This document shows, one piece after another, positions 1 through 59,252 of a stretch of 59,252 nt of DNA. The position numbers and the translations under genes were made by a program. Positions within the stretch are counted from its first letter, which is position 1. Every line of letters begins with the position of its first letter. The stretch lies in contig WTCE01000071.1 in assembly GCA_013138735.1 (NCBI GenBank), positions 1 through 59,252 on the forward strand. The letters run 5' to 3'. This stretch comes from Crocinitomix sp. Lineage in GTDB: Bacteria; Bacteroidota; Bacteroidia; Flavobacteriales_D; Crocinitomicaceae. The notes beneath the pieces are model-generated. The model saw nothing but the letters and a program-made list of their open reading frames with translations, made no database searches and was not told where the DNA came from.

Positions 1-2
1 CT

Positions 3-92
3 GAAAGGCTAATTGCAAAATACGTAAAGGAGCAAGGAATTGAACAAGAGTATAAAAAGCTAAAAGAAAATCATCAATTGAAGCTATTTTAA
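3..92 (+). CDS. C-terminal end of a truncated gene, possible beta-clamp-binding tail
   Basis: An open frame enters from the left edge and stops at a TAA, giving 29 residues from GAA at base 3. The fragment is charged and helical in character and ends in QLKLF. That pentapeptide resembles the QL(S/D)LF motif by which DNA polymerases, MutS and some DNA-modifying enzymes bind the sliding clamp; here it is the extreme C-terminus, as is common for that motif. The family cannot be told from 29 residues. A DNA methyltransferase or repair enzyme is a guess only. Confidence 0.55.
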   Translation, partial: ERLIAKYVKEQGIEQEYKKLKENHQLKLF

Positions 93-94
93 TG

Positions 95-115
95 CCTCGC
101 GGGCTTGCCCCGAGG
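95..115. terminator. GC-rich hairpin after the partial gene
   Basis: Arms CCTCG and CGAGG enclose a second small stem (GGG/CCC) three bases after the stop codon of the first gene. It stands out in an AT-rich spacer. The following bases (attattta) are only a weak T tract, so it may be an imperfect intrinsic terminator or a REP-like palindrome. Confidence 0.4.
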
Positions 116-191
116 ATTATTTACTGCTTTTGAAATGTTCAAGTTTTCCAGATAGGATAACAAGTGTTAAGAATTAAAAGCTAGCGTGTTA

Positions 192-222
192 TTGAAAATA
201 TGCACGTATTTTCGTAAATTTG
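192..222 (+). promoter_or_regulatory. Bacteroidota-type promoter for the CotH/PorP pair
   Basis: TTG at 192-194 and TAAATTTG at 215-222 match the Bacteroidota -33 (TTTG) and -7 (TAnnTTTG) elements with a 20-base spacer. It predicts transcription from about base 229 and a leader of about 55 bases before the ATG at 283. Confidence 0.6.
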
Positions 223-282
223 GTAGAAGATGAAAATTAGGCTAGTATAATTCTTTAGCAATTTTCAAATAATTAAAAATTT

Positions 283-2805
283 ATGAAATTCAAATTACTT
301 GTAGTTTTGTCGCTGTTTTTATGCCAGGGTATACATGCTCAGGTATTTATTAATGAGTATTCTTGCTCGAATATTGCGAACTATACAGATGCTACAGGCG
401 ATCAAAATGATTGGGTTGAACTCTATAATTCTGATGCAGCAGCGTTTGATTTGACGGGTTATTTTATATCTGATAAGAGTAGCAATTTAAATAAACGTGA
501 AATTACAGCCGGAGCATCTATACCAGCTGGGGGTTTTCTAAAGGTTATTTTTTCTGATGAAAATGCAATCATGGGAGATGAACTTCATGTTAATTTGGGC
601 TTAGCGCAAACCAAAAACGAATGGATTATTCTAAGTTCTTCGGCTGGAACAATTGTTGACAGTTTGAAAATTGTTCGAATGACACAAAAAAATCATTCTT
701 ATGGTAGAACTACGGATGGATCTGGATCTTGGAGTATTTTTACAAGCCCAAACTTGGGCGTTTCCAATAGCGGTGGCTTAAATTACTATACCAATCGCCC
801 GACTATGAGTGTAGCCCCTGGTTATTATGCAGGTACGCAAAATGTGACACTTTCAACGGCTGATGGCTTGGCAACAATTTATTATACATTAGACGGGTCT
901 GTGCCCACAGAGTCTTCTACAGTGTACGCAGGTCCTGTTGCGGTTAGTGCAACTGCTGTATTGCGAGCACGGGCTTTTTCTTCTGACCCAAGTACTCCAG
1001 CGAGTTTTGTTGAAACCAATACCTATTTTATCAACGAAACGCATGATCTTCCAATTCTATCAATTTGTGGTGATGAGGTGACAGACTTTTTGAATGATGT
1101 AGCTCCGGGTGCTTTTAGTAATAATTTTGATGGCGCAATTGAGTTTTTTGAGGAAGACGGGTCCTTTATTGATGAAGGCGAAGGATATTATAATAAACAT
1201 GGTAATGACTCGTGGGCCTATGCGCAAAGAGGGATGGATTTTGTGATGAAAGATCAATATGGATACAATTACGCCATTCAGCATCAAATATTTGCTGGTA
1301 AGGATCGAGATGAATATCAACATTTAATAATCAAGGCGGCGGCCAATGATAATTATTCTTTTGAAGATGGAGGCGCGCATATCCGTGATGCCTATGTGCA
1401 TACAGTTTCGCAATTGGGAGATTTAAGAATGGATGAGCGAACTTCGCGTTTAGGCGCTATTTATGTGAACGGTGAATATTGGGGCGTTTATGATTTTAGA
1501 GAAAAAGTAGATGACGCAGATTTTACCAGTTATTATTATGATCAACCCGGAAATGAAATTGAATTCATAAAAACTTGGGGAGGAACTTGGGCCGAATACG
1601 GTGATCCTACAATGACGGAATGGAATGATTTGGTTGATTATATCACGACGAATGATATGAGCGTGGATGCAAATTACGAATATGTAAACGAGCGTTATAA
1701 TATTGGAAGTTTGATCGATTATATTGTGTTAAATTCATATATCGTTTCCTCAGATTGGCTTAATTGGAATACCGCTTGGTGGAAAGGTAATAATCCAGAT
1801 GGTGATAAGCAAAAATGGCGCTATGCCCTGTGGGATATGGATGCTACTTTTGGACATTATATTAATTATACTGGTGTAGAGACTACCGAACCTGATGCTG
1901 ACCCCTGTAATCCTGAGGCGCTTGTAGATGGATCTGACCCAGAAGGGCACATCCAAATTTTAACAAGTTTAAGGGAAAATGAAGACTTTGATTATTATTA
2001 TATTACCCGCTATATTGATCTAACAAATGGAGTGTTGTCATGTGATAGAATGATTGAGGTATTGGATAGTATGGTTGCCGTAATTGCCCCTGAAATGACA
2101 AACCAAACTGCCCGTTGGGGAGGAACTGTTACGGAATGGGAAGACAATGTGCAAGCCTTGCGAGATTATATTAATATAAGATGTGATGCAATTGTCAATG
2201 GGTTAATTGATTGTTATGACTTAGAGGGACCTTATGACATTATGCTAGATGTTGTGCCTGTTGGAGCGGGTAAAATAAAAATGAATTCGCTTTGGGTAAC
2301 AGCCTTCCCCTGGACGGGAACTTATTACGGTGGAATAAATACGGTTGTTAAAACAGAAGCGAATCCGGGTTATGTATTTGATCATTGGGAATCAATTAAC
2401 CACCCATTCACAGATCCTGAATTTCCAGAGGACACATTAGTTTTTACAACTACTGATACGTTAATTGCACATTTCCTTCTTATAGAGGAAGATGATCCAG
2501 TAGTGGATCCTCCCGATCCTGTTGGCTATGATGGAATTCATGTTCCCAATGCTTTTTCACCAAACGGTGACGGTGTAAATGATGAGTTAACGCTGTTTGT
2601 TGGTGATAATGTTGATTTGCTTGATTTTATAATTTACGATCGTTGGGGCAACTTATTGTTTAGAACTTCGGACAACCTCACACAGTGGGACGGCACTTAT
2701 AAAGGTAAATTATTGAATACTGGAGTGTATACTTATTATCTGAAATATAGTGAAGCTGAAGTAGGTCAACAAGTGCTTACTGGGAACATAACGTTAATGC
2801 AATAA
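283..2805 (+). CDS. Secreted CotH kinase family protein with lamin-tail domain and T9SS type B sorting domain
   Basis: A signal peptide (residues 1-19, ending IHAQ) is followed by a lamin-tail domain (about 20-150, with WVELYN and LTGYFISD), a chitobiase C-terminal-like beta domain (about 165-250, with IYYTLDGSVPT) and a CotH kinase-like domain (about 255-640). The CotH part shows YVNGEYWGVYDFRE near 393-410 and WRYALWDMDATFG near 511. A short repeat-like beta segment with GYVFDHW follows. The last 85 residues (NAFSPNGDGVNDEL, YDRWGNLLF, WDGTYKG) are a type B CTD, so the protein should leave through the T9SS. CotH family members phosphorylate proteins or act in surface adhesion; substrate here is unknown. 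It is followed after 2 bases by a PorP/SprF gene, the usual partner of type B cargo. Confidence 0.9.
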   Translation: MKFKLLVVLSLFLCQGIHAQVFINEYSCSNIANYTDATGDQNDWVELYNSDAAAFDLTGYFISDKSSNLNKREITAGASIPAGGFLKVIFSDENAIMGDELHVNLGLAQTKNEWIILSSSAGTIVDSLKIVRMTQKNHSYGRTTDGSGSWSIFTSPNLGVSNSGGLNYYTNRPTMSVAPGYYAGTQNVTLSTADGLATIYYTLDGSVPTESSTVYAGPVAVSATAVLRARAFSSDPSTPASFVETNTYFINETHDLPILSICGDEVTDFLNDVAPGAFSNNFDGAIEFFEEDGSFIDEGEGYYNKHGNDSWAYAQRGMDFVMKDQYGYNYAIQHQIFAGKDRDEYQHLIIKAAANDNYSFEDGGAHIRDAYVHTVSQLGDLRMDERTSRLGAIYVNGEYWGVYDFREKVDDADFTSYYYDQPGNEIEFIKTWGGTWAEYGDPTMTEWNDLVDYITTNDMSVDANYEYVNERYNIGSLIDYIVLNSYIVSSDWLNWNTAWWKGNNPDGDKQKWRYALWDMDATFGHYINYTGVETTEPDADPCNPEALVDGSDPEGHIQILTSLRENEDFDYYYITRYIDLTNGVLSCDRMIEVLDSMVAVIAPEMTNQTARWGGTVTEWEDNVQALRDYINIRCDAIVNGLIDCYDLEGPYDIMLDVVPVGAGKIKMNSLWVTAFPWTGTYYGGINTVVKTEANPGYVFDHWESINHPFTDPEFPEDTLVFTTTDTLIAHFLLIEEDDPVVDPPDPVGYDGIHVPNAFSPNGDGVNDELTLFVGDNVDLLDFIIYDRWGNLLFRTSDNLTQWDGTYKGKLLNTGVYTYYLKYSEAEVGQQVLTGNITLMQ

Positions 2806-2807
2806 GC

Positions 2808-3836
2808 ATGAAAAAAGGCCTTGCAATATTCTTCATTTTTTGGGTTGCCCAAATTTTTGCACAAGATTATCATTTTACGCAAACCAATCAGTTTGCACTC
2901 TTACAAAACCCGGCGAATACGGGACTTTTTGATGGTTGGGAACGCGCTGGAATCGGCCATAAAACGCAATGGGCAAATGCGGGTTCTAAGTTTCAGACAT
3001 CTGTTATTTCTGCTGATTTAAGTTTGTTTCGAAAAAGAACGGGCGAAGGAGCAAGCATGGGAGTGGGATTACTATTTTTAAATGACAAAGCTGGGGATAG
3101 TCGTTACGGCACAAAGCAAATGGTATTTAGCGTAAGTGGTATTGTTCCTTTGGCCGAAAATCATAAAATTTCAATGGGCATCCAAGCTGGATTAGGGCAG
3201 AAGTCAGGCGATTTTTCGGAGCTTATTTTTTCCAGTCAATTTAATGGCAATGAACTAGATGGTAAGTTAAATTCAGGCGAATCAAATAACTTGGCAAGTT
3301 TTATCTATCCCGATATCTCGGTTGGCGGTTTATACCAATTTGGGACGGATCAAAGTAGTTTAAATTCAGATGGTCAACCTAAAATTATTGCTGGTTTAGC
3401 CTATTATCACGCCAATCGTCCAATATTAAGATTTAGATTAGGTGGTTCAGAACGATTGTATGCAAAGTGGGTGCTGCATGGTAGTTATGCGAAAAACTTT
3501 AAGGGATCAAATCAAGGATTTGAGTTCAATCTAAATCAAACAATTCAAGGCCCTCACACCGAAACTAACATTGGTGCTTTATTGCGCCACTATCTTTCAA
3601 AAGGATCGAAAATTACAGGTTTAACACAGCCATCATATATAGCATTTGGCATGTACTATCGGCATAAAGACGCTATTGCACCAATGGTTCGCCTAAACTA
3701 TAAAGGATTCGATTTTGGCTTGTCTTATGACATTACACTCTCTACACTAGGCCAAGTTAGCCGCGGCGGTGGAATCGAATTTTCCTTAGTCTATACTAAT
3801 TTTGATTATGCGCTTTTTAAGCGGCAACGGTATTAG
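2808..3836 (+). CDS. PorP/SprF family type IX secretion outer-membrane protein
   Basis: 342 residues with a signal peptide ending QIFA and the family's N-terminal pattern DYHFTQ...LLQNPANTGLFDG. The rest is an alternating beta-strand pattern of an outer-membrane barrel. In this family, SprF-like proteins help secrete or anchor proteins carrying type B CTDs, such as SprB. Only 2 bases separate it from the upstream CotH cargo gene, so the two are almost certainly co-transcribed and probably dedicated partners. A decayed fragment of a second PorP/SprF gene lies 1.5 kb downstream (5351-5447). Confidence 0.9.
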   Translation: MKKGLAIFFIFWVAQIFAQDYHFTQTNQFALLQNPANTGLFDGWERAGIGHKTQWANAGSKFQTSVISADLSLFRKRTGEGASMGVGLLFLNDKAGDSRYGTKQMVFSVSGIVPLAENHKISMGIQAGLGQKSGDFSELIFSSQFNGNELDGKLNSGESNNLASFIYPDISVGGLYQFGTDQSSLNSDGQPKIIAGLAYYHANRPILRFRLGGSERLYAKWVLHGSYAKNFKGSNQGFEFNLNQTIQGPHTETNIGALLRHYLSKGSKITGLTQPSYIAFGMYYRHKDAIAPMVRLNYKGFDFGLSYDITLSTLGQVSRGGGIEFSLVYTNFDYALFKRQRY

Positions 3837-3895
3837 TTTTTAGGCAAAAGGCTAATCAAGCCCAACGTATTTCTAATTTTAAACGTATATAGAGT

Positions 3896-4753
3896 ATGCG
3901 CATACTCATATTCTTTTTATTCACAATGGTACTTGCAATCTTCTCTTGCAAAAAAGAAAGTATTATTGTGGAGGAACCAACCCCTTGGGGTTATGTGAAT
4001 TTGTCACCATATCAAGGAGATTGGAAATTGACTTCAACTGAGTATTATGAAAAGTGGTGGAGAAAAGATTCTATAGAGGTCTATAAAACACCCGAGTTAC
4101 TTTTGACATTGACGGATTCTGGTTTGCCCCATATAGGTGACCCGTCCAATTCCAAGACCAGGTTTTATTACGGAAAATTGTTTCATGGTGATGAAGTAAT
4201 TGAACTAAGTTGGAACCACAGATCAATAAATAATTTATCCCTTGAGGACAGTCTTCCAGATCTTTTTCAGAATTTGAAGCTAAACCGACGTAATGGAAAC
4301 CTCATACTTAGCAGGTTTGAATCGTCCAATCAGACTGACATAATACTGCAGAAATCGTCTGTTCCATTTCAACAGGATTCGTTGACGTATAGACTAGCAT
4401 TTAGCAGTGGGTTACCCAACATTGGGTTAATGGTTGGATATATAAATAGTACTGGTGATTATACCATAGACACCCTTAAATCGGGCAATTGGGAATGGGA
4501 AAAAAAAGTATTGCAAACGGATGATATTCGGAACTATAGTTTGGAAATAGTTGGGGCAACTGATAGTTTTCATGAGGCGATCGATTCGGATTATGGCGTA
4601 AGTATTGCGTTGCAATGGAGTTATACATCCATAAGTTCTAACAACCAAGTTACTGGCTTAAAAGATGGAGTAAAGGCTATATTTAGGACAGACGGGACAG
4701 TTGAATTTGATTCAAGTCCAAAGATCGAGTTTCTTCTAAAGTTTGTAGATTAG
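3896..4753 (+). CDS. Predicted lipoprotein, unknown function
   Basis: 285 residues. A lipobox-type signal peptide ends at FSC (residues 16-18), then KKES, so it should be a lipid-anchored envelope protein. Two similar-looking beta-rich halves follow: residues about 35-150 (GDWKLTSTEYYEKWW) resemble lipocalin-like domains seen in Bacteroidota lipoproteins; residues about 165-285 contain WEWEKKVLQTDD. No catalytic motif is visible. It lies 59 bases after the PorP gene and could be in the same transcript, but the spacing does not prove it. Confidence 0.75.
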   Translation: MRILIFFLFTMVLAIFSCKKESIIVEEPTPWGYVNLSPYQGDWKLTSTEYYEKWWRKDSIEVYKTPELLLTLTDSGLPHIGDPSNSKTRFYYGKLFHGDEVIELSWNHRSINNLSLEDSLPDLFQNLKLNRRNGNLILSRFESSNQTDIILQKSSVPFQQDSLTYRLAFSSGLPNIGLMVGYINSTGDYTIDTLKSGNWEWEKKVLQTDDIRNYSLEIVGATDSFHEAIDSDYGVSIALQWSYTSISSNNQVTGLKDGVKAIFRTDGTVEFDSSPKIEFLLKFVD

Positions 4754-4796
4754 TTATTAGTCAATAGTTTTTTGAATTTTTATATCGATTCAAACC

Positions 4797-4900
4797 ATGG
4801 TAACCAAACCATCAAACACAAGTCAAATCGCATTGATAATTGAACCCTTTGTCAAGCTCATGATGACAGGTTAGGCCGCTGCGATATTAGATTTTAGGCA
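4797..4900 (+). repeat. Octamer-family repeat locus A (short copy)
   Basis: Contains AACCATCAAAC and the shared cap GTCAAATCGCATTGA (4822-4836), followed by a 20-base block at 4877-4896 (CGCTGCGATATTAGATTTTA) that recurs with one mismatch at 18844-18863. It is the smallest of four related intergenic loci. Confidence 0.55.
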
Positions 4901-4927
4901 GGTTGTTTTAGGGAGTAGTCGATAACA

Positions 4928-5332
4928 TTATTTACCCCTTTTGTTTTTATTGTAGATCTGATATGTAATAGCTATTGTAATAATTACGAGGATACATCTT
5001 ACGATAAAACTCATTGAAGAAATATCTGCTCTAAATCCCATCATTCCTGGAACCACTCGCGACCCATGTCCTAAATACATCCCAACTATCCCATAAATAA
5101 AGAATCCAATCAATGAAATTAGCGATACAAGCATCAGTTGTAAAGAAGAATGATCCTGATTTTTTCTAAACTGCTTACGCGCTATGAAGAATACAACTAT
5201 CGATAGAGAAAACCAAAATAATCCCGTTATGAAATCATCCCGCATACCGATTCCATCCAATCCACCAGCAATCAATTTCGTATGAAAAAAGAATATAATA
5301 ATGAATAAAAAAGCGCGTATATTTCCAGTCAC
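4928..5332 (-). CDS. Small integral membrane protein, unknown
   Basis: 134 residues with an N-terminal hydrophobic segment (about 7-22) and three further hydrophobic stretches (about 36-50, 67-85 and 106-126). A basic hydrophilic linker RKQFRKNQDHSS lies between the second and third. No family recognised and no active-site motif. It stands alone on the minus strand between the lipoprotein gene and a PorP relic. Confidence 0.65.
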   Translation of the reverse strand: MTGNIRAFLFIIIFFFHTKLIAGGLDGIGMRDDFITGLFWFSLSIVVFFIARKQFRKNQDHSSLQLMLVSLISLIGFFIYGIVGMYLGHGSRVVPGMMGFRADISSMSFIVRCILVIITIAITYQIYNKNKRGK

Positions 5333-5350
5333 ACATTTATTTTTAAAAAT

Positions 5351-5447
5351 TAGTCCTGATAACTACCGCCATAAAGACGCCATTGCGCGAAGGGTGCGTG
5401 TGAATGATAAGGGCTTTGATTTTGGCTTGTGACATCACCTTCCACTT
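5351..5447 (+). pseudogene. Decayed fragment of a second PorP/SprF gene
   Basis: Bases 5362-5443 align with 3654-3740 of the intact PorP gene. From the TAC at 5364 the frame reads YRHKDAIA..VRVNDKGFDFGL; the intact gene reads YRHKDAIAPMVRLNYKGFDFGL. Directly after TTGT the relic lacks five bases (CTTAT) present in the intact gene, which shifts the frame, and GACATCACC resumes. There is no start codon, and the fragment ends at the 3' end of the opposing gene at 5448. This is what remains of a paralogue, probably from a past duplication or deletion. Confidence 0.8.
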
Positions 5448-6086
5448 TTATATTGTGATCTCCAAAGAATTTTGAATCAAAATCAATTTTTGACGCAAGT
5501 CCGATAAGGGGTGTTCCGGAAAATCCTTGTCAAACACTTCCTGTTCCGAATAATTCATAAGAGCGCCGGCTCTAAATTCAGGATCAAAGGGATCTTTTAG
5601 CCAATCAATAATTTTTCCATTTTCATCCGATTTAAAATCGGGGTTTTCTTTCATCCACAGAGGAAAGATGGCGGCTTCTCTCATGCCGGTTGTACCGATT
5701 TCGAATAGCTTTATCATGATCATATAATGACCTCTAAAGGTTGGGATAATTAACCTTCCTATATAACTCATTCCAGAGGGTTTCTGAGGTTCTTTAGTGA
5801 TGATTTGAATTACCTTGTATTTCTTTAATTGAACAGCTTCGCATTCAATAATACCGCCCTCAAAATCTTGCACGACCTTGTTTCTGATCTTATTGATGAC
5901 GAGATCGATTTTTGGTTTTCCATTAAAGAATAAGGTATCGAAATATTCAACTGAAACAAAGCTTGAATCGTCGTCATTCACCCAGCTTTCAAAAGTAGGT
6001 TTATTGTCCTGAAGATGCCATCCAAAATTATTGAATAATATCTTGGATATCGGTTGTTCTTTTTTCCGCTTAAATAACTTTAACAT
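5448..6086 (-). CDS. Conserved-looking cytoplasmic protein, unknown function
   Basis: 212 residues with no signal peptide or membrane segment and a basic N-terminus (MLKLFKRKKEQ). Features include a WVNDDDSSFVSVEYFDTLFFNGKP segment (positions about 35-58) and WLKDPFDPEFRAGALMNYSEQEVFDKDFPEHPLSDLR near the C-terminus, which read like a real folded protein with no family I recognise. Its stop lies at the edge of the PorP relic. It lies 55 bases downstream of mutS on the same strand and could be read through from it. Confidence 0.7.
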   Translation of the reverse strand: MLKLFKRKKEQPISKILFNNFGWHLQDNKPTFESWVNDDDSSFVSVEYFDTLFFNGKPKIDLVINKIRNKVVQDFEGGIIECEAVQLKKYKVIQIITKEPQKPSGMSYIGRLIIPTFRGHYMIMIKLFEIGTTGMREAAIFPLWMKENPDFKSDENGKIIDWLKDPFDPEFRAGALMNYSEQEVFDKDFPEHPLSDLRQKLILIQNSLEITI

Positions 6087-6141
6087 AATCCAAATACTGT
6101 ATTGTCTATCTCGACTTTTACAAATTCAATCCTAATAATCA

Positions 6142-8763
6142 CTACCCTCCAACATACTTCTTAATCTCATTCAATTTCATGAGCGCCTCAACAGGAGTTA
6201 ACGTATTGATGTCAATTTTCTCAATTTCATCTTTGATTTGCATGAGAACAGGATCGTCTAACTGAAAAAAGCTCAATTGCATATTCGCGTCTGCAGCAAT
6301 GGCTTTGGCCTCCGCTTTTAAATCACCCGAATGGCTTTTTTCCAATTGCAGTAATATTTGATCAGCACGATTCAAAACGGCTTTTGGCATTCCTGCCATT
6401 TTTGCCACATGAATTCCAAAACTGTGTGCACTTCCACCTGGAACTAATTTCCGCATGAAGATGATTTTATTGCCCAATTCTTTAACCGAAACATTGTAAT
6501 TTTTGATCCGTTTAAACGTGCCACTCATTTCATTCAGTTCATGATAGTGAGTAGCAAAAAGCGTCTTGGGTTTCGCCATTTTATTTTCATGCAAATATTC
6601 TGTAATCGACCATGCAATCGAAATTCCATCATAAGTACTTGTTCCACGTCCAATTTCATCTAGAATAATTAAACTGCGTTCCGATAAATTGTTCAGAATA
6701 CTGGCCGTTTCGTTCATTTCAACCATAAAAGTTGATTCGCCTGATGAAATATTATCAGAAGCACCAACTCTTGTAAATACTTTGTCTACAATACCTAATA
6801 TAGCCTCATCTGCAGGAACAAAACTTCCCATTTGTGCCATTAATGAAATTAAGGCCGTTTGGCGCAGCAATGCTGACTTACCAGACATATTTGGCCCCGT
6901 GATCATGATGATTTGTTGGGTGTCATTATCCAAATACACATTGTTTGAAATATAAGGCTCACCCATGGGCAATTGTTTCTCAATTACGGGGTGTCTTCCT
7001 TCCTTAATGTCAATCACAAACGTCTCGTCCATTTTAGGGCAAGTGTACTTATTTTCGCGAGCGACCATGGCAAATGAATGCAAACAATCGAGCTTAGCTA
7101 ATTGTTGTGCATTATGCTGTATTGGAGTGATATAGTCCGCCATTGATAATACTAAGTCATTCAGTAATCTACTTTCTAACTGGTGTATTTTTTCTTCTGC
7201 GCCTAAAATTTTTGACTCGTATTCTTTTAATTCCTCTGTTATATATCTTTCCGCGTTGACTAAAGTCTGCTTTCGAATCCAATCTTCCGGCACTTTGTCT
7301 TTATGTGAATTTCTAACCTCAATATAATAGCCAAACACATTATTAAAGGCTATTTTAATACTTGAAATTCCGGTGCGCTCAACTTCACGTACTTTCATGG
7401 CTTCCAAATACGATTTTCCAGTATTCAACACCGCACGCAAATCATCTAGCTCGGCATTTAAGCCATCCGCAATTACGGGTCCTTTACCAACTGCAATTGC
7501 AGGCTCTTCATCAATTTCTTTTTCTATTCGTTCACGCAATGCCTTACAAGGATTTAACAAATCGGCAATCAATGGCAATGCTTTTGACTTTGCTTTGCTA
7601 CACGCTTCCTTAATCGGGTCAATTGCCGTTAAGGCTCGTTTGAGTTGAACAATCTCCTTTGGATTAATCCGTGTCGTTGCTACTTTGGAAATAATACGTT
7701 CTAAATCGCCAACCTCTTTCAGTTGCGTTTCAATGGTCGTTTGAAATTCGCTTTCATCTAAAAAGAACTGCACAATTTCATGGCGTTCGCGAATTGGCGA
7801 AAGATCTTTCAGCGGTAAAACCGTCCAACGGCGCATCATTCTGCTTCCTGGCGGCGTTAAGGTTTTATCAATAATATCAATCAACGTTACCGCGCCTTCA
7901 TTTTGCGAATACAACAACTCTAAATTCCGAATCGTAAAACGATCCAACCATACATATTTATCCTCTTCTAAACGAGAAATGGTAGAAATATGGCCGAGTT
8001 TATTGTGCTGCGTTTGCGATAGGTAATGCAATACCGCACTGCCCGCAATAATAGCCAACTCCATTTTATCAATCCCAAATCCTTTTAAAGACTTTACTTC
8101 AAAATGTTTTTCTAAATTTTCCTGTGCAAAATCCATTGTAAACACCCAATCTTCCAATTTATAGGTGTAGAATTTATCACTGAAATGTTCAAAATAAAGT
8201 TTCTGTTTTCCTTTTTGAAATAGAATTTCTTTCGGGCTAAAACTTTGGATGAGTTTATCGATATATTCAAAATTCCCTTCAGCTACTAAAAATTCTCCTG
8301 TAGAAACATCAATAAAAGAAACGCCTGCGCGTTTTCCTTCAAAATGAATCGCGGCCAAGAAATTATTCTCACTTCCGTCTAAAACTTTATCATTATAAGA
8401 AACCCCAGGAGTTACCAATTCAGTAACACCGCGCTTAACAATCGTCTTCGTCATTTTAGGATCTTCCAATTGATCACAAATGGCAACACGCATTCCAGCA
8501 CGAACTAATTTTGGCAAATAAGTGTCCAACGAGTGGTGCGGAAATCCAGCCAATTCAATTTCTGAAGGACTGTTTTTTCCTCTTTTTGTTAAGATGATAT
8601 TGAGAATATTGGAAGCCTTTACAGCATCCGCTCCAAAGGTCTCATAAAAATCCCCTACACGAAAGAGCAACATGGCATCAGGATATTTAATCTTGATCGC
8701 ATTGTATTGCTTCATCAACGGCGTTACCGTTGCTTTCTTTGCACTTGCTTTTTTCTTTGCCAC
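6142..8763 (-). CDS. mutS: DNA mismatch repair protein MutS
   Basis: 873 residues, normal for MutS. The mismatch-wedge motif FYE is at 39-41 within VGDFYETF. The connector, lever and clamp domains follow. The ABC ATPase has Walker A GPNMSGKS near residue 622, and Walker [17 protein letters not shown] near 704. A QLSFF sliding-clamp-binding motif lies near residue 833, where other MutS proteins carry it. It recognises mismatches and small loops and recruits MutL. The start is the ATG at 8763 ([10 protein letters not shown]); a Lys/Ala-rich lead of about 15 residues precedes the conserved [10 protein letters not shown]. No truncation or substitution seen. Confidence 0.98.
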
Positions 8764-8862
8764 GCTTTATTGAATTTTGGAAAAACGAATTTAAGCTATC
8801 CTTTCCCCTTTCAAAAATTTGAGCAATCGGACTTATCAATACTTGTTAACAGTTTTGAGGAG

Positions 8863-10527
8863 TTATTGAATCACCAATAATTCTCTGATTCGTCCATCTC
8901 CAATGTTCAACTCAATAATATAGGTGCCTGCGGGTGCTGAAAGTTGGATCGTTTTATCTGGATTATTGTCTTGGTAGATGACTTTCCCTTGAAGATCGAA
9001 GATTTTCACAAAGTCAATATCACCTTTATGTTTAATGCTAAATACCCCATTCGAAGGATTAGGATATAAACTAATCTCAGGCGAATTATCATAAGTCGGA
9101 ATTGAATTAAAATCACTGCGTTCATTCAGGGGTTGATATGGAACCTCCGCACGAACATTCAAATACAAACCAACACAAACAGAATGCGTTGAAAGGTCAT
9201 TAAAATAACCACTATTCCATAAAGCCCATGCAGCACTTTCCCATTCGGGATGCGGCTCACCTTCATATTGTGCAATTTTCCAAATTCCAATAAGTAATCC
9301 ATAAGCAAGATCTCGAACTCCCAATTGATCGGGTATGACACCCAAGTTATTTACTTCCCAAGCCAAATTGTCTAACATAGCAATGGCATACGGTTTTAAA
9401 TCTTCTGCACGTGCAAGGTCTCCTTGATCTCTAAAAGCAACGTAAGCTTCTGTCATAGCCCAAGCATTCATGGCATTGTACCAGGGCAAGGAGTTATGGC
9501 CATCCCACATTCTTCCCGGTTTTTGAGCGATTGGAGAAAGTTCGCTGAATAGAACTGTCGGTGTCATTCCATCTACTGCGTCATCTTCGTTTAAGTCCAT
9601 TAAAATACCAGGTATAAGATTTTTTTCAAGCCGCTCATTCAAAGCTGACTTGTATACCTCTTGACCTGACCAAGCATAGAGCTCAGATAACAACCAAATG
9701 AGTTTTGCCGTGTAATTATGGTTGCGCACAGGCGGTTCATTAGTCGCCCATTGAGCCGCTAAAATGGCCGCATTTTTAAATTTTGATTTTAGGATGAGAT
9801 CAGTTTGCTGGATGGCCGCTTCAATCATTGTAACTCCAGCCCATCCATGGTCATAAGCAATTCCACCATCATAAAAATCATAGGCTGGATTTTGATCTGC
9901 AATTAGAAAATCCTCACCTGCGTAGAGTCCCAAATTATAATTCACGCAATATTCAGGAATGGCGTCACAAACTGCATCAACAGAAGCGCCAACCACTCCG
10001 CCTGGGTAACATGGGTTGAGCATTCCTACGTGCAAATATCCAAAAACACCTTCATTTTCGCTTGCAATAGTTCCGCTAAAATTATTGGCTGTAAATTGCT
10101 GACCTTCCATCATGTTTCCAATAGCTGCGGTCGACGTTAAATCATCAAAATAGTCGGCCTGCATGGCATAATAAGCACCAAGAGCCAAATTATTCTCATA
10201 ACGTCCTATTCTTGGGCAATCAATTGTGTAGGATTCAATTTCAGGTTTTATGGCTGTATTCCAAACGCTTGCAATTTCTTCCAACGTAGGCGTGGTATAA
10301 TCTCCGAGCGTATAAGTGATTTCTATTTCTGGACATCCAACACTGTTTCCACGTGTGTTTTTACCTGCAGTAATTGCTGCAATAGCAGCATCAATTGTTC
10401 CATCATACATTTGGAGAGTGATGTCCTCTGCATTTTCCGGAGATCCATAAGTGAGATCGCATGGCGAAGTTTGCGCAACAAGCGAAGTACTCAAAATGAA
10501 AATAACAATACTCAAAGAAAATTTCAT
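8863..10527 (-). CDS. Secreted protein with T9SS type A sorting domain, alpha-helical core
   Basis: 554 residues. Signal peptide MKFSLSIVIFILSTSLVAQ. The core (about 60-460) is helical with many aromatic residues and short repeats of helix pairs (AWAMTEAYVAFRDQGD, NTAIKPEIESYTIDC), reminiscent of alpha/alpha-toroid glycosidases and lyases, but no catalytic motif can be assigned. The last 75 residues begin ISLYPNPSNGVFSI and end in IRELLVIQ, a type A CTD. Start ATG at 10527. It lies 48 bases after the kinase gene on the same strand, so it may be the last gene of an operon with it. Confidence 0.8.
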   Translation of the reverse strand: MKFSLSIVIFILSTSLVAQTSPCDLTYGSPENAEDITLQMYDGTIDAAIAAITAGKNTRGNSVGCPEIEITYTLGDYTTPTLEEIASVWNTAIKPEIESYTIDCPRIGRYENNLALGAYYAMQADYFDDLTSTAAIGNMMEGQQFTANNFSGTIASENEGVFGYLHVGMLNPCYPGGVVGASVDAVCDAIPEYCVNYNLGLYAGEDFLIADQNPAYDFYDGGIAYDHGWAGVTMIEAAIQQTDLILKSKFKNAAILAAQWATNEPPVRNHNYTAKLIWLLSELYAWSGQEVYKSALNERLEKNLIPGILMDLNEDDAVDGMTPTVLFSELSPIAQKPGRMWDGHNSLPWYNAMNAWAMTEAYVAFRDQGDLARAEDLKPYAIAMLDNLAWEVNNLGVIPDQLGVRDLAYGLLIGIWKIAQYEGEPHPEWESAAWALWNSGYFNDLSTHSVCVGLYLNVRAEVPYQPLNERSDFNSIPTYDNSPEISLYPNPSNGVFSIKHKGDIDFVKIFDLQGKVIYQDNNPDKTIQLSAPAGTYIIELNIGDGRIRELLVIQ

Positions 10528-10575
10528 AATTGGTTATTATGGAGTCGATTTTAATGTGATTGCGAAAGATCGTTG

Positions 10576-12045
10576 TTAACTGTTTGGAGCTGCATATTGA
10601 AATTTAATACTAATTGAAGTTCCCTTTCCTACTTCAGTTTTAAGATCAATCGTTCCATCTATTTGATCGACTAGGGCTAAAATTATCTCGAAGCCAATTG
10701 AGTTTTGCTCAGAGAGTGAAAAATCTTTCGGCAAACCAACCCCGTTATCTGATACGGTCATTGTGTAACTGTCATTCGACTCAGAAATGATTGCTTGGAT
10801 AAGTGTGTCATTCTGCGGGTGATTTTTTGGAAAAGCATACTTAATTGAATTAGAAATGAGTTCATTCAAAATGAGACCACATGATAAGGCTAAGTCAAGC
10901 GAAATTTTATTGTTTCGCACCGTACTACCATCAAGCTTTATATTATTATTTGCCCCAATAGAATCTGATAATAAATCAATTATAGACTGGAGATAGTCAT
11001 TCAGGTTCACAAACTCAACATTAGCGTTTTGATGTAGTTTTTCATGTACAAGAGCAATGGCTTTAATCCTGTTTCGAGTTTCACTAAACATATCGATCGA
11101 ATCTTGATCCGATAAATGGTGTGACTGTAGGTTCAGTAAGCTAGATATAAGTTGTAAATTGTTTTTTACTCGGTGATGTACCTCTTTTAAAAGAATCGAT
11201 TTTTCCTCCAGTGATTTGAGTATTTTTTGCTCAACGACCTTCCTTTCAAAAAACAGGGGAATTTCGTAGTTATCGTCTAGGTTGGCTTTGATAGATTCTT
11301 TTTTTAAATGCGCCTCAATTTTATTTGGATGCGCCATAATAAAAGTACACTTTTCATCTCCTTTTGCACGACAGGTGACTTCAATAGATGTTAATGGGAT
11401 CCCGAAACTCTCCTCACACCATCCGGACGAATAACCAGCATTCATGATGCAAACTGGTCGATCGGATATTTTATTGTTACTAATCCAAGATTCAGCTTCA
11501 AATGAATGTGGGTGATGATATTCTAAGTAAAAATTTTCATCAGGTGTAGGCGTGCCATCTATTATCTCTACACTAGCCCAACCGCTATACGCAAAGTGAA
11601 CAGGGCCTGCTGAAAGCTTCTCAATAGGACTTGTTAATTTCATTTTTTTATGAAAAGCTCTCGCATCTTCTAATCCAATCACATGGGAAATATCGAAAAG
11701 AAAATTCTGCCCGATACGAATGGCTTCATCATTGCCTTTATGTGAATAAAGTCTCTTGATCTCTTCAAGAAAATCAATGGATAGGGAAGAGGCACGCATG
11801 AGTACATAACGCTCGTCGTCAATTAAAATAGAAGCTTTAACAGGATCAAACTTCAGCTTCTTAAAGTAGCCTGATACTAATTCTTCGGCTTGATCAAAAA
11901 TTGGTTTATAAGCAATTGGGGTAGTCACGACTGACTTTTTTTCTCCTTTGAAAGGGTAATTTTCGCGCAATGAATTATTCTCAATTTCGAGTTCCTTAAT
12001 TTTTTGTTCCAAAACGGCAATTTGTTTCTTCAATTTATCGCTCAT
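10576..12045 (-). CDS. Soluble sensor histidine kinase with XylR/DmpR-like (XylR_N + V4R) input domain
   Basis: 489 residues, no membrane segment. Residues 1-30 form a coiled coil. Residues about 58-240 look like the aromatic-effector domain of XylR/DmpR/PoxR regulators: KLKFDPVKASILIDDERYVLM, then SFEAESW, PVCIMNAGYSSGW and IEVTCRAKGDEKCTF. C199, E222, C225 and C233 occupy the arrangement used for zinc in that family. A HisKA_2 segment follows (EVHHRVKNNLQL, acceptor His290/291), then a HATPase with N box NELISN (394-399), G1 box DNGVG (433-437) and GKGTS (473-477). It likely phosphorylates an unlinked response regulator on binding a hydrophobic or aromatic ligand. It is flanked by two T9SS cargo genes with gaps of 15 and 48 bases. 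Confidence 0.88.
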   Translation of the reverse strand: MSDKLKKQIAVLEQKIKELEIENNSLRENYPFKGEKKSVVTTPIAYKPIFDQAEELVSGYFKKLKFDPVKASILIDDERYVLMRASSLSIDFLEEIKRLYSHKGNDEAIRIGQNFLFDISHVIGLEDARAFHKKMKLTSPIEKLSAGPVHFAYSGWASVEIIDGTPTPDENFYLEYHHPHSFEAESWISNNKISDRPVCIMNAGYSSGWCEESFGIPLTSIEVTCRAKGDEKCTFIMAHPNKIEAHLKKESIKANLDDNYEIPLFFERKVVEQKILKSLEEKSILLKEVHHRVKNNLQLISSLLNLQSHHLSDQDSIDMFSETRNRIKAIALVHEKLHQNANVEFVNLNDYLQSIIDLLSDSIGANNNIKLDGSTVRNNKISLDLALSCGLILNELISNSIKYAFPKNHPQNDTLIQAIISESNDSYTMTVSDNGVGLPKDFSLSEQNSIGFEIILALVDQIDGTIDLKTEVGKGTSISIKFQYAAPNS

Positions 12046-12060
12046 ATGAAATTGATTGAT

Positions 12061-13509
12061 TTAGTTTAAAAAAAGCTTTTCATTATACGTGTAGTTTTGG
12101 GTTGTTACTTTTACGATAACGCAGTTTTTTGCGCAATTGTCCATATTAATCATCTGATTATCAGCGGTGATGTTGTTGGTGTATAGTAGTTGTCCTGATA
12201 GATCAAAAATTTGCACTAAAAAGGGGCTGCTAATATTTTGGTTCAGCTGGATTTGGAAGGATCCATTCGACGGATTTGGATAGATCACGAAGTTTTCTTG
12301 TTCAAATTCAGGAAAGCCAATAGGGTCGTGATATTCATGTGAACCAACATCTGGCCGAGTACCGTGCATCTCTCTTGGTCCAACTTCATAATACTCATGA
12401 AAATACTGAGATATCGCTTCTAAATCGCCCGTCAATACCATTCCTGAATCTCTAGCAACTGATGAAGGCCCAATTTGGTATGAATAAACCTCTTCCCCTT
12501 CAAATTCAAAAATCGTAACATCTTCGGCGGCATAGTTATGAGAAAAAGTGGTTGTTTCGCCGTCAACTAACTCTCCAATACCACCAAATATATTATTGAC
12601 AATATAGGCTTCTTCTGTTCCGTCTGCAATTTGTAAAAAGCGGCAAGATGCTTCCCTTTTGTTTACAATTGAATTATGCACAAAGTAAAATTCATGAGGC
12701 GCTGGGTTTGATAAACCTTCTAAACCATAACCAACTGCATTATTGTTTAAAGCTTCTGGTCCTTGCATTAAATCATTTCCTTTTACCAATGCATATCCTC
12801 CATTCGGGATATCAATCAAACGACTCGAATTCCCGTCTTCCTCATCCATAATTCGGTTGTACAGAATATAAGTATTATTGGCTCTTGATTTTACATTATG
12901 TCCTACATTAGTGTGATGCGAATAACAATGCGAAAGCGTAAAGTTATTCACATGGCCGATATACATATTGTGCGTAAACCCATCTCCGAATCCATTATAG
13001 CCAAATTCGCAAAATTGAATGAAGATGTCGCCATCATACGGATTACTGGTAAGCAAACCATTTTCATTGTGATGGAAATAACATTTTAACAAGGTCAAAC
13101 CAATGCCATCTAGCCGAATTCCTGCGCCATTCTCATCTGGTACAGCTGCACCTGAGAATTCAATATTTGAAACGGTAATATTATCACCGACACAAACCCA
13201 TGTTCCTTTACCCAAAATATATGCACCGTCTGCAATCATATGTGGTCGCCCACCAACTTCATTTTCTCCAGAAATATATAGGTTGTTTTGTTGCCATGCT
13301 GCAAGCGCATCCGTTCCTGAATAATCCGCAATTTCAATGTAAATAGTATCAAAGTCAGCTATATCAATATCACCTACTGCATCAGCTAAATAAAAAGCAT
13401 TGGGCGTCGTATAGTCGTACGAAGGACCAACGTTCCAAACCGTCGCAAAGGATTGATAAGGGATAACACTTATGATTAATAGAAGAGTTAAGCTGAATAA
13501 GCGCGCCAT
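12061..13509 (-). CDS. Secreted right-handed beta-helix protein with T9SS type A sorting domain
   Basis: 482 residues. A signal peptide ends near QSFA (22). Residues about 100-330 have the N-rich repeating turns of parallel beta-helix (pectate-lyase-like) proteins: ITVSNIEFSG, LTLLKCYFHHNENGL, IFIQFCEFGYNGFGDGF, NTYILYNRI. The C-terminal 75 residues begin FVIYPNPSNGSFQI and end NEKLFLN, a type A CTD. Such proteins bind or cleave polysaccharides; no catalytic triad can be named. It is the first gene of a likely three-gene unit: its stop is only 15 bases before the kinase start. Confidence 0.85.
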   Translation of the reverse strand: MARLFSLTLLLIISVIPYQSFATVWNVGPSYDYTTPNAFYLADAVGDIDIADFDTIYIEIADYSGTDALAAWQQNNLYISGENEVGGRPHMIADGAYILGKGTWVCVGDNITVSNIEFSGAAVPDENGAGIRLDGIGLTLLKCYFHHNENGLLTSNPYDGDIFIQFCEFGYNGFGDGFTHNMYIGHVNNFTLSHCYSHHTNVGHNVKSRANNTYILYNRIMDEEDGNSSRLIDIPNGGYALVKGNDLMQGPEALNNNAVGYGLEGLSNPAPHEFYFVHNSIVNKREASCRFLQIADGTEEAYIVNNIFGGIGELVDGETTTFSHNYAAEDVTIFEFEGEEVYSYQIGPSSVARDSGMVLTGDLEAISQYFHEYYEVGPREMHGTRPDVGSHEYHDPIGFPEFEQENFVIYPNPSNGSFQIQLNQNISSPFLVQIFDLSGQLLYTNNITADNQMINMDNCAKNCVIVKVTTQNYTYNEKLFLN

Positions 13510-13582
13510 ATTGATATGATTTTCAATTCATCAATATAAGAAATAGAACCTAAAAGGATGTCAAATAAGCCCAAAAAAAAAC

Positions 13583-13621
13583 CCCTGAAGCACATTGAGG
13601 CTCTCGAAATGCGCTTCAGGG
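13583..13621 (-). terminator. Hairpin terminator, minus-strand reading (copy 1 of a repeated hairpin)
   Basis: Arms CCCTGAAGC (13583-13591) and GCTTCAGGG (13613-13621) pair perfectly, with an inner CATT/AATG pairing. On the minus strand the stem is followed by a run of eight T (complement of 13573-13580), which fits an intrinsic terminator for the gene at 13799-14647. Confidence 0.65.
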
Positions 13622-13631
13622 ATTCAACTGT

Positions 13632-13695
13632 TTGAACTAGGACGTTCGAGTTCAAGGCTTGTGAAGTCTACAAGTTGTGAGTTTACCTTGGTAAA
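13632..13695. repeat. Cluster of three small palindromes
   Basis: TTGAACT (13632-13638) pairs with AGTTCAA (13649-13655); CTTGT (13658-13662) with ACAAG (13670-13674); TTTACC (13682-13687) with GGTAAA (13690-13695). They lie between two copies of a larger hairpin in a gene-free 289-base spacer. Confidence 0.5.
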
Positions 13696-13743
13696 TGCGT
13701 CGTATTGAGCCCGTCGAAATGATCAAATTTTCACACAGAATAT

Positions 13744-13782
13744 CCCTGAAGCACATTGAGGTTCTCGAAATGCGCTTCGGGG
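13744..13782. repeat. Copy 2 of the repeated hairpin
   Basis: 39 bases nearly identical to 13583-13621. One arm has changed (GCTTCGGGG instead of GCTTCAGGG), turning an A-T pair into a G-T wobble so the stem survives. It starts 16 bases past the stop of the DUF2911 gene and has no T run of its own. Confidence 0.55.
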
Positions 13783-13798
13783 ACGTTATAGGCAAACA

Positions 13799-14647
13799 CT
13801 ATTTGCTCCACTCAGCAATTGAATCTACATTCATCTTAACATAATCAGCGTTTCCAGCTTTTTCAGCAGCAGCCATTGATAATTTTGCTGTTGCAATTGC
13901 TTCTTTTTTCTTGCCCAATTTAGCTTCAATAAGCGACTGTTTTCTTAGCATCCAAAATGGCGCTTCACCACCGCGTAGTTCAATTGCTTTCTTGATCCAT
14001 GTGTATGCTTGCTCAGTGTCTGTACTAGATTCTAAATAAAAACTTGCTGCCGAATAATAATCACCTGCAGTTGGTCCGGCCATAGTTTTGTCAATGCTAG
14101 CTTGTGCTATTTGAATAGTCGGAGCTACAATTTTTACAGTTACTTTGGTCTTTGCCCATGAAATGTTTAAGTCAGCATCTGTTCCATTTATAATATTGTT
14201 AATTGAAATAGTGAATGACTCAACATTGTCATTTAATGTTGATGTATTGACTGTTACACGTGCAGCTTCTAAAGAATCATTCCATGTTTCAGGCGTTCCC
14301 CAAATTTCAGTTTCTGTGTATAAAATTACGTCCCATTTGTCTTTACCGGGAACAGTATATAAAGCGTAGTTTCCAGCTTTAATATCTGTACCACCAAACT
14401 TGATGTCGGTAGACGTTGAAAATTGAACGGCTTTATTAGCACCTGTGCGCCAAACTTTTCCAAATGGAACTAATTCTCCAAAAATGGTTCTTCCTTTAAC
14501 GCCTGGACGAGAATACTCGATTTTAACTTCGGTTAAACCAATGGTTTGTTCTAATTCAGCAGCAGGGCTTGGCTGCGGTGATTTTACTTGGGCAGTCACT
14601 GTTGCGGACGCTCCTAGTAATAAGAATGCGAATAATATACTTTTCAT
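13799..14647 (-). CDS. DUF2911 domain protein, secreted
   Basis: 282 residues. Signal peptide ending VTAQ, then the DUF2911 block (about 24-170) with its typical sequence: VKIEYSRPGVKGRTIFGELV, GKVWRTGANKA, AGNYALYTVPGKDKWDVILY, IWGTPETWN. The C-terminal 90 residues are helical and TPR-like (YTWIKKAIELRGG, KEAIATAKLSMAAAEKAG). The biochemical role of DUF2911 is unknown; it is abundant in Bacteroidota and probably periplasmic. It runs divergently from the GbsR-type regulator, 156 bases away. Confidence 0.9.
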   Translation of the reverse strand: MKSILFAFLLLGASATVTAQVKSPQPSPAAELEQTIGLTEVKIEYSRPGVKGRTIFGELVPFGKVWRTGANKAVQFSTSTDIKFGGTDIKAGNYALYTVPGKDKWDVILYTETEIWGTPETWNDSLEAARVTVNTSTLNDNVESFTISINNIINGTDADLNISWAKTKVTVKIVAPTIQIAQASIDKTMAGPTAGDYYSAASFYLESSTDTEQAYTWIKKAIELRGGEAPFWMLRKQSLIEAKLGKKKEAIATAKLSMAAAEKAGNADYVKMNVDSIAEWSK

Positions 14648-14698
14648 TTTGTATGATTTTAGTTTTTATGTGTTGACGTTTCTTTATAGAAAACTTTA

Positions 14699-14706
14699 CA
14701 AAGGTA
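14699..14706 (-). promoter_or_regulatory. -7 element for the DUF2911 gene
   Basis: Minus-strand TACCTTTG fits TAnnTTTG and would start transcription about 45 bases before the ATG at 14647. A matching TTTG at the -33 distance is not visible. Confidence 0.4.
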
Positions 14707-14754
14707 GGCATTTTACTGTGGCTTTTTATCCGTATTAAATGGGATGAAACAATA

Positions 14755-14778
14755 AACTTTCAATATTTATTGAAAGTT
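14755..14778. promoter_or_regulatory. Perfect 24-base palindromic operator
   Basis: Arms AACTTTCAATA (14755-14765) and TATTGAAAGTT (14768-14778) are exact inverted repeats with a 2-base centre. The right arm contains the TTG (14770-14772) that would serve as the -33 element, so a bound dimer would block the promoter. The half-site AACTTTCAAT recurs at 15326-15335, in front of the second gene of the operon. Likely bound by the GbsR/MarR regulator encoded just downstream. Confidence 0.75.
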
Positions 14779-14799
14779 CGAAAAAAAGTATTATATTTG
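14770..14799 (+). promoter_or_regulatory. Promoter of the GbsR operon, predicted leaderless
   Basis: TTG at 14770-14772, a 19-base spacer, then TATATTTG at 14792-14799. The ATG at 14804 is only 4 bases past the -7 element, so the mRNA would begin at or within a few bases of the start codon. Confidence 0.65.
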
Positions 14800-14803
14800 A
14801 ACC

Positions 14804-15310
14804 ATGTTATTGAAAGATGCAAAAATGGATTTCGTACAAACTTGGGGCTCGATAGGCAGCGCCTGGGGAATTCCGCGTTCAATGGCACAAATTCATGCTT
14901 TACTTTTAGCAAGTAACGAGGCTTTGAGTACGGAGGATGTAATGGAAACTATTCAATTGTCACGCGGAAATGTCAATATTAATATGCGCGAGTTAATCAA
15001 TTGGAGATTGGTTAGTAAGCAGAATAAGATAGGGGAGCGGAGAGAGTTTTTCACGGCGCAGACAGATATTATGTCCATGGCGCAAAATATTGTGGAAGAA
15101 CGTAAAAGAAGAGAATTGCAACCGGTATTGGCACTCTTGTCTAAACTGAAAAATGAGGAATTAGAAGGCAAAGAGGATGGCGTAGCACACTTCAAACAGT
15201 TAATGCAAGAATTAGATGACTTTATTAAACAACTGGATCAACTTTCGGAAATTTGGTTGAAATTAAAAGATAATTTCTTCTTCAAGAAGATGATAAAAAC
15301 AATGAGTTAA
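14804..15310 (+). CDS. GbsR/MarR family transcriptional regulator
   Basis: 168 residues, a typical length. A winged-helix DNA-binding region occupies about 10-85: QTWGSIGSAWGIPRSMAQIHALLLAS, LSTEDVMETIQLSRGNVNINMRELINWRLV, a pattern characteristic of GbsR-type regulators. A long C-terminal helix (about 90-150, KNEELEGKEDG...LMQELDDFIKQLDQLSEIW) would form the dimer interface. It is the first gene of a six-gene operon behind a perfect palindrome that overlaps its own promoter, so it is probably autorepressing and controls the membrane and redox genes that follow. Ligand unknown. Confidence 0.88.
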   Translation: MLLKDAKMDFVQTWGSIGSAWGIPRSMAQIHALLLASNEALSTEDVMETIQLSRGNVNINMRELINWRLVSKQNKIGERREFFTAQTDIMSMAQNIVEERKRRELQPVLALLSKLKNEELEGKEDGVAHFKQLMQELDDFIKQLDQLSEIWLKLKDNFFFKKMIKTMS

Positions 15311-15325
15311 TATTTTTTTAAACCG

Positions 15326-15335
15326 AACTTTCAAT
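15326..15335. promoter_or_regulatory. Half-site of the GbsR operator
   Basis: AACTTTCAAT matches the first ten bases of the left arm of the 14755-14778 palindrome and lies 18 bases before the next start codon. A second binding site in the operon is possible. Confidence 0.4.
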
Positions 15336-15353
15336 TTTTTCTAAAACTTTAGT

Positions 15354-15794
15354 ATGTTTAAAAATATCGAGATATCAGAGATTAATGATGATAGGGTTGT
15401 AAAAAGTCTTTGGGTATTGCTCATTGGAAGTTTGGTTTTCGCACTTTTTACTATCGGCTTCACTTTTGGCGCAGATGAGGGTGGATTCAATGGCTTGATA
15501 GTTCTTTACGCGATAATGCAATTGATATTTTTGGGCTGGCCAGCTTGGGGTTTGCTATTATTTGTTTTTTATTTAATCGAGCGTTTTACATTAGGTAAAC
15601 GATCAACTACCAAAACTGTTGGAATTTTGTTCCTAATCGAAATGATTCTCCCTCTTATCCTTCTTCTTGTATCGGTATTGAATGATCGATTGAATTTTTC
15701 TATGGTCTTCATGTCAAGCGGAACTTTGATTACGCAGTGGGTGCGTTGGAGATATTTAAAACGCGAAAATCGTATGTATAACTTTGTTAAATAA
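15354..15794 (+). CDS. Four-helix membrane protein, unknown (first of a related pair)
   Basis: 146 residues with four hydrophobic segments (about 18-38, 50-75, 86-105, 112-125) and a basic tail, WRYLKRENRMYNFVK. It has the same size, layout and similar tail as the next gene (RYQWLIHKERTYNLAL), so the two are probably old tandem paralogues. Lies in the GbsR operon 43 bases after the regulator. No enzyme motif; a role in membrane stress is inferred only from neighbours. Confidence 0.7.
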   Translation: MFKNIEISEINDDRVVKSLWVLLIGSLVFALFTIGFTFGADEGGFNGLIVLYAIMQLIFLGWPAWGLLLFVFYLIERFTLGKRSTTKTVGILFLIEMILPLILLLVSVLNDRLNFSMVFMSSGTLITQWVRWRYLKRENRMYNFVK

Positions 15795-15820
15795 GTCTTT
15801 AACCCTTTTAAAATCACAAA

Positions 15821-16261
15821 ATGAATATCAATAGACGAAATGTAGCACTGAGTATGGTCATTCCTTTCTCACTAGTTTTTATTATTGTTTTAATCATGTT
15901 AATAGCTGCTGAACCCAAGTGGGATTCAATTCTAAATGGATTTTTCACATTCCTTTTTGGCACATCAGTCTTTTGGGGTTCAAGTGTTATCGTTTGCCTG
16001 ATCGTGGAATGGCGAATGCTGAGAGCAACAATAGATAAGAAGAAGCTTAAAAAGGTTTTCATTATTGAAACAATTGTGGCTGCGGCGCTTTCATTGGTCC
16101 TTTTCCCTGGAATTCTTGTGCTTGGTATGATTGGGAATACCTTGCGTTACCAATGGTTGATTCATAAAGAACGGACGTATAATTTAGCGCTTATTCTTAG
16201 TCAGGATAAAAAAGAGGATAGAATGAAGAATTTGGATGTTGAATACACTTTAAAAAGTTAA
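15821..16261 (+). CDS. Four-helix membrane protein, unknown (second of a related pair)
   Basis: 146 residues with hydrophobic segments at about 11-30, 40-62, 78-98 and 100-110. The cytoplasmic loop has RATIDKKKLKKVF and a charged C-terminus follows HKERTYNLALILSQDKK. Same length and architecture as the preceding gene. It is 26 bases downstream of that gene and 4 bases upstream of the DCC gene, so it is co-transcribed. Confidence 0.7.
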   Translation: MNINRRNVALSMVIPFSLVFIIVLIMLIAAEPKWDSILNGFFTFLFGTSVFWGSSVIVCLIVEWRMLRATIDKKKLKKVFIIETIVAAALSLVLFPGILVLGMIGNTLRYQWLIHKERTYNLALILSQDKKEDRMKNLDVEYTLKS

Positions 16262-16265
16262 GGCC

Positions 16266-17096
16266 ATGCTAAGCAATCACAAATTAATTATCGATAAAAC
16301 CTGTCCTATGTGCAGTTTATATGGGAACTGCTTTACAAGATTAGGTTTAATAGATCAAAACACAGTTGTTTTTTATCAAAATGTCAATCGCAAAGTATTT
16401 GATCAGATTGATGAGAAACGAGCTAAATCTGAAGTCGCTTTGGTTCATCCAAGATCGGGTAAAACTGTCTATGGATTAGATGCTTTTTTGAAAATATTAT
16501 CGAATGAGCGCTCGGTTTTAAAACGACTTTTTCAAGTAAAATGGCTTTATTTTTTATTGGAGAAACTCTATCGACTTATTTCATTTAATAGGAAGGTAAT
16601 CGCAGGCAGCACTGATTCGTCAGACGGACGTGTTTGCACACCACCCATTCATATTCCCTATCGAATTATCTATCTTATATTAGTTGCTTTGTTTACAGGG
16701 TTGATGGTGAATGGATTCACAACATTACTTGATGCTGAATTGGGTGTGGCACATGTTGGATGGCGAGAATATGCTGTATGTTTTGGTCAGATTGCTTGGC
16801 AATTTGCGGCTCTCAGTTTAATTGACCCCGCTAAAAGATTGGATTATTTAGGAAATATGTCCACTGTATCAATTATTGGCGCTTTATTGCTGATTCCTTT
16901 ATTCATTGCAGACTATTTTTTAGACTTTTGTTGGATGCAATTAATGATTGGATTTGCGCTTGTAGTCGGCACAATGTTTTATCTCCATGTCAAGCGTTGC
17001 AAGCGATTAGGCTTACCGTTTATTGTTTCAGCGTCTTGGGTTATGTTTCGTACAATTGTACTAATTATAGTGTTAACTTTAATCTATTTAAACTAA
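16266..17096 (+). CDS. DCC-family thiol-disulfide protein fused to a membrane domain
   Basis: 276 residues. The N-terminal 110 residues match the DCC1-like (DUF393) fold: DKTCPMCSLYGNCF supplies the CxxC pair (CPMC), and VNRKVFDQI and GKTVYGLDAFLKIL follow as in the family. Residues about 130-276 hold four or five membrane helices (IIYLILVALFTGLMV, MSTVSIIGALLLIPLF, LMIGFALVVGTMFYL, IVLIIVLTLIYL). DCC proteins are presumed dithiol oxidoreductases; the fusion would place the thiol pair on the cytoplasmic face. Its stop TAA overlaps the ATG of the next gene (TAATG), indicating translational coupling. Confidence 0.85.
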   Translation: MLSNHKLIIDKTCPMCSLYGNCFTRLGLIDQNTVVFYQNVNRKVFDQIDEKRAKSEVALVHPRSGKTVYGLDAFLKILSNERSVLKRLFQVKWLYFLLEKLYRLISFNRKVIAGSTDSSDGRVCTPPIHIPYRIIYLILVALFTGLMVNGFTTLLDAELGVAHVGWREYAVCFGQIAWQFAALSLIDPAKRLDYLGNMSTVSIIGALLLIPLFIADYFLDFCWMQLMIGFALVVGTMFYLHVKRCKRLGLPFIVSASWVMFRTIVLIIVLTLIYLN

Positions 17097-18004
17097 TGAA
17101 AACTAACAATATATTAATAGCTGGTGGATCAGGTTTTTTAGGAAGAAGTCTAGAAACTTATTTCCAAGCAGCAGGTTGCCAGGTTCACCTTTTAACACGT
17201 AGTCCAAAGGCAAAAAATGAAATTTATTGGAACGCGAAAAACTTGGGCGATTGGGTGGCAGAAGTTGAATGGGCAGATGTGCTAATCAATATGACAGGAA
17301 AGAGTGTTGATTGCCGTTATACAGAAAAAAATAAACTTGAAATTTTATCCTCACGGATTGACAGCACCCAAGTTTTAGCACTGGCCGTTCAAAAAACCGA
17401 GAATCCTCCAACAGTTTGGCTGAATGCAGCTAGCGCAACAATCTATGTACATTCTGAAACACAACAAATGACCGAGGATGATGGAATCATTGGGGATGAT
17501 TTTTCAATGAACGTTTGTAAAAAATGGGAAACTGAGTTTTTTAAACACGATTTACTCAGTACTAGACGAGTTGCTTTACGAGCTACAATCGTTATGGGGA
17601 AAGATGGCGGGGCTTATCCAAAATTGCGACAGATAGCAAAACTATTTTTCGGTGGGAAACAAGCTAGTGGCAATCAATTCATCAGTTGGATTCATATCGT
17701 TGATTTTTGTGCTGCAGTACATTTTATTATCGACCATCCAGAATTTGTTGGCCCAGTAAATGTGGCTGGACCTAAACCAATGCGCAATAAAGATTTTATG
17801 ACTGTATTGCGCAAAACTGTTAATCGCCCGTTCGGCTTAGGACAACCAAAATGGTTGTTAGAACTCGGCGCAAGAATGATTGGCACAGAATCCGAGTTAT
17901 TATTAAAAAGCCGCAATGTTATTCCCGAAAGGCTGCTAGAAAAAGGATTCAAATTTCAATTTGAAACAGTGGAGGAGTGTTTGGGAAACCTAGCTAAGAA
18001 GTGA
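17096..18004 (+). CDS. TIGR01777 family epimerase (DUF1731), NAD(P)-dependent
   Basis: 302 residues from the ATG at 17096, which overlaps the previous stop. An upstream in-frame start at 16928 would lie inside the DCC gene and lacks the family's N-terminus. Rossmann motif GGSGFLGRSL is at 9-18. Other family marks: WNAKNLGDWV, VLINMTGKSVDCRY, FISWIHIVDFCAAVHFI, GPVNVAGP, and a C-terminal DUF1731 segment (RPFGLGQPKWLLELGARMIG). Related to the YfcH group of sugar-epimerase-like oxidoreductases; substrate unknown. Fourth gene after the regulator and overlapping the desaturase start by 4 bases. Confidence 0.9.
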   Translation: MKTNNILIAGGSGFLGRSLETYFQAAGCQVHLLTRSPKAKNEIYWNAKNLGDWVAEVEWADVLINMTGKSVDCRYTEKNKLEILSSRIDSTQVLALAVQKTENPPTVWLNAASATIYVHSETQQMTEDDGIIGDDFSMNVCKKWETEFFKHDLLSTRRVALRATIVMGKDGGAYPKLRQIAKLFFGGKQASGNQFISWIHIVDFCAAVHFIIDHPEFVGPVNVAGPKPMRNKDFMTVLRKTVNRPFGLGQPKWLLELGARMIGTESELLLKSRNVIPERLLEKGFKFQFETVEECLGNLAKK

Positions 18005-18798
18005 AAAAAACTGTGATGAAAAAAAATGAAATAAGAAAAAATGTAGATTGGAAAGATCTAAAAAGCCTGTCAATTAAAGAAATGTTGATAGAGAATAATA
18101 TTACTATTCCTTGGTTTGTCGCGGCAATCATTTTGGCCTATTACGAATATTATTTGTTGGCTTTACCCTTTTCATTTTTCTTTTTTTTGACAGCTTTGCG
18201 TCAAGTCCACAATGGATTTCATAAATCATTGGGGACATCAAAATTTTTAACTGGATTGAGTCTTTATTTGAATAGCATCCTAATGATTGTCTCCATGCGT
18301 GCCATTAAGTTTAACCATTTACGTCACCATAAATATGAAATGGGAGCGGAAGACTATGAAGCAAAACCAGGTCGAATGTCTGCAATAGGCGCAATTTTAT
18401 ACGGTCCAATTCACATTTATAAAATTCATAAAGTCACGCTTGAAAAAGGAACAGCGAATGATCGTTTTCATGTTGCACTAGAATTGGGCTCTGTTGCTGC
18501 ATTTGTTTTTACTGCTTTCTATTTTCAAATTGACGTTGCCATTTATCATATCATTATAATGTTTATTGGTGAACTTTTATCAGCATTCTTTGCCGTTTGG
18601 ACAGTACATCATGATACAGAGGAACATCCTCATCTCCCAAGAACGCAACGCACAAAATGGAAAAATAAAATCTCTTTTAATATGTTTTATCATTTAGAGC
18701 ATCACCTTTTTCCCGCAGTTCCAACAATCAAATTACCCGAATTAGCTGATCGCATTGATGAAGCCATTCCTGATTTGTTAAAGAGAAGCACGTTTTGA
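18001..18798 (+). CDS. Membrane fatty acid desaturase
   Basis: 265 residues from GTG 18001 (overlapping the previous stop), or 260 from ATG 18016. Three histidine boxes bind the di-iron centre: HNGFH near 70-74, HLRHH near 106-110, HLEHH near 230-234. Hydrophobic pairs (about 37-65 and 150-200) anchor it. Members of PF00487 use oxygen and an electron donor to insert double bonds in acyl chains, or hydroxylate or ketolate carotenoids. The adjacent DCC and epimerase genes and the GbsR control suggest membrane lipid adjustment under stress, but the substrate is not known. Confidence 0.88.
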   Translation: MKKTVMKKNEIRKNVDWKDLKSLSIKEMLIENNITIPWFVAAIILAYYEYYLLALPFSFFFFLTALRQVHNGFHKSLGTSKFLTGLSLYLNSILMIVSMRAIKFNHLRHHKYEMGAEDYEAKPGRMSAIGAILYGPIHIYKIHKVTLEKGTANDRFHVALELGSVAAFVFTAFYFQIDVAIYHIIIMFIGELLSAFFAVWTVHHDTEEHPHLPRTQRTKWKNKISFNMFYHLEHHLFPAVPTIKLPELADRIDEAIPDLLKRSTF

Positions 18799-19195
18799 GA
18801 AAAAGTAGTTAGGCAATTGGGCAAGAGGCAAAAGAAAATAGATCGCTGCGTTATTAGATTTTAAATCTAGTCATTGGTCATTAGGAAATAGTGTAATCGA
18901 TCTAATTCTTGTTACCATCCACATTAAACCATTAAACCATTAAACCATTAAACCATTAAACCATTAAACCATTAAACCATTAAACCATTAAATCATCAAA
19001 CCATTAAACCATTAAATCATCAAACCATTAAATCATCAAATCATCAAACCATCAAACCATCAAACCATCAAATCATCAAATCATCAAAACCCCGAGTCAA
19101 CTCGTATTGAACATTACCCCTGTCAAAACGCGATCAAACGATCAAACCATCAAATCATCAAAACCCCGCGTCAACTTGCATTGAACAGCATCACT
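18799..19195. repeat. Octamer-family repeat locus B (largest array)
   Basis: Gene-free stretch. Bases 18923-19090 are an almost continuous array of an 8-base unit: first CCATTAAA, drifting to CCATCAAA and TCATCAAA. A second patch is at 19125-19163. Each array ends in a similar cap: AACCCCGAGTCAACTCGTAT (19088 on) and AACCCCGCGTCAACTTGCAT (19161 on), both followed by TGAACA. A 20-base block at 18844-18863 is shared with locus A at 4877-4896. No spacers between units, so it is not a CRISPR. Confidence 0.85.
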
Positions 19196-19414
19196 TTAAT
19201 TATTTAAAGGTTCAATGGCTATACCATATTGCGTCAAGAGTGTAATGATGTCCGATTCAGAAATGGGTTTTTGTGCCTCTATTCTTAAGACGTTGTCAAT
19301 GTCTTCAGTATCTACATTCCAATCAATTATTGAAGGATGCAAGTTTAGAATTGGGCGGATTATATCTATTCCTTGGATCGAATCAAGATCAGTTTTTAAA
19401 ATTAAGAAAGGCAT
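19196..19414 (-). CDS. Small HMA-like domain protein without CxxC
   Basis: 72 residues from the ATG at 19414 (MPFLILKTDLDS); a GTG at 19453 would add 13 residues that look unlike the family. The pattern TDLDSIQGIDIIRPILN...WNVDTEDIDNVLRIEAQKPISESDIITLLTQYGI matches the ferredoxin-like fold of heavy-metal-associated domains, in particular the common Bacteroidota variant with W.VDT. The metal-binding CxxC between strand 1 and helix 1 is absent (DSIQGI in its place). It follows the XRE regulator in the same direction, 66 bases after its stop. Function unknown. Confidence 0.65.
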   Translation of the reverse strand: MPFLILKTDLDSIQGIDIIRPILNLHPSIIDWNVDTEDIDNVLRIEAQKPISESDIITLLTQYGIAIEPLNN

Positions 19415-19480
19415 AATTAGTTCTATTTCTGTTCGGGTTGCCGTAGCTTTCACCGACGGTCGAAGCCTATGGTGAAGATC

Positions 19481-19732
19481 TTAGCGAAGGTTTTGATTGC
19501 GCTTTTTAAATTTATCTTCTGCGCTATTATAAGTGAAAATTTCTGTCAAGGGCACTTCAAAAATACCTGCGATTCGAAATGCGAGTTCTAGAGTAGGTGA
19601 GTATTTCCCCTTTTCTATGGCGACAATAGTTTGTCGTGTTACGCCCACTTCATCAGCCAAAGTTTGCTGGGTCATTTCGCCTTTGTGAAAACGAAGCGTT
19701 CGGATGTTATTGTTAATGTGTGTTTGCCCCAT
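19481..19732 (-). CDS. XRE-family helix-turn-helix regulator
   Basis: 83 residues. Residues about 8-65 form a Cro/CI-type [60 protein letters not shown]. The compact form without a ligand domain resembles YozG-type regulators that pair with a small membrane protein. The start ATG at 19732 lies 1 base after the stop of that membrane protein gene, so the two are translated together. Probably autoregulatory. Confidence 0.88.
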
Positions 19733-19733
19733 T

Positions 19734-20180
19734 TTAAATACCCCTTCTATAATAATAGATTTTCCAAAGATCGCCTAAAGTTCCTCCAATAAAACCTGAC
19801 GACAACATTATTATAAACATGTAATAAACAGGTTCACCCATAGCTATTGGAATCATTGAGCAAATAAACCCGGCAATAAAAAAGAAATGTCCGTTTCTAT
19901 CTGATTTCATTTCTATTTTCTTGTCATATTCATCCATGAAATCCTCATCTTTCTTTTTCGTGATGATGGCGTTTATAATTGCGAATACTATGAGACTAAT
20001 AATTTTTAGAATTATCGTGACGATCATCATAGTCAAGGTAAACTCCCCCCAAAATTGGATATCATCTATTCGCGGCATATTCTCTGCGGCGTGCATTACG
20101 AAGGTGTAATAAACATAGCCGCCCATAATCAGTACTGAGGTCAGTATATTGAAAATGGCTTTTTTCTCTTGTATAGACAT
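19734..20180 (-). CDS. Small membrane protein paired with the XRE regulator
   Basis: 148 residues, four hydrophobic segments (about 10-30, 45-70, 98-113, 115-133), and a charged cytoplasmic loop ([28 protein letters not shown]). Family not recognised. The arrangement membrane protein + XRE regulator in one operon is widespread; the membrane partner often senses or sequesters the regulator, which is inference here. A well-formed promoter lies upstream at 20233-20263. Confidence 0.7.
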
Positions 20181-20208
20181 AATGTTGTTTAATTGTACGT
20201 TATTTTAT

Positions 20209-20263
20209 ACTTGTTGTAAATAATATTTGATACAAAGTTAAACAAGTTTTACACAATGTCAAA
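20209..20263 (-). promoter_or_regulatory. Promoter and candidate operator of the membrane protein/XRE operon
   Basis: On the minus strand, TTTG (complement of 20260-20263), a 19-base spacer and TAACTTTG (complement of 20233-20240). An inverted repeat ACTTGTT (20209-20215) / AACAAGT (20241-20247) brackets the -7 element and could be bound by the XRE protein. Predicted leader about 45 bases. Confidence 0.6.
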
Positions 20264-20375
20264 TATAGTATACATTGATTTTTTGTAGAAACGCTTAAGT
20301 GAGGGATTAAAAAGCTGTAGTATAGAGTGTTGTGACGGATAAAAATAAATGATTTTTTATGTCCTAAAACAAAAC

Positions 20376-20383
20376 TATCTTTG
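20376..20383 (+). promoter_or_regulatory. -7 element of the SpoU methyltransferase operon, predicted leaderless
   Basis: TATCTTTG, a perfect TAnnTTTG. The ATG at 20389 starts 5 bases later. No clear TTTG at -33. Confidence 0.5.
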
Positions 20384-20388
20384 TGTTT

Positions 20389-20931
20389 ATGACCGAATTG
20401 CGCAAAAAGTTGAAGTTGGATGAATTGGGCAGAATTTCTATTGAAGCCTATAAAGAAGCCGAGAAAACTCCTTTAATTATTGTGCTCGATAATATTCGCA
20501 GTTTGAATAATATTGGTTCGGTTTTTAGAACTTCAGATGCCTTTCGCATTGAAAAAATATACCTCTGTGGAATTACTGCATGTCCCCCGCACCGCGACAT
20601 TCATAAAACAGCCTTAGGCGCAACGGATTCTGTAGAATGGGAATATGTTGAAGACACATGCGATTTAGTTTTGCGCTTAAACGAAGATGGGGTGGACACT
20701 TATGCTATTGAACAAGCCAAGGACAGTATTATGCTCAATGATTTTATTCCAACAACAGGAAATAAAACGGCAATTGTGATGGGAAATGAAGTAGAAGGAG
20801 TGCAACAAGAAGTGATATACGCTTGCAAAGGTGTCATTGAAATTCCGCAAATTGGGACAAAACATTCTTTAAATATTTCGGTATGTACTGGTGTTGTTCT
20901 TTGGGATCTTTATAGTAAGTTGAATAAATGA
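20389..20931 (+). CDS. SpoU/TrmH-family RNA 2'-O-ribose methyltransferase
   Basis: 180 residues from ATG 20389; a GTG at 20383 is inside the -7 element and is not preferred. Three SpoU motifs: motif 1 VLDNIRSLNNIGSVFRTSDAF (about 25-45), motif 2 AIVMGNEVEGV (about 125-135), motif 3 IEIPQIGTKHSLNISVCTGVVLW (about 148-170). The SAM-binding trefoil knot is made by motifs 2 and 3. It lacks the N-terminal substrate-binding domain, as in the short TrmH-like group that methylates tRNA or rRNA riboses; the exact target is not known. Overlaps the next gene by 4 bases. Confidence 0.9.
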   Translation: MTELRKKLKLDELGRISIEAYKEAEKTPLIIVLDNIRSLNNIGSVFRTSDAFRIEKIYLCGITACPPHRDIHKTALGATDSVEWEYVEDTCDLVLRLNEDGVDTYAIEQAKDSIMLNDFIPTTGNKTAIVMGNEVEGVQQEVIYACKGVIEIPQIGTKHSLNISVCTGVVLWDLYSKLNK

Positions 20932-21752
20932 GAGTGCTAACGATATTACTTTGTTTGACTTTTTGTGCCTGCGCTGGGAGTGAAACCGGAGAATTTGATT
21001 TGAATGTCGCGGAAGATCTTCCGATTATGGTTGTTTCGGAGGAATATTTTTCTTATGAATCGGATGTAATTCCAATAGGTGAACATATTGATGGCCCTGC
21101 AAATGTGAGGGATGAAGAAGGAGGAGAATTGATTTTTGAATTGTATGATAATGCCGTTGTTCAAATTGCGGATGACAAAGGAGATTGGGTTCGTATTAGC
21201 ACACATTACTGGTTAGAGGGAGAGGACTATCAGTCGGAAGTAATAAAGGCAAATACAATTTTATACGACCAAAATAAAAATGCTTTTGGCAAAGTGCTCG
21301 TAGAATGCATGATCTATCTAACTCAAAAAAGCGAGACGGAGGGTTATGCTTATATAGAGGGATATACACATCAAGACAACATCCGTCAGGAAAGTTTAAT
21401 TGAAAACGATTTGGTCCGTTTTGTTACTGAAAAAGGAAGAGAACAGGATGTATTTAAATCATTTATTCAAAAATATAAAATGCGGAGTGAAAAAAGTCAT
21501 CTAGACTATGATGGCGTTTATATTTATGAGAATTGGATTACAGATCCATCTCCTGGATATAGAATAAATTTATTGTTTAAAGCTGGTGAGTTGAAAGGAG
21601 TTTTTCATTCACGTGATTTACATATTGCAAACACGAAGACATACGATTTAGGTAGAATGAATTTTAGAGTGTCGTTTTTTTATGATTACCCAGAGGAGGA
21701 ACAACAAAAGTATGTCGATTATATGAGCGATTGGTTACAAAGTGTGGATTAA
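20928..21752 (+). CDS. Lipoprotein with SH3-like domain
   Basis: 274 residues. A lipobox signal peptide ends CACAG (cleavage before Cys14 or Cys16). Residues about 57-90 match a bacterial SH3 domain: GPANVRDEEGGELIFELYDNAVVQIADDKGDWVRI. A C-terminal alpha/beta region has no visible catalytic motif (VYIYENWITDPSPGYRINLLFKAG). SH3 lipoproteins often bind peptidoglycan. The start ATG overlaps the methyltransferase stop (ATGA), so they form an operon. Confidence 0.75.
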   Translation: MRVLTILLCLTFCACAGSETGEFDLNVAEDLPIMVVSEEYFSYESDVIPIGEHIDGPANVRDEEGGELIFELYDNAVVQIADDKGDWVRISTHYWLEGEDYQSEVIKANTILYDQNKNAFGKVLVECMIYLTQKSETEGYAYIEGYTHQDNIRQESLIENDLVRFVTEKGREQDVFKSFIQKYKMRSEKSHLDYDGVYIYENWITDPSPGYRINLLFKAGELKGVFHSRDLHIANTKTYDLGRMNFRVSFFYDYPEEEQQKYVDYMSDWLQSVD

Positions 21753-21811
21753 ATGAAAAAGATTAAAATCACATCTTTGTTCTTTAATCTTTTATCTAAC
21801 ATCTAAAAAAA

Positions 21812-22459
21812 ATGAAAGCAATACTAATAGGCGCAACTGGATTAATTGGAAAAGCATTATTAAATGCGCTCCTATCAGATGATTCATTTACAGAAGTTCG
21901 CGTATTGACACGCCGCGCAACAGGAGCAACGCACGATAAGCTAATTGAAGAAATAGTTGACTTTGATCAAATTAAATCTAGTGGGCTTGTACTAAAATCT
22001 GATGTATTATTTTCTACGCTCGGGACGACAATGAAAACCGCTGGAACAAAGGAGAAACAGTGGACGATTGATTTTGATATGCAGATCAATACCGCCCAAT
22101 TGGCTAGCAATGCAGGAACACAGAAGCTCGTGTTATTATCTTCTGCAGGTGCTACTGCCAAATCAAAAATCTTTTATTCCCGTATGAAAGGCGAGTTAGA
22201 TGAAGCGGTACAAAAATTAAACTTTGAACAAATAAGCATTATTCGACCCTCTATGTTAGCAGGTAAACGCGAAGAATTCCGTTGGGCAGAGAAAATTTTC
22301 ACGCCAATTATGTATGCCTTTTCGTGGATTCCTGGCATTCGGAAATATCGCCCAATTAAAGATGTGACTGTGGCTAAGGCTATGATAAATGCATCAAAGG
22401 AACAAGTTGAAGACTATGCGGTTTACGAATTGCAAGGCGTTTTTGATCTGGCAAAATAA
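21812..22459 (+). CDS. NAD(P)H-binding oxidoreductase, HTATIP2-like atypical SDR
   Basis: 215 residues. Rossmann motif GATGLIGKALL is at 8-18, with VRVLTRRATG for the second strand. DVLFSTLGTTMKTAG (about 66-80) and KLVLLSSAGATAKSKIFYSRMKGELDEAV (about 105-135) match the NAD(P)H-binding proteins related to human HTATIP2, with S, Y and K in SR(M)KGE. Then IIRPSMLAGKREEFR. Electron donor use is inferred; substrate unknown. It begins 59 bases after the SH3 lipoprotein and may share its transcript. Confidence 0.82.
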   Translation: MKAILIGATGLIGKALLNALLSDDSFTEVRVLTRRATGATHDKLIEEIVDFDQIKSSGLVLKSDVLFSTLGTTMKTAGTKEKQWTIDFDMQINTAQLASNAGTQKLVLLSSAGATAKSKIFYSRMKGELDEAVQKLNFEQISIIRPSMLAGKREEFRWAEKIFTPIMYAFSWIPGIRKYRPIKDVTVAKAMINASKEQVEDYAVYELQGVFDLAK

Positions 22460-22489
22460 TCGTAGTGATTGATCGGCGATAGACGAAGT

Positions 22490-22522
22490 TTTGAAGTTGA
22501 GAATTTATGTAAACTATTTTTG
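22490..22522 (+). promoter_or_regulatory. Promoter in front of a 31-residue small ORF
   Basis: TTTG at 22490-22493, a 21-base spacer, and TATTTTTG at 22515-22522. It predicts transcription from about 22528, with the ATG of the small ORF at 22539. Confidence 0.5.
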
Positions 22523-22538
22523 TTTTCTTTTTTAAGAG

Positions 22539-22634
22539 ATGCCTAAGTATCAAACAACAAGAAAACGTGAAAAGAGGCGCATTCGCATTTGGCGGATTAT
22601 TTTTATTGTGTTTCCTACCAATCAGTTCTTATAA
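22539..22634 (+). CDS. Small basic ORF with a hydrophobic tail
   Basis: 31 codons plus stop: a strongly basic start (MPKYQTTRKREKRRIRIW) followed by a hydrophobic stretch (RIIFIVFPTNQFL). A Bacteroidota-type promoter is placed just upstream. It overlaps the 3' end of the opposing outer-membrane protein gene by 6 bases. The composition is like small membrane-interacting or ribosome-associated peptides, but I do not recognise it. It could also be the leftover start of a longer gene. Confidence 0.4.
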   Translation: MPKYQTTRKREKRRIRIWRIIFIVFPTNQFL

Positions 22635-24092
22635 TTTAAGTTTAAAACCAAAGGAAGCGCCATGAGTTGTGCCATTGGTTAAAGATGTGGCTTGGTTAAA
22701 TTCTGGAGCATTTTCGTCCGTTTTATATTCAAGTTGAAGTTCATGGACATCCATAAAACCTAAATCAAATCGATATTTCACAGAGAAATAAAGCATTTTA
22801 GCAAGACGAAAATCTTTTTCTATTGTCGTATATAGTGTTGGGTATATTTGTTTTCTTTGAAGCTCCGTGGTATTCACTTCAAAATAATTGGTGGAACTAG
22901 GTGCTGATTGAATTGCAAAGCCTATATTTTCTCCAACTTCTCGTGTGGTGTAATTCAAAGAAAATCCAGCGTGTAAATTGAAAATATTGCGATTTGATGC
23001 CTTCAAAATGAATCTTTTACCTCCTCCAAATGACACACGTCCTACCCAAAAAAGGCTGTAGCCAAAATTGTTGCCCATATCAGCAGTACTAATGTTTTGA
23101 TTAAATTGAAGTGCTTCACCGCGCATTTCAAGAAAATAGTCTTTACCCATACCGCGTTCTGTTTCAACATAAAAGCCGCCGCTTAAACCCCAGTTCGAAA
23201 TAAAATAATTACTAGGATCAGTCACAGCAGACCTTAAGCCAAAAGTTGTTGTTCCAGCACCTATAAAAGTGCTGTACGGGGCAATAAAGCGTTTCTCTTT
23301 TTTGAATTCTTTCTTAGATGCTTTTTCAGAAAGTTTACCCCTTTCCTTTATTTCGTTGATCCGATATTTGTTATTGAGTTGCGTAAATGTGTAGGTGACA
23401 CTTAATCCAAAATTATTTCCGTTATTAAGAATAGTACCGAATGCATTTGTTGGAGGCTGAGAATACCCTCCTCTTGCAATTGGCTGCAGAAAATGCTCAT
23501 AACTCAGGTTGACTCCAAGCAAATCTTTATTGCTTAAACAGTACGTCACGCCCGTTTCCAATGAAAGCACGCCCCTTATATTGTCAATGTAATTATACGT
23601 GAGCTCTGTTGAATCACCAAAACCCCATGTACTTGTTGATCCAGCTACAGAAGCAACTCCTCCTTTTAAGGTTGCATTGTACATTAGGTTTTCCGAGATG
23701 GATTTATGATAATTAACACCCGGTAAAACGCGTGCGTAAATTTGAAAATTCTGATCCAGCCTTGGGCGAAATTGTCCAGTAGGGTTATTAAACGGATCAT
23801 TGTTTTCTAGTGTGAATCGAAAAGGGAAAAAGCCAAACCCGGCAGACATTGATATACCGACTGAAGGATGCACATTCCACTGATAATCAAAATTAAGAGA
23901 GGGAACAATTCCCATTTGAGAATTAAAAATTATAGGTCCACTTGAAGGAATAAATTGGGTTTTATTTAATCCACAACGCAAGGTAAGACTGAAAAAATTA
24001 TGTTGATAGACAGAATCGATATGAATGTCTTGGCCTTTGCTTTGGAAAATGGCAGCAATTATGGCCGCTAAGACAATTATCTTTTTTAGCAT
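22629..24092 (-). CDS. Outer-membrane beta-barrel protein, unknown
   Basis: 487 residues with a signal peptide ending QSKGQ. It is built of alternating aromatic/hydrophobic strands in two barrel-like halves: about 27-255 (SAGFGFFPFRFTLEN, ETGVTYCLSNKDLLGVNLSYEHF) and about 285-487 (GLSGGFYVETERGMGKDYFLEMRGEAL, LHAGFSLNYTTREVG). A Lys/Glu-rich linker (ERGKLSEKASKKEFKKEKRF) joins them. It ends GASFGFKLKL with a terminal hydrophobic residue, as barrels do. Partner and cargo unknown. Confidence 0.72.
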   Translation of the reverse strand: MLKKIIVLAAIIAAIFQSKGQDIHIDSVYQHNFFSLTLRCGLNKTQFIPSSGPIIFNSQMGIVPSLNFDYQWNVHPSVGISMSAGFGFFPFRFTLENNDPFNNPTGQFRPRLDQNFQIYARVLPGVNYHKSISENLMYNATLKGGVASVAGSTSTWGFGDSTELTYNYIDNIRGVLSLETGVTYCLSNKDLLGVNLSYEHFLQPIARGGYSQPPTNAFGTILNNGNNFGLSVTYTFTQLNNKYRINEIKERGKLSEKASKKEFKKEKRFIAPYSTFIGAGTTTFGLRSAVTDPSNYFISNWGLSGGFYVETERGMGKDYFLEMRGEALQFNQNISTADMGNNFGYSLFWVGRVSFGGGKRFILKASNRNIFNLHAGFSLNYTTREVGENIGFAIQSAPSSTNYFEVNTTELQRKQIYPTLYTTIEKDFRLAKMLYFSVKYRFDLGFMDVHELQLEYKTDENAPEFNQATSLTNGTTHGASFGFKLKL

Positions 24093-24408
24093 AGTAAAAC
24101 GTTTAAAGTATTACATTTATTTACTTCAATTGCTACATGTTCTTCCAAAAATTAGATCGCATTTTTCTTGAGTTTGGGGCGTTGCATGCTTCGATTGTAT
24201 AAGGTTCAAACAAACTTACGCTTAAGATCACAGTTTATTGCGGCGGTTTTGAATTTTGGTTCAAATTTTATGCATTGTTAACAAAGTGAAATTTGAATTT
24301 GAGTGCTGCAATAATTTCTTCTAATTTCATTCAGATGGGAATTATTCGTAACCAATTCGCGGTGCGATTATTATAAGAACAACACCCCCTCAAAAAAACG
24401 AATATCCT
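24093..24408. other. Divergent intergenic region, little recognised
   Basis: 316 bases between the barrel gene (minus) and the lysozyme-like gene (plus). A minus-strand TAAGTTTG near 24214 could be a -7 element for the barrel gene, without a clear -33 partner. No open frame, hairpin or repeat of note. Confidence 0.3.
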
Positions 24409-25098
24409 ATGAAAATCATATTTGTAACGGCTTTGGCCGTAAGTATTCTCTCGTTCGTAAATGTTTCGTCCACTCAAACTGAAAGGTATGACGAAGCAGA
24501 GATTTATTGTCAATCCATTCAAGTTGATTTTGAAAAAATTGCAATAACCTACGAACTTGATTACAAAGAAGTTCTTCCAATTGTTTTTCCAGAATGTACC
24601 CGTTTTAGTCAGTTTTCTGACCAAATGGAAACTACGGCCTTAGAATATTTCTATGTAAAATATGGATCAGAAGGCGCCAATTTTTCTATTGGACGTTTTC
24701 AAATGAAACCCAGTTTTATTGAGCAGTTAGAAAAGGAAATTCCTTCGCTTGAGCTAAGTGAAGTGCAAAAAAAGCGATTTGATTTTGAATCATCAGAAGA
24801 TAAAAAAATTCGATCTGAACGGGTTTCAAGATTAACCGAAACCACATGGCAAATTCATTACCTCTGTCTTTTTTATAAAGTCATGGACAAACGAATGGAG
24901 CATAGGGTTTGGCAAAGTCGCGCAGCACGGGTTGCTTATTATGCCGCAGCTTATAATTATGGTTTTTTAAGTTCTGAAACAGAGATTGAGGCATGGCAAT
25001 TACAATCAAAGTTTCCAACAGATGAATATGGAGGCAAAGCGCCCTACTCGCAAATTGCATCAGATTATTACTTGAAAATTGCGGGATATGAAAACTAG
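24409..25098 (+). CDS. Secreted lysozyme-like protein, putative
   Basis: 229 residues, signal peptide about 1-20 (LSFVNVSS). The segment around 56-100 reads VLPIVFPECTRFSQFSDQMETTALEYFYV then GSEGANFSIGRFQMKPSF. An acidic residue (E60, in FPE) is followed about 35 residues later by SIGRFQMK, the layout of lytic transglycosylase-type lysozyme folds (catalytic Glu, then a S/G..Q loop). The helical remainder (AARVAYYAAAYNYGF) supports that fold. Peptidoglycan cleavage is inferred. It overlaps the next gene by 11 bases. Confidence 0.6.
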   Translation: MKIIFVTALAVSILSFVNVSSTQTERYDEAEIYCQSIQVDFEKIAITYELDYKEVLPIVFPECTRFSQFSDQMETTALEYFYVKYGSEGANFSIGRFQMKPSFIEQLEKEIPSLELSEVQKKRFDFESSEDKKIRSERVSRLTETTWQIHYLCLFYKVMDKRMEHRVWQSRAARVAYYAAAYNYGFLSSETEIEAWQLQSKFPTDEYGGKAPYSQIASDYYLKIAGYEN

Positions 25099-26776
25099 AA
25101 TTTTACTTGGGTTATTGTCCTTTGTCTCCATTTCAGCAATGGCGCAAAATGTGATTCGTATTCGGCCACAACATCAAAAAGAACATATTTATACATTAAA
25201 AGAAGGAGAGCGATTTTATCACAGCGAATCTAAATTGTTTTTTCAAACAGATGGGGTTAATTATAGTTTTAGAACAGCTTTAAAAGGAAGTTTTTATTTG
25301 CATGAAAGAGGTAAGGCAAAAAAAAGATTAAGTTTTGGAGTGCAAAGATGGTATTATCCAAATCGCTATAAAAATTGCAGGGTTACGCGCAAAGACAATA
25401 AGTTCACTGTTAAACATCTGAAATCAGGGAGGTCGTATGGGCCATTCAAATATAGTAGATTCTTGTTTGACAAAAATTTAAAACAAAACCGCACAAGTAC
25501 GAATTATACGACTGCGAGTGATTTACACGCCTTTTGCTATTCGAAAATTCTTGTTTCGGATTCGGCCTTCACAGGGCAACCGGAGGGGCGCGAATATTAT
25601 ATTGTTGTTCCAGGAGAAAAATCTATTGGACCCTATGAAAGTGCCGAAATTTGTATGGGAACGGCACAAGATTTAGTGTATAAATACTCAATTGGAGATA
25701 GTGTCTATTTAAATGAAAATGGAAAGATTCATGGACCCTATGATGAAGTAGTTTATGCCAAAGGAAATCCAGATCAAGTTAGTCCGCGGGGAAGCAGTTC
25801 TTTATTTTTCTATAAAACGAATAACATTTGGTACGCTAGTCATCCAGATTTGCAAGAATATTCGTTGAATGCCAGACCGCAATATTCAGTTAATTTTTAT
25901 ACAGCGTATATCAGGGAAAAGGAGAATGAAAAATGTCAAATTTTTCCGAATGGTGAGATCCTGCCCTATACCCGTGAGCATTTCTTCTCTCAAAATAGAT
26001 TGTTAGATGATTTAGAATTTAATTGGATCAATGAAAGTGTTTATCCACAACAATATGAAGTTCGATACCAAGACAGCCTTTTGGGCGTTTTTTCTAAAGG
26101 AATAAGTACAAGTTTAGGCGGGTCACCAGAAAATCAAAGCGATTTTTTTTATCAAGGATTAGTGAAATGTGATAGTCTGGGACAAAGTGATTCAATAGCT
26201 GAAAGGCTCTACTTTTTTAGTCCGACCAAAGGATGGGTAGGACCTTTTAAAGATGAGCGTATAAATCGAATTTATTTCATTGGAGAAACTTCAGCGCTTC
26301 ATTCATACTCCGATTCAACGCTAAAATTTCAAGATGGTCGATTTTATGAACAAGTAGTCGCAACGCATTTCACGGACCCAGCATCAGATTGGTGGATGTT
26401 GAAAAGGGAAGGTTATTATGATCAACCTTACAAGAACGGTAAAAAGTATAGCGGGAATAAATTACCTGAAAAATTCGACGGATATCGCACCCCCAATAAA
26501 TCTTATGTACTTGTGAAGCAAAACGGAGAGGAATTTATAAAAACAAAAAATTCAAATCGACTAATTGGACCCGTGAGTTCGGGTAGTGAGATAGCTGTTT
26601 CGAATGATGCAAAAAATTACGCTGAGGGATTGAGGAACGGGAATTTCATTTGGATAAATAATAAGCTGATATCAGAAGGATTCAATCTCGTTTATAATGA
26701 GCAACTGGAAGCTTTTCACTGGTTCAATATCGACGAAAAAAAGCGAATCTATCTGCATACTTACGAATTGAATTAA
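25088..26776 (+). CDS. Secreted protein with recurring GP[FY] motifs, unknown
   Basis: 562 residues from ATG 25088, giving signal peptide MKTRILLGLLSFVSISAMAQ; an upstream TTG at 25079 would spoil it. A motif GP[FY] followed by an acidic or polar stretch recurs near residues 118 (GPFKYSRF), 181 (GPYESAEI), 216 (GPYDEVVY), 384 (GPFKDERI) and 494 (GPVSSGSE). The phrase is usually set between beta strands such as REYYIVVPGEKSIGPYE, so the protein may be a propeller or beta-solenoid. No family recognised. It is translationally coupled to the lysozyme-like gene and followed after 11 bases by a lipoprotein gene. Confidence 0.7.
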   Translation: MKTRILLGLLSFVSISAMAQNVIRIRPQHQKEHIYTLKEGERFYHSESKLFFQTDGVNYSFRTALKGSFYLHERGKAKKRLSFGVQRWYYPNRYKNCRVTRKDNKFTVKHLKSGRSYGPFKYSRFLFDKNLKQNRTSTNYTTASDLHAFCYSKILVSDSAFTGQPEGREYYIVVPGEKSIGPYESAEICMGTAQDLVYKYSIGDSVYLNENGKIHGPYDEVVYAKGNPDQVSPRGSSSLFFYKTNNIWYASHPDLQEYSLNARPQYSVNFYTAYIREKENEKCQIFPNGEILPYTREHFFSQNRLLDDLEFNWINESVYPQQYEVRYQDSLLGVFSKGISTSLGGSPENQSDFFYQGLVKCDSLGQSDSIAERLYFFSPTKGWVGPFKDERINRIYFIGETSALHSYSDSTLKFQDGRFYEQVVATHFTDPASDWWMLKREGYYDQPYKNGKKYSGNKLPEKFDGYRTPNKSYVLVKQNGEEFIKTKNSNRLIGPVSSGSEIAVSNDAKNYAEGLRNGNFIWINNKLISEGFNLVYNEQLEAFHWFNIDEKKRIYLHTYELN

Positions 26777-26787
26777 CACCATATACT

Positions 26788-28077
26788 ATGAATAAAATTG
26801 TCTTAATAACCCTTTTAATGCTCGTGCTTTTTGGCTGCGCGGGTAACCTTGAAAATGCCGCAGATCTTTCAGTCATTAATCCTCCATTTGAAGGAATTGA
26901 TGTGCCGTTTAATACGTATCAAATTGATCCCACGACCGAAAGTACAATTCAAACGGAGAGAGGAACCGTAATTAAAATTCCGGCCAATGCTATAGTGGAC
27001 GAAAACGGAGTCTTAATCACGGAAGAAGTGGACATAAATTACCGACCATTTCATAGTTCGGCTGAAATAATTGCTAGCGGAATTCCAATGGGCTACGATT
27101 CGTTGGGTCAAAATTATGACTTCGTTTCTGCTGGTATGTTTGAATTGACTGCAGAAGTAAACGGTCAATCAGTTAACGTAAAAGAAGGAAAGACAATTGA
27201 TATGGAGTTTGCTGCATTTAATGGAAATGATGGATTTAATTTTTACACACTTGACGAAACAACTGGAGATTGGTCCTTCGTAGAACCAAGCACAGCTGTT
27301 GAAAATGAAAGAAAAATAGAACAAATTCAAGATTTTCGTGATGATTTTATCATTGAGTTAGATATTGATTATCGAGCGAATCCTGAATTGAAAATTTTTG
27401 ACAAAATGAGTTGGATTTATAGCGGTGATGATACCGAAGAAGATCCCACTAAAAACCCTTGGATTTTTGAAGAAAAATGGCGTGACATTCAACTCTCAGC
27501 AATTGACGCAGATCAAGGTTTATATAATATGCACCTAAAAAGCAAGAGCAAAACCTTAGATCTCACCGTCTCACCCTATATTGAAGGAGATGAAGCCACT
27601 TACTTGGCTGCGTTAAATGATGGCATCCTAGCATTGAACGAAGCCGTGGAAACTAGAAAGGACGAAGAATTGTCGCTGAGAATGCAAGCAAATATGGTTC
27701 GCAAATTTAGCGTTTCAAGTTTTGGAATTTGCAATATAGATACCATCAGAAGATTACTTGAATCAGAAGAGTTGTTCGCGACTAATGCGAATTTTAATAT
27801 CAAAAATCAAACGATCAATGAAGCTGGAAAAATTATTCTACTAAGTGGCAATGAAAAAACAATGGTCTCTAGACACGACACCAACTGGCCGCAAATGACA
27901 TTCAAAGCTGATGAAGAAAACACGCTCTTGTTTATCTTGCCTAAAAATGAAATTGCGCTCTGTGGTCAATCCGAATTTAACAAGGCAAAAAAGAATCCTG
28001 ATTATGAATTTAAGTTCACAGATTATCGAAAGATTAAGGATTTAGAAGATTTTGAGAACCTGCTAGCAGGGCTTTAA
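26788..28077 (+). CDS. Lipoprotein with ZU5-like beta domain, unknown
   Basis: 429 residues with a lipobox ending LFGCAG (Cys17). Residues about 45-150 hold a beta-sandwich pattern, TERGTVIKIPANAIVDENGVLITEEVDINYRPF, seen in ZU5-type and related surface modules. The rest includes W-rich segments (WIFEEKWRDIQLSA) and a helical part (LRMQANMVRKFSVSSFGICNID). No catalytic motif. Third gene of the coupled secreted trio 24409-28077. Confidence 0.7.
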   Translation: MNKIVLITLLMLVLFGCAGNLENAADLSVINPPFEGIDVPFNTYQIDPTTESTIQTERGTVIKIPANAIVDENGVLITEEVDINYRPFHSSAEIIASGIPMGYDSLGQNYDFVSAGMFELTAEVNGQSVNVKEGKTIDMEFAAFNGNDGFNFYTLDETTGDWSFVEPSTAVENERKIEQIQDFRDDFIIELDIDYRANPELKIFDKMSWIYSGDDTEEDPTKNPWIFEEKWRDIQLSAIDADQGLYNMHLKSKSKTLDLTVSPYIEGDEATYLAALNDGILALNEAVETRKDEELSLRMQANMVRKFSVSSFGICNIDTIRRLLESEELFATNANFNIKNQTINEAGKIILLSGNEKTMVSRHDTNWPQMTFKADEENTLLFILPKNEIALCGQSEFNKAKKNPDYEFKFTDYRKIKDLEDFENLLAGL

Positions 28078-28138
28078 GGGAGCAGTCACAAAGTTCTTAG
28101 CCTAATGCCACGGTCGGCGGCGATAGTTGTTATGGAAC

Positions 28139-28675
28139 TTAAAACTGCCCCTTGTAAGATAGCGCCTGCTCAATATGAGCCAAATGATGATTGCTATGCC
28201 ATGCATAAGTTCCAACAGTTTCGGCCAAACTAAAACGTTGACCATGTTCTGGATGAATAAATTCTCGCTTCAATTCTTCCGTAGACAGATTGCGCATTAC
28301 ATTTCCCCATTTTTTATGTAGCCCCGTCAAAATTTGAATGGATGCAGAGAGGTCATCATCTAATGAATCTGGCAGAATCGCCCAACGGTCTTCAAAATAT
28401 GGACGAATAGTTGGCGAATCTTCTGTCAACGTTAATTTAAACCGAATCATAGCATTCATATGACTGTCTGCGCAATGGTGCACAACTTGTTTGATGTTCC
28501 AACCTTCGGGTCGGTAAACTAAATTGAGTTCTGCTTTAGAAAGATCATTCGTTAATATTGCAAGGCGTTTAGGGAAGGACTCAATTTCAGATATCCATTC
28601 ATTTATCTGCTTTTGGTCAATGTTGTTTGGAGCAACATATTCGCCAATCGGAAATTTAAGCGCTTCAATATTCAT
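28139..28675 (-). CDS. YfiT/DinB-like metal-dependent thiol transferase family protein
   Basis: 178 residues, matching YfiT throughout: PIGEYVAP, RPEGWNIKQVVHHCADSHMNAMIRFKLTLTEDSPTIRPYFEDRWA, HPEHGQRFSLAETVGTYAWHSNHHLAHIEQAL. H67, H160 and H164 fall where the family binds its metal. In bacilli these proteins act as bacillithiol S-transferases or metal-dependent hydrolases; Bacteroidota members are widespread. It is the last gene of a five-gene minus-strand operon, 35 bases after the alpha-solenoid gene. Confidence 0.9.
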   Translation of the reverse strand: MNIEALKFPIGEYVAPNNIDQKQINEWISEIESFPKRLAILTNDLSKAELNLVYRPEGWNIKQVVHHCADSHMNAMIRFKLTLTEDSPTIRPYFEDRWAILPDSLDDDLSASIQILTGLHKKWGNVMRNLSTEELKREFIHPEHGQRFSLAETVGTYAWHSNHHLAHIEQALSYKGQF

Positions 28676-28710
28676 GGATCTAAATCTACGAAATATTAAC
28701 CTGAGTTCGG

Positions 28711-29247
28711 TTACTCCAACCTTCCCAATAAATCCTCCACTCTTTTTTGAAATTGTGCTGTTGAGCTATAGACTTCTCCCTGCAAAACAATACTTATTTC
28801 CATTTTAAGTTCAGGATATTTTAGCGCCAATTGTTCAATAGGAATAAGTGCTCTTGATTTTGTGGTGACATTGACGAATGGTGACTGCAACCAACGCAAT
28901 AAAAGATCAATCGCTGCAGTTTCGTTCTCATATGGAACACCAACAAGGCTCCAATAGGTTGCGAAAGATGGTTCAAAATCAAAAGATTCAACAGCGCTTC
29001 TACTTTCAAAAAGAGAAGGCAAAGCATTATATAAAACTTCTGAGTTTTCCATTCCAACATCACTCAATAACCATGAAAAGCGTAGAGCTATTGTTTTTTC
29101 GCCAAGTAATAGTTCGCTCAGCCGCAAAATCGGAATTTCTTCATTCACAATCTTTTTAGCCCAAATTTGTCTTTGCAAGGCATCACCTGTAGGCAGTTCA
29201 ACCTTCAGTAAACTAATAAAAATTCCATGTGCTTTTTCCATTCCCAT
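28711..29247 (-). CDS. Small helical protein, unknown (solenoid-like)
   Basis: 178 residues, all-helical by appearance, with repeated amphipathic helices (LRLSELLLGEKTIALRFSWLLSDVGM, AAIDLLLRWLQSP, IPIEQLALKYPELK). This resembles HEAT or DNA-alkylation-repair solenoids, but I cannot place it in a family. Its start codon overlaps the stop of the preceding lipoprotein gene by one base (TAATG), so the two are translationally coupled. Confidence 0.6.
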   Translation of the reverse strand: MGMEKAHGIFISLLKVELPTGDALQRQIWAKKIVNEEIPILRLSELLLGEKTIALRFSWLLSDVGMENSEVLYNALPSLFESRSAVESFDFEPSFATYWSLVGVPYENETAAIDLLLRWLQSPFVNVTTKSRALIPIEQLALKYPELKMEISIVLQGEVYSSTAQFQKRVEDLLGRLE

Positions 29248-29912
29248 TATTTTTCAAACGTGCTGTAGTCTAAATTTAATCGGGTGCTTAATGCAATAAT
29301 TCTATCAACCCCTTTCTCGCTAAAACCATCCAATGGAAGCGATCCACCAGAGTCAAATGTTATGGTTTTAAGACCTTCATTCGAAAAGGGCAATGTTGAT
29401 TTTAGAAAATTACAATCGAGGCAAATATCAACAACCCCTCTAACGGCTTGTTCCTTATAAAATATAAAACTTAAGTGAGGTTCGTAACATGCGGCTCTTC
29501 TTCCGCCATAAGTTGAATTATCTGTCAAAAGAGAAATGAGTTCATCAACAGATTCAATCGTTAAACTGCGCTGTTCTATAATAACAGGGGCGTAACCAAG
29601 TTTATTCGGATCATATACTGTTGAGTAATGTTCGTCTAGTCCGTCAAAATCATAGGCAATTACTTTGTTAAAATCTAAGGTATCGAATGGGGGAGGGTAG
29701 TTTTTTATAAATGCAAGAATTGGACTCTCTTTTGTAAAGTTGTATAATTCTTCCCGATCAAGGTATTCTTTTTCTGTTGATGGTTCCAATTCAGTTACCA
29801 CTGTATCTGCAACTGTGACAACAGGCACTTCATTGACTTCTGTTTTTTGCGCAGTACACGCAAATAAAAATAGAAGTAAAATCAAAAAGAAATGGCGTTC
29901 GAATATTCTCAT
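29247..29912 (-). CDS. Lipoprotein, conserved unknown
   Basis: 221 residues. Lipobox signal LLFLFACTAQ (Cys19). Two regions stand out: AFIKNYPPPFDTLDF (about 67-81) and RAACYEPHLSFIFYKEQAVRGVVDICLDCN (about 137-166), with C..PH and CLDCN Cys residues that could pair or bind metal. Overlaps the preceding membrane protein gene by 4 bases and the following gene by 1. Confidence 0.7.
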   Translation of the reverse strand: MRIFERHFFLILLLFLFACTAQKTEVNEVPVVTVADTVVTELEPSTEKEYLDREELYNFTKESPILAFIKNYPPPFDTLDFNKVIAYDFDGLDEHYSTVYDPNKLGYAPVIIEQRSLTIESVDELISLLTDNSTYGGRRAACYEPHLSFIFYKEQAVRGVVDICLDCNFLKSTLPFSNEGLKTITFDSGGSLPLDGFSEKGVDRIIALSTRLNLDYSTFEK

Positions 29913-31123
29913 ACTTTAAGGATCAAAGATAATATATCTTGTGCTGCAGTTCCTAAAAGAGGAGCAAGAATGGCAGCTATAATCTTTAAATAATCTAAAA
30001 ATCCTTGGTTATCTGGGATATGGTTTTCCTCTAAAGCTTCTACAGAAACCTTAGCAGACAATTTTTTGCGGGCATAAGAAATATTGCCACTTACTGAAAA
30101 ATAGATAAGTAGTAGAAAGAACGTTTGAACGAAGCCGTTAATATAGGATGAGTTTGATGCAAAAAGAACTGCATCACCCGAAGCATTGGCAAATTTATTG
30201 CAAACACTTAGCAAAATGCTCGTAGAAATAATGCTAAAGGCAATAAACGCTGCTATTATTTTAAAATATTTTTCAAAGTCAAGTCGTATGTCATCCAATT
30301 CTCGAAGAAGCTTTGTTGGATTATCCCTTAATAATATAGATATGTATGAATTAATCGTTAGGATTAATATCAAGAAGAAAAACGGGCCGATAAATGGTGC
30401 TACTGCTGTGTATATAAGTGAGTTATAACTAAACCCAACCCCGAAAACGGGTTCAATTTCCACTGGACGCATCAAAATTTCAGGATTCAATAAGCCTGGA
30501 ATCGTTTGAAGAAGAATTAGGGACAATAGAATTAGCAAGGCAATAATCACATTCCACTTTCTAACCCGCTCGCTAATATCTGACCAATAATGACTTATAC
30601 GTCCTAAAAAAACTGGAATCAGACTCATGGAAAAACCAATGGCAATAGAAATAAAAAGTATCCACTGTAGTGCTTCTGGATAGCGGGTAGTGAAGTGTTT
30701 TTTATATGGCCGGAGTGTATCGACATGCGCTTTCAATATGTTGTCAAAGCTTGTTATCGAATCGTTTAGTAACCTTTCATTTTGTCCGTAAAATGTGCGC
30801 TTATAGAGGATGGTAGATTCCTTCGAATGCCATGGGTTGATTGCGTCGCCACCGTTCACAGTATCCACGTTTGGATCATTTACTACTTTATCAATATATT
30901 CATGATACCGCTGTGGAGCACCAAGAATTAGTGTATCAATACCTTTGGGGTTTGTTTCTTGAAATTTAGTTTCAAAACCAACGAAGGTTTTGTAAGATTG
31001 CTCTTCCAAGTTTATATTATGAATAAGGATCAAAAAGGTGACTATAAAACCAATTATCCCAGCTAGAATTGTTAATAATGTAACTAGTTCATTTTTAGGT
31101 CTACCCTTTTGTTCTTTTCCCAT
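29909..31123 (-). CDS. Multi-pass membrane protein, unknown
   Basis: 404 residues. A first helix (about 13-36) is followed by a polar region of about 110 residues, probably periplasmic (TLILGAPQRYHEYIDKVVNDPNVDTVNGG). Then come about six further helices (155-175, 187-207, 232-262, 288-308, 328-345, 382-404). The cytoplasmic loop contains KLLRELDDIRLDFEKYFK. No transporter or enzyme motif recognised. It begins 15 bases after the hydrolase stop. Confidence 0.65.
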   Translation of the reverse strand: MGKEQKGRPKNELVTLLTILAGIIGFIVTFLILIHNINLEEQSYKTFVGFETKFQETNPKGIDTLILGAPQRYHEYIDKVVNDPNVDTVNGGDAINPWHSKESTILYKRTFYGQNERLLNDSITSFDNILKAHVDTLRPYKKHFTTRYPEALQWILFISIAIGFSMSLIPVFLGRISHYWSDISERVRKWNVIIALLILLSLILLQTIPGLLNPEILMRPVEIEPVFGVGFSYNSLIYTAVAPFIGPFFFLILILTINSYISILLRDNPTKLLRELDDIRLDFEKYFKIIAAFIAFSIISTSILLSVCNKFANASGDAVLFASNSSYINGFVQTFFLLLIYFSVSGNISYARKKLSAKVSVEALEENHIPDNQGFLDYLKIIAAILAPLLGTAAQDILSLILKV

Positions 31124-31138
31124 AGGATGTAATTCTGC

Positions 31139-31981
31139 CTATTCAACTCCCAAAAAAGCCTTAACCACATTCATATACGCAGCTTTATCAATATGGAAAT
31201 TATCTTTACGGTCAGGGTTTTCAACTACGTGAATTGCCTTAGCCACAACCATTTTTTGTTTTCCTTGAAGTTGAGCATAATCTGCCTTTTTATAAAGCTT
31301 ATCGTTGCTTCCAACAATCAACTTAATTTTTTTGACATTACCTTTTAAGGTTGCTGGTGCACTGTCTAATGCGTAAACTGGTTCATATCTTTTGTCATAT
31401 CCAGCAAAAGGAACCTCTATTGGTTCGTCCCAACTCGAAAACCTTTCTTCTAAATCTTCCATTGAAAGGAAAGGCGTATCAGCAATAATGCTTATTATTT
31501 CTGATCGATTGTATCCAATACCTAATGATAACCCAGCACCAACACCCCAACCATACATGTGGAATGTTTGTACGTGTTCTTTTCTGCAAAAATCAATCAT
31601 TGCTTTAGTATCATCAATAAAATGCGGATAGACGTACATGTTATTGTCAATTTCGAATTCTGAGCTTTCTCCATATCCACGATAATCATAAGTAACAACA
31701 TTATAGCCAATTGATGTGAATTGATCAACACGTCTTAAATAGTCTGCCATATTGCCTTCACCATTGTGGCTAATTAAAATAAGATTTGTCGTTTTTACAT
31801 TGGCTGGAAAATACCATGCTTTTAATATCGCGCCATCTGCTGTTTTCACATCATGGGCGGTATATTTCATATTGAATTTGTCTGGCAATTGCTTATATGT
31901 GCGAGAAGGGTTCAAGGCAAAACTGGCTTGCATCCCAAAAAATGTCAATAATAGTAGGGTGAAAATTGATTTAATGTTCAT
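31139..31981 (-). CDS. Secreted alpha/beta-hydrolase-fold protein lacking the nucleophile serine
   Basis: 280 residues, signal peptide MNIKSIFTLLLLTFFGMQASFA. Hydrolase fold: LILISHNGEGNMADY (oxyanion loop region), VVTYDYRGYGESSEF, then the nucleophile elbow, HMYGWGVGAGLSLG. The canonical GxSxG reads GWGVG (144-148), so position 146 is Gly (codon ggt). A late DKLYKKADY and H in KAIHVVEN remain. It could be a pseudoenzyme, or use another residue. First gene of the five-gene minus operon. Confidence 0.8.
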   Translation of the reverse strand: MNIKSIFTLLLLTFFGMQASFALNPSRTYKQLPDKFNMKYTAHDVKTADGAILKAWYFPANVKTTNLILISHNGEGNMADYLRRVDQFTSIGYNVVTYDYRGYGESSEFEIDNNMYVYPHFIDDTKAMIDFCRKEHVQTFHMYGWGVGAGLSLGIGYNRSEIISIIADTPFLSMEDLEERFSSWDEPIEVPFAGYDKRYEPVYALDSAPATLKGNVKKIKLIVGSNDKLYKKADYAQLQGKQKMVVAKAIHVVENPDRKDNFHIDKAAYMNVVKAFLGVE

Positions 31982-32366
31982 AGTTTAATTTGTTAGTTAG
32001 TTCTAAAATAGTAATTTATACCTAGACGCGACAATTAAATTTAGAATCGCGTTGTGGTTCTGTTTATTTAACGAGTTGTGCTTTTCAATAATCGTACCAG
32101 TTTGCTATGTCACAATTGAAACCACTGTCATAATGTTCCCAATAGAATCCATCCGCAATTTTTGTCCATTCTTCACTATTAGATTTCAATTTAGTATGTT
32201 TTTGAAATTAATTATCAAACCATCAGTTCATCAAACCATCAAAACCCCGTCAAATCGCAACATCAAACCATCAAATCATCAGTTCATCAAACCATCAAAG
32301 TCCAGTCAAATCGCATCAAACCATCAAACCATCAAAACCCAGTCAAACCCCAGTCAAATCGCAATC
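31982..32366. repeat. Octamer-family repeat locus C
   Basis: The first 230 bases are unremarkable upstream sequence of the hydrolase gene. From 32213 to 32366 CCATCAAA/TCATCAAA octamers alternate with the cap GTCAAATCGCA, which occurs three times (from 32249, 32305 and 32353). The array runs up to the stop codon of hutU at 32367. A plus-strand open frame through it is low complexity and not a gene. Confidence 0.75.
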
Positions 32367-34397
32367 TTAAACCAAACCACTCAAATCAACATCCACCAAA
32401 TTAGGTACAGTCACTTTTAAATTAGGCGTACGTTCCATTTCACGTTTAATGGCAAAAATAGCGCCCTCATTCCTTGCCCAGCTTCGGCGAGCAATTCCAT
32501 TATTGACATCCCAATGCAGCATCATTTTTAAGCGCCGATCTGAATCGTCACTGCCATCCAATAACATTCCAAAACCGCCATTAATTACTTCGCCCCAACC
32601 AACGCCACCACCATTGTGAATAGAAATCCAAGTTGCTCCGCGGAAGCCATCTCCAATTACGTTGTGAATTGCCATGTCGGCTGTAAACTTAGAACCGTCA
32701 TAAATATTCGAAGTTTCACGATACGGTGAATCCGTTCCAGAAACGTCATGATGATCGCGACCTAAAACCACAGGGCCAATTTTACCTGCCTTAATAGCAT
32801 TGTTGAATGCTTCTGCAATTTTTATGCGACCCTCTGCATCTGCATATAGAATGCGGGCTTGAGAACCTACCACTAATTTATTCTCTTGGGCGCCCTTAAT
32901 CCACTGAATATTATCAGCCATTTGTTGCTGAATTTCAGGAGGCGAATGTTGTTTGATTTCCTCTAAAACTTCACAAGCAATTTGATCCGTAATTGCCAAA
33001 TCTTCTGGTTTTTCAGATGCGCAAACCCATCTAAATGGTCCAAATCCATAATCAAAACACATGGGTCCCATGATATCTTGAACGTATGATGGGTATTTAA
33101 AGTCGATTCCATTTTCAGCCATGATATCGGCACCTGCGCGACTTGCTTCTAATAAAAAGGCATTTCCATAATCAAAGAAATACGTTCCTTTTGCCGTGTG
33201 TTTATCAATAGCAGCTGCATGCTTTCGCAAGGTGCTTTGAATCTTTTCTTTGAACAAATCAGGATTGTTGGCCATCATTTCATTTGATTCCTCAACCGAC
33301 ATTCCAACAGGATAATAACCACCCGCCCATGGATTGTGAAGTGAAGTTTGATCCGATCCTAATTCAATAAAAATGTCCTCTTGATCAAATTTTTCCCAAA
33401 CGTCTACCACATTTCCTTGATAGGCAATAGAAACCACTTCTTTATTTGCTTTAGCGGTTCTTACCCGCGTACAAAGTTTATCTAAATCATGAATTACTTC
33501 ATCTACCCAACCCTGCGAATGTCGCGTTTCGGTAGCTTTTGGATTCACCTCTGCAGTAACTGAAACTACGCCTGCAATATTTCCTGCTTTGGGCTGTGCG
33601 CCACTCATGCCACCTAGTCCTGCTGTTAAAAATAATTTACCTGCTGTTGTTCCATCTCCAGGTAATTTACGGCAGGCATTCAAAACGGTAATTGTTGTTC
33701 CATGCACAATCCCTTGTGGCCCAATGTACATATAAGAGCCCGCAGTCATTTGTCCATATTGACTTACGCCTAATGCATTCATTTTCTCCCAATCATCCGG
33801 TTTCGAATAGTTTGGAATCACCATTCCATTGGTAACAACAACCCTTGGCGCATCTTTATGTGACGGAAATAAACCCATTGGATGACCTGAATACATAGTT
33901 AAGGTTTGTTCTTCTGTCATTTCTGACAAGTATTGCATGCACAATAAATATTGCGCCCAATTTTGAAAAACAGCACCATTGCCGCCGTAAGTTATTAATT
34001 CGTGCGGATGCTGTGCTATGGCATAATCCAAATTATTTTGAATCATAGCCATGATAGATTTTGCTTGCTCCGTTTTGCCCGGGTATTCGTTTATAGGGCG
34101 TGCATACATTTTATAGTTAGGACGGTAGCGATACATATAAATTCTACCGTAAGTTTCTAATTCTTCAGCAAACTCTGCCGCCAATTCGGCATGTTGTGTG
34201 TTTGGGAAATAACGCAGCGCATTTTTCAAAGCCAATATTTTCTCATCCTTCGAAAGAATGTCCTTACGTTTTGGTGCATGATTAATTGTTGGATCATATT
34301 CCTTTTTACTAGGAAGCGTTTTGGGAATTCCCGCTTGAATTGCTGCTTTTATTTCTTCAACTGTCATACCGTCTGATTTGAATGCGAATTTAAACAT
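32367..34397 (-). CDS. hutU: Urocanate hydratase
   Basis: 676 residues from ATG 34397; starts at 34421 or 34367 are possible, and the family's conserved sequence begins near MTVEEIKAAIQ (34367). Signature regions: NLDYAIAQHPHELITYGGNGAVFQNWAQYLL, MYSGHPMGLFPSHKDAPRVVVTNGMVIPNY, YGQMTAGSYMYIGPQGIVHGTTITVLNA, GFGPFRWVCAS (conserved Cys). It converts urocanate to imidazolonepropionate using tightly bound NAD+, step 2 of histidine degradation. No other hut gene lies in the window, so the pathway is scattered. Confidence 0.97.
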   Translation of the reverse strand: MFKFAFKSDGMTVEEIKAAIQAGIPKTLPSKKEYDPTINHAPKRKDILSKDEKILALKNALRYFPNTQHAELAAEFAEELETYGRIYMYRYRPNYKMYARPINEYPGKTEQAKSIMAMIQNNLDYAIAQHPHELITYGGNGAVFQNWAQYLLCMQYLSEMTEEQTLTMYSGHPMGLFPSHKDAPRVVVTNGMVIPNYSKPDDWEKMNALGVSQYGQMTAGSYMYIGPQGIVHGTTITVLNACRKLPGDGTTAGKLFLTAGLGGMSGAQPKAGNIAGVVSVTAEVNPKATETRHSQGWVDEVIHDLDKLCTRVRTAKANKEVVSIAYQGNVVDVWEKFDQEDIFIELGSDQTSLHNPWAGGYYPVGMSVEESNEMMANNPDLFKEKIQSTLRKHAAAIDKHTAKGTYFFDYGNAFLLEASRAGADIMAENGIDFKYPSYVQDIMGPMCFDYGFGPFRWVCASEKPEDLAITDQIACEVLEEIKQHSPPEIQQQMADNIQWIKGAQENKLVVGSQARILYADAEGRIKIAEAFNNAIKAGKIGPVVLGRDHHDVSGTDSPYRETSNIYDGSKFTADMAIHNVIGDGFRGATWISIHNGGGVGWGEVINGGFGMLLDGSDDSDRRLKMMLHWDVNNGIARRSWARNEGAIFAIKREMERTPNLKVTVPNLVDVDLSGLV

Positions 34398-34459
34398 TAT
34401 AAGGCATTTTTTAGAATGCAAGACTTGGATAATTTATTTACTTTCCTGCCAATGTTTTA

Positions 34460-34467
34460 TATATTTG
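34460..34467 (+). promoter_or_regulatory. -7 element for the lipoprotein gene
   Basis: TATATTTG fits TAnnTTTG, 23 bases before the ATG at 34491. No good -33 partner at 19-21 bases. Confidence 0.35.
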
Positions 34468-34490
34468 AATGCAACATTTAAAAATCAATT

Positions 34491-35324
34491 ATGTTCACAA
34501 CAACTTTGTTTCGAAATTTGTCCCCCTTTTTATTCACCTTACTACTTGTATTAAGTAGTTGTGGAGGGAAAAAAGAAAAAAAAGATTGGATTGAAGATTT
34601 AGGAAATTCGCAAAATAATTCGGTGCCAACTGCAGCAACTAGTGTTCCTAATTTGGTAGGAGATTGGATTCAGGTAAAAATGGAGTTTTCATCTCCGTTT
34701 AATGGTACTGAGGTAGCCAACGTTGATTTTGAAAATCAGGTAATTTGGTCATTTAGCAAAGATAGTATTCAAATATTTGAGTATCCCCAATTCGAAACTG
34801 CACATGGGCCATATAGTTGTAAGGATAACACGGTTTCCTTTAAACAAACGAATGATGCGCCGGTTGAAGTGGTGAACGTTTTTGAACAATTTGGTGATAC
34901 CATAAAGTTTACAAACACGCAAGGACCAATTACAAATTACATTTACTTTGTCCCCTTCCAAGCTGGAGATGAATTAAACATTCTAAAGCAAAGCCACGTC
35001 AATTGGAGCATTGTTTTTCAGGAAGATTGGGAGTTTTTTAATGTGCGCCAATTACCAGGTTTTGAAGCGGTGGAATTTGATGAGTTTACACCTCCGTCTA
35101 AATTTACGAGTGCTACACTTAGCGCTAAAAAGTTTGATAACCATGGTGCGGTGATTAACTATCAGGCACCTGAAGGAGATTATGATTTGAAGTTTATAGA
35201 GTTTCACGAATGGTTGGATACCTTTTATTTTTCGTTAGAAGTAATTCATGAAAATGAATCCGTAAATAAAGCCTTGCAATATTATCGATTGGGCGATATC
35301 CCTAAACCTTTTAACTCTTATTAG
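34491..35324 (+). CDS. Lipoprotein, unknown
   Basis: 277 residues. Lipobox LVLSSCGGKKEKK (Cys24), then a short linker and a lipocalin-like beta domain (VGDWIQVKMEFSSPFNGTEV, WSFSKDSIQIFEYPQ, CKDNTVSFKQ). The C-terminal half is beta-rich with aromatic strands. No active-site motif. Its stop overlaps the end of a minus-strand gene relic. Confidence 0.7.
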   Translation: MFTTTLFRNLSPFLFTLLLVLSSCGGKKEKKDWIEDLGNSQNNSVPTAATSVPNLVGDWIQVKMEFSSPFNGTEVANVDFENQVIWSFSKDSIQIFEYPQFETAHGPYSCKDNTVSFKQTNDAPVEVVNVFEQFGDTIKFTNTQGPITNYIYFVPFQAGDELNILKQSHVNWSIVFQEDWEFFNVRQLPGFEAVEFDEFTPPSKFTSATLSAKKFDNHGAVINYQAPEGDYDLKFIEFHEWLDTFYFSLEVIHENESVNKALQYYRLGDIPKPFNSY

Positions 35325-35509
35325 AATTTACCGATAAAAAGGACTTCTGAATTGTATGGGAAGCTTTTCATTCCGAAACGTCCACTCAGTATCTGATCAT
35401 CTTTTACACTAAAAGTAGGTTCAAATTTCAGCCATGCAGCTAAGGTGCTTTTGTGATTGATTTTTCCATAATATTGTTTTGTTGGTGTAAAGTCGCAGCA
35501 ATAATAGCG
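35321..35509 (-). pseudogene. C-terminal remnant of a minus-strand gene
   Basis: A 62-codon open frame ends with a TAA at 35321-35323 and has no usable start; upstream of 35545 it runs into a stop. Its sequence looks protein-like: RYYCCDFTPTKQYYGKINHK, then STLAAWLKFEPTFSVKD, then FGMKSFPYNSEVLFIGKF. The aromatic, alternating pattern ending in Phe suggests an envelope or beta-barrel protein. Likely the tail of a gene deleted here. Confidence 0.45.
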
Positions 35510-35670
35510 GGTTAATAAATTGAATAATATCAGACCATTTATGATTTACGAAATTGGCAAATCATCCATTAATAAATAAAACTGGGCTGTTCATAAGGTT
35601 TTTATTCTCTCATTGCAAACATCCGCTTTATTTGTATCAAAGTTTTAACACAAACAAATAAATAGACAAA
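35325..35670. other. Gene-free spacer with relic and promoter region
   Basis: 346 bases. The first 185 contain the minus-strand relic. The rest is AT-rich leader of the 35671 gene; no clean TAnnTTTG was found. Nothing else is visible. Confidence 0.3.
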
Positions 35671-36660
35671 ATGAGAAAATTATTATTAGTAGCAATTGCG
35701 TTGTTATCAGTTTCAACAAGCGTAAAGGCACAAGATTCTTTTTATGAAGGAGTTTTAAAATTTGATGGAGTTGAATTTCAAGAAATTTATACCCTAGAAA
35801 ACGTTGTAGATAAGGAAGGGTATTATAGACCAGGAAGTCTCGGTCGTACAGTTACTTTTAAAGTTAAAAAAACAAAAAAAGGAAATTTTTGTGCTGTTTC
35901 AGCATTTGAGAAAGATGGAGATTCTAGAGGGTTTGTGATTACAGATCAAATAACAGATTATAACACATTTAGTTATGCTTACCCGGGTGTTGTTGTTCAT
36001 AAATACACTGGTAAAGGGTATGTTTTTATAGATAGCATGTTGATCACTTTAGAAGGGGTTACTAGAGATGGTTTATCGTACAAAAATATTGGGCGAATTT
36101 ATTGGGTTAAGCTAACCGAAGCCGAGATTGCAGCAGATGCAGAAGCAAAGGAAGCAGCAAAGGCGAAAATGACAATGAAAGAGAAAGTGGCAGCTGCAAA
36201 AAACGTTGTTAAAAATGGAATTAAAGGTAATGTTCGTTATGAGAAAGTTGTGAATACGAATATGGATGAGTTGATAAAAAATTATCTCAAAACAATGAAT
36301 GACAAACATCTTGCAGGAGATAAGGCAAAAGAAGCAGCTATAAAAGCAGATATAAAAATGGAACAAGATGCATTTTTAAAGGATAGACAAAAGGATTCTA
36401 GAGAGTATGCAGATAAATTGAATGCTCAAAAAGATGGTGGAGATACTAAGTTTACAATAAAAAATAATTCGAGTGAAAGGATTTATGTTATGACTGAAAT
36501 GGGAAGCAGCAGTTGGATTTCAGCTGGTGGTTCTTCAACTTATCCGTGTGGTAACAAAATGTACCATTGTTCAATGGACGCTCACAACACTTATAATGTT
36601 AAAGGAGCATTAATTGCTGATGGGAAAACGGCTTGTGGAAAAACAGTGAACGTTGAATAA
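35671..36660 (+). CDS. Secreted protein with Ala/Lys-rich helical middle, unknown
   Basis: 329 residues with signal peptide ending SVKAQ. The N-terminal beta part (about 22-145) has GVLKFDGVEFQEIYTLENVV. A helical, Ala/Lys-rich middle follows (about 150-245, EAKEAAKAKMTMKEKVAAAK). The C-terminal domain (about 255-329) has FTIKNNSSERIYVMTEMGSSSW and three Cys (PCGNKMYHCS, TACGKTV), perhaps a small disulfide-bonded beta fold. No family recognised. A clear terminator follows at 36682. Confidence 0.7.
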   Translation: MRKLLLVAIALLSVSTSVKAQDSFYEGVLKFDGVEFQEIYTLENVVDKEGYYRPGSLGRTVTFKVKKTKKGNFCAVSAFEKDGDSRGFVITDQITDYNTFSYAYPGVVVHKYTGKGYVFIDSMLITLEGVTRDGLSYKNIGRIYWVKLTEAEIAADAEAKEAAKAKMTMKEKVAAAKNVVKNGIKGNVRYEKVVNTNMDELIKNYLKTMNDKHLAGDKAKEAAIKADIKMEQDAFLKDRQKDSREYADKLNAQKDGGDTKFTIKNNSSERIYVMTEMGSSSWISAGGSSTYPCGNKMYHCSMDAHNTYNVKGALIADGKTACGKTVNVE

Positions 36661-36681
36661 AAAATGTTTAATTATTTTAAT

Positions 36682-36713
36682 AAAAGCCGATCTTAGAAAT
36701 AAGTTCGGCTTTT
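36682..36713 (+). terminator. Intrinsic terminator
   Basis: Arms AAAAGCCGA (36682-36690) and TCGGCTTTT (36705-36713) follow the gene's stop by 22 bases. The symmetrical A/T tails could work in both directions. Confidence 0.75.
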
Positions 36714-36769
36714 ATATTTTATCACTATTTTGATAGGAATGCGAGTTCATTTTTAAAAACAGCACAAAA

Positions 36770-36798
36770 AAAGCGCCTTAACATAATTAAGGCGCTTT
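36770..36798 (-). terminator. Intrinsic terminator of the peptidase gene
   Basis: Arms AAAGCGCCTTAA (36770-36781) and TTAAGGCGCTTT (36787-36798), with seven T after the stem on the minus strand. It lies 21 bases after the stop of the 36819 gene. The core AAAGCGCCTT/AAGGCGCTTT is shared with 48200-48232. Confidence 0.85.
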
Positions 36799-36818
36799 AC
36801 TGTAATGTATTTCTCTAT

Positions 36819-37535
36819 CTACCTTCTATTCAGTAAAATAATGATATAATAAACAAGTGTTGCAACTGCTGCTAATGCGGCAACCACATAAGTCATAGCG
36901 GCCCATTTAAGCGCGTCCTTGGCGCCATCATATTCATCTGTGGTGACAATACCATTATTGTTTATCCACGCCAAGGCGCGTTTACTAGCGTCAAATTCAA
37001 CTGGGAGTGTAACCAATGCGAATAAAGTAATTGCGCCTTGTGCAGCAATAATTATATAAATCATATACGGTGCAATTCCACCGAGTATACCACCCAAAAA
37101 TATCATTCCAATTACCACAATATTCAAAACCTTGCCACTTGCATTTTGGATTGGTACCAGTTTTGAACGAAGATTTAAAGGTTTATAAGCCTGTGCATGT
37201 TGCACGGCATGGCCGCATTCGTGTGCCGCAACGGCAACTGCTGCAGCATTGGCTTTATTATAAACTGCCTCACTCAAATTTACCGTTTTATGAATCGGGT
37301 GGTAATGATCTGTCAATTGACCTTTTACGGCAATTACTTTTACATCATAAATGCCATTGTCCTTTAGCATGCGTTCCGCAACTTCTCTTCCGGTCATGCC
37401 ATTGGCCATGTGAACTTTTGAATACTTGGCAAATTTCCGCTTGAGCATAGTTCCAACTAACCAACTGATGAGCATAAAAACCCCACCAATAATCATTGGC
37501 CCCAAATAGTAAGTCATCATTCCTTCTCCCTGCAT
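36819..37535 (-). CDS. Membrane zinc metallopeptidase, YugP family
   Basis: 238 residues. The HEXXH zinc motif HECGH is at 105-109 (AVAAHECGHAVQHAQAY). Membrane helices are at about 7-30, 133-155, 158-178 and 210-233, as in Zn_peptidase_2 (YugP-like). DYHPIHKTVNLSEAVYN-type sequence (here DHYHPIHKTVNLSEAVYNK) precedes the active site. It probably cleaves membrane proteins; substrates are not known. It lies 24 bases after the BI-1 gene on the same strand and ends at a strong terminator, suggesting a two-gene operon. Confidence 0.93.
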   Translation of the reverse strand: MQGEGMMTYYLGPMIIGGVFMLISWLVGTMLKRKFAKYSKVHMANGMTGREVAERMLKDNGIYDVKVIAVKGQLTDHYHPIHKTVNLSEAVYNKANAAAVAVAAHECGHAVQHAQAYKPLNLRSKLVPIQNASGKVLNIVVIGMIFLGGILGGIAPYMIYIIIAAQGAITLFALVTLPVEFDASKRALAWINNNGIVTTDEYDGAKDALKWAAMTYVVAALAAVATLVYYIIILLNRR

Positions 37536-37559
37536 AATTGTCTTTCTTTATATAGTGGT

Positions 37560-38276
37560 TTATCCTCTGTTTCCTACAAAGCGAAGAATAGACATGAATA
37601 AGTTAATGAATAAGATATAGAGAATTAATCCTCCCAATAATTCTTGCTTTTTGCGATCTTCTCCAACCATTCCAGGATCACCAGCAATTTTTTTCATCTC
37701 TTGCATTTTATAGGCCGTTAGTCCAGTAAATACAATTAGACCTAAGAAAGAGATGATATAACTAATCATTTCACTCCCCATTAACATGTTTGCAATACCG
37801 GCAATGAACATTCCTATAAAAACCATATACAATAAACTTCCCATTTTACTTAAATCTGTTTTGGTATAATAACCCAGTAGGGCCATTGATCCAAAAGCAC
37901 CCGCAGTAACAAAAAACGTAAGGAAAATTGAAGCAGAGGTATAGATCATAAATATGAACGCCAAACTTATCCCAATCAAAACGGAGTAAAGTAAAAAGAG
38001 TCCGAGCGTTGTTGAATAGGATAGTTTCTGTATTCTAAACTGAATTAATAAAACCAATCCAACTGGCGCGAACATAGTAATATAGAAAAGTGGAGATAAT
38101 CCAGTTTCCGTAAACATCATTTCTATATACCAACCTTGTCCTGAAGCGTACCAAGAAATAAATCCTGAAACTGCTAAGGCCAAAAACATATATTTATAGA
38201 CATTGGCGAAAAAAGTACGAGATAATTCTCCAATTTTTGATTCGCTATCAAGGACTTCGTAATTGTTGTATTCCAT
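37560..38276 (-). CDS. Bax inhibitor-1/YccA family membrane protein
   Basis: 238 residues, seven hydrophobic segments after a polar N-terminus (ESKIGELSRTFFANVYKYMFLAL). Family marks: SFLGLIVFTGLTAYKMQEMKKIA near 180-205 and FINLFMSILRFVG at the C-terminus. BI-1/YccA proteins act as pH-sensitive calcium leak channels or modulate FtsH in bacteria. First gene of an operon with the YugP-like peptidase, which suggests joint membrane-protein quality control. A minus-strand TAAATTTG at 38296-38303 is a possible -7 element. Confidence 0.93.
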   Translation of the reverse strand: MEYNNYEVLDSESKIGELSRTFFANVYKYMFLALAVSGFISWYASGQGWYIEMMFTETGLSPLFYITMFAPVGLVLLIQFRIQKLSYSTTLGLFLLYSVLIGISLAFIFMIYTSASIFLTFFVTAGAFGSMALLGYYTKTDLSKMGSLLYMVFIGMFIAGIANMLMGSEMISYIISFLGLIVFTGLTAYKMQEMKKIAGDPGMVGEDRKKQELLGGLILYILFINLFMSILRFVGNRG

Positions 38277-38295
38277 TTTAATTTATTTTATATAT

Positions 38296-38303
38296 CAAAT
38301 TTA
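38296..38303 (-). promoter_or_regulatory. -7 element for the BI-1/peptidase operon
   Basis: Minus-strand TAAATTTG fits TAnnTTTG, 19 bases before the ATG at 38276. The -33 partner is not evident. Confidence 0.35.
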
Positions 38304-38394
38304 ATAAAAATATAGTTCTAATTTTGTTATTTATTTGAGAACAATAACCCTACCATTGGGGTTTTACTGACATTTTGGCTTAAAAAAAACAACT

Positions 38395-39360
38395 ATGATA
38401 GTAGTAACAGGTGCAGCAGGTTTCATTTCGTCATGTTTGGTTGCAGAACTGAACGAACTTGGACGGCAAGATATTGTGGTGGTGGATGACTTTTCGAGAG
38501 AAGATAAAGTCAATAACTTAGTAGGGAAATCAATCCTTGCAAAAATACCACGAACTGACTTTTTTGCATGGGCAAATGATTTTGCAGGTGAAATAGATTT
38601 TATTTTTCACCTAGGTGCACGTACAGATACAACAGAGTTTGATAAGACTATTTTTGACGAATTAAACGTGGCTTATTCGCAGGATATGTGGAATTTTTGT
38701 GCAGATCACAACATTCCTCTCGTTTATGCCAGTAGCGGAGCTACTTATGGAATAGGAGAAAATGGCTACTCTGATAGTCATGATATTTTGGATCAATTAA
38801 AACCCTTAAATCCATATGGCGATTCTAAAAATGAATTTGACAAGTGGGCGATAAAACAGGAAAAAACTCCTCCATTTTGGGCAGGATTAAAGTTCTTTAA
38901 TGTTTATGGACCAAACGAGTATCATAAAGGCAGAATGGCGTCCGTAATTATGCATGCGTTTAATCAAATCACTGCTTCTGGTGCAATGAAATTATTTGCC
39001 TCGCATAATCCAGATTACAAAGACGGGGAACAACTCCGCGATTTTGTTTATGTGAAAGATGTGGTGAGCGTTTGTACCTTTTTAATGCAAGAAAAACCAA
39101 CAAGTGGACTCTATAATTTAGGAACAGGAACGGCCAGGACATTTTTAGATTTAACAAAAGCAACGTTCAATGCAATGGGTGTTTCAGAAAACATTTCATT
39201 TGTTCCTACCCCAGAAGATATTCGAGATAAATATCAATATTTTACCGAGGCAGATATTACAAAACTAAAGTCCGCTGGATATACGAAACCGTTTTATACA
39301 TTAGAAGAAGGCGTGAGTGATTACGTTAAAAATTACCTAACAGACCGTAATTATTATTAA
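38395..39360 (+). CDS. rfaD: ADP-L-glycero-D-manno-heptose 6-epimerase
   Basis: 321 residues. Rossmann start MIVVTGAAGFISS, then FHLGARTDTTEFD, SSGATYG, the catalytic Y in NPYGDSKNEFDKW, FFNVYGPNEYHKGRMASV, GEQLRDFVYVKDVV and KYQYFTEADITKL, all diagnostic of RfaD/HldD. It epimerises ADP-heptose for the lipopolysaccharide inner core. The third glycine of GxxGxxG is Ser (GFIS, codon tcg). An HTH gene follows after 9 bases. Confidence 0.95.
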   Translation: MIVVTGAAGFISSCLVAELNELGRQDIVVVDDFSREDKVNNLVGKSILAKIPRTDFFAWANDFAGEIDFIFHLGARTDTTEFDKTIFDELNVAYSQDMWNFCADHNIPLVYASSGATYGIGENGYSDSHDILDQLKPLNPYGDSKNEFDKWAIKQEKTPPFWAGLKFFNVYGPNEYHKGRMASVIMHAFNQITASGAMKLFASHNPDYKDGEQLRDFVYVKDVVSVCTFLMQEKPTSGLYNLGTGTARTFLDLTKATFNAMGVSENISFVPTPEDIRDKYQYFTEADITKLKSAGYTKPFYTLEEGVSDYVKNYLTDRNYY

Positions 39361-39369
39361 ATTACGGAT

Positions 39370-40392
39370 ATGGACGTAAACCAGGATATTCAACAACGTA
39401 TTTTTGAATCGATTAAGCAACAATTGCCCAAAGATGAAAAAATCGCAGTCGTTTTAATGAATACACTTTTTTTGAGTCAAGATGCGGTGTATAGACGATT
39501 GCGCGGAGATGTTCCACTCAGTATTTACGAAACCAAAACTTTGTGCGAGGCTTATAATATTTCATTTGATGAAATTGATGCCTATAAAAAAGGATCGGTT
39601 AACTTTTCGTACATGCCGTTGGATCGTATTGGTTGGAATTTTGAAACTTGGATTACGGGCTTAAGAGATGCTTTAAAGCAAATCAAAGAGATGGAGGATA
39701 CAAGTATGGTTATGAGTGTGAATGATACGCCCATTTTCCAGCTTTTTAACCTGCCACATTTAACACGCTTTAAGTTTTTCTTTTGGGCAAAAACCTATTT
39801 GAAAATTCCCGCTTACGAACATGAATTATTCAAACGCGAAAAGATTGATAAGAAAGTGTTGATGATAGGAATTGAAGCACACAATATTTACAATTCAATT
39901 CCGAGTACTGAAATATATTCATTAGAAACATTGCGTGGGACTTTACGTCAGATTCAATATTACTTTGAAGCACGTTTATTCGAAGATCCAGCTTATACGC
40001 TTGAATTAATTGACAATTTAATGGAATTAATGGGCCATTTAAAAGCCCAAGCCGAGATTGGTAGAAAGTTTGCCTTCCGCAATGAACCGCCTTCTGCCGG
40101 AAACGAATTGCACATGTATTTTAACGAGACGTTTATTTCAGACAATACCTATCTCGTTAAGTCGAATTCAGGTTCAGCGGTCTTCTTCTCACATAATATC
40201 ATGAATTATTTGAATACTACTGATCCTTATTATATCAAAGAATCAGAATTTGTATTGGATAATTTACTGCAAAATTCCAACCTCATTTCAGAAGTGAATG
40301 CGAAAGATCGCAATCGTTTCTTTTCAGAAATTGAACAGAATGTGCGCAACTTTAGAAAAAAGGTTGAGTTGGAATTGGAGCAAATGGGCTAA
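39370..40392 (+). CDS. HTH protein with large C-terminal domain, Bacteroidota regulator-like
   Basis: 340 residues. Residues about 25-70 hold a Cro/CI-like HTH (LFLSQDAVYRRLRGDVPLSIYETKTLCEAYNISFDEI). The C-terminal 260 residues are helical with WITGLRDALKQIKEMEDTSMVMSVND and FFFWAKTYLKIPAYEHELF; such proteins are common in Bacteroidota as putative BetR-like regulators. Target genes unknown. It follows rfaD by 9 bases and probably shares its transcript. Confidence 0.75.
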   Translation: MDVNQDIQQRIFESIKQQLPKDEKIAVVLMNTLFLSQDAVYRRLRGDVPLSIYETKTLCEAYNISFDEIDAYKKGSVNFSYMPLDRIGWNFETWITGLRDALKQIKEMEDTSMVMSVNDTPIFQLFNLPHLTRFKFFFWAKTYLKIPAYEHELFKREKIDKKVLMIGIEAHNIYNSIPSTEIYSLETLRGTLRQIQYYFEARLFEDPAYTLELIDNLMELMGHLKAQAEIGRKFAFRNEPPSAGNELHMYFNETFISDNTYLVKSNSGSAVFFSHNIMNYLNTTDPYYIKESEFVLDNLLQNSNLISEVNAKDRNRFFSEIEQNVRNFRKKVELELEQMG

Positions 40393-40794
40393 GGTTTCCG
40401 GTCCTTTTTAAGCAAAAAAAATCAGCAGAGAATCTGCCAAGTCAGCGTCGTCTGTGTTCCGTTAACTGAAGTTCAATGCTTAGTTAATAGACCTTCACAG
40501 GTCCTGATAGCGATCGGGGATGCAATCCTACGACTGCAAGAATGCACCAAGAAAATTGCATGATAACGATTCGAATTACACTAAGTTTACTCTTAAACAC
40601 GAGTGTATTTATCGCAGGATTGCAAATCCAGCGAAACTGTATGTAATCCTTGTTGGATCCAAAAAAAAATCTGCGGTAATCTGCCAAATCAGCGTCATCT
40701 GCGTTCCGTTGACTAGCTTTTATTTTACAGTTTAGAAGGTTCCGAACACATGTGATTTGCAATCCAGCCAAGCGGTGCCATCTACTTAATTCAG
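40393..40794. repeat. Gene-free stretch with a 55-base direct repeat
   Basis: Copy 1 (40414-40468) and copy 2 (40661-40714) both read A8, TC(A/T)GC, then AATCTGCCAA(G/A)TCAGCGTC and (G/A)TCTG(T/C)GTTCCGTT(A/G)ACT. Between them TGCAATCCT (40519-40527) pairs with AGGATTGCA (40615-40623), and GATTTGCAATCCAGC near 40752 inverts the latter again. The unit resembles the dispersed ATCTGCG-type intergenic repeats seen in several genomes. No gene is visible. Confidence 0.6.
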
Positions 40795-42513
40795 CTAAAA
40801 ACTAGGAGCAGAAATCGTTCGATACTTCTTCACACGAATCGTTTTATTCTTTGGATACTTAATCGTAAATGAAATTTGATACGATTTAGATTCACCCGGT
40901 TTCAAATTTAATAACCACGTTAATTTACCGGTCGTTTCGTTATAAGTCGCAGCAGATGTTTCATTAATCGTGATGGAAATGTCACTGTCTTGCGAAATTG
41001 GAATTTGATCATACAAACTCAACCTTACTGGAATATCACGATTGTTTTTGGCAATAATCTTATAAGTATAATTGTCTTTTCTATTGCTTCCAATTACTTT
41101 TTTATCACTGAATTCTTGCACTAATTTTCTAGAAACAGGAATCTTTGTATCTCGTCCAAATGACAAGCGAAGCGTATCTGCAACATTGCTCGTGTTAATA
41201 TATGATTGCCCCACAAAAGCTTCAGAAAAATAAACCTGAGTTGGTCCAGGAACTAAATCTAAACTTTCCCAACCAACGATATTAGCCAATAAAAAGGCAT
41301 CTTTATCCAATTTTGGAACGGCCTTATGCGAGAATGTGGCGTCTAAGCTATGTTCAGTTATATCTACCAAATAAGGTTTTGCATCACTTGGAATGTAGTA
41401 TTTTTTTTCAATTTCAAATGTGGTGGATAATTGTGAAACTTCAATATTTGTGAATTTAATATTATCCTCAGGATTGGCAGCTGAACTTTGACTTTGTTCA
41501 TAGTTAAAAGTATCAGTCGCGTAGAGACCGTCTAAATTCTGGTTTATTTGTGGAGCTGAGTTCCAGTTTTGATAGTACTTAGTATAGGCACGATTGCTTG
41601 GCACAACATATTCATTTCCTTTAAACGAATCATCAGTTTGATTCATCAATGAGCTATAATTCAAATACCAAGGTGATAATTCTGGAGCAGAAGCTGAAAG
41701 ATTCGGATCAGATGTTGATAAAGACAAGTTCACATCTGCCCAATCATTCCCTGTATTGTTGTAAACCTTTGCTTTATATTTTAATGATATTTTATCCTTT
41801 ATATTATCGGCACGTAAATCATAATTCGCTTGCCATCCACAATTTGAGACCATGTATTTGAGATCTATCGCAGCGGTATGCGCTGACTCAGCATCAACAA
41901 TAACAACAATTTGATTGCTTTTTATCGTTTCCTTATAATTCAATTCAGTCAATTGATTTTGGTAGCGATATTTTAAGTTATTCTTTTTACGAATCCGCAA
42001 ATCATAAGAGGTCATGGTTTTATTGATTTCCATGATATGCTTGCGATAATAAACTGCCATTGCACTCAATTCTTCCACCGTAAGGTTTTGTGAATCTCCT
42101 TTAATGGATTTATTTTGCTCCAATAATTGGCGTTCAACTTGGTAAGCAGATTTTTCATTTTGCAAATCCACCACTTCGTCATTCAATAATTGAATGGAAT
42201 CTTTAATCGCTCTAATCCGCGGATTGCTTTCCGTCACACTTAAATAATCAATCTCCGAACTGACCGAAACCAAATTTAAAGCAGTCTCGCTAGAAAACTG
42301 AATGCTTTTATTATCAGCCACAGTACTAATTTGGGTAAAAATGAGTTTGTTTCGGCCCTTTTTCAAATTAACAGACGCTTTGCGGTGCACTTCACCACCC
42401 GTTAAAAAAACTGTTACCGCTTCAATGTCGCTACTAATTTTTGAAGTTTTAATTTCTTGCGCAAAACTGATGAAGTTGGCAGAAAATAAAAGGGAAAGGA
42501 GGATATATTTCAT
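40795..42513 (-). CDS. MuiA-like protein (DUF4140/DUF4139)
   Basis: 572 residues from ATG 42513 (MKYILLSLLFSANFISFAQ signal peptide); upstream in-frame ATGs at 42528 and 42540 are less likely. DUF4140 about 30-130 (VFLTGGEVHRKASVNLKKGRNKLIF), a coiled coil about 90-200, then DUF4139: LKYMVSNCGWQANYDLRADNIKDKISLKYKAKVYNNTGNDW, and a C-terminal IPVSRKLVQEFSDKK...YDQIPISQDSDI. Related to mucoidy inhibitor A; biochemical role unknown, probably envelope. Confidence 0.9.
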   Translation of the reverse strand: MKYILLSLLFSANFISFAQEIKTSKISSDIEAVTVFLTGGEVHRKASVNLKKGRNKLIFTQISTVADNKSIQFSSETALNLVSVSSEIDYLSVTESNPRIRAIKDSIQLLNDEVVDLQNEKSAYQVERQLLEQNKSIKGDSQNLTVEELSAMAVYYRKHIMEINKTMTSYDLRIRKKNNLKYRYQNQLTELNYKETIKSNQIVVIVDAESAHTAAIDLKYMVSNCGWQANYDLRADNIKDKISLKYKAKVYNNTGNDWADVNLSLSTSDPNLSASAPELSPWYLNYSSLMNQTDDSFKGNEYVVPSNRAYTKYYQNWNSAPQINQNLDGLYATDTFNYEQSQSSAANPEDNIKFTNIEVSQLSTTFEIEKKYYIPSDAKPYLVDITEHSLDATFSHKAVPKLDKDAFLLANIVGWESLDLVPGPTQVYFSEAFVGQSYINTSNVADTLRLSFGRDTKIPVSRKLVQEFSDKKVIGSNRKDNYTYKIIAKNNRDIPVRLSLYDQIPISQDSDISITINETSAATYNETTGKLTWLLNLKPGESKSYQISFTIKYPKNKTIRVKKYRTISAPSF

Positions 42514-42670
42514 TGGATTGATTTGCATATTAAAGATCATTTACTTCTCATCATCTTAAACAACGGACGAGCGCTAAAGTTACAAAGCAGTTTGGAATTA
42601 AAGGAGGAAGAATTAGTTTTCGTGGTTAAATGGAAGGTGAACGGGTGAATTGAGTGAGTCATTTCAATTA

Positions 42671-42813
42671 TCAATGTGCAATCTGTAATGTTCAATTGTC
42701 ATTTTTTCGACTATCAAACCTATCAAACCTATCAAACCTATCAAACCTATCAAATCATGAGATCATCAAACCATCAAACCATCAAAACCCCGTCAAACCG
42801 TATTGCACATTGA
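42671..42813. repeat. Octamer-family repeat locus D bounded by inverted repeats
   Basis: Bases 42711-42786 hold TATCAAACC units (9 bases) then CCATCAAA units, ending in AAAACCCCGTCAAACCGTAT. TCAATGTGCAAT (42671-42682) and ATTGCACATTGA (42802-42813) form a perfect 12-base inverted pair around the array. It fills most of the spacer from 42514 to 42822, which holds nothing else visible. Confidence 0.7.
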
Positions 42814-42822
42814 CCATTAACC

Positions 42823-43836
42823 TCACACCCAAACCTTCGAACCTTCTGAACAGTTCTTACATATTTCAATTTGCTTCCGATCCTTAAATACCTTTGAACG
42901 AAACTCTTTATAAATGCCAGACTTCCATGTGGCTTTAAAATCGGTAGCTTGCAAATCGCCCAACTGATGTTCGGCGTCTTTGTCAAAACAACAAGGCACT
43001 ATTTTTCCATCCCATGTAAAAACACAAGAACTCCACATGCGCCAGCATTTATTTTTAAACTTGTTCTTGAGTTCATATTTGCCTTTTCCCGTTTTTTTAT
43101 AGCGCGAATAGGCTTCGTTTTCTGGAATGAGATCATTGCCAGTTTCATAATCATAAACCTGGACAGACTTCAAACGGACTTCATCTACACTAAGCTCTTT
43201 ACCCAATTCATGTAATTGCTCAATTTCATGTTCATTGTGTTTGGTTACTAAAAATTGAAAAGTAACAACAGGATTTGGGCGATTTAGCTTTTGTTTGGCC
43301 GCCATCAGGTTTTTTGTGCCTGTGATTACCTTGTCCAACTTTCCATTGATGCGGTATTGTTCGTAGGTTTCTTGCGTCAAACCATCAATTGAAATAATGA
43401 TTTCACTCAGGCCAGATAACACAATTTTTTCAGCCGTTTTTGGATCTATAAAATGCGCATTGGTTGAGGTAACGACATAAATATTGCGATCACGTGCGTC
43501 CTTAACCAAGTCTAAAAATTCAGGATGAATAAATGGCTCGCCTTGAAAATAGTAATTGATGTGCTGTAATTGTTTGCCAACTTGATCGAGTATTTTTTTA
43601 TTTAAAGCAACATCCAAATTTCCCGTTGCACGTGTAAACTGTCTCAAGCCACTTGGGCATTGCGGACATTTTAAATTACAAGTAGTGGTAGGCTCTATTG
43701 AAATTGCCATGGGTTTGCCCCAATGAATCGGTTTTTTTAATAAAGCGGCTAACTGGAATGAAGTTTTGAGCAAAGCCAAATTCCACATTCGTTTGAAAGT
43801 AGTGGTTTTTAATATTTCTTTGGTTCGCAGTTTCAC
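42823..43836 (-). CDS. Radical SAM protein with SPASM domain
   Basis: 337 residues. The [4Fe-4S] motif CNLKCPQC supplies C53, C57 and C60. QGEPF (98-102) and ISIDGLTQETYEQYR (148-162) are typical barrel segments. The SPASM domain has C264, C271, C282, C283, C326 and C329 (KNKCWRMWSSCVFTWDG, VPCCFDKD, ICKNC). SPASM proteins modify peptides or act as anaerobic maturases; no peptide precursor is visible nearby, so the substrate is unknown. Confidence 0.92.
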   Translation of the reverse strand: MKLRTKEILKTTTFKRMWNLALLKTSFQLAALLKKPIHWGKPMAISIEPTTTCNLKCPQCPSGLRQFTRATGNLDVALNKKILDQVGKQLQHINYYFQGEPFIHPEFLDLVKDARDRNIYVVTSTNAHFIDPKTAEKIVLSGLSEIIISIDGLTQETYEQYRINGKLDKVITGTKNLMAAKQKLNRPNPVVTFQFLVTKHNEHEIEQLHELGKELSVDEVRLKSVQVYDYETGNDLIPENEAYSRYKKTGKGKYELKNKFKNKCWRMWSSCVFTWDGKIVPCCFDKDAEHQLGDLQATDFKATWKSGIYKEFRSKVFKDRKQIEICKNCSEGSKVWV

Positions 43837-43933
43837 AAAAAGTCGATCTATCGTAAAATTACAGGAATAAAAATAACCTTGGCTTTAAACCATGAATAAG
43901 TTTGAGCAATTGACTTGTCCGCTTAGTGAACTG

Positions 43934-44344
43934 TTATATTGTTTTGTCTGATTTGTTTTGCAGCGCATTAGCATCAAAATGTTGAAACAGATTCATCCAT
44001 ATGACACGACTTAAACGAAATGTTACTGGCATTAAGCCGACTATTCCACCTAAAATTGCAGCAAGATAAACTTTGTAAGAGGCACTTGGGTATAATACTA
44101 AAATAGCTACGCCTACTGCAACAGAAACGGCAATGGACAATCCGTAACTTACATACATGGCACCATAAAAGAATCCAGGTTCTTTTTCAAATCGATAGTC
44201 ACATTCCGAGCATCTTTCATGATTTTTACCAAAATTCTTTAAGTCGTAGGTTTTTTTTGTAAGATGAAAATCTCCCTCATGACATCTAGGGCATTTAGAA
44301 TTCAGAATACTATAGAGTCGCTTACCTTTAAGATTTGGGAACAT
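43934..44344 (-). CDS. DUF983 membrane protein
   Basis: 136 residues. CPRCHEGDF (18-26) and CSECDYRFEKEPGFFYGAMYVSY (45-67) match DUF983, with two CxxC pairs that probably bind zinc, followed by two membrane helices (about 68-88, 92-112). Function unknown; widespread in Bacteroidota and alphaproteobacteria. It is upstream of the SAM gene by 97 bases on the same strand. Confidence 0.92.
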   Translation of the reverse strand: MFPNLKGKRLYSILNSKCPRCHEGDFHLTKKTYDLKNFGKNHERCSECDYRFEKEPGFFYGAMYVSYGLSIAVSVAVGVAILVLYPSASYKVYLAAILGGIVGLMPVTFRLSRVIWMNLFQHFDANALQNKSDKTI

Positions 44345-44436
44345 GTCTATTTAATTTGTCACAAAGATAATATCGAACGAATAAAGTCCTGCTGATTTTC
44401 GTCACTTTCACGGTAAGCTTGTTGTCAAGAAATTGA

Positions 44437-44444
44437 TAGTTTTG
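44437..44444 (+). promoter_or_regulatory. -7 element of the LTA-synthase-like gene, predicted leaderless
   Basis: TAGTTTTG fits TAnnTTTG and ends 5 bases before the GTG start at 44450. No clean -33. Confidence 0.45.
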
Positions 44445-44449
44445 TATTT

Positions 44450-46321
44450 GTGAAAGGACAGCTCAAATTTTTCGGAAAACTATTGGCCACTTGGCTAATT
44501 GTTTTTCTTTTTCAACGCTTGCTGTTTATCTTTCATTTTTTTGGAGATTTTAGTGGGAATTATGGCGAATTATTTTTAATTCCCTTCCATGGGTTGAAAT
44601 TAGATTTATCTGCCTTTGGTTATATTTCTGGGGTCGCATTTTTACTCAGTGTCCCAACTTTTTTCTTGACGGGTGAACGGGCATTAAAAATTATTAACCG
44701 AATCATTCTCATTTATTTCTGGATCATATTGATTGCTGTTTCAATATTGATGAGCGCAGAAATTGTGACCTATATTGAGTGGAGAACTAAATTGACAAAC
44801 AAAATATTTTTACATTTAGCCACACCATCCGAAATGTTTAGAACTGCCACGGCAGCTTACACCTTTTGGTATTTTTTCTATTTCGTGCTTCAATTGGTGT
44901 TTGCATACTTCTTGTATAACCGTTGGTTTAAAAAAAATAAGATTCAAGCTAGCATCCAAGTACTTTTAAAACGAGTTATTTATAGTTTAAGCTATCTTTT
45001 AGTCGGTGCATTCATCCTTGTTTTGATGATTCGTGGTGGATTACAACAAATTCCAGTAAGTGCAACAGATGGGTATTTTTCTCAAAAACCTATCGTAAAC
45101 GACGTGACTGTGAATCCCGTTTGGAATTTCATTAATATGACTTTTGGTCATCTTAAGGTTGACCTATCCATATATTTCCATAATCTAGATCCAAAAGAAT
45201 CTGATGCTTTGACGGCCGCTTTATATGCCAATGAAGGAATAGATACGGTTAAAATATTTAATCAAAAGCATCCAAATATTGTTTTAGTCCAATTAGAAGG
45301 ATGGTCAGGTCAAATGATAGAACCTTTGGGCGGCGAACCAGGAATTACCCCTCATTTTAATCAATTGTGTGAAGAAGGTTTACTTTTTACCAAAATCTAT
45401 TCAACCGGAGGGACCTCTGAAACGGGAACCTCTTCAATTATTAGTGGTTATCCTACAATCTCTGGGATCTCCATAACTACACAATCATCCAAAAGCCGGC
45501 AATTACCATCCTTAAATAAGTCTTTTGAAGCCTTAGGATATAATTCACTTTACACCTTTGGAGGCTCCTTATCTTATGGCAATATTGGGGCATATTTGAC
45601 AGAAGTTGGATTTGATCGAATTATAGATGAGGATGATTTAGATTTGACACCAACAGGTAAATTAGGAATTCATGACGAAGCAATGTTTCCCTATTTTTTA
45701 AGTGAAATTCAAAAAGCAAAACGACCTTATTTTTATGGTTTGTTTACCCAAAGCACCCATGCACCCTATGATATGCCTGTGGAACATTTCCCTGGCTATG
45801 ATAATGATGGTTACATTACAAGTATGCATTATGCCGACGAGCATTTAGCAAAATTTGTGGCAGGAATTCGCAATTTACCAGATTTCGACAATACGGTAGT
45901 TGTGTTTATTTCAGATCATGGCCGATTAAACCTTTATAATATGAACAGATACAATGAGAGGTATTTTCACATTCCATTGCTTATATGGGGTGGTGCTTTA
46001 AAAGGCGAATATGCTGGACAAACAATTGATAAAGTTGGTTCACAGGCAGATCTTGCGAAAACCTTATTGAACCAGTTAGATATGAATTCTGATGCGTATC
46101 ATTGGAGTAAAGATTTATTAGATCCATCAACACAAGCGTGGGCGCTTTGCACATCAACGCTTTCTTACGGTTGGAAAGACGCTGACGGATACACGGTTTA
46201 TCATATGGTTGACGACCGATTGGTTCACTCTCCTTATTCGGATCAAAAGGAGATTGATGCGGCTTTGAAAAAATGCAGAGCTGTGTTGGAAGCCATGTAT
46301 CGCGAATATATTGAATTCTAG
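44450..46321 (+). CDS. LTA synthase family membrane sulfatase/phosphotransferase
   Basis: 623 residues from GTG 44450. Five hydrophobic segments in the first 210 residues are followed by an outward-facing sulfatase-fold domain. Metal and catalytic signs: VLVQLEGWSG near 279-288 (Glu ligand), TGGTSETGTSSI near 319-330 (Thr nucleophile expected here), FTQSTHAPY, and ISDHG near 487. Family members transfer glycerol phosphate or phosphoethanolamine to envelope glycans; in a Gram-negative bacterium the acceptor is unknown. No start ATG aligns; GTG sits just after a -7 element. Confidence 0.88.
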   Translation: MKGQLKFFGKLLATWLIVFLFQRLLFIFHFFGDFSGNYGELFLIPFHGLKLDLSAFGYISGVAFLLSVPTFFLTGERALKIINRIILIYFWIILIAVSILMSAEIVTYIEWRTKLTNKIFLHLATPSEMFRTATAAYTFWYFFYFVLQLVFAYFLYNRWFKKNKIQASIQVLLKRVIYSLSYLLVGAFILVLMIRGGLQQIPVSATDGYFSQKPIVNDVTVNPVWNFINMTFGHLKVDLSIYFHNLDPKESDALTAALYANEGIDTVKIFNQKHPNIVLVQLEGWSGQMIEPLGGEPGITPHFNQLCEEGLLFTKIYSTGGTSETGTSSIISGYPTISGISITTQSSKSRQLPSLNKSFEALGYNSLYTFGGSLSYGNIGAYLTEVGFDRIIDEDDLDLTPTGKLGIHDEAMFPYFLSEIQKAKRPYFYGLFTQSTHAPYDMPVEHFPGYDNDGYITSMHYADEHLAKFVAGIRNLPDFDNTVVVFISDHGRLNLYNMNRYNERYFHIPLLIWGGALKGEYAGQTIDKVGSQADLAKTLLNQLDMNSDAYHWSKDLLDPSTQAWALCTSTLSYGWKDADGYTVYHMVDDRLVHSPYSDQKEIDAALKKCRAVLEAMYREYIEF

Positions 46322-46414
46322 GGGTGTTAACTATCGAATTTCTTAACTTCTACACAGTTAACATTTGATTTACTACACTTCAATCAACGGATTTCAATAG
46401 TCATTTAATTTTCG

Positions 46415-46422
46415 TACTTTTG
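46415..46422 (+). promoter_or_regulatory. -7 element of the PA-domain cargo gene
   Basis: TACTTTTG fits TAnnTTTG and gives a leader of about 22 bases to the ATG at 46451. No clear -33 TTTG. Confidence 0.4.
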
Positions 46423-46450
46423 GCTCTAAACAAAATTTAAAATTTAAGAC

Positions 46451-48175
46451 ATGAAAAAAATTGTACTCTTTATGAGCCTATGCCTTTTGGCCACTGTGGG
46501 TAGCGCTCAAGTTATTTTCTACGTTCAGGCACCTTCGCCGAATGAGGGGAATTACGACTTCTCTTTTGCTGATTACTTAGCAGCTGATTGGTCTGTGCCA
46601 GATATGAATGATCCAATAAACAGCGTTTTATCGGAAATGGTTTTGATTGACGACGGAACGGATCTCGATAATCCAACTGCGTGTGCTCCAGCTATAAATG
46701 ATTTAACTGGTAAAATTGCTGTTGTATACAGAGGATCTTGCGAGTTTGGATCTAAAGCTTTGGCTTGTCAAAACGCGGGTGCTATCGGATGTATTATCAT
46801 TAACAACCTAGGCGGATCTCCTGTAGCTATGGGCGGTGGTGCTGATGGTGCTACTGTTACAATTCCGGTTGTAATGATTACAAATATTGACGGAGCTTTA
46901 TTACGTGATGAAATTGACGGCGGAGCAACTGAAGTATTTATTGGAAGTAAAAATGGACTATATGCTAACGATATAGGATTTACTGCTGCTGATCATTTTA
47001 GAGCTCAAAGTTTTGGTAACTTATCTCAACTTTCACAAGATGCTTCTGAATTTGAAATGGAAGTTGGAACTTGGATAAGAAATTATGGTTCAAACGATCA
47101 AACAAACGTTACGTTAAATGTGACTGTCGGTGTTGAGGGTTCTGAAATTTATAATGAAACTTCTGATCCAGTTGGAATTATACCTAGTGGAGATAGTGTA
47201 TTTGTTAGTTTACCATTATTCTCTCAAGCTTCATATGCAGATGGGTACTACCATGTGGACTATGAAGTTGAAGCTGATGCTACTGATGAGTCTGATTATG
47301 ACAATACTGGAACTGCTGATTTCGTAATGGGAGATGACGTATTTTCAATGTCTGCTTTAGATGAGGCAACTTCAATTCCTGTAAACAATACAAACCAGTT
47401 TAACGGAACAACAGATAACTTATATAGCTGTTTATTTTTCCAAGATCCTAACGCGAGTAGAGTTGGTGTTCAAGGGATGAACTTCTCAGCTGGTACTTCT
47501 CAAAATCCTGATCCAACTTCTTTAGATGGTCAATTATTTGAGATTTATATTTATGAGTGGATGGACGAATGGGTTGATTTAAATGATCCTGGATTCGCTT
47601 TAGCTACATTAAATGATGTTGCAGATGCTGAGTATATTTATACTGATAACTTGCAAAGCGAGAACGTTTATGTTCCTTTCGAAGAGCCAATGTTATTAGA
47701 AGATGATCAAAAATACCTTTTCTGTGTACAAATGTACGGAACTGACATCTATCCTGGATATGATACAAAAACTGATTATAACTGGAATTTAGAAACATAC
47801 GCTATGCCAACATCTCCTGTATATGTGAGTGGATCATGGTTCGCAATTGGATATGGAACGGATAGAAATCCATCTTTATCTATTAAAATGTTTGATGCGA
47901 GTGAAGTTAGTTTGGTTGAATTAACCAATACTGATTTAATTGCATTCCCTAATCCAGCTAACAGTATTGTTCATGTACCAATGAACATTGTTGATGGAAA
48001 CATTGCAATGACAATTGTTGATGTAACTGGAAAAGTAATTGATACGCAAAACGTAACAATGACAAATAACAGATTAGACGTAGACGTTACAGCATTTGCT
48101 GCTGGAATGTACGTAATCAACTTAGCATTCGCTGACGGAACTACTGGTTCAGTTAACGTTATGGTAACTAAGTAA
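46451..48175 (+). CDS. Secreted PA-domain protein with T9SS type A sorting domain
   Basis: 574 residues with a signal peptide ending VGSAQ. A protease-associated (PA) domain spans about 65-165 (LTGKIAVVYRGSCEFGSKALACQNAGAIGCIIINN, ATVTIPVVMITNIDGALLRDEI). An adhesin-like beta region follows (about 175-490). The last 75 residues begin LIAFPNPANSIVHV and end SVNVMVTK, a type A CTD. No protease catalytic motif is present, so it is not itself a peptidase. It stands alone with its own promoter and a strong terminator, which suggests high expression. Confidence 0.88.
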   Translation: MKKIVLFMSLCLLATVGSAQVIFYVQAPSPNEGNYDFSFADYLAADWSVPDMNDPINSVLSEMVLIDDGTDLDNPTACAPAINDLTGKIAVVYRGSCEFGSKALACQNAGAIGCIIINNLGGSPVAMGGGADGATVTIPVVMITNIDGALLRDEIDGGATEVFIGSKNGLYANDIGFTAADHFRAQSFGNLSQLSQDASEFEMEVGTWIRNYGSNDQTNVTLNVTVGVEGSEIYNETSDPVGIIPSGDSVFVSLPLFSQASYADGYYHVDYEVEADATDESDYDNTGTADFVMGDDVFSMSALDEATSIPVNNTNQFNGTTDNLYSCLFFQDPNASRVGVQGMNFSAGTSQNPDPTSLDGQLFEIYIYEWMDEWVDLNDPGFALATLNDVADAEYIYTDNLQSENVYVPFEEPMLLEDDQKYLFCVQMYGTDIYPGYDTKTDYNWNLETYAMPTSPVYVSGSWFAIGYGTDRNPSLSIKMFDASEVSLVELTNTDLIAFPNPANSIVHVPMNIVDGNIAMTIVDVTGKVIDTQNVTMTNNRLDVDVTAFAAGMYVINLAFADGTTGSVNVMVTK

Positions 48176-48199
48176 GCAAAATAGCTTAAAACATTATTT

Positions 48200-48236
48200 A
48201 AAGCGCCTTGACATTTAATGTCAAGGCGCTTTTTTT
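48200..48236 (+). terminator. Strong intrinsic terminator
   Basis: 15-base arms AAAGCGCCTTGACAT (48200-48214) and ATGTCAAGGCGCTTT (48218-48232) with a TTA loop and a T run after. The core matches the terminator at 36770-36798. Confidence 0.95.
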
Positions 48237-48368
48237 ATTTCATAGATTGGCTAGGCATACGTATTAATACGTAATCTTTAGGTATAAAGTGCGATAAAGG
48301 ATCTGTCTTCAAAATTTTTATCTATTTTGGATCAATCTTTACCTAACGGAGATCTTAACGTACTAACT

Positions 48369-51300
48369 ATGAGACAATTATTCCCAGCATTATTATTGGC
48401 GCTATTACTTATTATTTCAACAGCTGGTTTCAGCCAAGCTTCCGCGCCATTTTCTGTAAACTATATTACCGTTAATGGATCCGGATCTGTTTGGGCTTTT
48501 GGCGAAGGTGGATCTCACGGCAAAGGATTATACTATCAGTTTAATGGTTGGAATTTCATAGCATATAATATTGCAGAAGGAGTCAAAGCCGCGCATAGCA
48601 CTTATGGTGAAATTCACATAATTAATAATAAAGGAGAGGTAAAAGAATGGAACAGCAATAATAATCGTTGGTTTACCTATCCCGGAATTACAGGCGCAAA
48701 GGATATTTTTGTGAGCAACAAGAATGGTAATAATAAATATGTATTAGGTTCAGTTGGCGGAAAATACGGTTTGTGGATGGTGCCGAACATATCTAGCAAT
48801 GCTGCTAGTTGGCAACCTGCTTGGGTTGATGGTTATGGCACTTCGTTAATCAAAGCAACTAATGACATTAGTGGAAACATTTACGGGGTAACCAGTGCAG
48901 GGCGTTTAATTCTGAAGAATTCAGCGCAACAAATTATAGTCATGCCAACTGACAATCGATTTATCGTTGATATCTTAATTGGAGAAGATAAAAATTTGTA
49001 CATGATGGAGCGTGGCGGTAAAATATTTAAAAAAAATGGTAACGGAACTTGGACTGATTGCCGTTTAAGCGCTACCTCATGGGGGGTTGGAAGTAATGGA
49101 GGTGTCATTGGCAACGTAAACGGCGAAGTCCAATCCATGAAAAACGGGTCATGGTCTAAAATATCAGTAGAAAACCCTAATAAATTAGATGGTAATGGTA
49201 ATACACCTTTGACATCCGCTTTGGCTTCTGGAAGCAGTTCTAAGGCACAAGCGGCTATTACCAGCGGTACAAATGTGAACCTTGCAAATCGTGCAGGTGA
49301 CTATCCTATTCATTTAGCCGTAAAAAATCAAGATGTAAGTGTTGTTAACATGATGATGCTCAACAAGGCTGATCCTAATGTAAAAGACAAATCAGGACAT
49401 ACGGCATTGTATTATGCGGTGCAATATAATCGAGTTGATGTAGCTAAGGCGTTGTTTAGCAATGGAAAAGTAGATCCCAACACAGAAAAAAATATCGCGT
49501 TTATTGCAGCTGAAAACAGAAATATCGATATGGTTGTGTTTTTAGGGGCTCAAAAAGTTGACTTAAGCCCTGGACTAAAACCTGCAATTGGATATAGAGA
49601 CGCTAACCTGGTCACGGCTTTATTAAATAATGGAGCAACAATAACAGGGAATGGTAATTTTGCACATGCCGTTGACTTAAAAGCTTATGACATAGCAGAG
49701 ATTTTGCTGAAAAACGGGACAGATAAAAAAGTGGCTGTGGAATATGCCGTAGGAAAAGGAAATAAAGAACTAATCACTTTGTGCTTAAACAATGGTTCAC
49801 CAGCTGACCCAGTTATTGACTATGGGTTTAAGCAAAATGATGTGAATTTAATAACGGATTTGATTGTAACACATAGCATAAATCCAACCACAATTATGGA
49901 TAAAGCAGTGCCCGGTAAATCAGGAGCTGCTGGAACAGTAAATTTAAATATGGCCAAAGTCGCTTTGCAAAATGGTGCGTCGGCTGATCCTTATTTCGCT
50001 TATTCCATTTCGAGTAATAATATGCAATTAGCGGATGTTTTATTAGTGAATGGCGGAAGTCCTAAAAAATTATTAGAAGAATCGGTAAATGCAAACAATA
50101 CGCGCTATGCTTCTCATGCTTTTGATAATGGAGCACAGGCCAATAATAACGGAGGGTTATTTTTAAAATCTGTTGAAAGTAGTAATGTTGAAATGACCCG
50201 TTTATTTGTTGATCGTGGCGGAAATACTGGCGATAGTCGCTTAATAAAGTCTTCGGTAACGAACGACAATATTGAAATTACTAGAATGCTGCTTGATAAT
50301 GGTGCTTCTGCTGGTGATCGGAGTTTAATTCAAACATCCGTTAAGCAATCCAATATAGAAATGACAAGCATGCTAATTACAAGAGGAGCGCCAACGGATG
50401 ATCCAACAGTAATTAAAACTGCAGTTGACCAATCTAATACCGAAATGACACGCCTTTTAATTACAAACGGGGCGCCAACAACTGGTCCAAAATTAATTCA
50501 AAGTTCAGTTGATCAATCTAACGTTGAAATAACAACATTACTGCTTGAAAATGGTGCTTCAGCTGCTGATCCAAATTTGATTCAATCAGCCGTTTCAAAG
50601 TCAAACACTGGAATGACACAATTATTGATTAATAATGGTGCACCTGTTAACAGTCCAAAATTGATGCAAACTGCTGTAGATAATTCAAACATTGAAATTA
50701 CACGAATGTTAATAGCGAGTGGCGCTTCAGCTGCCAATCCTAACTTGATCAAAGCGGCCGTTGGAAATAAAAACCTTGAAATTTCAAAACTATTATTAGA
50801 AAATGGCGCACCTGCCGGAGAAAAGGCTTTAATTAAAACTGCAGTAAATAATAAAAGCAAAGGAATTGTAAAGGAACTATTGAACTACGGAGCTGATCCA
50901 GATGCAGGAATGCAAGCCGCAGTTGATAAAAGTTATGCAGACATTGCGCTCATGTTATTAGAGGCCGGAGCAGATGCAAAGAACCCAAAACTAATTAAAT
51001 CCGCATCAAGCAATGGTAGCTTGGCAATAGTAACGGCCTTAGTTGAAAGAGGAGCTGCTCCTGATGATGGCGCCTTAGAATCAATCAATAGTGGCCATGA
51101 AAATGTCTTCAATTATTTAATGGCTAAAGGAGCAGACGCTACGAGTATGGTTTATTTGGAAGCTGCGGTTCGCAAAAATAATTTCAATATGTTCAAGCAT
51201 ATGATTGACGCAGGAGCGCCTGTAACTTACACGGCAGCTAACGGCGAAAACTTTTTGCACATTGCTATCAACAATGAAAATGCACCAATGATTAAGATTT

Positions 51301-51521
51301 TGGTAGAAAAAGGAACGGCATTAGAGCAAAAGGATAGTGATGGATTAACCCCATTATTATTAGTTGTAACGAGCAATAGAAAAGGTTTAGAGATTTGTAC
51401 AATGCTAGTTGAGGGTGGAGCGAACGTGAATGCTGTCAATAAAAAAGGAAAAACTGTTTTAAAGGTGGCTAAAGGAAAAAAAGTGAAGGATTATTTAAAA
51501 GCAAATGGCGCCGTTAAATAG
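48369..51521 (+). CDS. Secreted tectonin-propeller and ankyrin-repeat protein
   Basis: 1050 residues from ATG 48369, which gives signal peptide MRQLFPALLLALLLIISTAGFSQ; an upstream in-frame ATG at 48327 gives no sensible leader. Residues about 25-265 are tectonin-like propeller repeats (GSGSVWAFGEGG, GEIHIINNKGEVKEWNSNNNRW, IGEDKNLYMMERGGKIFKK, GGVIGNVNGEVQSMKNGSWSKIS). From about 270 the rest is ankyrin-like. The first and last units are canonical (GDYPIHLAVKNQD, NGENFLHIAINNENAP), but 50182-50937 encodes nine 28-residue units (NIEITRMLLDNGAS form). It lacks a C-terminal T9SS signal, so it is probably periplasmic. Function unknown. Confidence 0.85.
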   Translation: MRQLFPALLLALLLIISTAGFSQASAPFSVNYITVNGSGSVWAFGEGGSHGKGLYYQFNGWNFIAYNIAEGVKAAHSTYGEIHIINNKGEVKEWNSNNNRWFTYPGITGAKDIFVSNKNGNNKYVLGSVGGKYGLWMVPNISSNAASWQPAWVDGYGTSLIKATNDISGNIYGVTSAGRLILKNSAQQIIVMPTDNRFIVDILIGEDKNLYMMERGGKIFKKNGNGTWTDCRLSATSWGVGSNGGVIGNVNGEVQSMKNGSWSKISVENPNKLDGNGNTPLTSALASGSSSKAQAAITSGTNVNLANRAGDYPIHLAVKNQDVSVVNMMMLNKADPNVKDKSGHTALYYAVQYNRVDVAKALFSNGKVDPNTEKNIAFIAAENRNIDMVVFLGAQKVDLSPGLKPAIGYRDANLVTALLNNGATITGNGNFAHAVDLKAYDIAEILLKNGTDKKVAVEYAVGKGNKELITLCLNNGSPADPVIDYGFKQNDVNLITDLIVTHSINPTTIMDKAVPGKSGAAGTVNLNMAKVALQNGASADPYFAYSISSNNMQLADVLLVNGGSPKKLLEESVNANNTRYASHAFDNGAQANNNGGLFLKSVESSNVEMTRLFVDRGGNTGDSRLIKSSVTNDNIEITRMLLDNGASAGDRSLIQTSVKQSNIEMTSMLITRGAPTDDPTVIKTAVDQSNTEMTRLLITNGAPTTGPKLIQSSVDQSNVEITTLLLENGASAADPNLIQSAVSKSNTGMTQLLINNGAPVNSPKLMQTAVDNSNIEITRMLIASGASAANPNLIKAAVGNKNLEISKLLLENGAPAGEKALIKTAVNNKSKGIVKELLNYGADPDAGMQAAVDKSYADIALMLLEAGADAKNPKLIKSASSNGSLAIVTALVERGAAPDDGALESINSGHENVFNYLMAKGADATSMVYLEAAVRKNNFNMFKHMIDAGAPVTYTAANGENFLHIAINNENAPMIKILVEKGTALEQKDSDGLTPLLLVVTSNRKGLEICTMLVEGGANVNAVNKKGKTVLKVAKGKKVKDYLKANGAVK

Positions 51522-51605
51522 TTGAAAACAATAATCTTAACGCCAGTTATTTTAAGTGTCGGCTGTGATTAGTGAAATTTTTTTAATAAAAAAATGAAAA
51601 AAAGT

Positions 51606-51637
51606 TTGATTTACTAAGTATAAACACCTATCTTTGT
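51606..51637 (+). promoter_or_regulatory. Perfect Bacteroidota promoter for the small RNA
   Basis: TTTG (51606-51609), a 20-base spacer, and TATCTTTG (51630-51637). Transcription is expected about 5-6 bases later at 51643. Confidence 0.8.
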
Positions 51638-51642
51638 ACCTC

Positions 51643-51737
51643 AGGCAGACAGAGTAGAAGAAGAGTAATATTTTACTTTTTCATAAGTTTTGGGTTAATG
51701 AATGATATTTCTTCGAAAATCTGCCTGTTTTTTTTTC
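51643..51737 (+). ncRNA. Small RNA gene, 6S-like candidate
   Basis: Predicted 95-nt RNA. The 5' end CAGGCAGA (51643-51650) pairs with TCTGCCTG (51721-51728), followed by nine T (51729-51737), so the terminator stem is also the closing stem of the whole RNA. Inside, GAAGAA (51657-51662 region) can pair with TTCTTC (51710-51715 region), and AAGAGTAA with TTACTTTT forms a central 8-bp hairpin. A long helix with closed ends and a bubble, about 100 nt, is the layout of 6S RNA, which binds RNA polymerase; the Flavobacteria-type 6S (6S-Flavo) is of this size. Identity is inference; the promoter, stem and terminator are directly visible. Confidence 0.7.
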
Positions 51738-51850
51738 TTTAATCCCAATTTCAATTTCATTACAAAGTTAGATACGATCAACTATAAATTGATAGATAAA
51801 TATTCGTGAAATAATTTGGTCTTTAGTTTCAGTATTTCTTCAACATTAGC

Positions 51851-52255
51851 TTAATTCATTGCTTCAGTTTTAAACTGCGTCAACCAAAAGATGCAGGATT
51901 CTTTATTGGTGAAAAATTTCGTAGGAATTTTAGGTTTAAAAAACTTGGTGTATAATGAGGCTCCAAATCTTTGAATTTGGTCATTGACCAGAATGCCTGT
52001 GGATGTTAAATGTACCATTGCTTCACCTGATGATAGGTATTTATTTGCGGCTCTTTCCATTTTAAGTGCCGAACCAAGTTCTACATAGAGAGGACGTGCT
52101 ACGCCATTAGAAATCGTTAATCTATCTTGTGTAATTACTTTAGCAATCTCTAGGGTCAGTACGTCAAAAGTTGGTTTGAAAATTTCGTATACAATTCCGT
52201 CTTCTATCCAATATTCGCAGTAGTCGTTTTGATAATATGATTCTTTTCTAGTCAT
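51851..52255 (-). CDS. Small STAS-like (DUF7793-type) protein
   Basis: 134 residues, cytoplasmic. YCEYWIEDGIVYEIFKPTFDVLTLEIAKVITQDRLTISNGVARPLYVELGSALKMERAANKYLSSGEAMVHLTSTGILVNDQIQRFGASLYTKFFKP matches the SpoIIAA/STAS-like family common in Bacteroidota. STAS proteins bind nucleotides or partner proteins. It is divergent from the AONS-GNAT fusion gene, sharing a 103-base control region. A regulatory link to that gene is inference. Confidence 0.75.
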   Translation of the reverse strand: MTRKESYYQNDYCEYWIEDGIVYEIFKPTFDVLTLEIAKVITQDRLTISNGVARPLYVELGSALKMERAANKYLSSGEAMVHLTSTGILVNDQIQRFGASLYTKFFKPKIPTKFFTNKESCIFWLTQFKTEAMN

Positions 52256-52358
52256 AATGAGTAAGGGGGTGGGGAAAGATACAAAGAATAAATTTAGTAT
52301 GAAACATTGGTGTAATTAGACTAATTTAGAGTTTGAACTCAAATATGACCACAGAATT

Positions 52359-54821
52359 ATGCACGGAAAAATCATCAACAATATTTACGATATAATTACA
52401 AAAGGCACCGAAAACGGCATTGGACAATTATACACAGAAGATCAATTTTATGACAGCACGACGATTACGTTTGGCAATAAGAAGCATGTTAATTTCGGTT
52501 CTTATAGTTATTTAAGTTTAGAGCATGACATGCGCTTGAAAGACGCTGCAATCGACGCGATTCAACGTTTTGGAATCCAATATCCAAGTTCAAGAACTTA
52601 TGTGTCAACCACTTTATACAATGAATTGGAATGTTTAATGGAGCAGATTTTTGAAAACCCAATTGTTTTGGCGACTACAACTACCTTGGCGCATATGGCA
52701 GCAATGCCTATTTTGGTTGAAGAGGGAGATGTAATTATTATGGATCAACAAGTTCACTCGAGCGTACAATTTATGATTAATCATATTAAGCAACATGGAG
52801 TACCATTTTTCGTGGTAAGACATAATAATATGGAACAACTTGAGAAAAAAATTCAAGAATTGTCTAAAAGTTATAAACGTGTTTGGTATATGTGTGACGG
52901 TGTATATTCAATGTACGGTGACACCGCGCCAATTCAGGATCTTAATGCATTGCTAGATAAATATTCCAAATTTAATTTATACGTAGATGATGCCCATGGC
53001 ATGTCTTGGGCTGGTGAAAATGGGGCTGGATATGTCTTTAGTAAATGTAAGTTGCACGACCGGATGGTGGTTGTTACTTCTTTAAATAAAGCATTCGCAG
53101 CTGGCGGATCAGTCATTGTGCTTTCGGATAGTAAAATGGCGAATAAGATTAAAACTTGCGGAGGACCATTGATTTTCGCTGGACAACATCAAATGTCCTC
53201 TCTTGGCGCGGCATTAGCATGTGCGAAAATTCATCTTTCAGAAGAGATTACTGAGATGCAAAATGAGCTCTTGGAAAAAATACATTATTGTCATGAGCTA
53301 TTGTTGGCAGAAGGATTACCTGTGATTTCTGAAGGTGAGACGCCGATCTTTTTTGTAGGAGTAGGCTTACCAAAAGTAGGGTATAACTTAGTTAAAAAGT
53401 TAATGGATCGTGGTCATTATTTGAATCTTGCAGTTTTTCCAGCTGTTGCAGAAACTTGCACGGGTGTGCGATTTACATTAACTAAATCGCACAGTTTTGA
53501 GCAAATTGAAAAAATGGTAGAAGACTTGAGTGTTTCTTTTAAGCTTGCTTTAATCGAAGAGGATCGATCCATGGGTGATATTTACAAAGCCTTTAGGAAG
53601 GTGAAAACATTTAAGATAGAATCAAAAGCAGAAGTTGTCTTGAATGACACGGAGCAGTTTCGTATACAACATGAAACCTCAATTGCAAATATATCGGAAC
53701 AGCTATGGAATTCCAAAATTGGTAAACGTTCTCTTTTCGATTGGAACGCCATGTCTGATTTGGAAGCCGTTTTCAAGAATAATGTCGCCCACAATAATTG
53801 GGATTTTCATTATTTTATGTTATTTGATAAGCAGGACAACCTTGTTTTTGCAACGTATATGACCGTGTGTCTCACAAAGGATGATGCCTTGGCAGCTTCG
53901 TCGATATCTTTAGAAATTGAGCAAAGAAGAATTAAAGATAAGTACTATCTCTGTTCAAAAACATTGATGATGGGTTGTCCAATTTCTACAGGGAAGCATT
54001 ACTATATGTCTAGCACAGTAGAGTGTAAATCGCTGTTGAATTTTTTCTTCAAATATTTAGATGTCTTGCAGGAAAAATTGGACACAACAGTATTGAATTT
54101 AAGAGATTTTGCATCAGATAATGAGGTGATTTCCAATTATTTTTTAGATCAAGGATTTATCAAGGTAGAGATGCCAACAAATTATGTGTTAACAAATGAA
54201 GAGTTTGTTCCAACGGTGGACGACTACCTCTCTGAATTAAAGAGTAGTCAAAGGCGTTTTGTTAAATTGCGTGCCTTGAAAAAAGAGTGTAATTTTGATT
54301 TAGTAGAAATAAGTCAATTCAATCGTCATACCCTAAATCAATTGAATGTTTTATATAAAAATGTCCAAAAGAGAAGCTTCGAGTTAAATCTGTTTGAATT
54401 CCCATCTAAAATTATTGAACAGGCTGTGAGTAGCCCTAATTGGGATGTAATAGGATTAAGAATAAAAGGCAAGTCAAAAGATTTAATTGCTATGGCGGTA
54501 AGTTATGTGAATGATAATAATTATCATTTTTTAATTGCCGGATTAGATTATGATTATGTCAAAGACTATGATGTTTATACCCAACTTTTATGGCAAATTG
54601 TTAAACGCGCTAAAGTTAAAAGATGTATCAGAATTAATTTCGGAATGACTACGGGGCAAAACAAACGTAAATTTGGTGCTACAGAAATTAAAACTTCGTC
54701 ATACGTTCAGTTAAAAGACAATTTTAACGCAACTGTTATTATGCAAATGACTTCAGAAAATGGTTTTACTACTGAACTTAAAAAGCGGAGAGCATATGTT
54801 TCCTCGGTAAAAGAATATTGA
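52359..54821 (+). CDS. Fusion of alpha-oxoamine synthase and GNAT/FemAB-like acyltransferase
   Basis: 820 residues. Residues 1-395 are a PLP enzyme of the alpha-oxoamine synthase group (BioF, KBL, serine palmitoyltransferase, CqsA): DQQVHSSV (H133), LYVDDAHG (D210, H213), SLNKAFAAGG (PLP-lysine K244). These enzymes condense an amino acid with an acyl thioester, releasing CO2. The usual GSGGSR loop is YPSSRT, so it is a divergent subfamily. Residues about 400-820 hold a linker and a GNAT/FemAB-like acyltransferase region (YLLSELKSSQRRFVKL-type core, here YLSELKSSQRRFVKLRALKK; HFLIAGLDYDYVKDYDVYTQLLWQIVKRA; INFGMTTGQNKRKFGA). Likely product an N-acylated amino ketone, such as a capnine-type or sphingoid-like lipid, or a signal. 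Ends overlapping the kinase gene by 44 bases. Confidence 0.8.
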   Translation: MHGKIINNIYDIITKGTENGIGQLYTEDQFYDSTTITFGNKKHVNFGSYSYLSLEHDMRLKDAAIDAIQRFGIQYPSSRTYVSTTLYNELECLMEQIFENPIVLATTTTLAHMAAMPILVEEGDVIIMDQQVHSSVQFMINHIKQHGVPFFVVRHNNMEQLEKKIQELSKSYKRVWYMCDGVYSMYGDTAPIQDLNALLDKYSKFNLYVDDAHGMSWAGENGAGYVFSKCKLHDRMVVVTSLNKAFAAGGSVIVLSDSKMANKIKTCGGPLIFAGQHQMSSLGAALACAKIHLSEEITEMQNELLEKIHYCHELLLAEGLPVISEGETPIFFVGVGLPKVGYNLVKKLMDRGHYLNLAVFPAVAETCTGVRFTLTKSHSFEQIEKMVEDLSVSFKLALIEEDRSMGDIYKAFRKVKTFKIESKAEVVLNDTEQFRIQHETSIANISEQLWNSKIGKRSLFDWNAMSDLEAVFKNNVAHNNWDFHYFMLFDKQDNLVFATYMTVCLTKDDALAASSISLEIEQRRIKDKYYLCSKTLMMGCPISTGKHYYMSSTVECKSLLNFFFKYLDVLQEKLDTTVLNLRDFASDNEVISNYFLDQGFIKVEMPTNYVLTNEEFVPTVDDYLSELKSSQRRFVKLRALKKECNFDLVEISQFNRHTLNQLNVLYKNVQKRSFELNLFEFPSKIIEQAVSSPNWDVIGLRIKGKSKDLIAMAVSYVNDNNYHFLIAGLDYDYVKDYDVYTQLLWQIVKRAKVKRCIRINFGMTTGQNKRKFGATEIKTSSYVQLKDNFNATVIMQMTSENGFTTELKKRRAYVSSVKEY

Positions 54822-56274
54822 ATGTAGTTCCCTTTAAAGGAGTTGACTCAACATGAATATCTCCATTCAAATAAGCCAATTTTTGCTTTGTAAAATACAA
54901 GCCTAAACCAAAATTGTTGCTAGATTGGGATGTTGTAAAGCCTTTTTCGAAAATGGTTTCGAATAGGTTATTGTCTATTCCTATGCCGTTGTCAGTAACG
55001 TTAATTGAGATGAATTCATTCTTGTCTTCAATTTCAATAGATACAGTTGCATTATTTTTGTTTCGATCTTGAAAATAGATTGCATTCAATACCAAATTTT
55101 TTATTATCGAAAATAAAGTCGAATAGTTAGCCGAAAAAGGGATGACGGTTTTATTTGTAATCGTCAAATTAACTTGATCTAAATCTATCAAATATTGAAC
55201 CTCATCAATCAACTGCTTAACCATTAAATTGAAATCGATTACCTCTGAAAGATTTTTCAGTTGATTTTCATTGAGTAGTTCGGCGCCTAAGCTCTCTTTT
55301 AACTTGTGCAAGTTTTCAAGCATTATGCTTGTGCTTTGGGCGCAATTTTCATCCTGTGAAGTAGCTCTTAAATTCTTTAGGCCACCAATTACATTAGATA
55401 CAATGCTATAATTTTCATGCGCGTTGGCAATTGCATTGAAACTTGAATTATTAAAGTTTAGAATAAAAACAAATTCAGGAAGTTCATCTTCACTGTCACA
55501 AGCTAGATATGATAATTCAACTTTTTGCAGTCCGTATTTTTCTGTGTTTAATAGTAAGGGTTCTTTTAAGCAATTTTTATTTCCAAATGCCAAAATTTGT
55601 TCGGGATCTAGTTCAGGAATTAGTGTTTTCAAAGATTTTCCTTCAATTTCGAAATGTTCTGTTTCAAATAAAAGTTCTCCAGTATTATTAATTGAGCGAA
55701 TATTATAATTGCTATCCGTAACTACCATAGCGACATTCGACTCCGTTTCAAAATAGGCGTTTACAGACTTTTTTGAGAACGTCGCAAAACTCATAGATTC
55801 GGAAATCGATTCTAAAGCAAAGCCAAAATAGTTGAATAAGTTTTTACCTACGCCTTCTACAGAAAAATTAGGAAGCTTTTGAGAATAGTCAAGTCGCATA
55901 ATCGACTCGGCATAATCTCCTATTTGTTGCGAAATATCACCTTCCTCACTAAATATTTTAATATAAAATAACCCTTGGATTCTATCGAAAATTTCTTGTT
56001 CAGACTGAACAAGACTATTCTCCTTCTTTTTTGCTAATAGTCTATTGAAGGCATTTAAAATCCCTTCAGATTGTCGTTCAACAACCTGTTCTTTATCTAA
56101 TGTGGCAAGTTCAATCACCCCCTTTAAACCATTTTCAAAAATCGTCAGATTTCCATCTTGTTCGCGGCTTGCGATCGTTTCATAACAATCCCTCAAAATT
56201 TCTGCGAGCAAGGGGTCTCCTTCGCGGATATTAGCCGTTATATCATAGCTATCTGAATTGTTAGGATTTTTCAT
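54778..56274 (-). CDS. Soluble PAS sensor histidine kinase
   Basis: 498 residues, no membrane helix. The N-terminal 170 residues are helical and of unknown type (IREGDPLLAEILRDCYETIASREQDG). A PAS domain spans about 180-290 (NVAMVVTDSNYNIRSINNTGELLF). The dimerisation helix has AHENYSIVSNVIGGLKNL (His near 283), where most kinases have SHELRTPL; the R.P segment is missing. The HATPase has NLVLNAIYF (N box), VTDNGIGI, FGLGLYFTKQKLAYLNG and GTTFNILLP. It converges on the AONS-GNAT gene with a 44-base overlap. No response regulator is next to it. Confidence 0.82.
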   Translation of the reverse strand: MKNPNNSDSYDITANIREGDPLLAEILRDCYETIASREQDGNLTIFENGLKGVIELATLDKEQVVERQSEGILNAFNRLLAKKKENSLVQSEQEIFDRIQGLFYIKIFSEEGDISQQIGDYAESIMRLDYSQKLPNFSVEGVGKNLFNYFGFALESISESMSFATFSKKSVNAYFETESNVAMVVTDSNYNIRSINNTGELLFETEHFEIEGKSLKTLIPELDPEQILAFGNKNCLKEPLLLNTEKYGLQKVELSYLACDSEDELPEFVFILNFNNSSFNAIANAHENYSIVSNVIGGLKNLRATSQDENCAQSTSIMLENLHKLKESLGAELLNENQLKNLSEVIDFNLMVKQLIDEVQYLIDLDQVNLTITNKTVIPFSANYSTLFSIIKNLVLNAIYFQDRNKNNATVSIEIEDKNEFISINVTDNGIGIDNNLFETIFEKGFTTSQSSNNFGLGLYFTKQKLAYLNGDIHVESTPLKGTTFNILLPRKHMLSAF

Positions 56275-56591
56275 GAACTAAGTTTTGTGCTCTTAAAGAT
56301 AATCAAACACTCATATCAATATTGATTCCAAGTGAATTAATTTACCTATTTATGAATTATTCTACAAAATTCCGAAATTTAAATGAAAAATACGTGGGTT
56401 TTTATACTTATGAATTGGATTAATGCATCCGTATAAAGTATGTTTACTGGCGGTTTTGAAAATTATTTAACACTTATAAATAAAAAGCCTTCGTCGAATC
56501 AGTTTCTGCATTCAAAACCAATATTCCTTCTGATTCTGAATTCAATTTTGATATTCCTTTGTTTTGAATTTGCGCTACAGCCAATTCCATA
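56275..56591. other. Spacer with a 38-residue small ORF
   Basis: 317 bases between the kinase and RidA genes. Bases 56474-56590 hold the small ORF listed next; the remaining 200 bases show no gene or repeat. Confidence 0.3.
56474..56590 (-). CDS. Small ORF coupled to ridA-like gene, unknown
   Basis: 38 codons (MELAVAQIQNKGISKLNSES then EGILVLNAETDSTKAFYL). Its ATG begins one base after the TAG of the RidA gene, a spacing typical of translational coupling. The composition is protein-like but too short to classify; it may be a remnant. Confidence 0.3.
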   Translation of the reverse strand: MELAVAQIQNKGISKLNSESEGILVLNAETDSTKAFYL

Positions 56592-56981
56592 CTAAACTCC
56601 ACTCCCTTTGCGCGCCGTAACCTGAATTTCAATTTTCATTCTTGAATCTGCCAAACCTGCAGAAAACATGGTTGCTGCTGGTCGGATCTCGCCAAAATAT
56701 TTTCGTAGAACTGGCCACGTTTTTTTAAATTCGGCTGCGACGGGTAAAATATAAAGTACTCGAACGGTATCGCTTAACGCTGCATTGGCTTCTTTTAAGG
56801 CCGAAATTATATTTTTAAGGCATTGCTCGGTCTGTTTTTCAATTGAAGGATCAATAGTCATGTCGGTATAATCAAAGCCAGTTGTGCCGGAGACAAAAAT
56901 CCAATCGCCATCCACTACAGCTCTAGAATAGGCGACTTCTTGTTCGAAGGTTGATCCTGAATTAATTCGTTTTCTTTCCAT
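56592..56981 (-). CDS. RidA/YjgF family protein
   Basis: 129 residues from ATG 56981 (MERKRINSGSTFE), preferred over 57038 because the family starts at this point and the extra residues look unlike it. Core pattern AYSRAVVDGDWIFVSGTTGFDYTDM, EQCLKNIISALKEANAALSDTVRVLYIL, RPAATMFSAGLADSRMKIEIQVTA. RidA proteins hydrolyse reactive enamines and imines from PLP enzymes; the R-P-A motif is present. It lies between a kinase and a phosphatase gene, with a 38-codon ORF coupled behind it. Confidence 0.92.
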   Translation of the reverse strand: MERKRINSGSTFEQEVAYSRAVVDGDWIFVSGTTGFDYTDMTIDPSIEKQTEQCLKNIISALKEANAALSDTVRVLYILPVAAEFKKTWPVLRKYFGEIRPAATMFSAGLADSRMKIEIQVTARKGSGV

Positions 56982-57062
56982 TTTTAAGCTTTTTACAAGC
57001 AATAAACATAGTGAAAAAAATCGTCCACTATAAATCATTTGGTATCTTGGATTTCAAATTGA

Positions 57063-58415
57063 TTGAAATTGAAAAAATTAGGTCTTGTTTTTATAGTGAT
57101 TGGATTCTTGTTAGCAGTATTTGCAGCTTTCGGAATGGCCAATGGTTTTCTCGGCCAGGGGTCCCAAATTATCTACATAATAGTGGGGGCGCCACTTCTG
57201 TTCACAGGAATTTCAATGCAATTTATTCAGTCGCCGAAAGAGCAAAGAAAGAAGCCGGCAATTGTATTACTGGCTATTTCATTGGGGCTGATAGCGATAG
57301 GGGCGCTTTCGAAATATGTGTATAATTGGCATGGTTCTAATCTTGAGGTGATCGTTGGAGTTTTTATTTTTTGCTTTGGTTTTGCGCCCTTAATGACCAA
57401 GTTCAGATATGAAAAATGGTCGCAGTTTATCGGCTCTTCTCGTTTAGCCTTTTTATTATCAATAACAGATTTTATAATTGTCGTCATGATTTTTGTTGGG
57501 CTGCTCTTTAAAATGATGCATTGGCCTGCTGCTGAATTCATGATGCTAGTCGGAGTAAGTTTGTTGCCGATTACTATCATTGTTTGGAACAGAGTTTTGG
57601 GTCAGCAGTTGGTCTTTAGAAAAACAGCTGAGGAAAACTTGATAGAGGTACATCAAGAATTAAAAGAAAAGAATGATGAAATTTTGGACTCAATAGCTTA
57701 TGCGAAACGAATTCAAACAGCTATTCTACCGCCAGAAAAAATGGTAAAAGCATTATTACCCAATTCTTTTGTGCTGTATTTGCCCAAAGATGTTGTTGCG
57801 GGAGATTTTTATTGGATGCAAAAAAGTGACAATAAGGTGTTTTTTGCGGCAGCAGATTGCACGGGTCACGGAGTGCCTGGCGCAATGGTTTCTGTTATTT
57901 GCAATAATGCCTTAAATCGAGCAGTCAACGAATTTGATAGGCGAACACCAGCAACTATTCTAGATCAAGCAAGAGAGATTGTTATTCAGGAGTTTGATAA
58001 AAGCGAAGAAGACGTGAAAGACGGTATGGATTTGGCGCTCTGTTCTATTGTTGATATGAAATTAGAATTTGCAGGAGCTCATAATCCGCTATGGATCATT
58101 AGAAATAACGAAATCCTTGAATTCAAAGGAGATAAACAACCTGTCGGCAATTTTGAAATGGCGAAACCGTTCACCAATCAAGGGTATGATTTAGAGTCGG
58201 GCGATCTTATTTATATCTTTTCAGATGGTTATGTTGATCAATTTGGAGGAGTAAAAGGCAAAAAGTTTAAACCAAAACAGTTTAGAGAACTACTGCTAAA
58301 TATTCATCAAAAACCTCTAGACGAGCAGTCAAAAATTTTGGAAGAAACAATTATTGAGTGGCGTGGAGATATTGACCAGGTGGATGATATTTGCGTTATT
58401 GGGGTGAAGATATGA
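57063..58415 (+). CDS. Membrane SpoIIE-type (PP2C) serine phosphatase
   Basis: 450 residues from TTG 57063 or 448 from TTG 57069; no ATG precedes the first membrane helix, and an in-frame TGA ends at 57062, so a TTG start is needed. Six hydrophobic segments (about 5-30, 36-55, 67-85, 94-111, 125-148, 155-173), a coiled coil (about 180-205), then the phosphatase: VVAGDFYWM, ADCTGHGVPGAMVSVI, DGMDLALCSI, FAGAHNPLW, IYIFSDGYVDQFGG, with the Asp metal ligands present. The linker LDSIAYAKRIQTAILPP is typical of Bacteroidota members. It probably regulates partner switching by STAS-domain proteins; substrate unknown. Confidence 0.9.
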   Translation: MKLKKLGLVFIVIGFLLAVFAAFGMANGFLGQGSQIIYIIVGAPLLFTGISMQFIQSPKEQRKKPAIVLLAISLGLIAIGALSKYVYNWHGSNLEVIVGVFIFCFGFAPLMTKFRYEKWSQFIGSSRLAFLLSITDFIIVVMIFVGLLFKMMHWPAAEFMMLVGVSLLPITIIVWNRVLGQQLVFRKTAEENLIEVHQELKEKNDEILDSIAYAKRIQTAILPPEKMVKALLPNSFVLYLPKDVVAGDFYWMQKSDNKVFFAAADCTGHGVPGAMVSVICNNALNRAVNEFDRRTPATILDQAREIVIQEFDKSEEDVKDGMDLALCSIVDMKLEFAGAHNPLWIIRNNEILEFKGDKQPVGNFEMAKPFTNQGYDLESGDLIYIFSDGYVDQFGGVKGKKFKPKQFRELLLNIHQKPLDEQSKILEETIIEWRGDIDQVDDICVIGVKI

Positions 58416-58798
58416 GCGAGTATGATGCAGCTTGTACTGAGCTTGAAACCGATTATCTTGATTCTTCGATTAACAGCATGTACCATGTGTCCATATTGTT
58501 GATTTAGCCAATATAATTTCAGTCGAACTTCTAAGGATGTAACTTAATAAGCGTCATACCAAAGCTGCAAATACCCTCTTTTTATGGGTAGTAAATAGTT
58601 TCATTAATAGAATAAGTATTAATTCATCATTAAATTTGAATATGATAGAAACTCATAACTTTTACATATGGTTCCCAACAATTGATCTTGATCCGATTTG
58701 ACTTTGCAACGCGAAAGATTGACTTCTTCGAATTACATTTCACTCAGTAGGGGCGATTCAAACTCGAGCAATGCATTAGATATGACAACAAAATAATT
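58416..58798. other. Gene-free spacer
   Basis: 383 bases. TAAATTTG at 58631-58638 could be a -7 element for the next gene, but the distance to ATG 58799 is long and no -33 partner is clear. No repeat or hairpin of note, and no real gene was seen. Confidence 0.3.
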
Positions 58799-59227
58799 AT
58801 GCTTGATGAAATTCTGACTCAAGACATTGCAAAAGAACTGTTTAGGAGACGTAAACTTTTGGTTGTAGTATCCATTATAATAAGTTCTGCGCTCGCCATT
58901 TTTCAAATTAGCATGAGCAAACTGTCGTTACCAGGAAATGTATGGATACTTTTCATTCTAATTTACACTCTCTTTATTACCATAGTAATCTCTATTTTTT
59001 TTAAAAAAATTAACCGCGAAGAAGAAAGAATTACTGGGACTAGGTTCATTTTATCTGACTTAGAAATATCGGAGATTAACACTCTAGGAAATAAGAAAAG
59101 CGTTAATAAGAATACGGGATCATTTAAAAAAGAGAGCCGTGGGATAAATGTTTCAAACGGCAAGGTTCAATTTATTATCCCACACCAAATCTCTAACTTT
59201 GATGCTTTTTTATCAGACCTTATATAA
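58799..59227 (+). CDS. Small membrane protein, unknown
   Basis: 142 residues with two hydrophobic segments (about 20-38 and 48-68) and a charged, cytoplasmic C-terminal domain of about 75 residues (INREEERITGTRFILSDLEISEI, GKVQFIIPHQISNFDAF). No family recognised. Complete, with a stop at 59225-59227. Confidence 0.6.
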   Translation: MLDEILTQDIAKELFRRRKLLVVVSIIISSALAIFQISMSKLSLPGNVWILFILIYTLFITIVISIFFKKINREEERITGTRFILSDLEISEINTLGNKKSVNKNTGSFKKESRGINVSNGKVQFIIPHQISNFDAFLSDLI

Positions 59228-59252
59228 GGTATTCGTTAGGACTAAATATCCT

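Follow-up and report, generated by a model that had tools for sequence, protein, structure and literature searches.

A gene fusion encoding an alpha-oxoamine synthase and a FemX-like acyltransferase, a DUF7793 gene and an apparently soluble sensor with HAMP-like and PAS parts stay together across Bacteroidota. Of the sensor, the input half remains with the synthase and the output half differs from lineage to lineage. We describe this set of genes from a window of 59,252 nucleotides, i.e. the whole stretch of Crocinitomix sp. DNA that was analysed, and propose that it is a synthase-sensor cassette: the fusion would condense and then acylate, and the PAS sensor would read the product or the state of the pathway, with DUF7793 as an adaptor. 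We give this reading a rough probability of 0.42. The features concerned are the following.

51851-52255, minus strand: DUF7793 gene, 134 aa, predicted STAS/SpoIIAA fold (PF25056); divergent, upstream of the fusion
52256..52358, no strand: divergent intergenic region of 103 bp from the DUF7793 gene to the fusion, from the coordinates of the flanking ORFs
52359-54821, plus strand: fusion gene, one ORF, 820 aa
52359..53543, plus strand: alpha-oxoamine synthase half, residues 1-395, with H133, D210, H213, PLP lysine K244, carboxylate arginine R371 and YPSSRT at 75-80
53550..54818, plus strand: FemX-like tandem GNAT half (fold as modelled), residues 398-820, with the second GNAT (PF13480) at residues 656-763
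54778-56274, minus strand: HATPase-domain sensor, 498 aa (PF02518); convergent with the fusion, overlap of 44 bases

The 820-residue protein is an alpha-oxoamine synthase fused to a tandem-GNAT, FemX-like acyltransferase. Its N-terminal half matches PF00155 with 86.3 bits (Pfam cut-off 19.7), and in an alignment of 85 homologous fusions, H133, D210, H213, K244 and R371 are invariant (85/85). The catalytic residues align with those of SPT (3a2b). With a fold type I PLP domain and the catalytic His, Asp, His, Lys and carboxylate Arg, this half is a member of the alpha-oxoamine synthase superfamily. A previous interpretation, made from the sequence only, had placed four of these landmarks (all but R371) at the correct positions, and had recognized YPSSRT as a divergent form of the glycine-rich loop GSGGSR. 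This loop is nearly invariant in the family, with S78 fixed and residue 77 variable. The latter aligns with the amino-acid selectivity residue of a studied relative, and is Ser in the window protein and Leu in Alb29.

Alb29 (8XHA) is the top-scoring solved relative of the synthase half (139 bits); together with its kin it comes first among the solved relatives, followed by SPT 3a2b. It belongs to albogrisin biosynthesis and makes aminoketones from L-glutamate and acyl-CoAs, according to PMC11906848. Unlike the window fusion, it is a chain of 401 residues and hence has no fused GNAT half. The closest NCBIfam profile is PRK07505 (NF005697), a subfamily named just ‘hypothetical protein’, with 278 bits; this is under the subfamily cut-off of 342, as are the scores of two standalone synthase homologues (266 and 275 bits). 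Standalone relatives occur in Bacteroidota and on plasmids, with no GNAT half in those examined; none of 173 plasmid records covers 80% of the fusion query, and the 20 matches listed align with the synthase half.

It is very improbable that the fusion is an ordinary relative of BioF, Kbl, SPT or CqsA next to a chance neighbour. The class I/II aminotransferase family does have 20 matches in the host genome, which speaks for such a relative, but the fusion stays below every NCBIfam equivalog cut-off, namely those of BioF (158/426 bits), glycine C-acetyltransferase (144/460), SPT (166.7/640) and ALAS (106/339). It likewise reaches only 75.9 of the 428 bits of the autoinducer-synthase model NF005526 (CqsA/LqsA), and its assignment as a CqsA or SPT relative was rejected on these scores. 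Moreover, a Kbl that exceeds its cut-off is encoded separately in the genome, as is a BioF-like protein (334 bits, cut-off 426), whose gene adjoins an ORF resembling BioB on visual inspection.

The C-terminal half belongs to the GNAT/FemAB superfamily, with a tandem GNAT fold as judged from its structural model. PF13480 scores 29.2 bits in Pfam (cut-off 22) and is found at E <= 0.01 in 54/65 relatives; FemAB_like PF04339 reaches 16.3 bits in the window protein, under its gathering score of 27, and matches 26/65 relatives at E <= 0.01. Residues of about 400-820 had been taken for an acyltransferase fold before, and structure prediction, which had been proposed as a check, bears this out: the AlphaFold model has a pLDDT of 90.6, and its best Foldseek match is FemX (E 7.7e-13), with VipF, MprF and N-myristoyltransferase lower. 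In the alignment, this half has 26 columns that are at least 97% conserved. A synthase and a GNAT-type domain also occur together in SxtA, a multidomain protein with another domain order and extra domains. The synthase activity of SxtA is mentioned in PMC11906848.

Beside FemX, the top Foldseek matches include the aminoacyl-tRNA-dependent Sbb17, and by analogy with FemX, the donor of the GNAT half could be an aminoacyl-tRNA. These matches also favour an explanation in which the two halves do not work in series: the FemX-like half would act on some other acceptor (aminoacyl-tRNA-dependent transfer, the amine of a protein or peptide), and the fusion would couple expression only. Its case is further strengthened by the occurrence of the synthase half alone, outside any fusion, in 14/149 class genomes; in the 14 stretches fetched from these, the GNAT-half profile found no split GNAT partner beside the synthase. 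We nevertheless regard this explanation as improbable, given that both halves are strictly conserved together and that their distances correlate with r 0.87, a value confounded by common descent. A separate GNAT of ~400 aa, weakly related to the C-terminal half, is present in 9/14 lone-synthase genomes vs 2/10 others, which weakly favours a shared pathway in this small, not randomly chosen set; the ten were hand-picked for having no strong synthase match, and G051, which has the fusion, served as positive control.

Upstream of the fusion, the DUF7793 protein matches PF25056 with 87.7 bits (cut-off 26). Its structural model (pLDDT 90.1) and Foldseek hits to 2q3l (E 1.3e-5), 4xs5 (E 2.9e-3) and also SpoIIAA, with two matches only at E <= 0.001, support a STAS/SpoIIAA fold, in agreement with the previous description of a divergent STAS-like gene. 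Residue 68, which by the STAS motif we take to be the candidate column for the phosphorylatable serine that anti-sigma antagonists have before helix 2, is K or R in 68/73 sequences, and Ser occurs in at most 35/73 at nearby columns. The 103-bp intergenic region is presumed to be a shared promoter region of the DUF7793 gene and the fusion. A SpoIIE-type phosphatase (57063-58415) was considered as a possible partner-switch component acting with the STAS-fold protein and rejected, as its cluster occurs at only 4/83 loci (the window, L021, L022 and, differently placed, L042). A literature search on the name DUF7793 found no paper.

To what extent these genes belong together is best seen in 149 genomes sampled evenly across the class, 16 of which contain 20 full-length fusions. 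Within 6 kb of these, DUF7793 is found at 19/20, a REC-containing gene at 14/20 and the HAMP-like/PAS sensor at 18/20, counted with a longer profile that extends over PAS and whose weaker matches may in part be unrelated PAS kinases; DUF7793 and the sensor occur together at 17/20. With the short HAMP-like profile alone, 11/20 fusions have a match at E <= 1e-6 within 3.4 kb, and nine of the ten strongest matches of the cassette-type HAMP-like module in the 149 genomes, matched by hand, lie at most 3.4 kb from a fusion. The neighbourhood survey that had been suggested gave a similar picture for the best hits, with DUF7793 within 6 kb of 75/85 fusions, the sensor of 71/85 and REC-containing genes of 50/85 (61/68, 57/68 and 40/68 after removal of fusions at least 85% identical); DUF7793 is absent at 10 and a recognisable sensor at 14, some of these being contig ends. 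At 75/85 fusions, the DUF7793 gene lies within 1 kb, divergently upstream in 68 of these cases.

This conservation is far above the local background: up to 4 kb from the fusions, DUF7793 makes up 81/734 ORFs and the sensor 77/734, vs 2/456 and 1/456 at 5-10 kb. Chance linkage is ruled out by this control, which also counts against an ordinary relative with a chance neighbour, and by the even sample. The fusion itself is no chance finding either, being full length in 16/149 class genomes, with two more full-length paralogs in the host genome (42% and 35% identity). As with the two fusion halves, distances correlate between the synthase and DUF7793 (r 0.84) and the sensor (r 0.72); 0/500 permutations reach any of the observed values, all of which are confounded by common descent.

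The window sensor is the weakest case of a cassette sensor, being missed by the profile and located on the opposite flank of the fusion. The profile misses it at 1e-4, along with one other sensor of the even sample, and its match to the cassette sensor family profile is weak (probability 74, E 2.8e-5). HATPase_c is its sole Pfam match at E <= 0.001; a HAMP-like and PAS N-terminal part is probable from the weak profile match and a multiple alignment. Of the PAS kinase named in the sequence-only reading, the HATPase domain is backed by Pfam and the PAS part by this weak match and alignment, and its convergence on the fusion with a 44-base overlap is as described. A hydropathy scan, which is not a topology predictor, gives a highest 19-residue Kyte-Doolittle mean of 1.05 and no transmembrane stretch; values >1.6 occur in just 2/72 sensor-profile matches at cassette loci, and the cassette sensor therefore appears to be soluble and not membrane-bound. 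H286 aligns with the H-box, but the two nearest relatives have Y at this position. Because they do not retain the histidine and no response regulator is adjacent, the output of the window sensor is probably worn down. The sensor is an orphan within the window, as had been stated, but a true orphan kinase as a general feature was rejected: many relatives have a LuxR-type response regulator, the C71 paralog is adjoined by a kinase and such a regulator, and the C135 paralog by a 305-aa protein that matches the sensor profile (E 1e-8) and in which no Pfam domain was found.

The exchanged output halves comprise, according to Pfam, a NarL-type HisKA_3 kinase with a GerE regulator, a hybrid kinase and HTH_AraC. 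In Flavobacteriaceae, the cassette sensors carry an AraC DNA-binding domain and no kinase. The loop type L77/K79 is paired with short sensors (<360 aa, AraC-like) in 20/22 and with plain kinases in 0/40, a pattern that is confounded by common descent.

In the synthase-sensor reading, the N-terminal half would condense an L-amino acid and an acyl thioester with release of CO2, yielding an alpha-aminoketone, and the FemX-like half would then put an acyl (or aminoacyl) group on the amine of this compound. Inside the cell, the PAS sensor, assisted by DUF7793 as the adaptor, would detect this small and probably lipophilic product, or the pathway state, and would then switch the synthase and other genes. 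From the sequence, condensation and N-acylation by one protein had already been supposed, with a lipid or a signal read by the kinase as the product. By analogy, we read the cassette as working like CqsA/CqsS or LuxI/LuxR, while belonging to neither. Like LuxI/LuxR, it consists of a synthase and a soluble sensor, in Flavobacteriaceae with its own DNA-binding domain, although the protein families are presumably unrelated. With CqsA/CqsS, LqsA/LqsS/LqsR and JqsA/S/R, it shares a PLP synthase of the same superfamily beside a sensor kinase; lqs and jqs additionally include a response regulator (PMC3376566, PMC3566124). The likeness to cqsS drawn from the sequence holds for this adjacency; it does not extend to the partner, which is a trans-membrane sensor in the CqsA/LqsA systems and apparently soluble here, with an output half that varies and includes AraC without a kinase. 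Further differences are the fused acyltransferase, the possible AraC output and the STAS-fold protein as the most constant partner. Condensation followed by N-acylation, as proposed for the fusion, is also the course taken by Spt and bCerS, there encoded by separate genes (PMC11087976). A search of titles and abstract starts, which covered few subscription papers, yielded no paper that we recognised as describing the fusion or the cassette.

A serious rival, and a quite possible one, is regulated synthesis of a membrane lipid or metabolite without product sensing: the sensor and DUF7793 would answer to an internal state (redox, membrane or energy), and the N-acylated alpha-aminoketone lipid would be structural rather than a ligand. 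Sphingolipid and sulfonolipid pathways do begin with alpha-oxoamine synthases, and AraC-type regulators often control the gene from which they diverge. DUF7793 and a related HAMP-like sensor also occur without the enzyme (11/14 hand-picked stretches). The module can hence respond to a different input, and its role beside the enzyme may be limited to control. In Caulobacter, attachment of the second acyl chain is proposed to precede reduction, according to PMC11087976. However, inspection of representatives of the commonest clusters, mostly by eye, revealed no widely shared reductase-, ACP-, head-group- or lipid-transport-like cluster beyond DUF7793, the sensor and the regulator, and two Pfam checks on these clusters likewise found no conserved metabolic neighbour. 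The fusion is, moreover, patchy for a structural lipid, with only 16/149 class genomes, and its residue 77 is variable.

In its widest form, the synthase-sensor reading would make the cassette a widespread, undescribed type of signalling in Bacteroidota, intracellular or cell-to-cell, with N-acylated alpha-aminoketones whose amino acid is set by residue 77, a soluble HAMP-PAS receptor of its own, a STAS-fold adaptor and exchangeable outputs; we consider this extension rather unlikely. To our knowledge, synthase-receptor pairs for diffusible signals are poorly known in Bacteroidota, and the cassette names a synthase and a candidate receptor that are conserved across many genera. In Flavobacteriaceae, it comes down to a single synthase and a single PAS-AraC protein, so that two genes and a reporter would suffice to address the question. 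Should the sensor merely control the enzyme, the cassette would still indicate a new lipid of the N-acyl aminoketone type and give DUF7793 a setting.

The fusion is a single open reading frame of 820 codons, which lies in the window between two genes of the opposite strand:

48327–51521: 1064-aa protein containing a long array of ankyrin repeats (TTG start in the ORF list)
51851–52255, minus strand: DUF7793 (PF25056), divergent upstream of the fusion
52359–54821, plus strand: synthase fusion
54778–56274, minus strand: HATPase sensor, convergent with the fusion
57063–58415: SpoIIE-type phosphatase near the STAS-fold gene, N-terminal part hydrophobic by eye; its cluster occurs in 4 of 83 loci

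Two Pfam domains score above cut-off in the fusion, PF00155 at residues 42–388 and PF13480 at residues 656–763. The host genome is a 6.84-Mb draft (completeness 97.5%), and among the matches listed, the closest named contigs come from Crocinitomix species that are uncultured (identity 89%, with query residues 1–820 covered). Two extra full-length fusions are found in the same genome, on contigs C71 (42% identity) and C135 (35%). A fourth contig, C178, carries a 106-aa frame with a fragment matching fusion residues 722–794 (locus L015, 1501–1719), which is probably a decayed fourth copy; an opposite-strand ORF with, by eye, a P-loop-like start adjoins it.

Fusion surroundings were surveyed in two samples. 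The best-hit set contains the best 80 of at least 505 confirmed homologous loci, two own-genome paralogs and the window, in total 83 loci with 85 fusions, near-copies kept in. As the best hits are a biased sample, we added an even draw from the class, 149 genomes including the own one, with 20 full-length fusions across 16 genomes, three of them in the own genome; the two samples overlap, several contigs of the draw matching contigs of the 80 loci in length. The sequence-only reading had placed a STAS-like gene and a sensor kinase with the fusion, and profile searches within 6 kb find both to be regular neighbours: DUF7793 accompanies 75 of 85 best-hit and 19 of 20 even-sample fusions, a sensor with HAMP-like stretch and PAS domain 71 and 18, and a REC-containing gene 50 and 14, the last class taking in general response regulators and hybrid kinases. 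DUF7793 and sensor occur together at 17 even-sample fusions. After removal of fusions at least 85% identical (n = 68), the best-hit counts are 61, 57 and 40, with DUF7793 and sensor together at 54; among the 55 fusions flanked by 4 kb or more on each side, they are 49, 49 and 33. Even-sample sensors were called on the fetched surroundings with a long or a short profile at E ≤ 1e-4, and the matches are partly weak (e.g. 2e-5 in genome G015); the two fusions without a match are the window itself and that of G102:C58, a contig ending 317 bases past the fusion. In the same sample, a PF25056 match lies at most 0.7 kb from every fusion except that of G051 (paired by hand), and 77 of the 149 genomes have DUF7793 overall. 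Of the 85 best-hit fusions, 68 have their nearest DUF7793 divergent upstream and 7 co-directional downstream, and 10 have none within 1 kb. Profiles built from these same loci match 81 (DUF7793), 77 (sensor) and 64 (REC) of 734 ORFs up to 4 kb from fusions, compared with 2, 1 and 4 of 456 ORFs at 5–10 kb.

Several loci have further neighbours. In 16 (L044, L063, L067, L070, L074, L077, L084, L085, L087–L090, L094, L097, L099, L100) a shared four-gene set lies downstream of the fusion, consisting of RteC (PF09357 in L044) and three proteins judged by eye to be a small HTH, another HTH-like and an ATPase-like one. This set looks like a conjugative-element module, and conjugative-type elements may carry the cassette. 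Locus L075, from a MAG with the gammaproteobacterial label Saccharospirillaceae, has the full cassette in the co-directional order fusion-DUF7793-sensor-regulator, which, given the label as binned, suggests that the cassette was transferred as one piece. Twenty-two loci (L016, the C71 paralog, at 8317–8571, and 21 others) encode a small conserved protein of some 80 aa, mostly directly 3' of the fusion; its cluster lacks a member in the window. Plasmid-borne standalone relatives of the synthase, in Agrobacterium fabrum C58 and Mesorhizobium (L174, L176), have response-regulator and acetolactate-synthase genes in their vicinity; on the Mesorhizobium plasmid, an acyl-homoserine-lactone synthase gene is about 4 kb away.

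The PLP-enzyme landmarks first noticed in the window, H133, D210, H213 and K244, are kept in 85 of 85 fusions, as is R371. The best family model for the synthase half is PRK07505 (278 bits; cut-off 342), which carries just the name 'hypothetical protein', and the half scores far under every cut-off of the SPT, BioF, glycine C-acetyltransferase, ALAS and CqsA-type autoinducer synthase models. Among solved structures, its sequence is closest to 8XHA and kin (137–139 bits), then to the SPT 3a2b (112). According to PMC11906848, 8XHA is Alb29, which makes aminoketones from L-glutamate and acyl-CoAs, and one amino-acid selectivity determinant is Val79 in a Thermus enzyme, with Leu at the same place in Alb29. 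A phmmer alignment with 8XHA equates this position with residue 77 of the fusion, the first Ser of YPSSRT, whose eight commonest letters in the 84 fusions with sequence there are S 27, L 23, E 16, A 9, M 3, T 2, C 2 and Y 1. In the loop around it, G72 and S78 are invariant and Y81 is Y in 82; since about 16% of synthase-half positions are more variable than residue 77, the contrast holds against its own loop.

An acyltransferase fold had been proposed for the C-terminal half, and modelling bears this out. The AlphaFold model (65 sequences, mean pLDDT 90.6) matches FemX best in Foldseek (E 7.7e-13), followed by the aminoacyl-tRNA-dependent Sbb17, VipF, MprF and N-myristoyltransferase. The half is a tandem GNAT of the FemX type; its profile finds no sequence of a solved structure at E ≤ 0.1. 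The donor may be acyl-CoA, acyl-ACP or aminoacyl-tRNA, and the fold does not tell them apart.

The cassette has a common architecture, conserved catalytic residues and conserved partners, and its sensor outputs are swapped: the HAMP-like stretch and PAS domain form the N-terminal part, and the remainder differs between loci. The C71 sensor has HisKA_3 and HATPase with an adjoining REC-GerE regulator, those of L049 and L091 are hybrid kinases, and those of L044 and L070 (Flavobacteriaceae) have HTH_AraC. The description as a kinase without response regulator therefore applies to the window, where none is adjacent to fusion or sensor, and fails for the C71 paralog. There are 22 short sensors (under 360 aa), with AraC confirmed by Pfam in both scanned; the 305-aa protein of C135 is of this class, without AraC. 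Loop type L77/K79 accompanies 20 of 22 short sensors, 3 of 9 hybrids and none of the 40 plain kinases, a pattern that tracks clades and may reflect descent alone. Most cassette sensors lack a strong transmembrane stretch (Kyte-Doolittle above 1.6 in just 2 of 72 profile matches; window peak 1.05). Over 66 triples, pairwise distances of the synthase half correlate with those of DUF7793 (0.84), sensor (0.72) and GNAT half (0.87), with 0 of 500 permutations as high; these values include shared species ancestry.

The window's synthase half groups in a quick tree with L023, L024, L025 and L056, and its sensor converges from downstream of the fusion as in L021, L022, L024 and L076. The sensor profile misses it at 1e-4, and profile-profile comparison links it to the family (E 2.8e-5, probability 74). 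H286 aligns with the H-box histidine, which is Tyr in the two nearest relatives, and the output may be degenerate.

The STAS-like reading of DUF7793 agrees with its model (pLDDT 90.1), which matches SpoIIAA/STAS structures. Residue 68, which from the STAS motif we take to be the usual phospho-serine position, is K or R in 68 of 73, and we judge that the serine is probably not conserved. A literature search on the name DUF7793 found no paper. The short HAMP-like profile has 31 matches at E ≤ 1e-6 in the 149 genomes; just 11 of the 20 fusions have such a match near them. Ten matches fall below 1e-20, nine of them at most 3.4 kb from a fusion, the exception being G102:C4; the 21 weaker ones represent 18 places, two beside fusions, 13 fetched and three left out (G037:C9, G030:C213, G013:C119). 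None of the 14 fetched stretches (the 13 and G102:C4), mostly chosen for an apparent DUF7793 nearby, contains a fusion. DUF7793 adjoins the sensor in 11 (L169 ended by a contig end) and a broken sensor in L166; L170 and L171 have the sensor without it. In L162, L163, L165 and L172, enzyme-free DUF7793 genes stand in arrays or are clustered with genes for several receiver-domain proteins, which hints at larger signalling assemblies. As DUF7793 and sensor are found without the fusion, they form a module of their own, with the fusion linked to a subtype.

This counts against the simple reading, in that it fits an enzyme feeding the sensor as well as a sensor controlling the enzyme. The latter would be regulated lipid synthesis without product sensing, which we rank a close second. 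We tentatively favour a product-sensing synthase-sensor cassette (probability about 0.4). By analogy with known families, its N-terminal half would condense an acyl thioester and an amino acid with loss of CO2; the C-terminal half, judging by its fold, would act as an acyl or aminoacyl transferase, with the new amine as probable acceptor; and the PAS domain might bind the product. The open-access literature searched yielded no description of fusion or cassette, which does not prove its absence. As in CqsA/CqsS and LqsA/S/R, a synthase of the same superfamily adjoins a sensor, but by the tests applied the cassette is not a member of those systems. We know of no protein family shared with LuxI/LuxR, which the cassette would resemble in having a soluble sensor.
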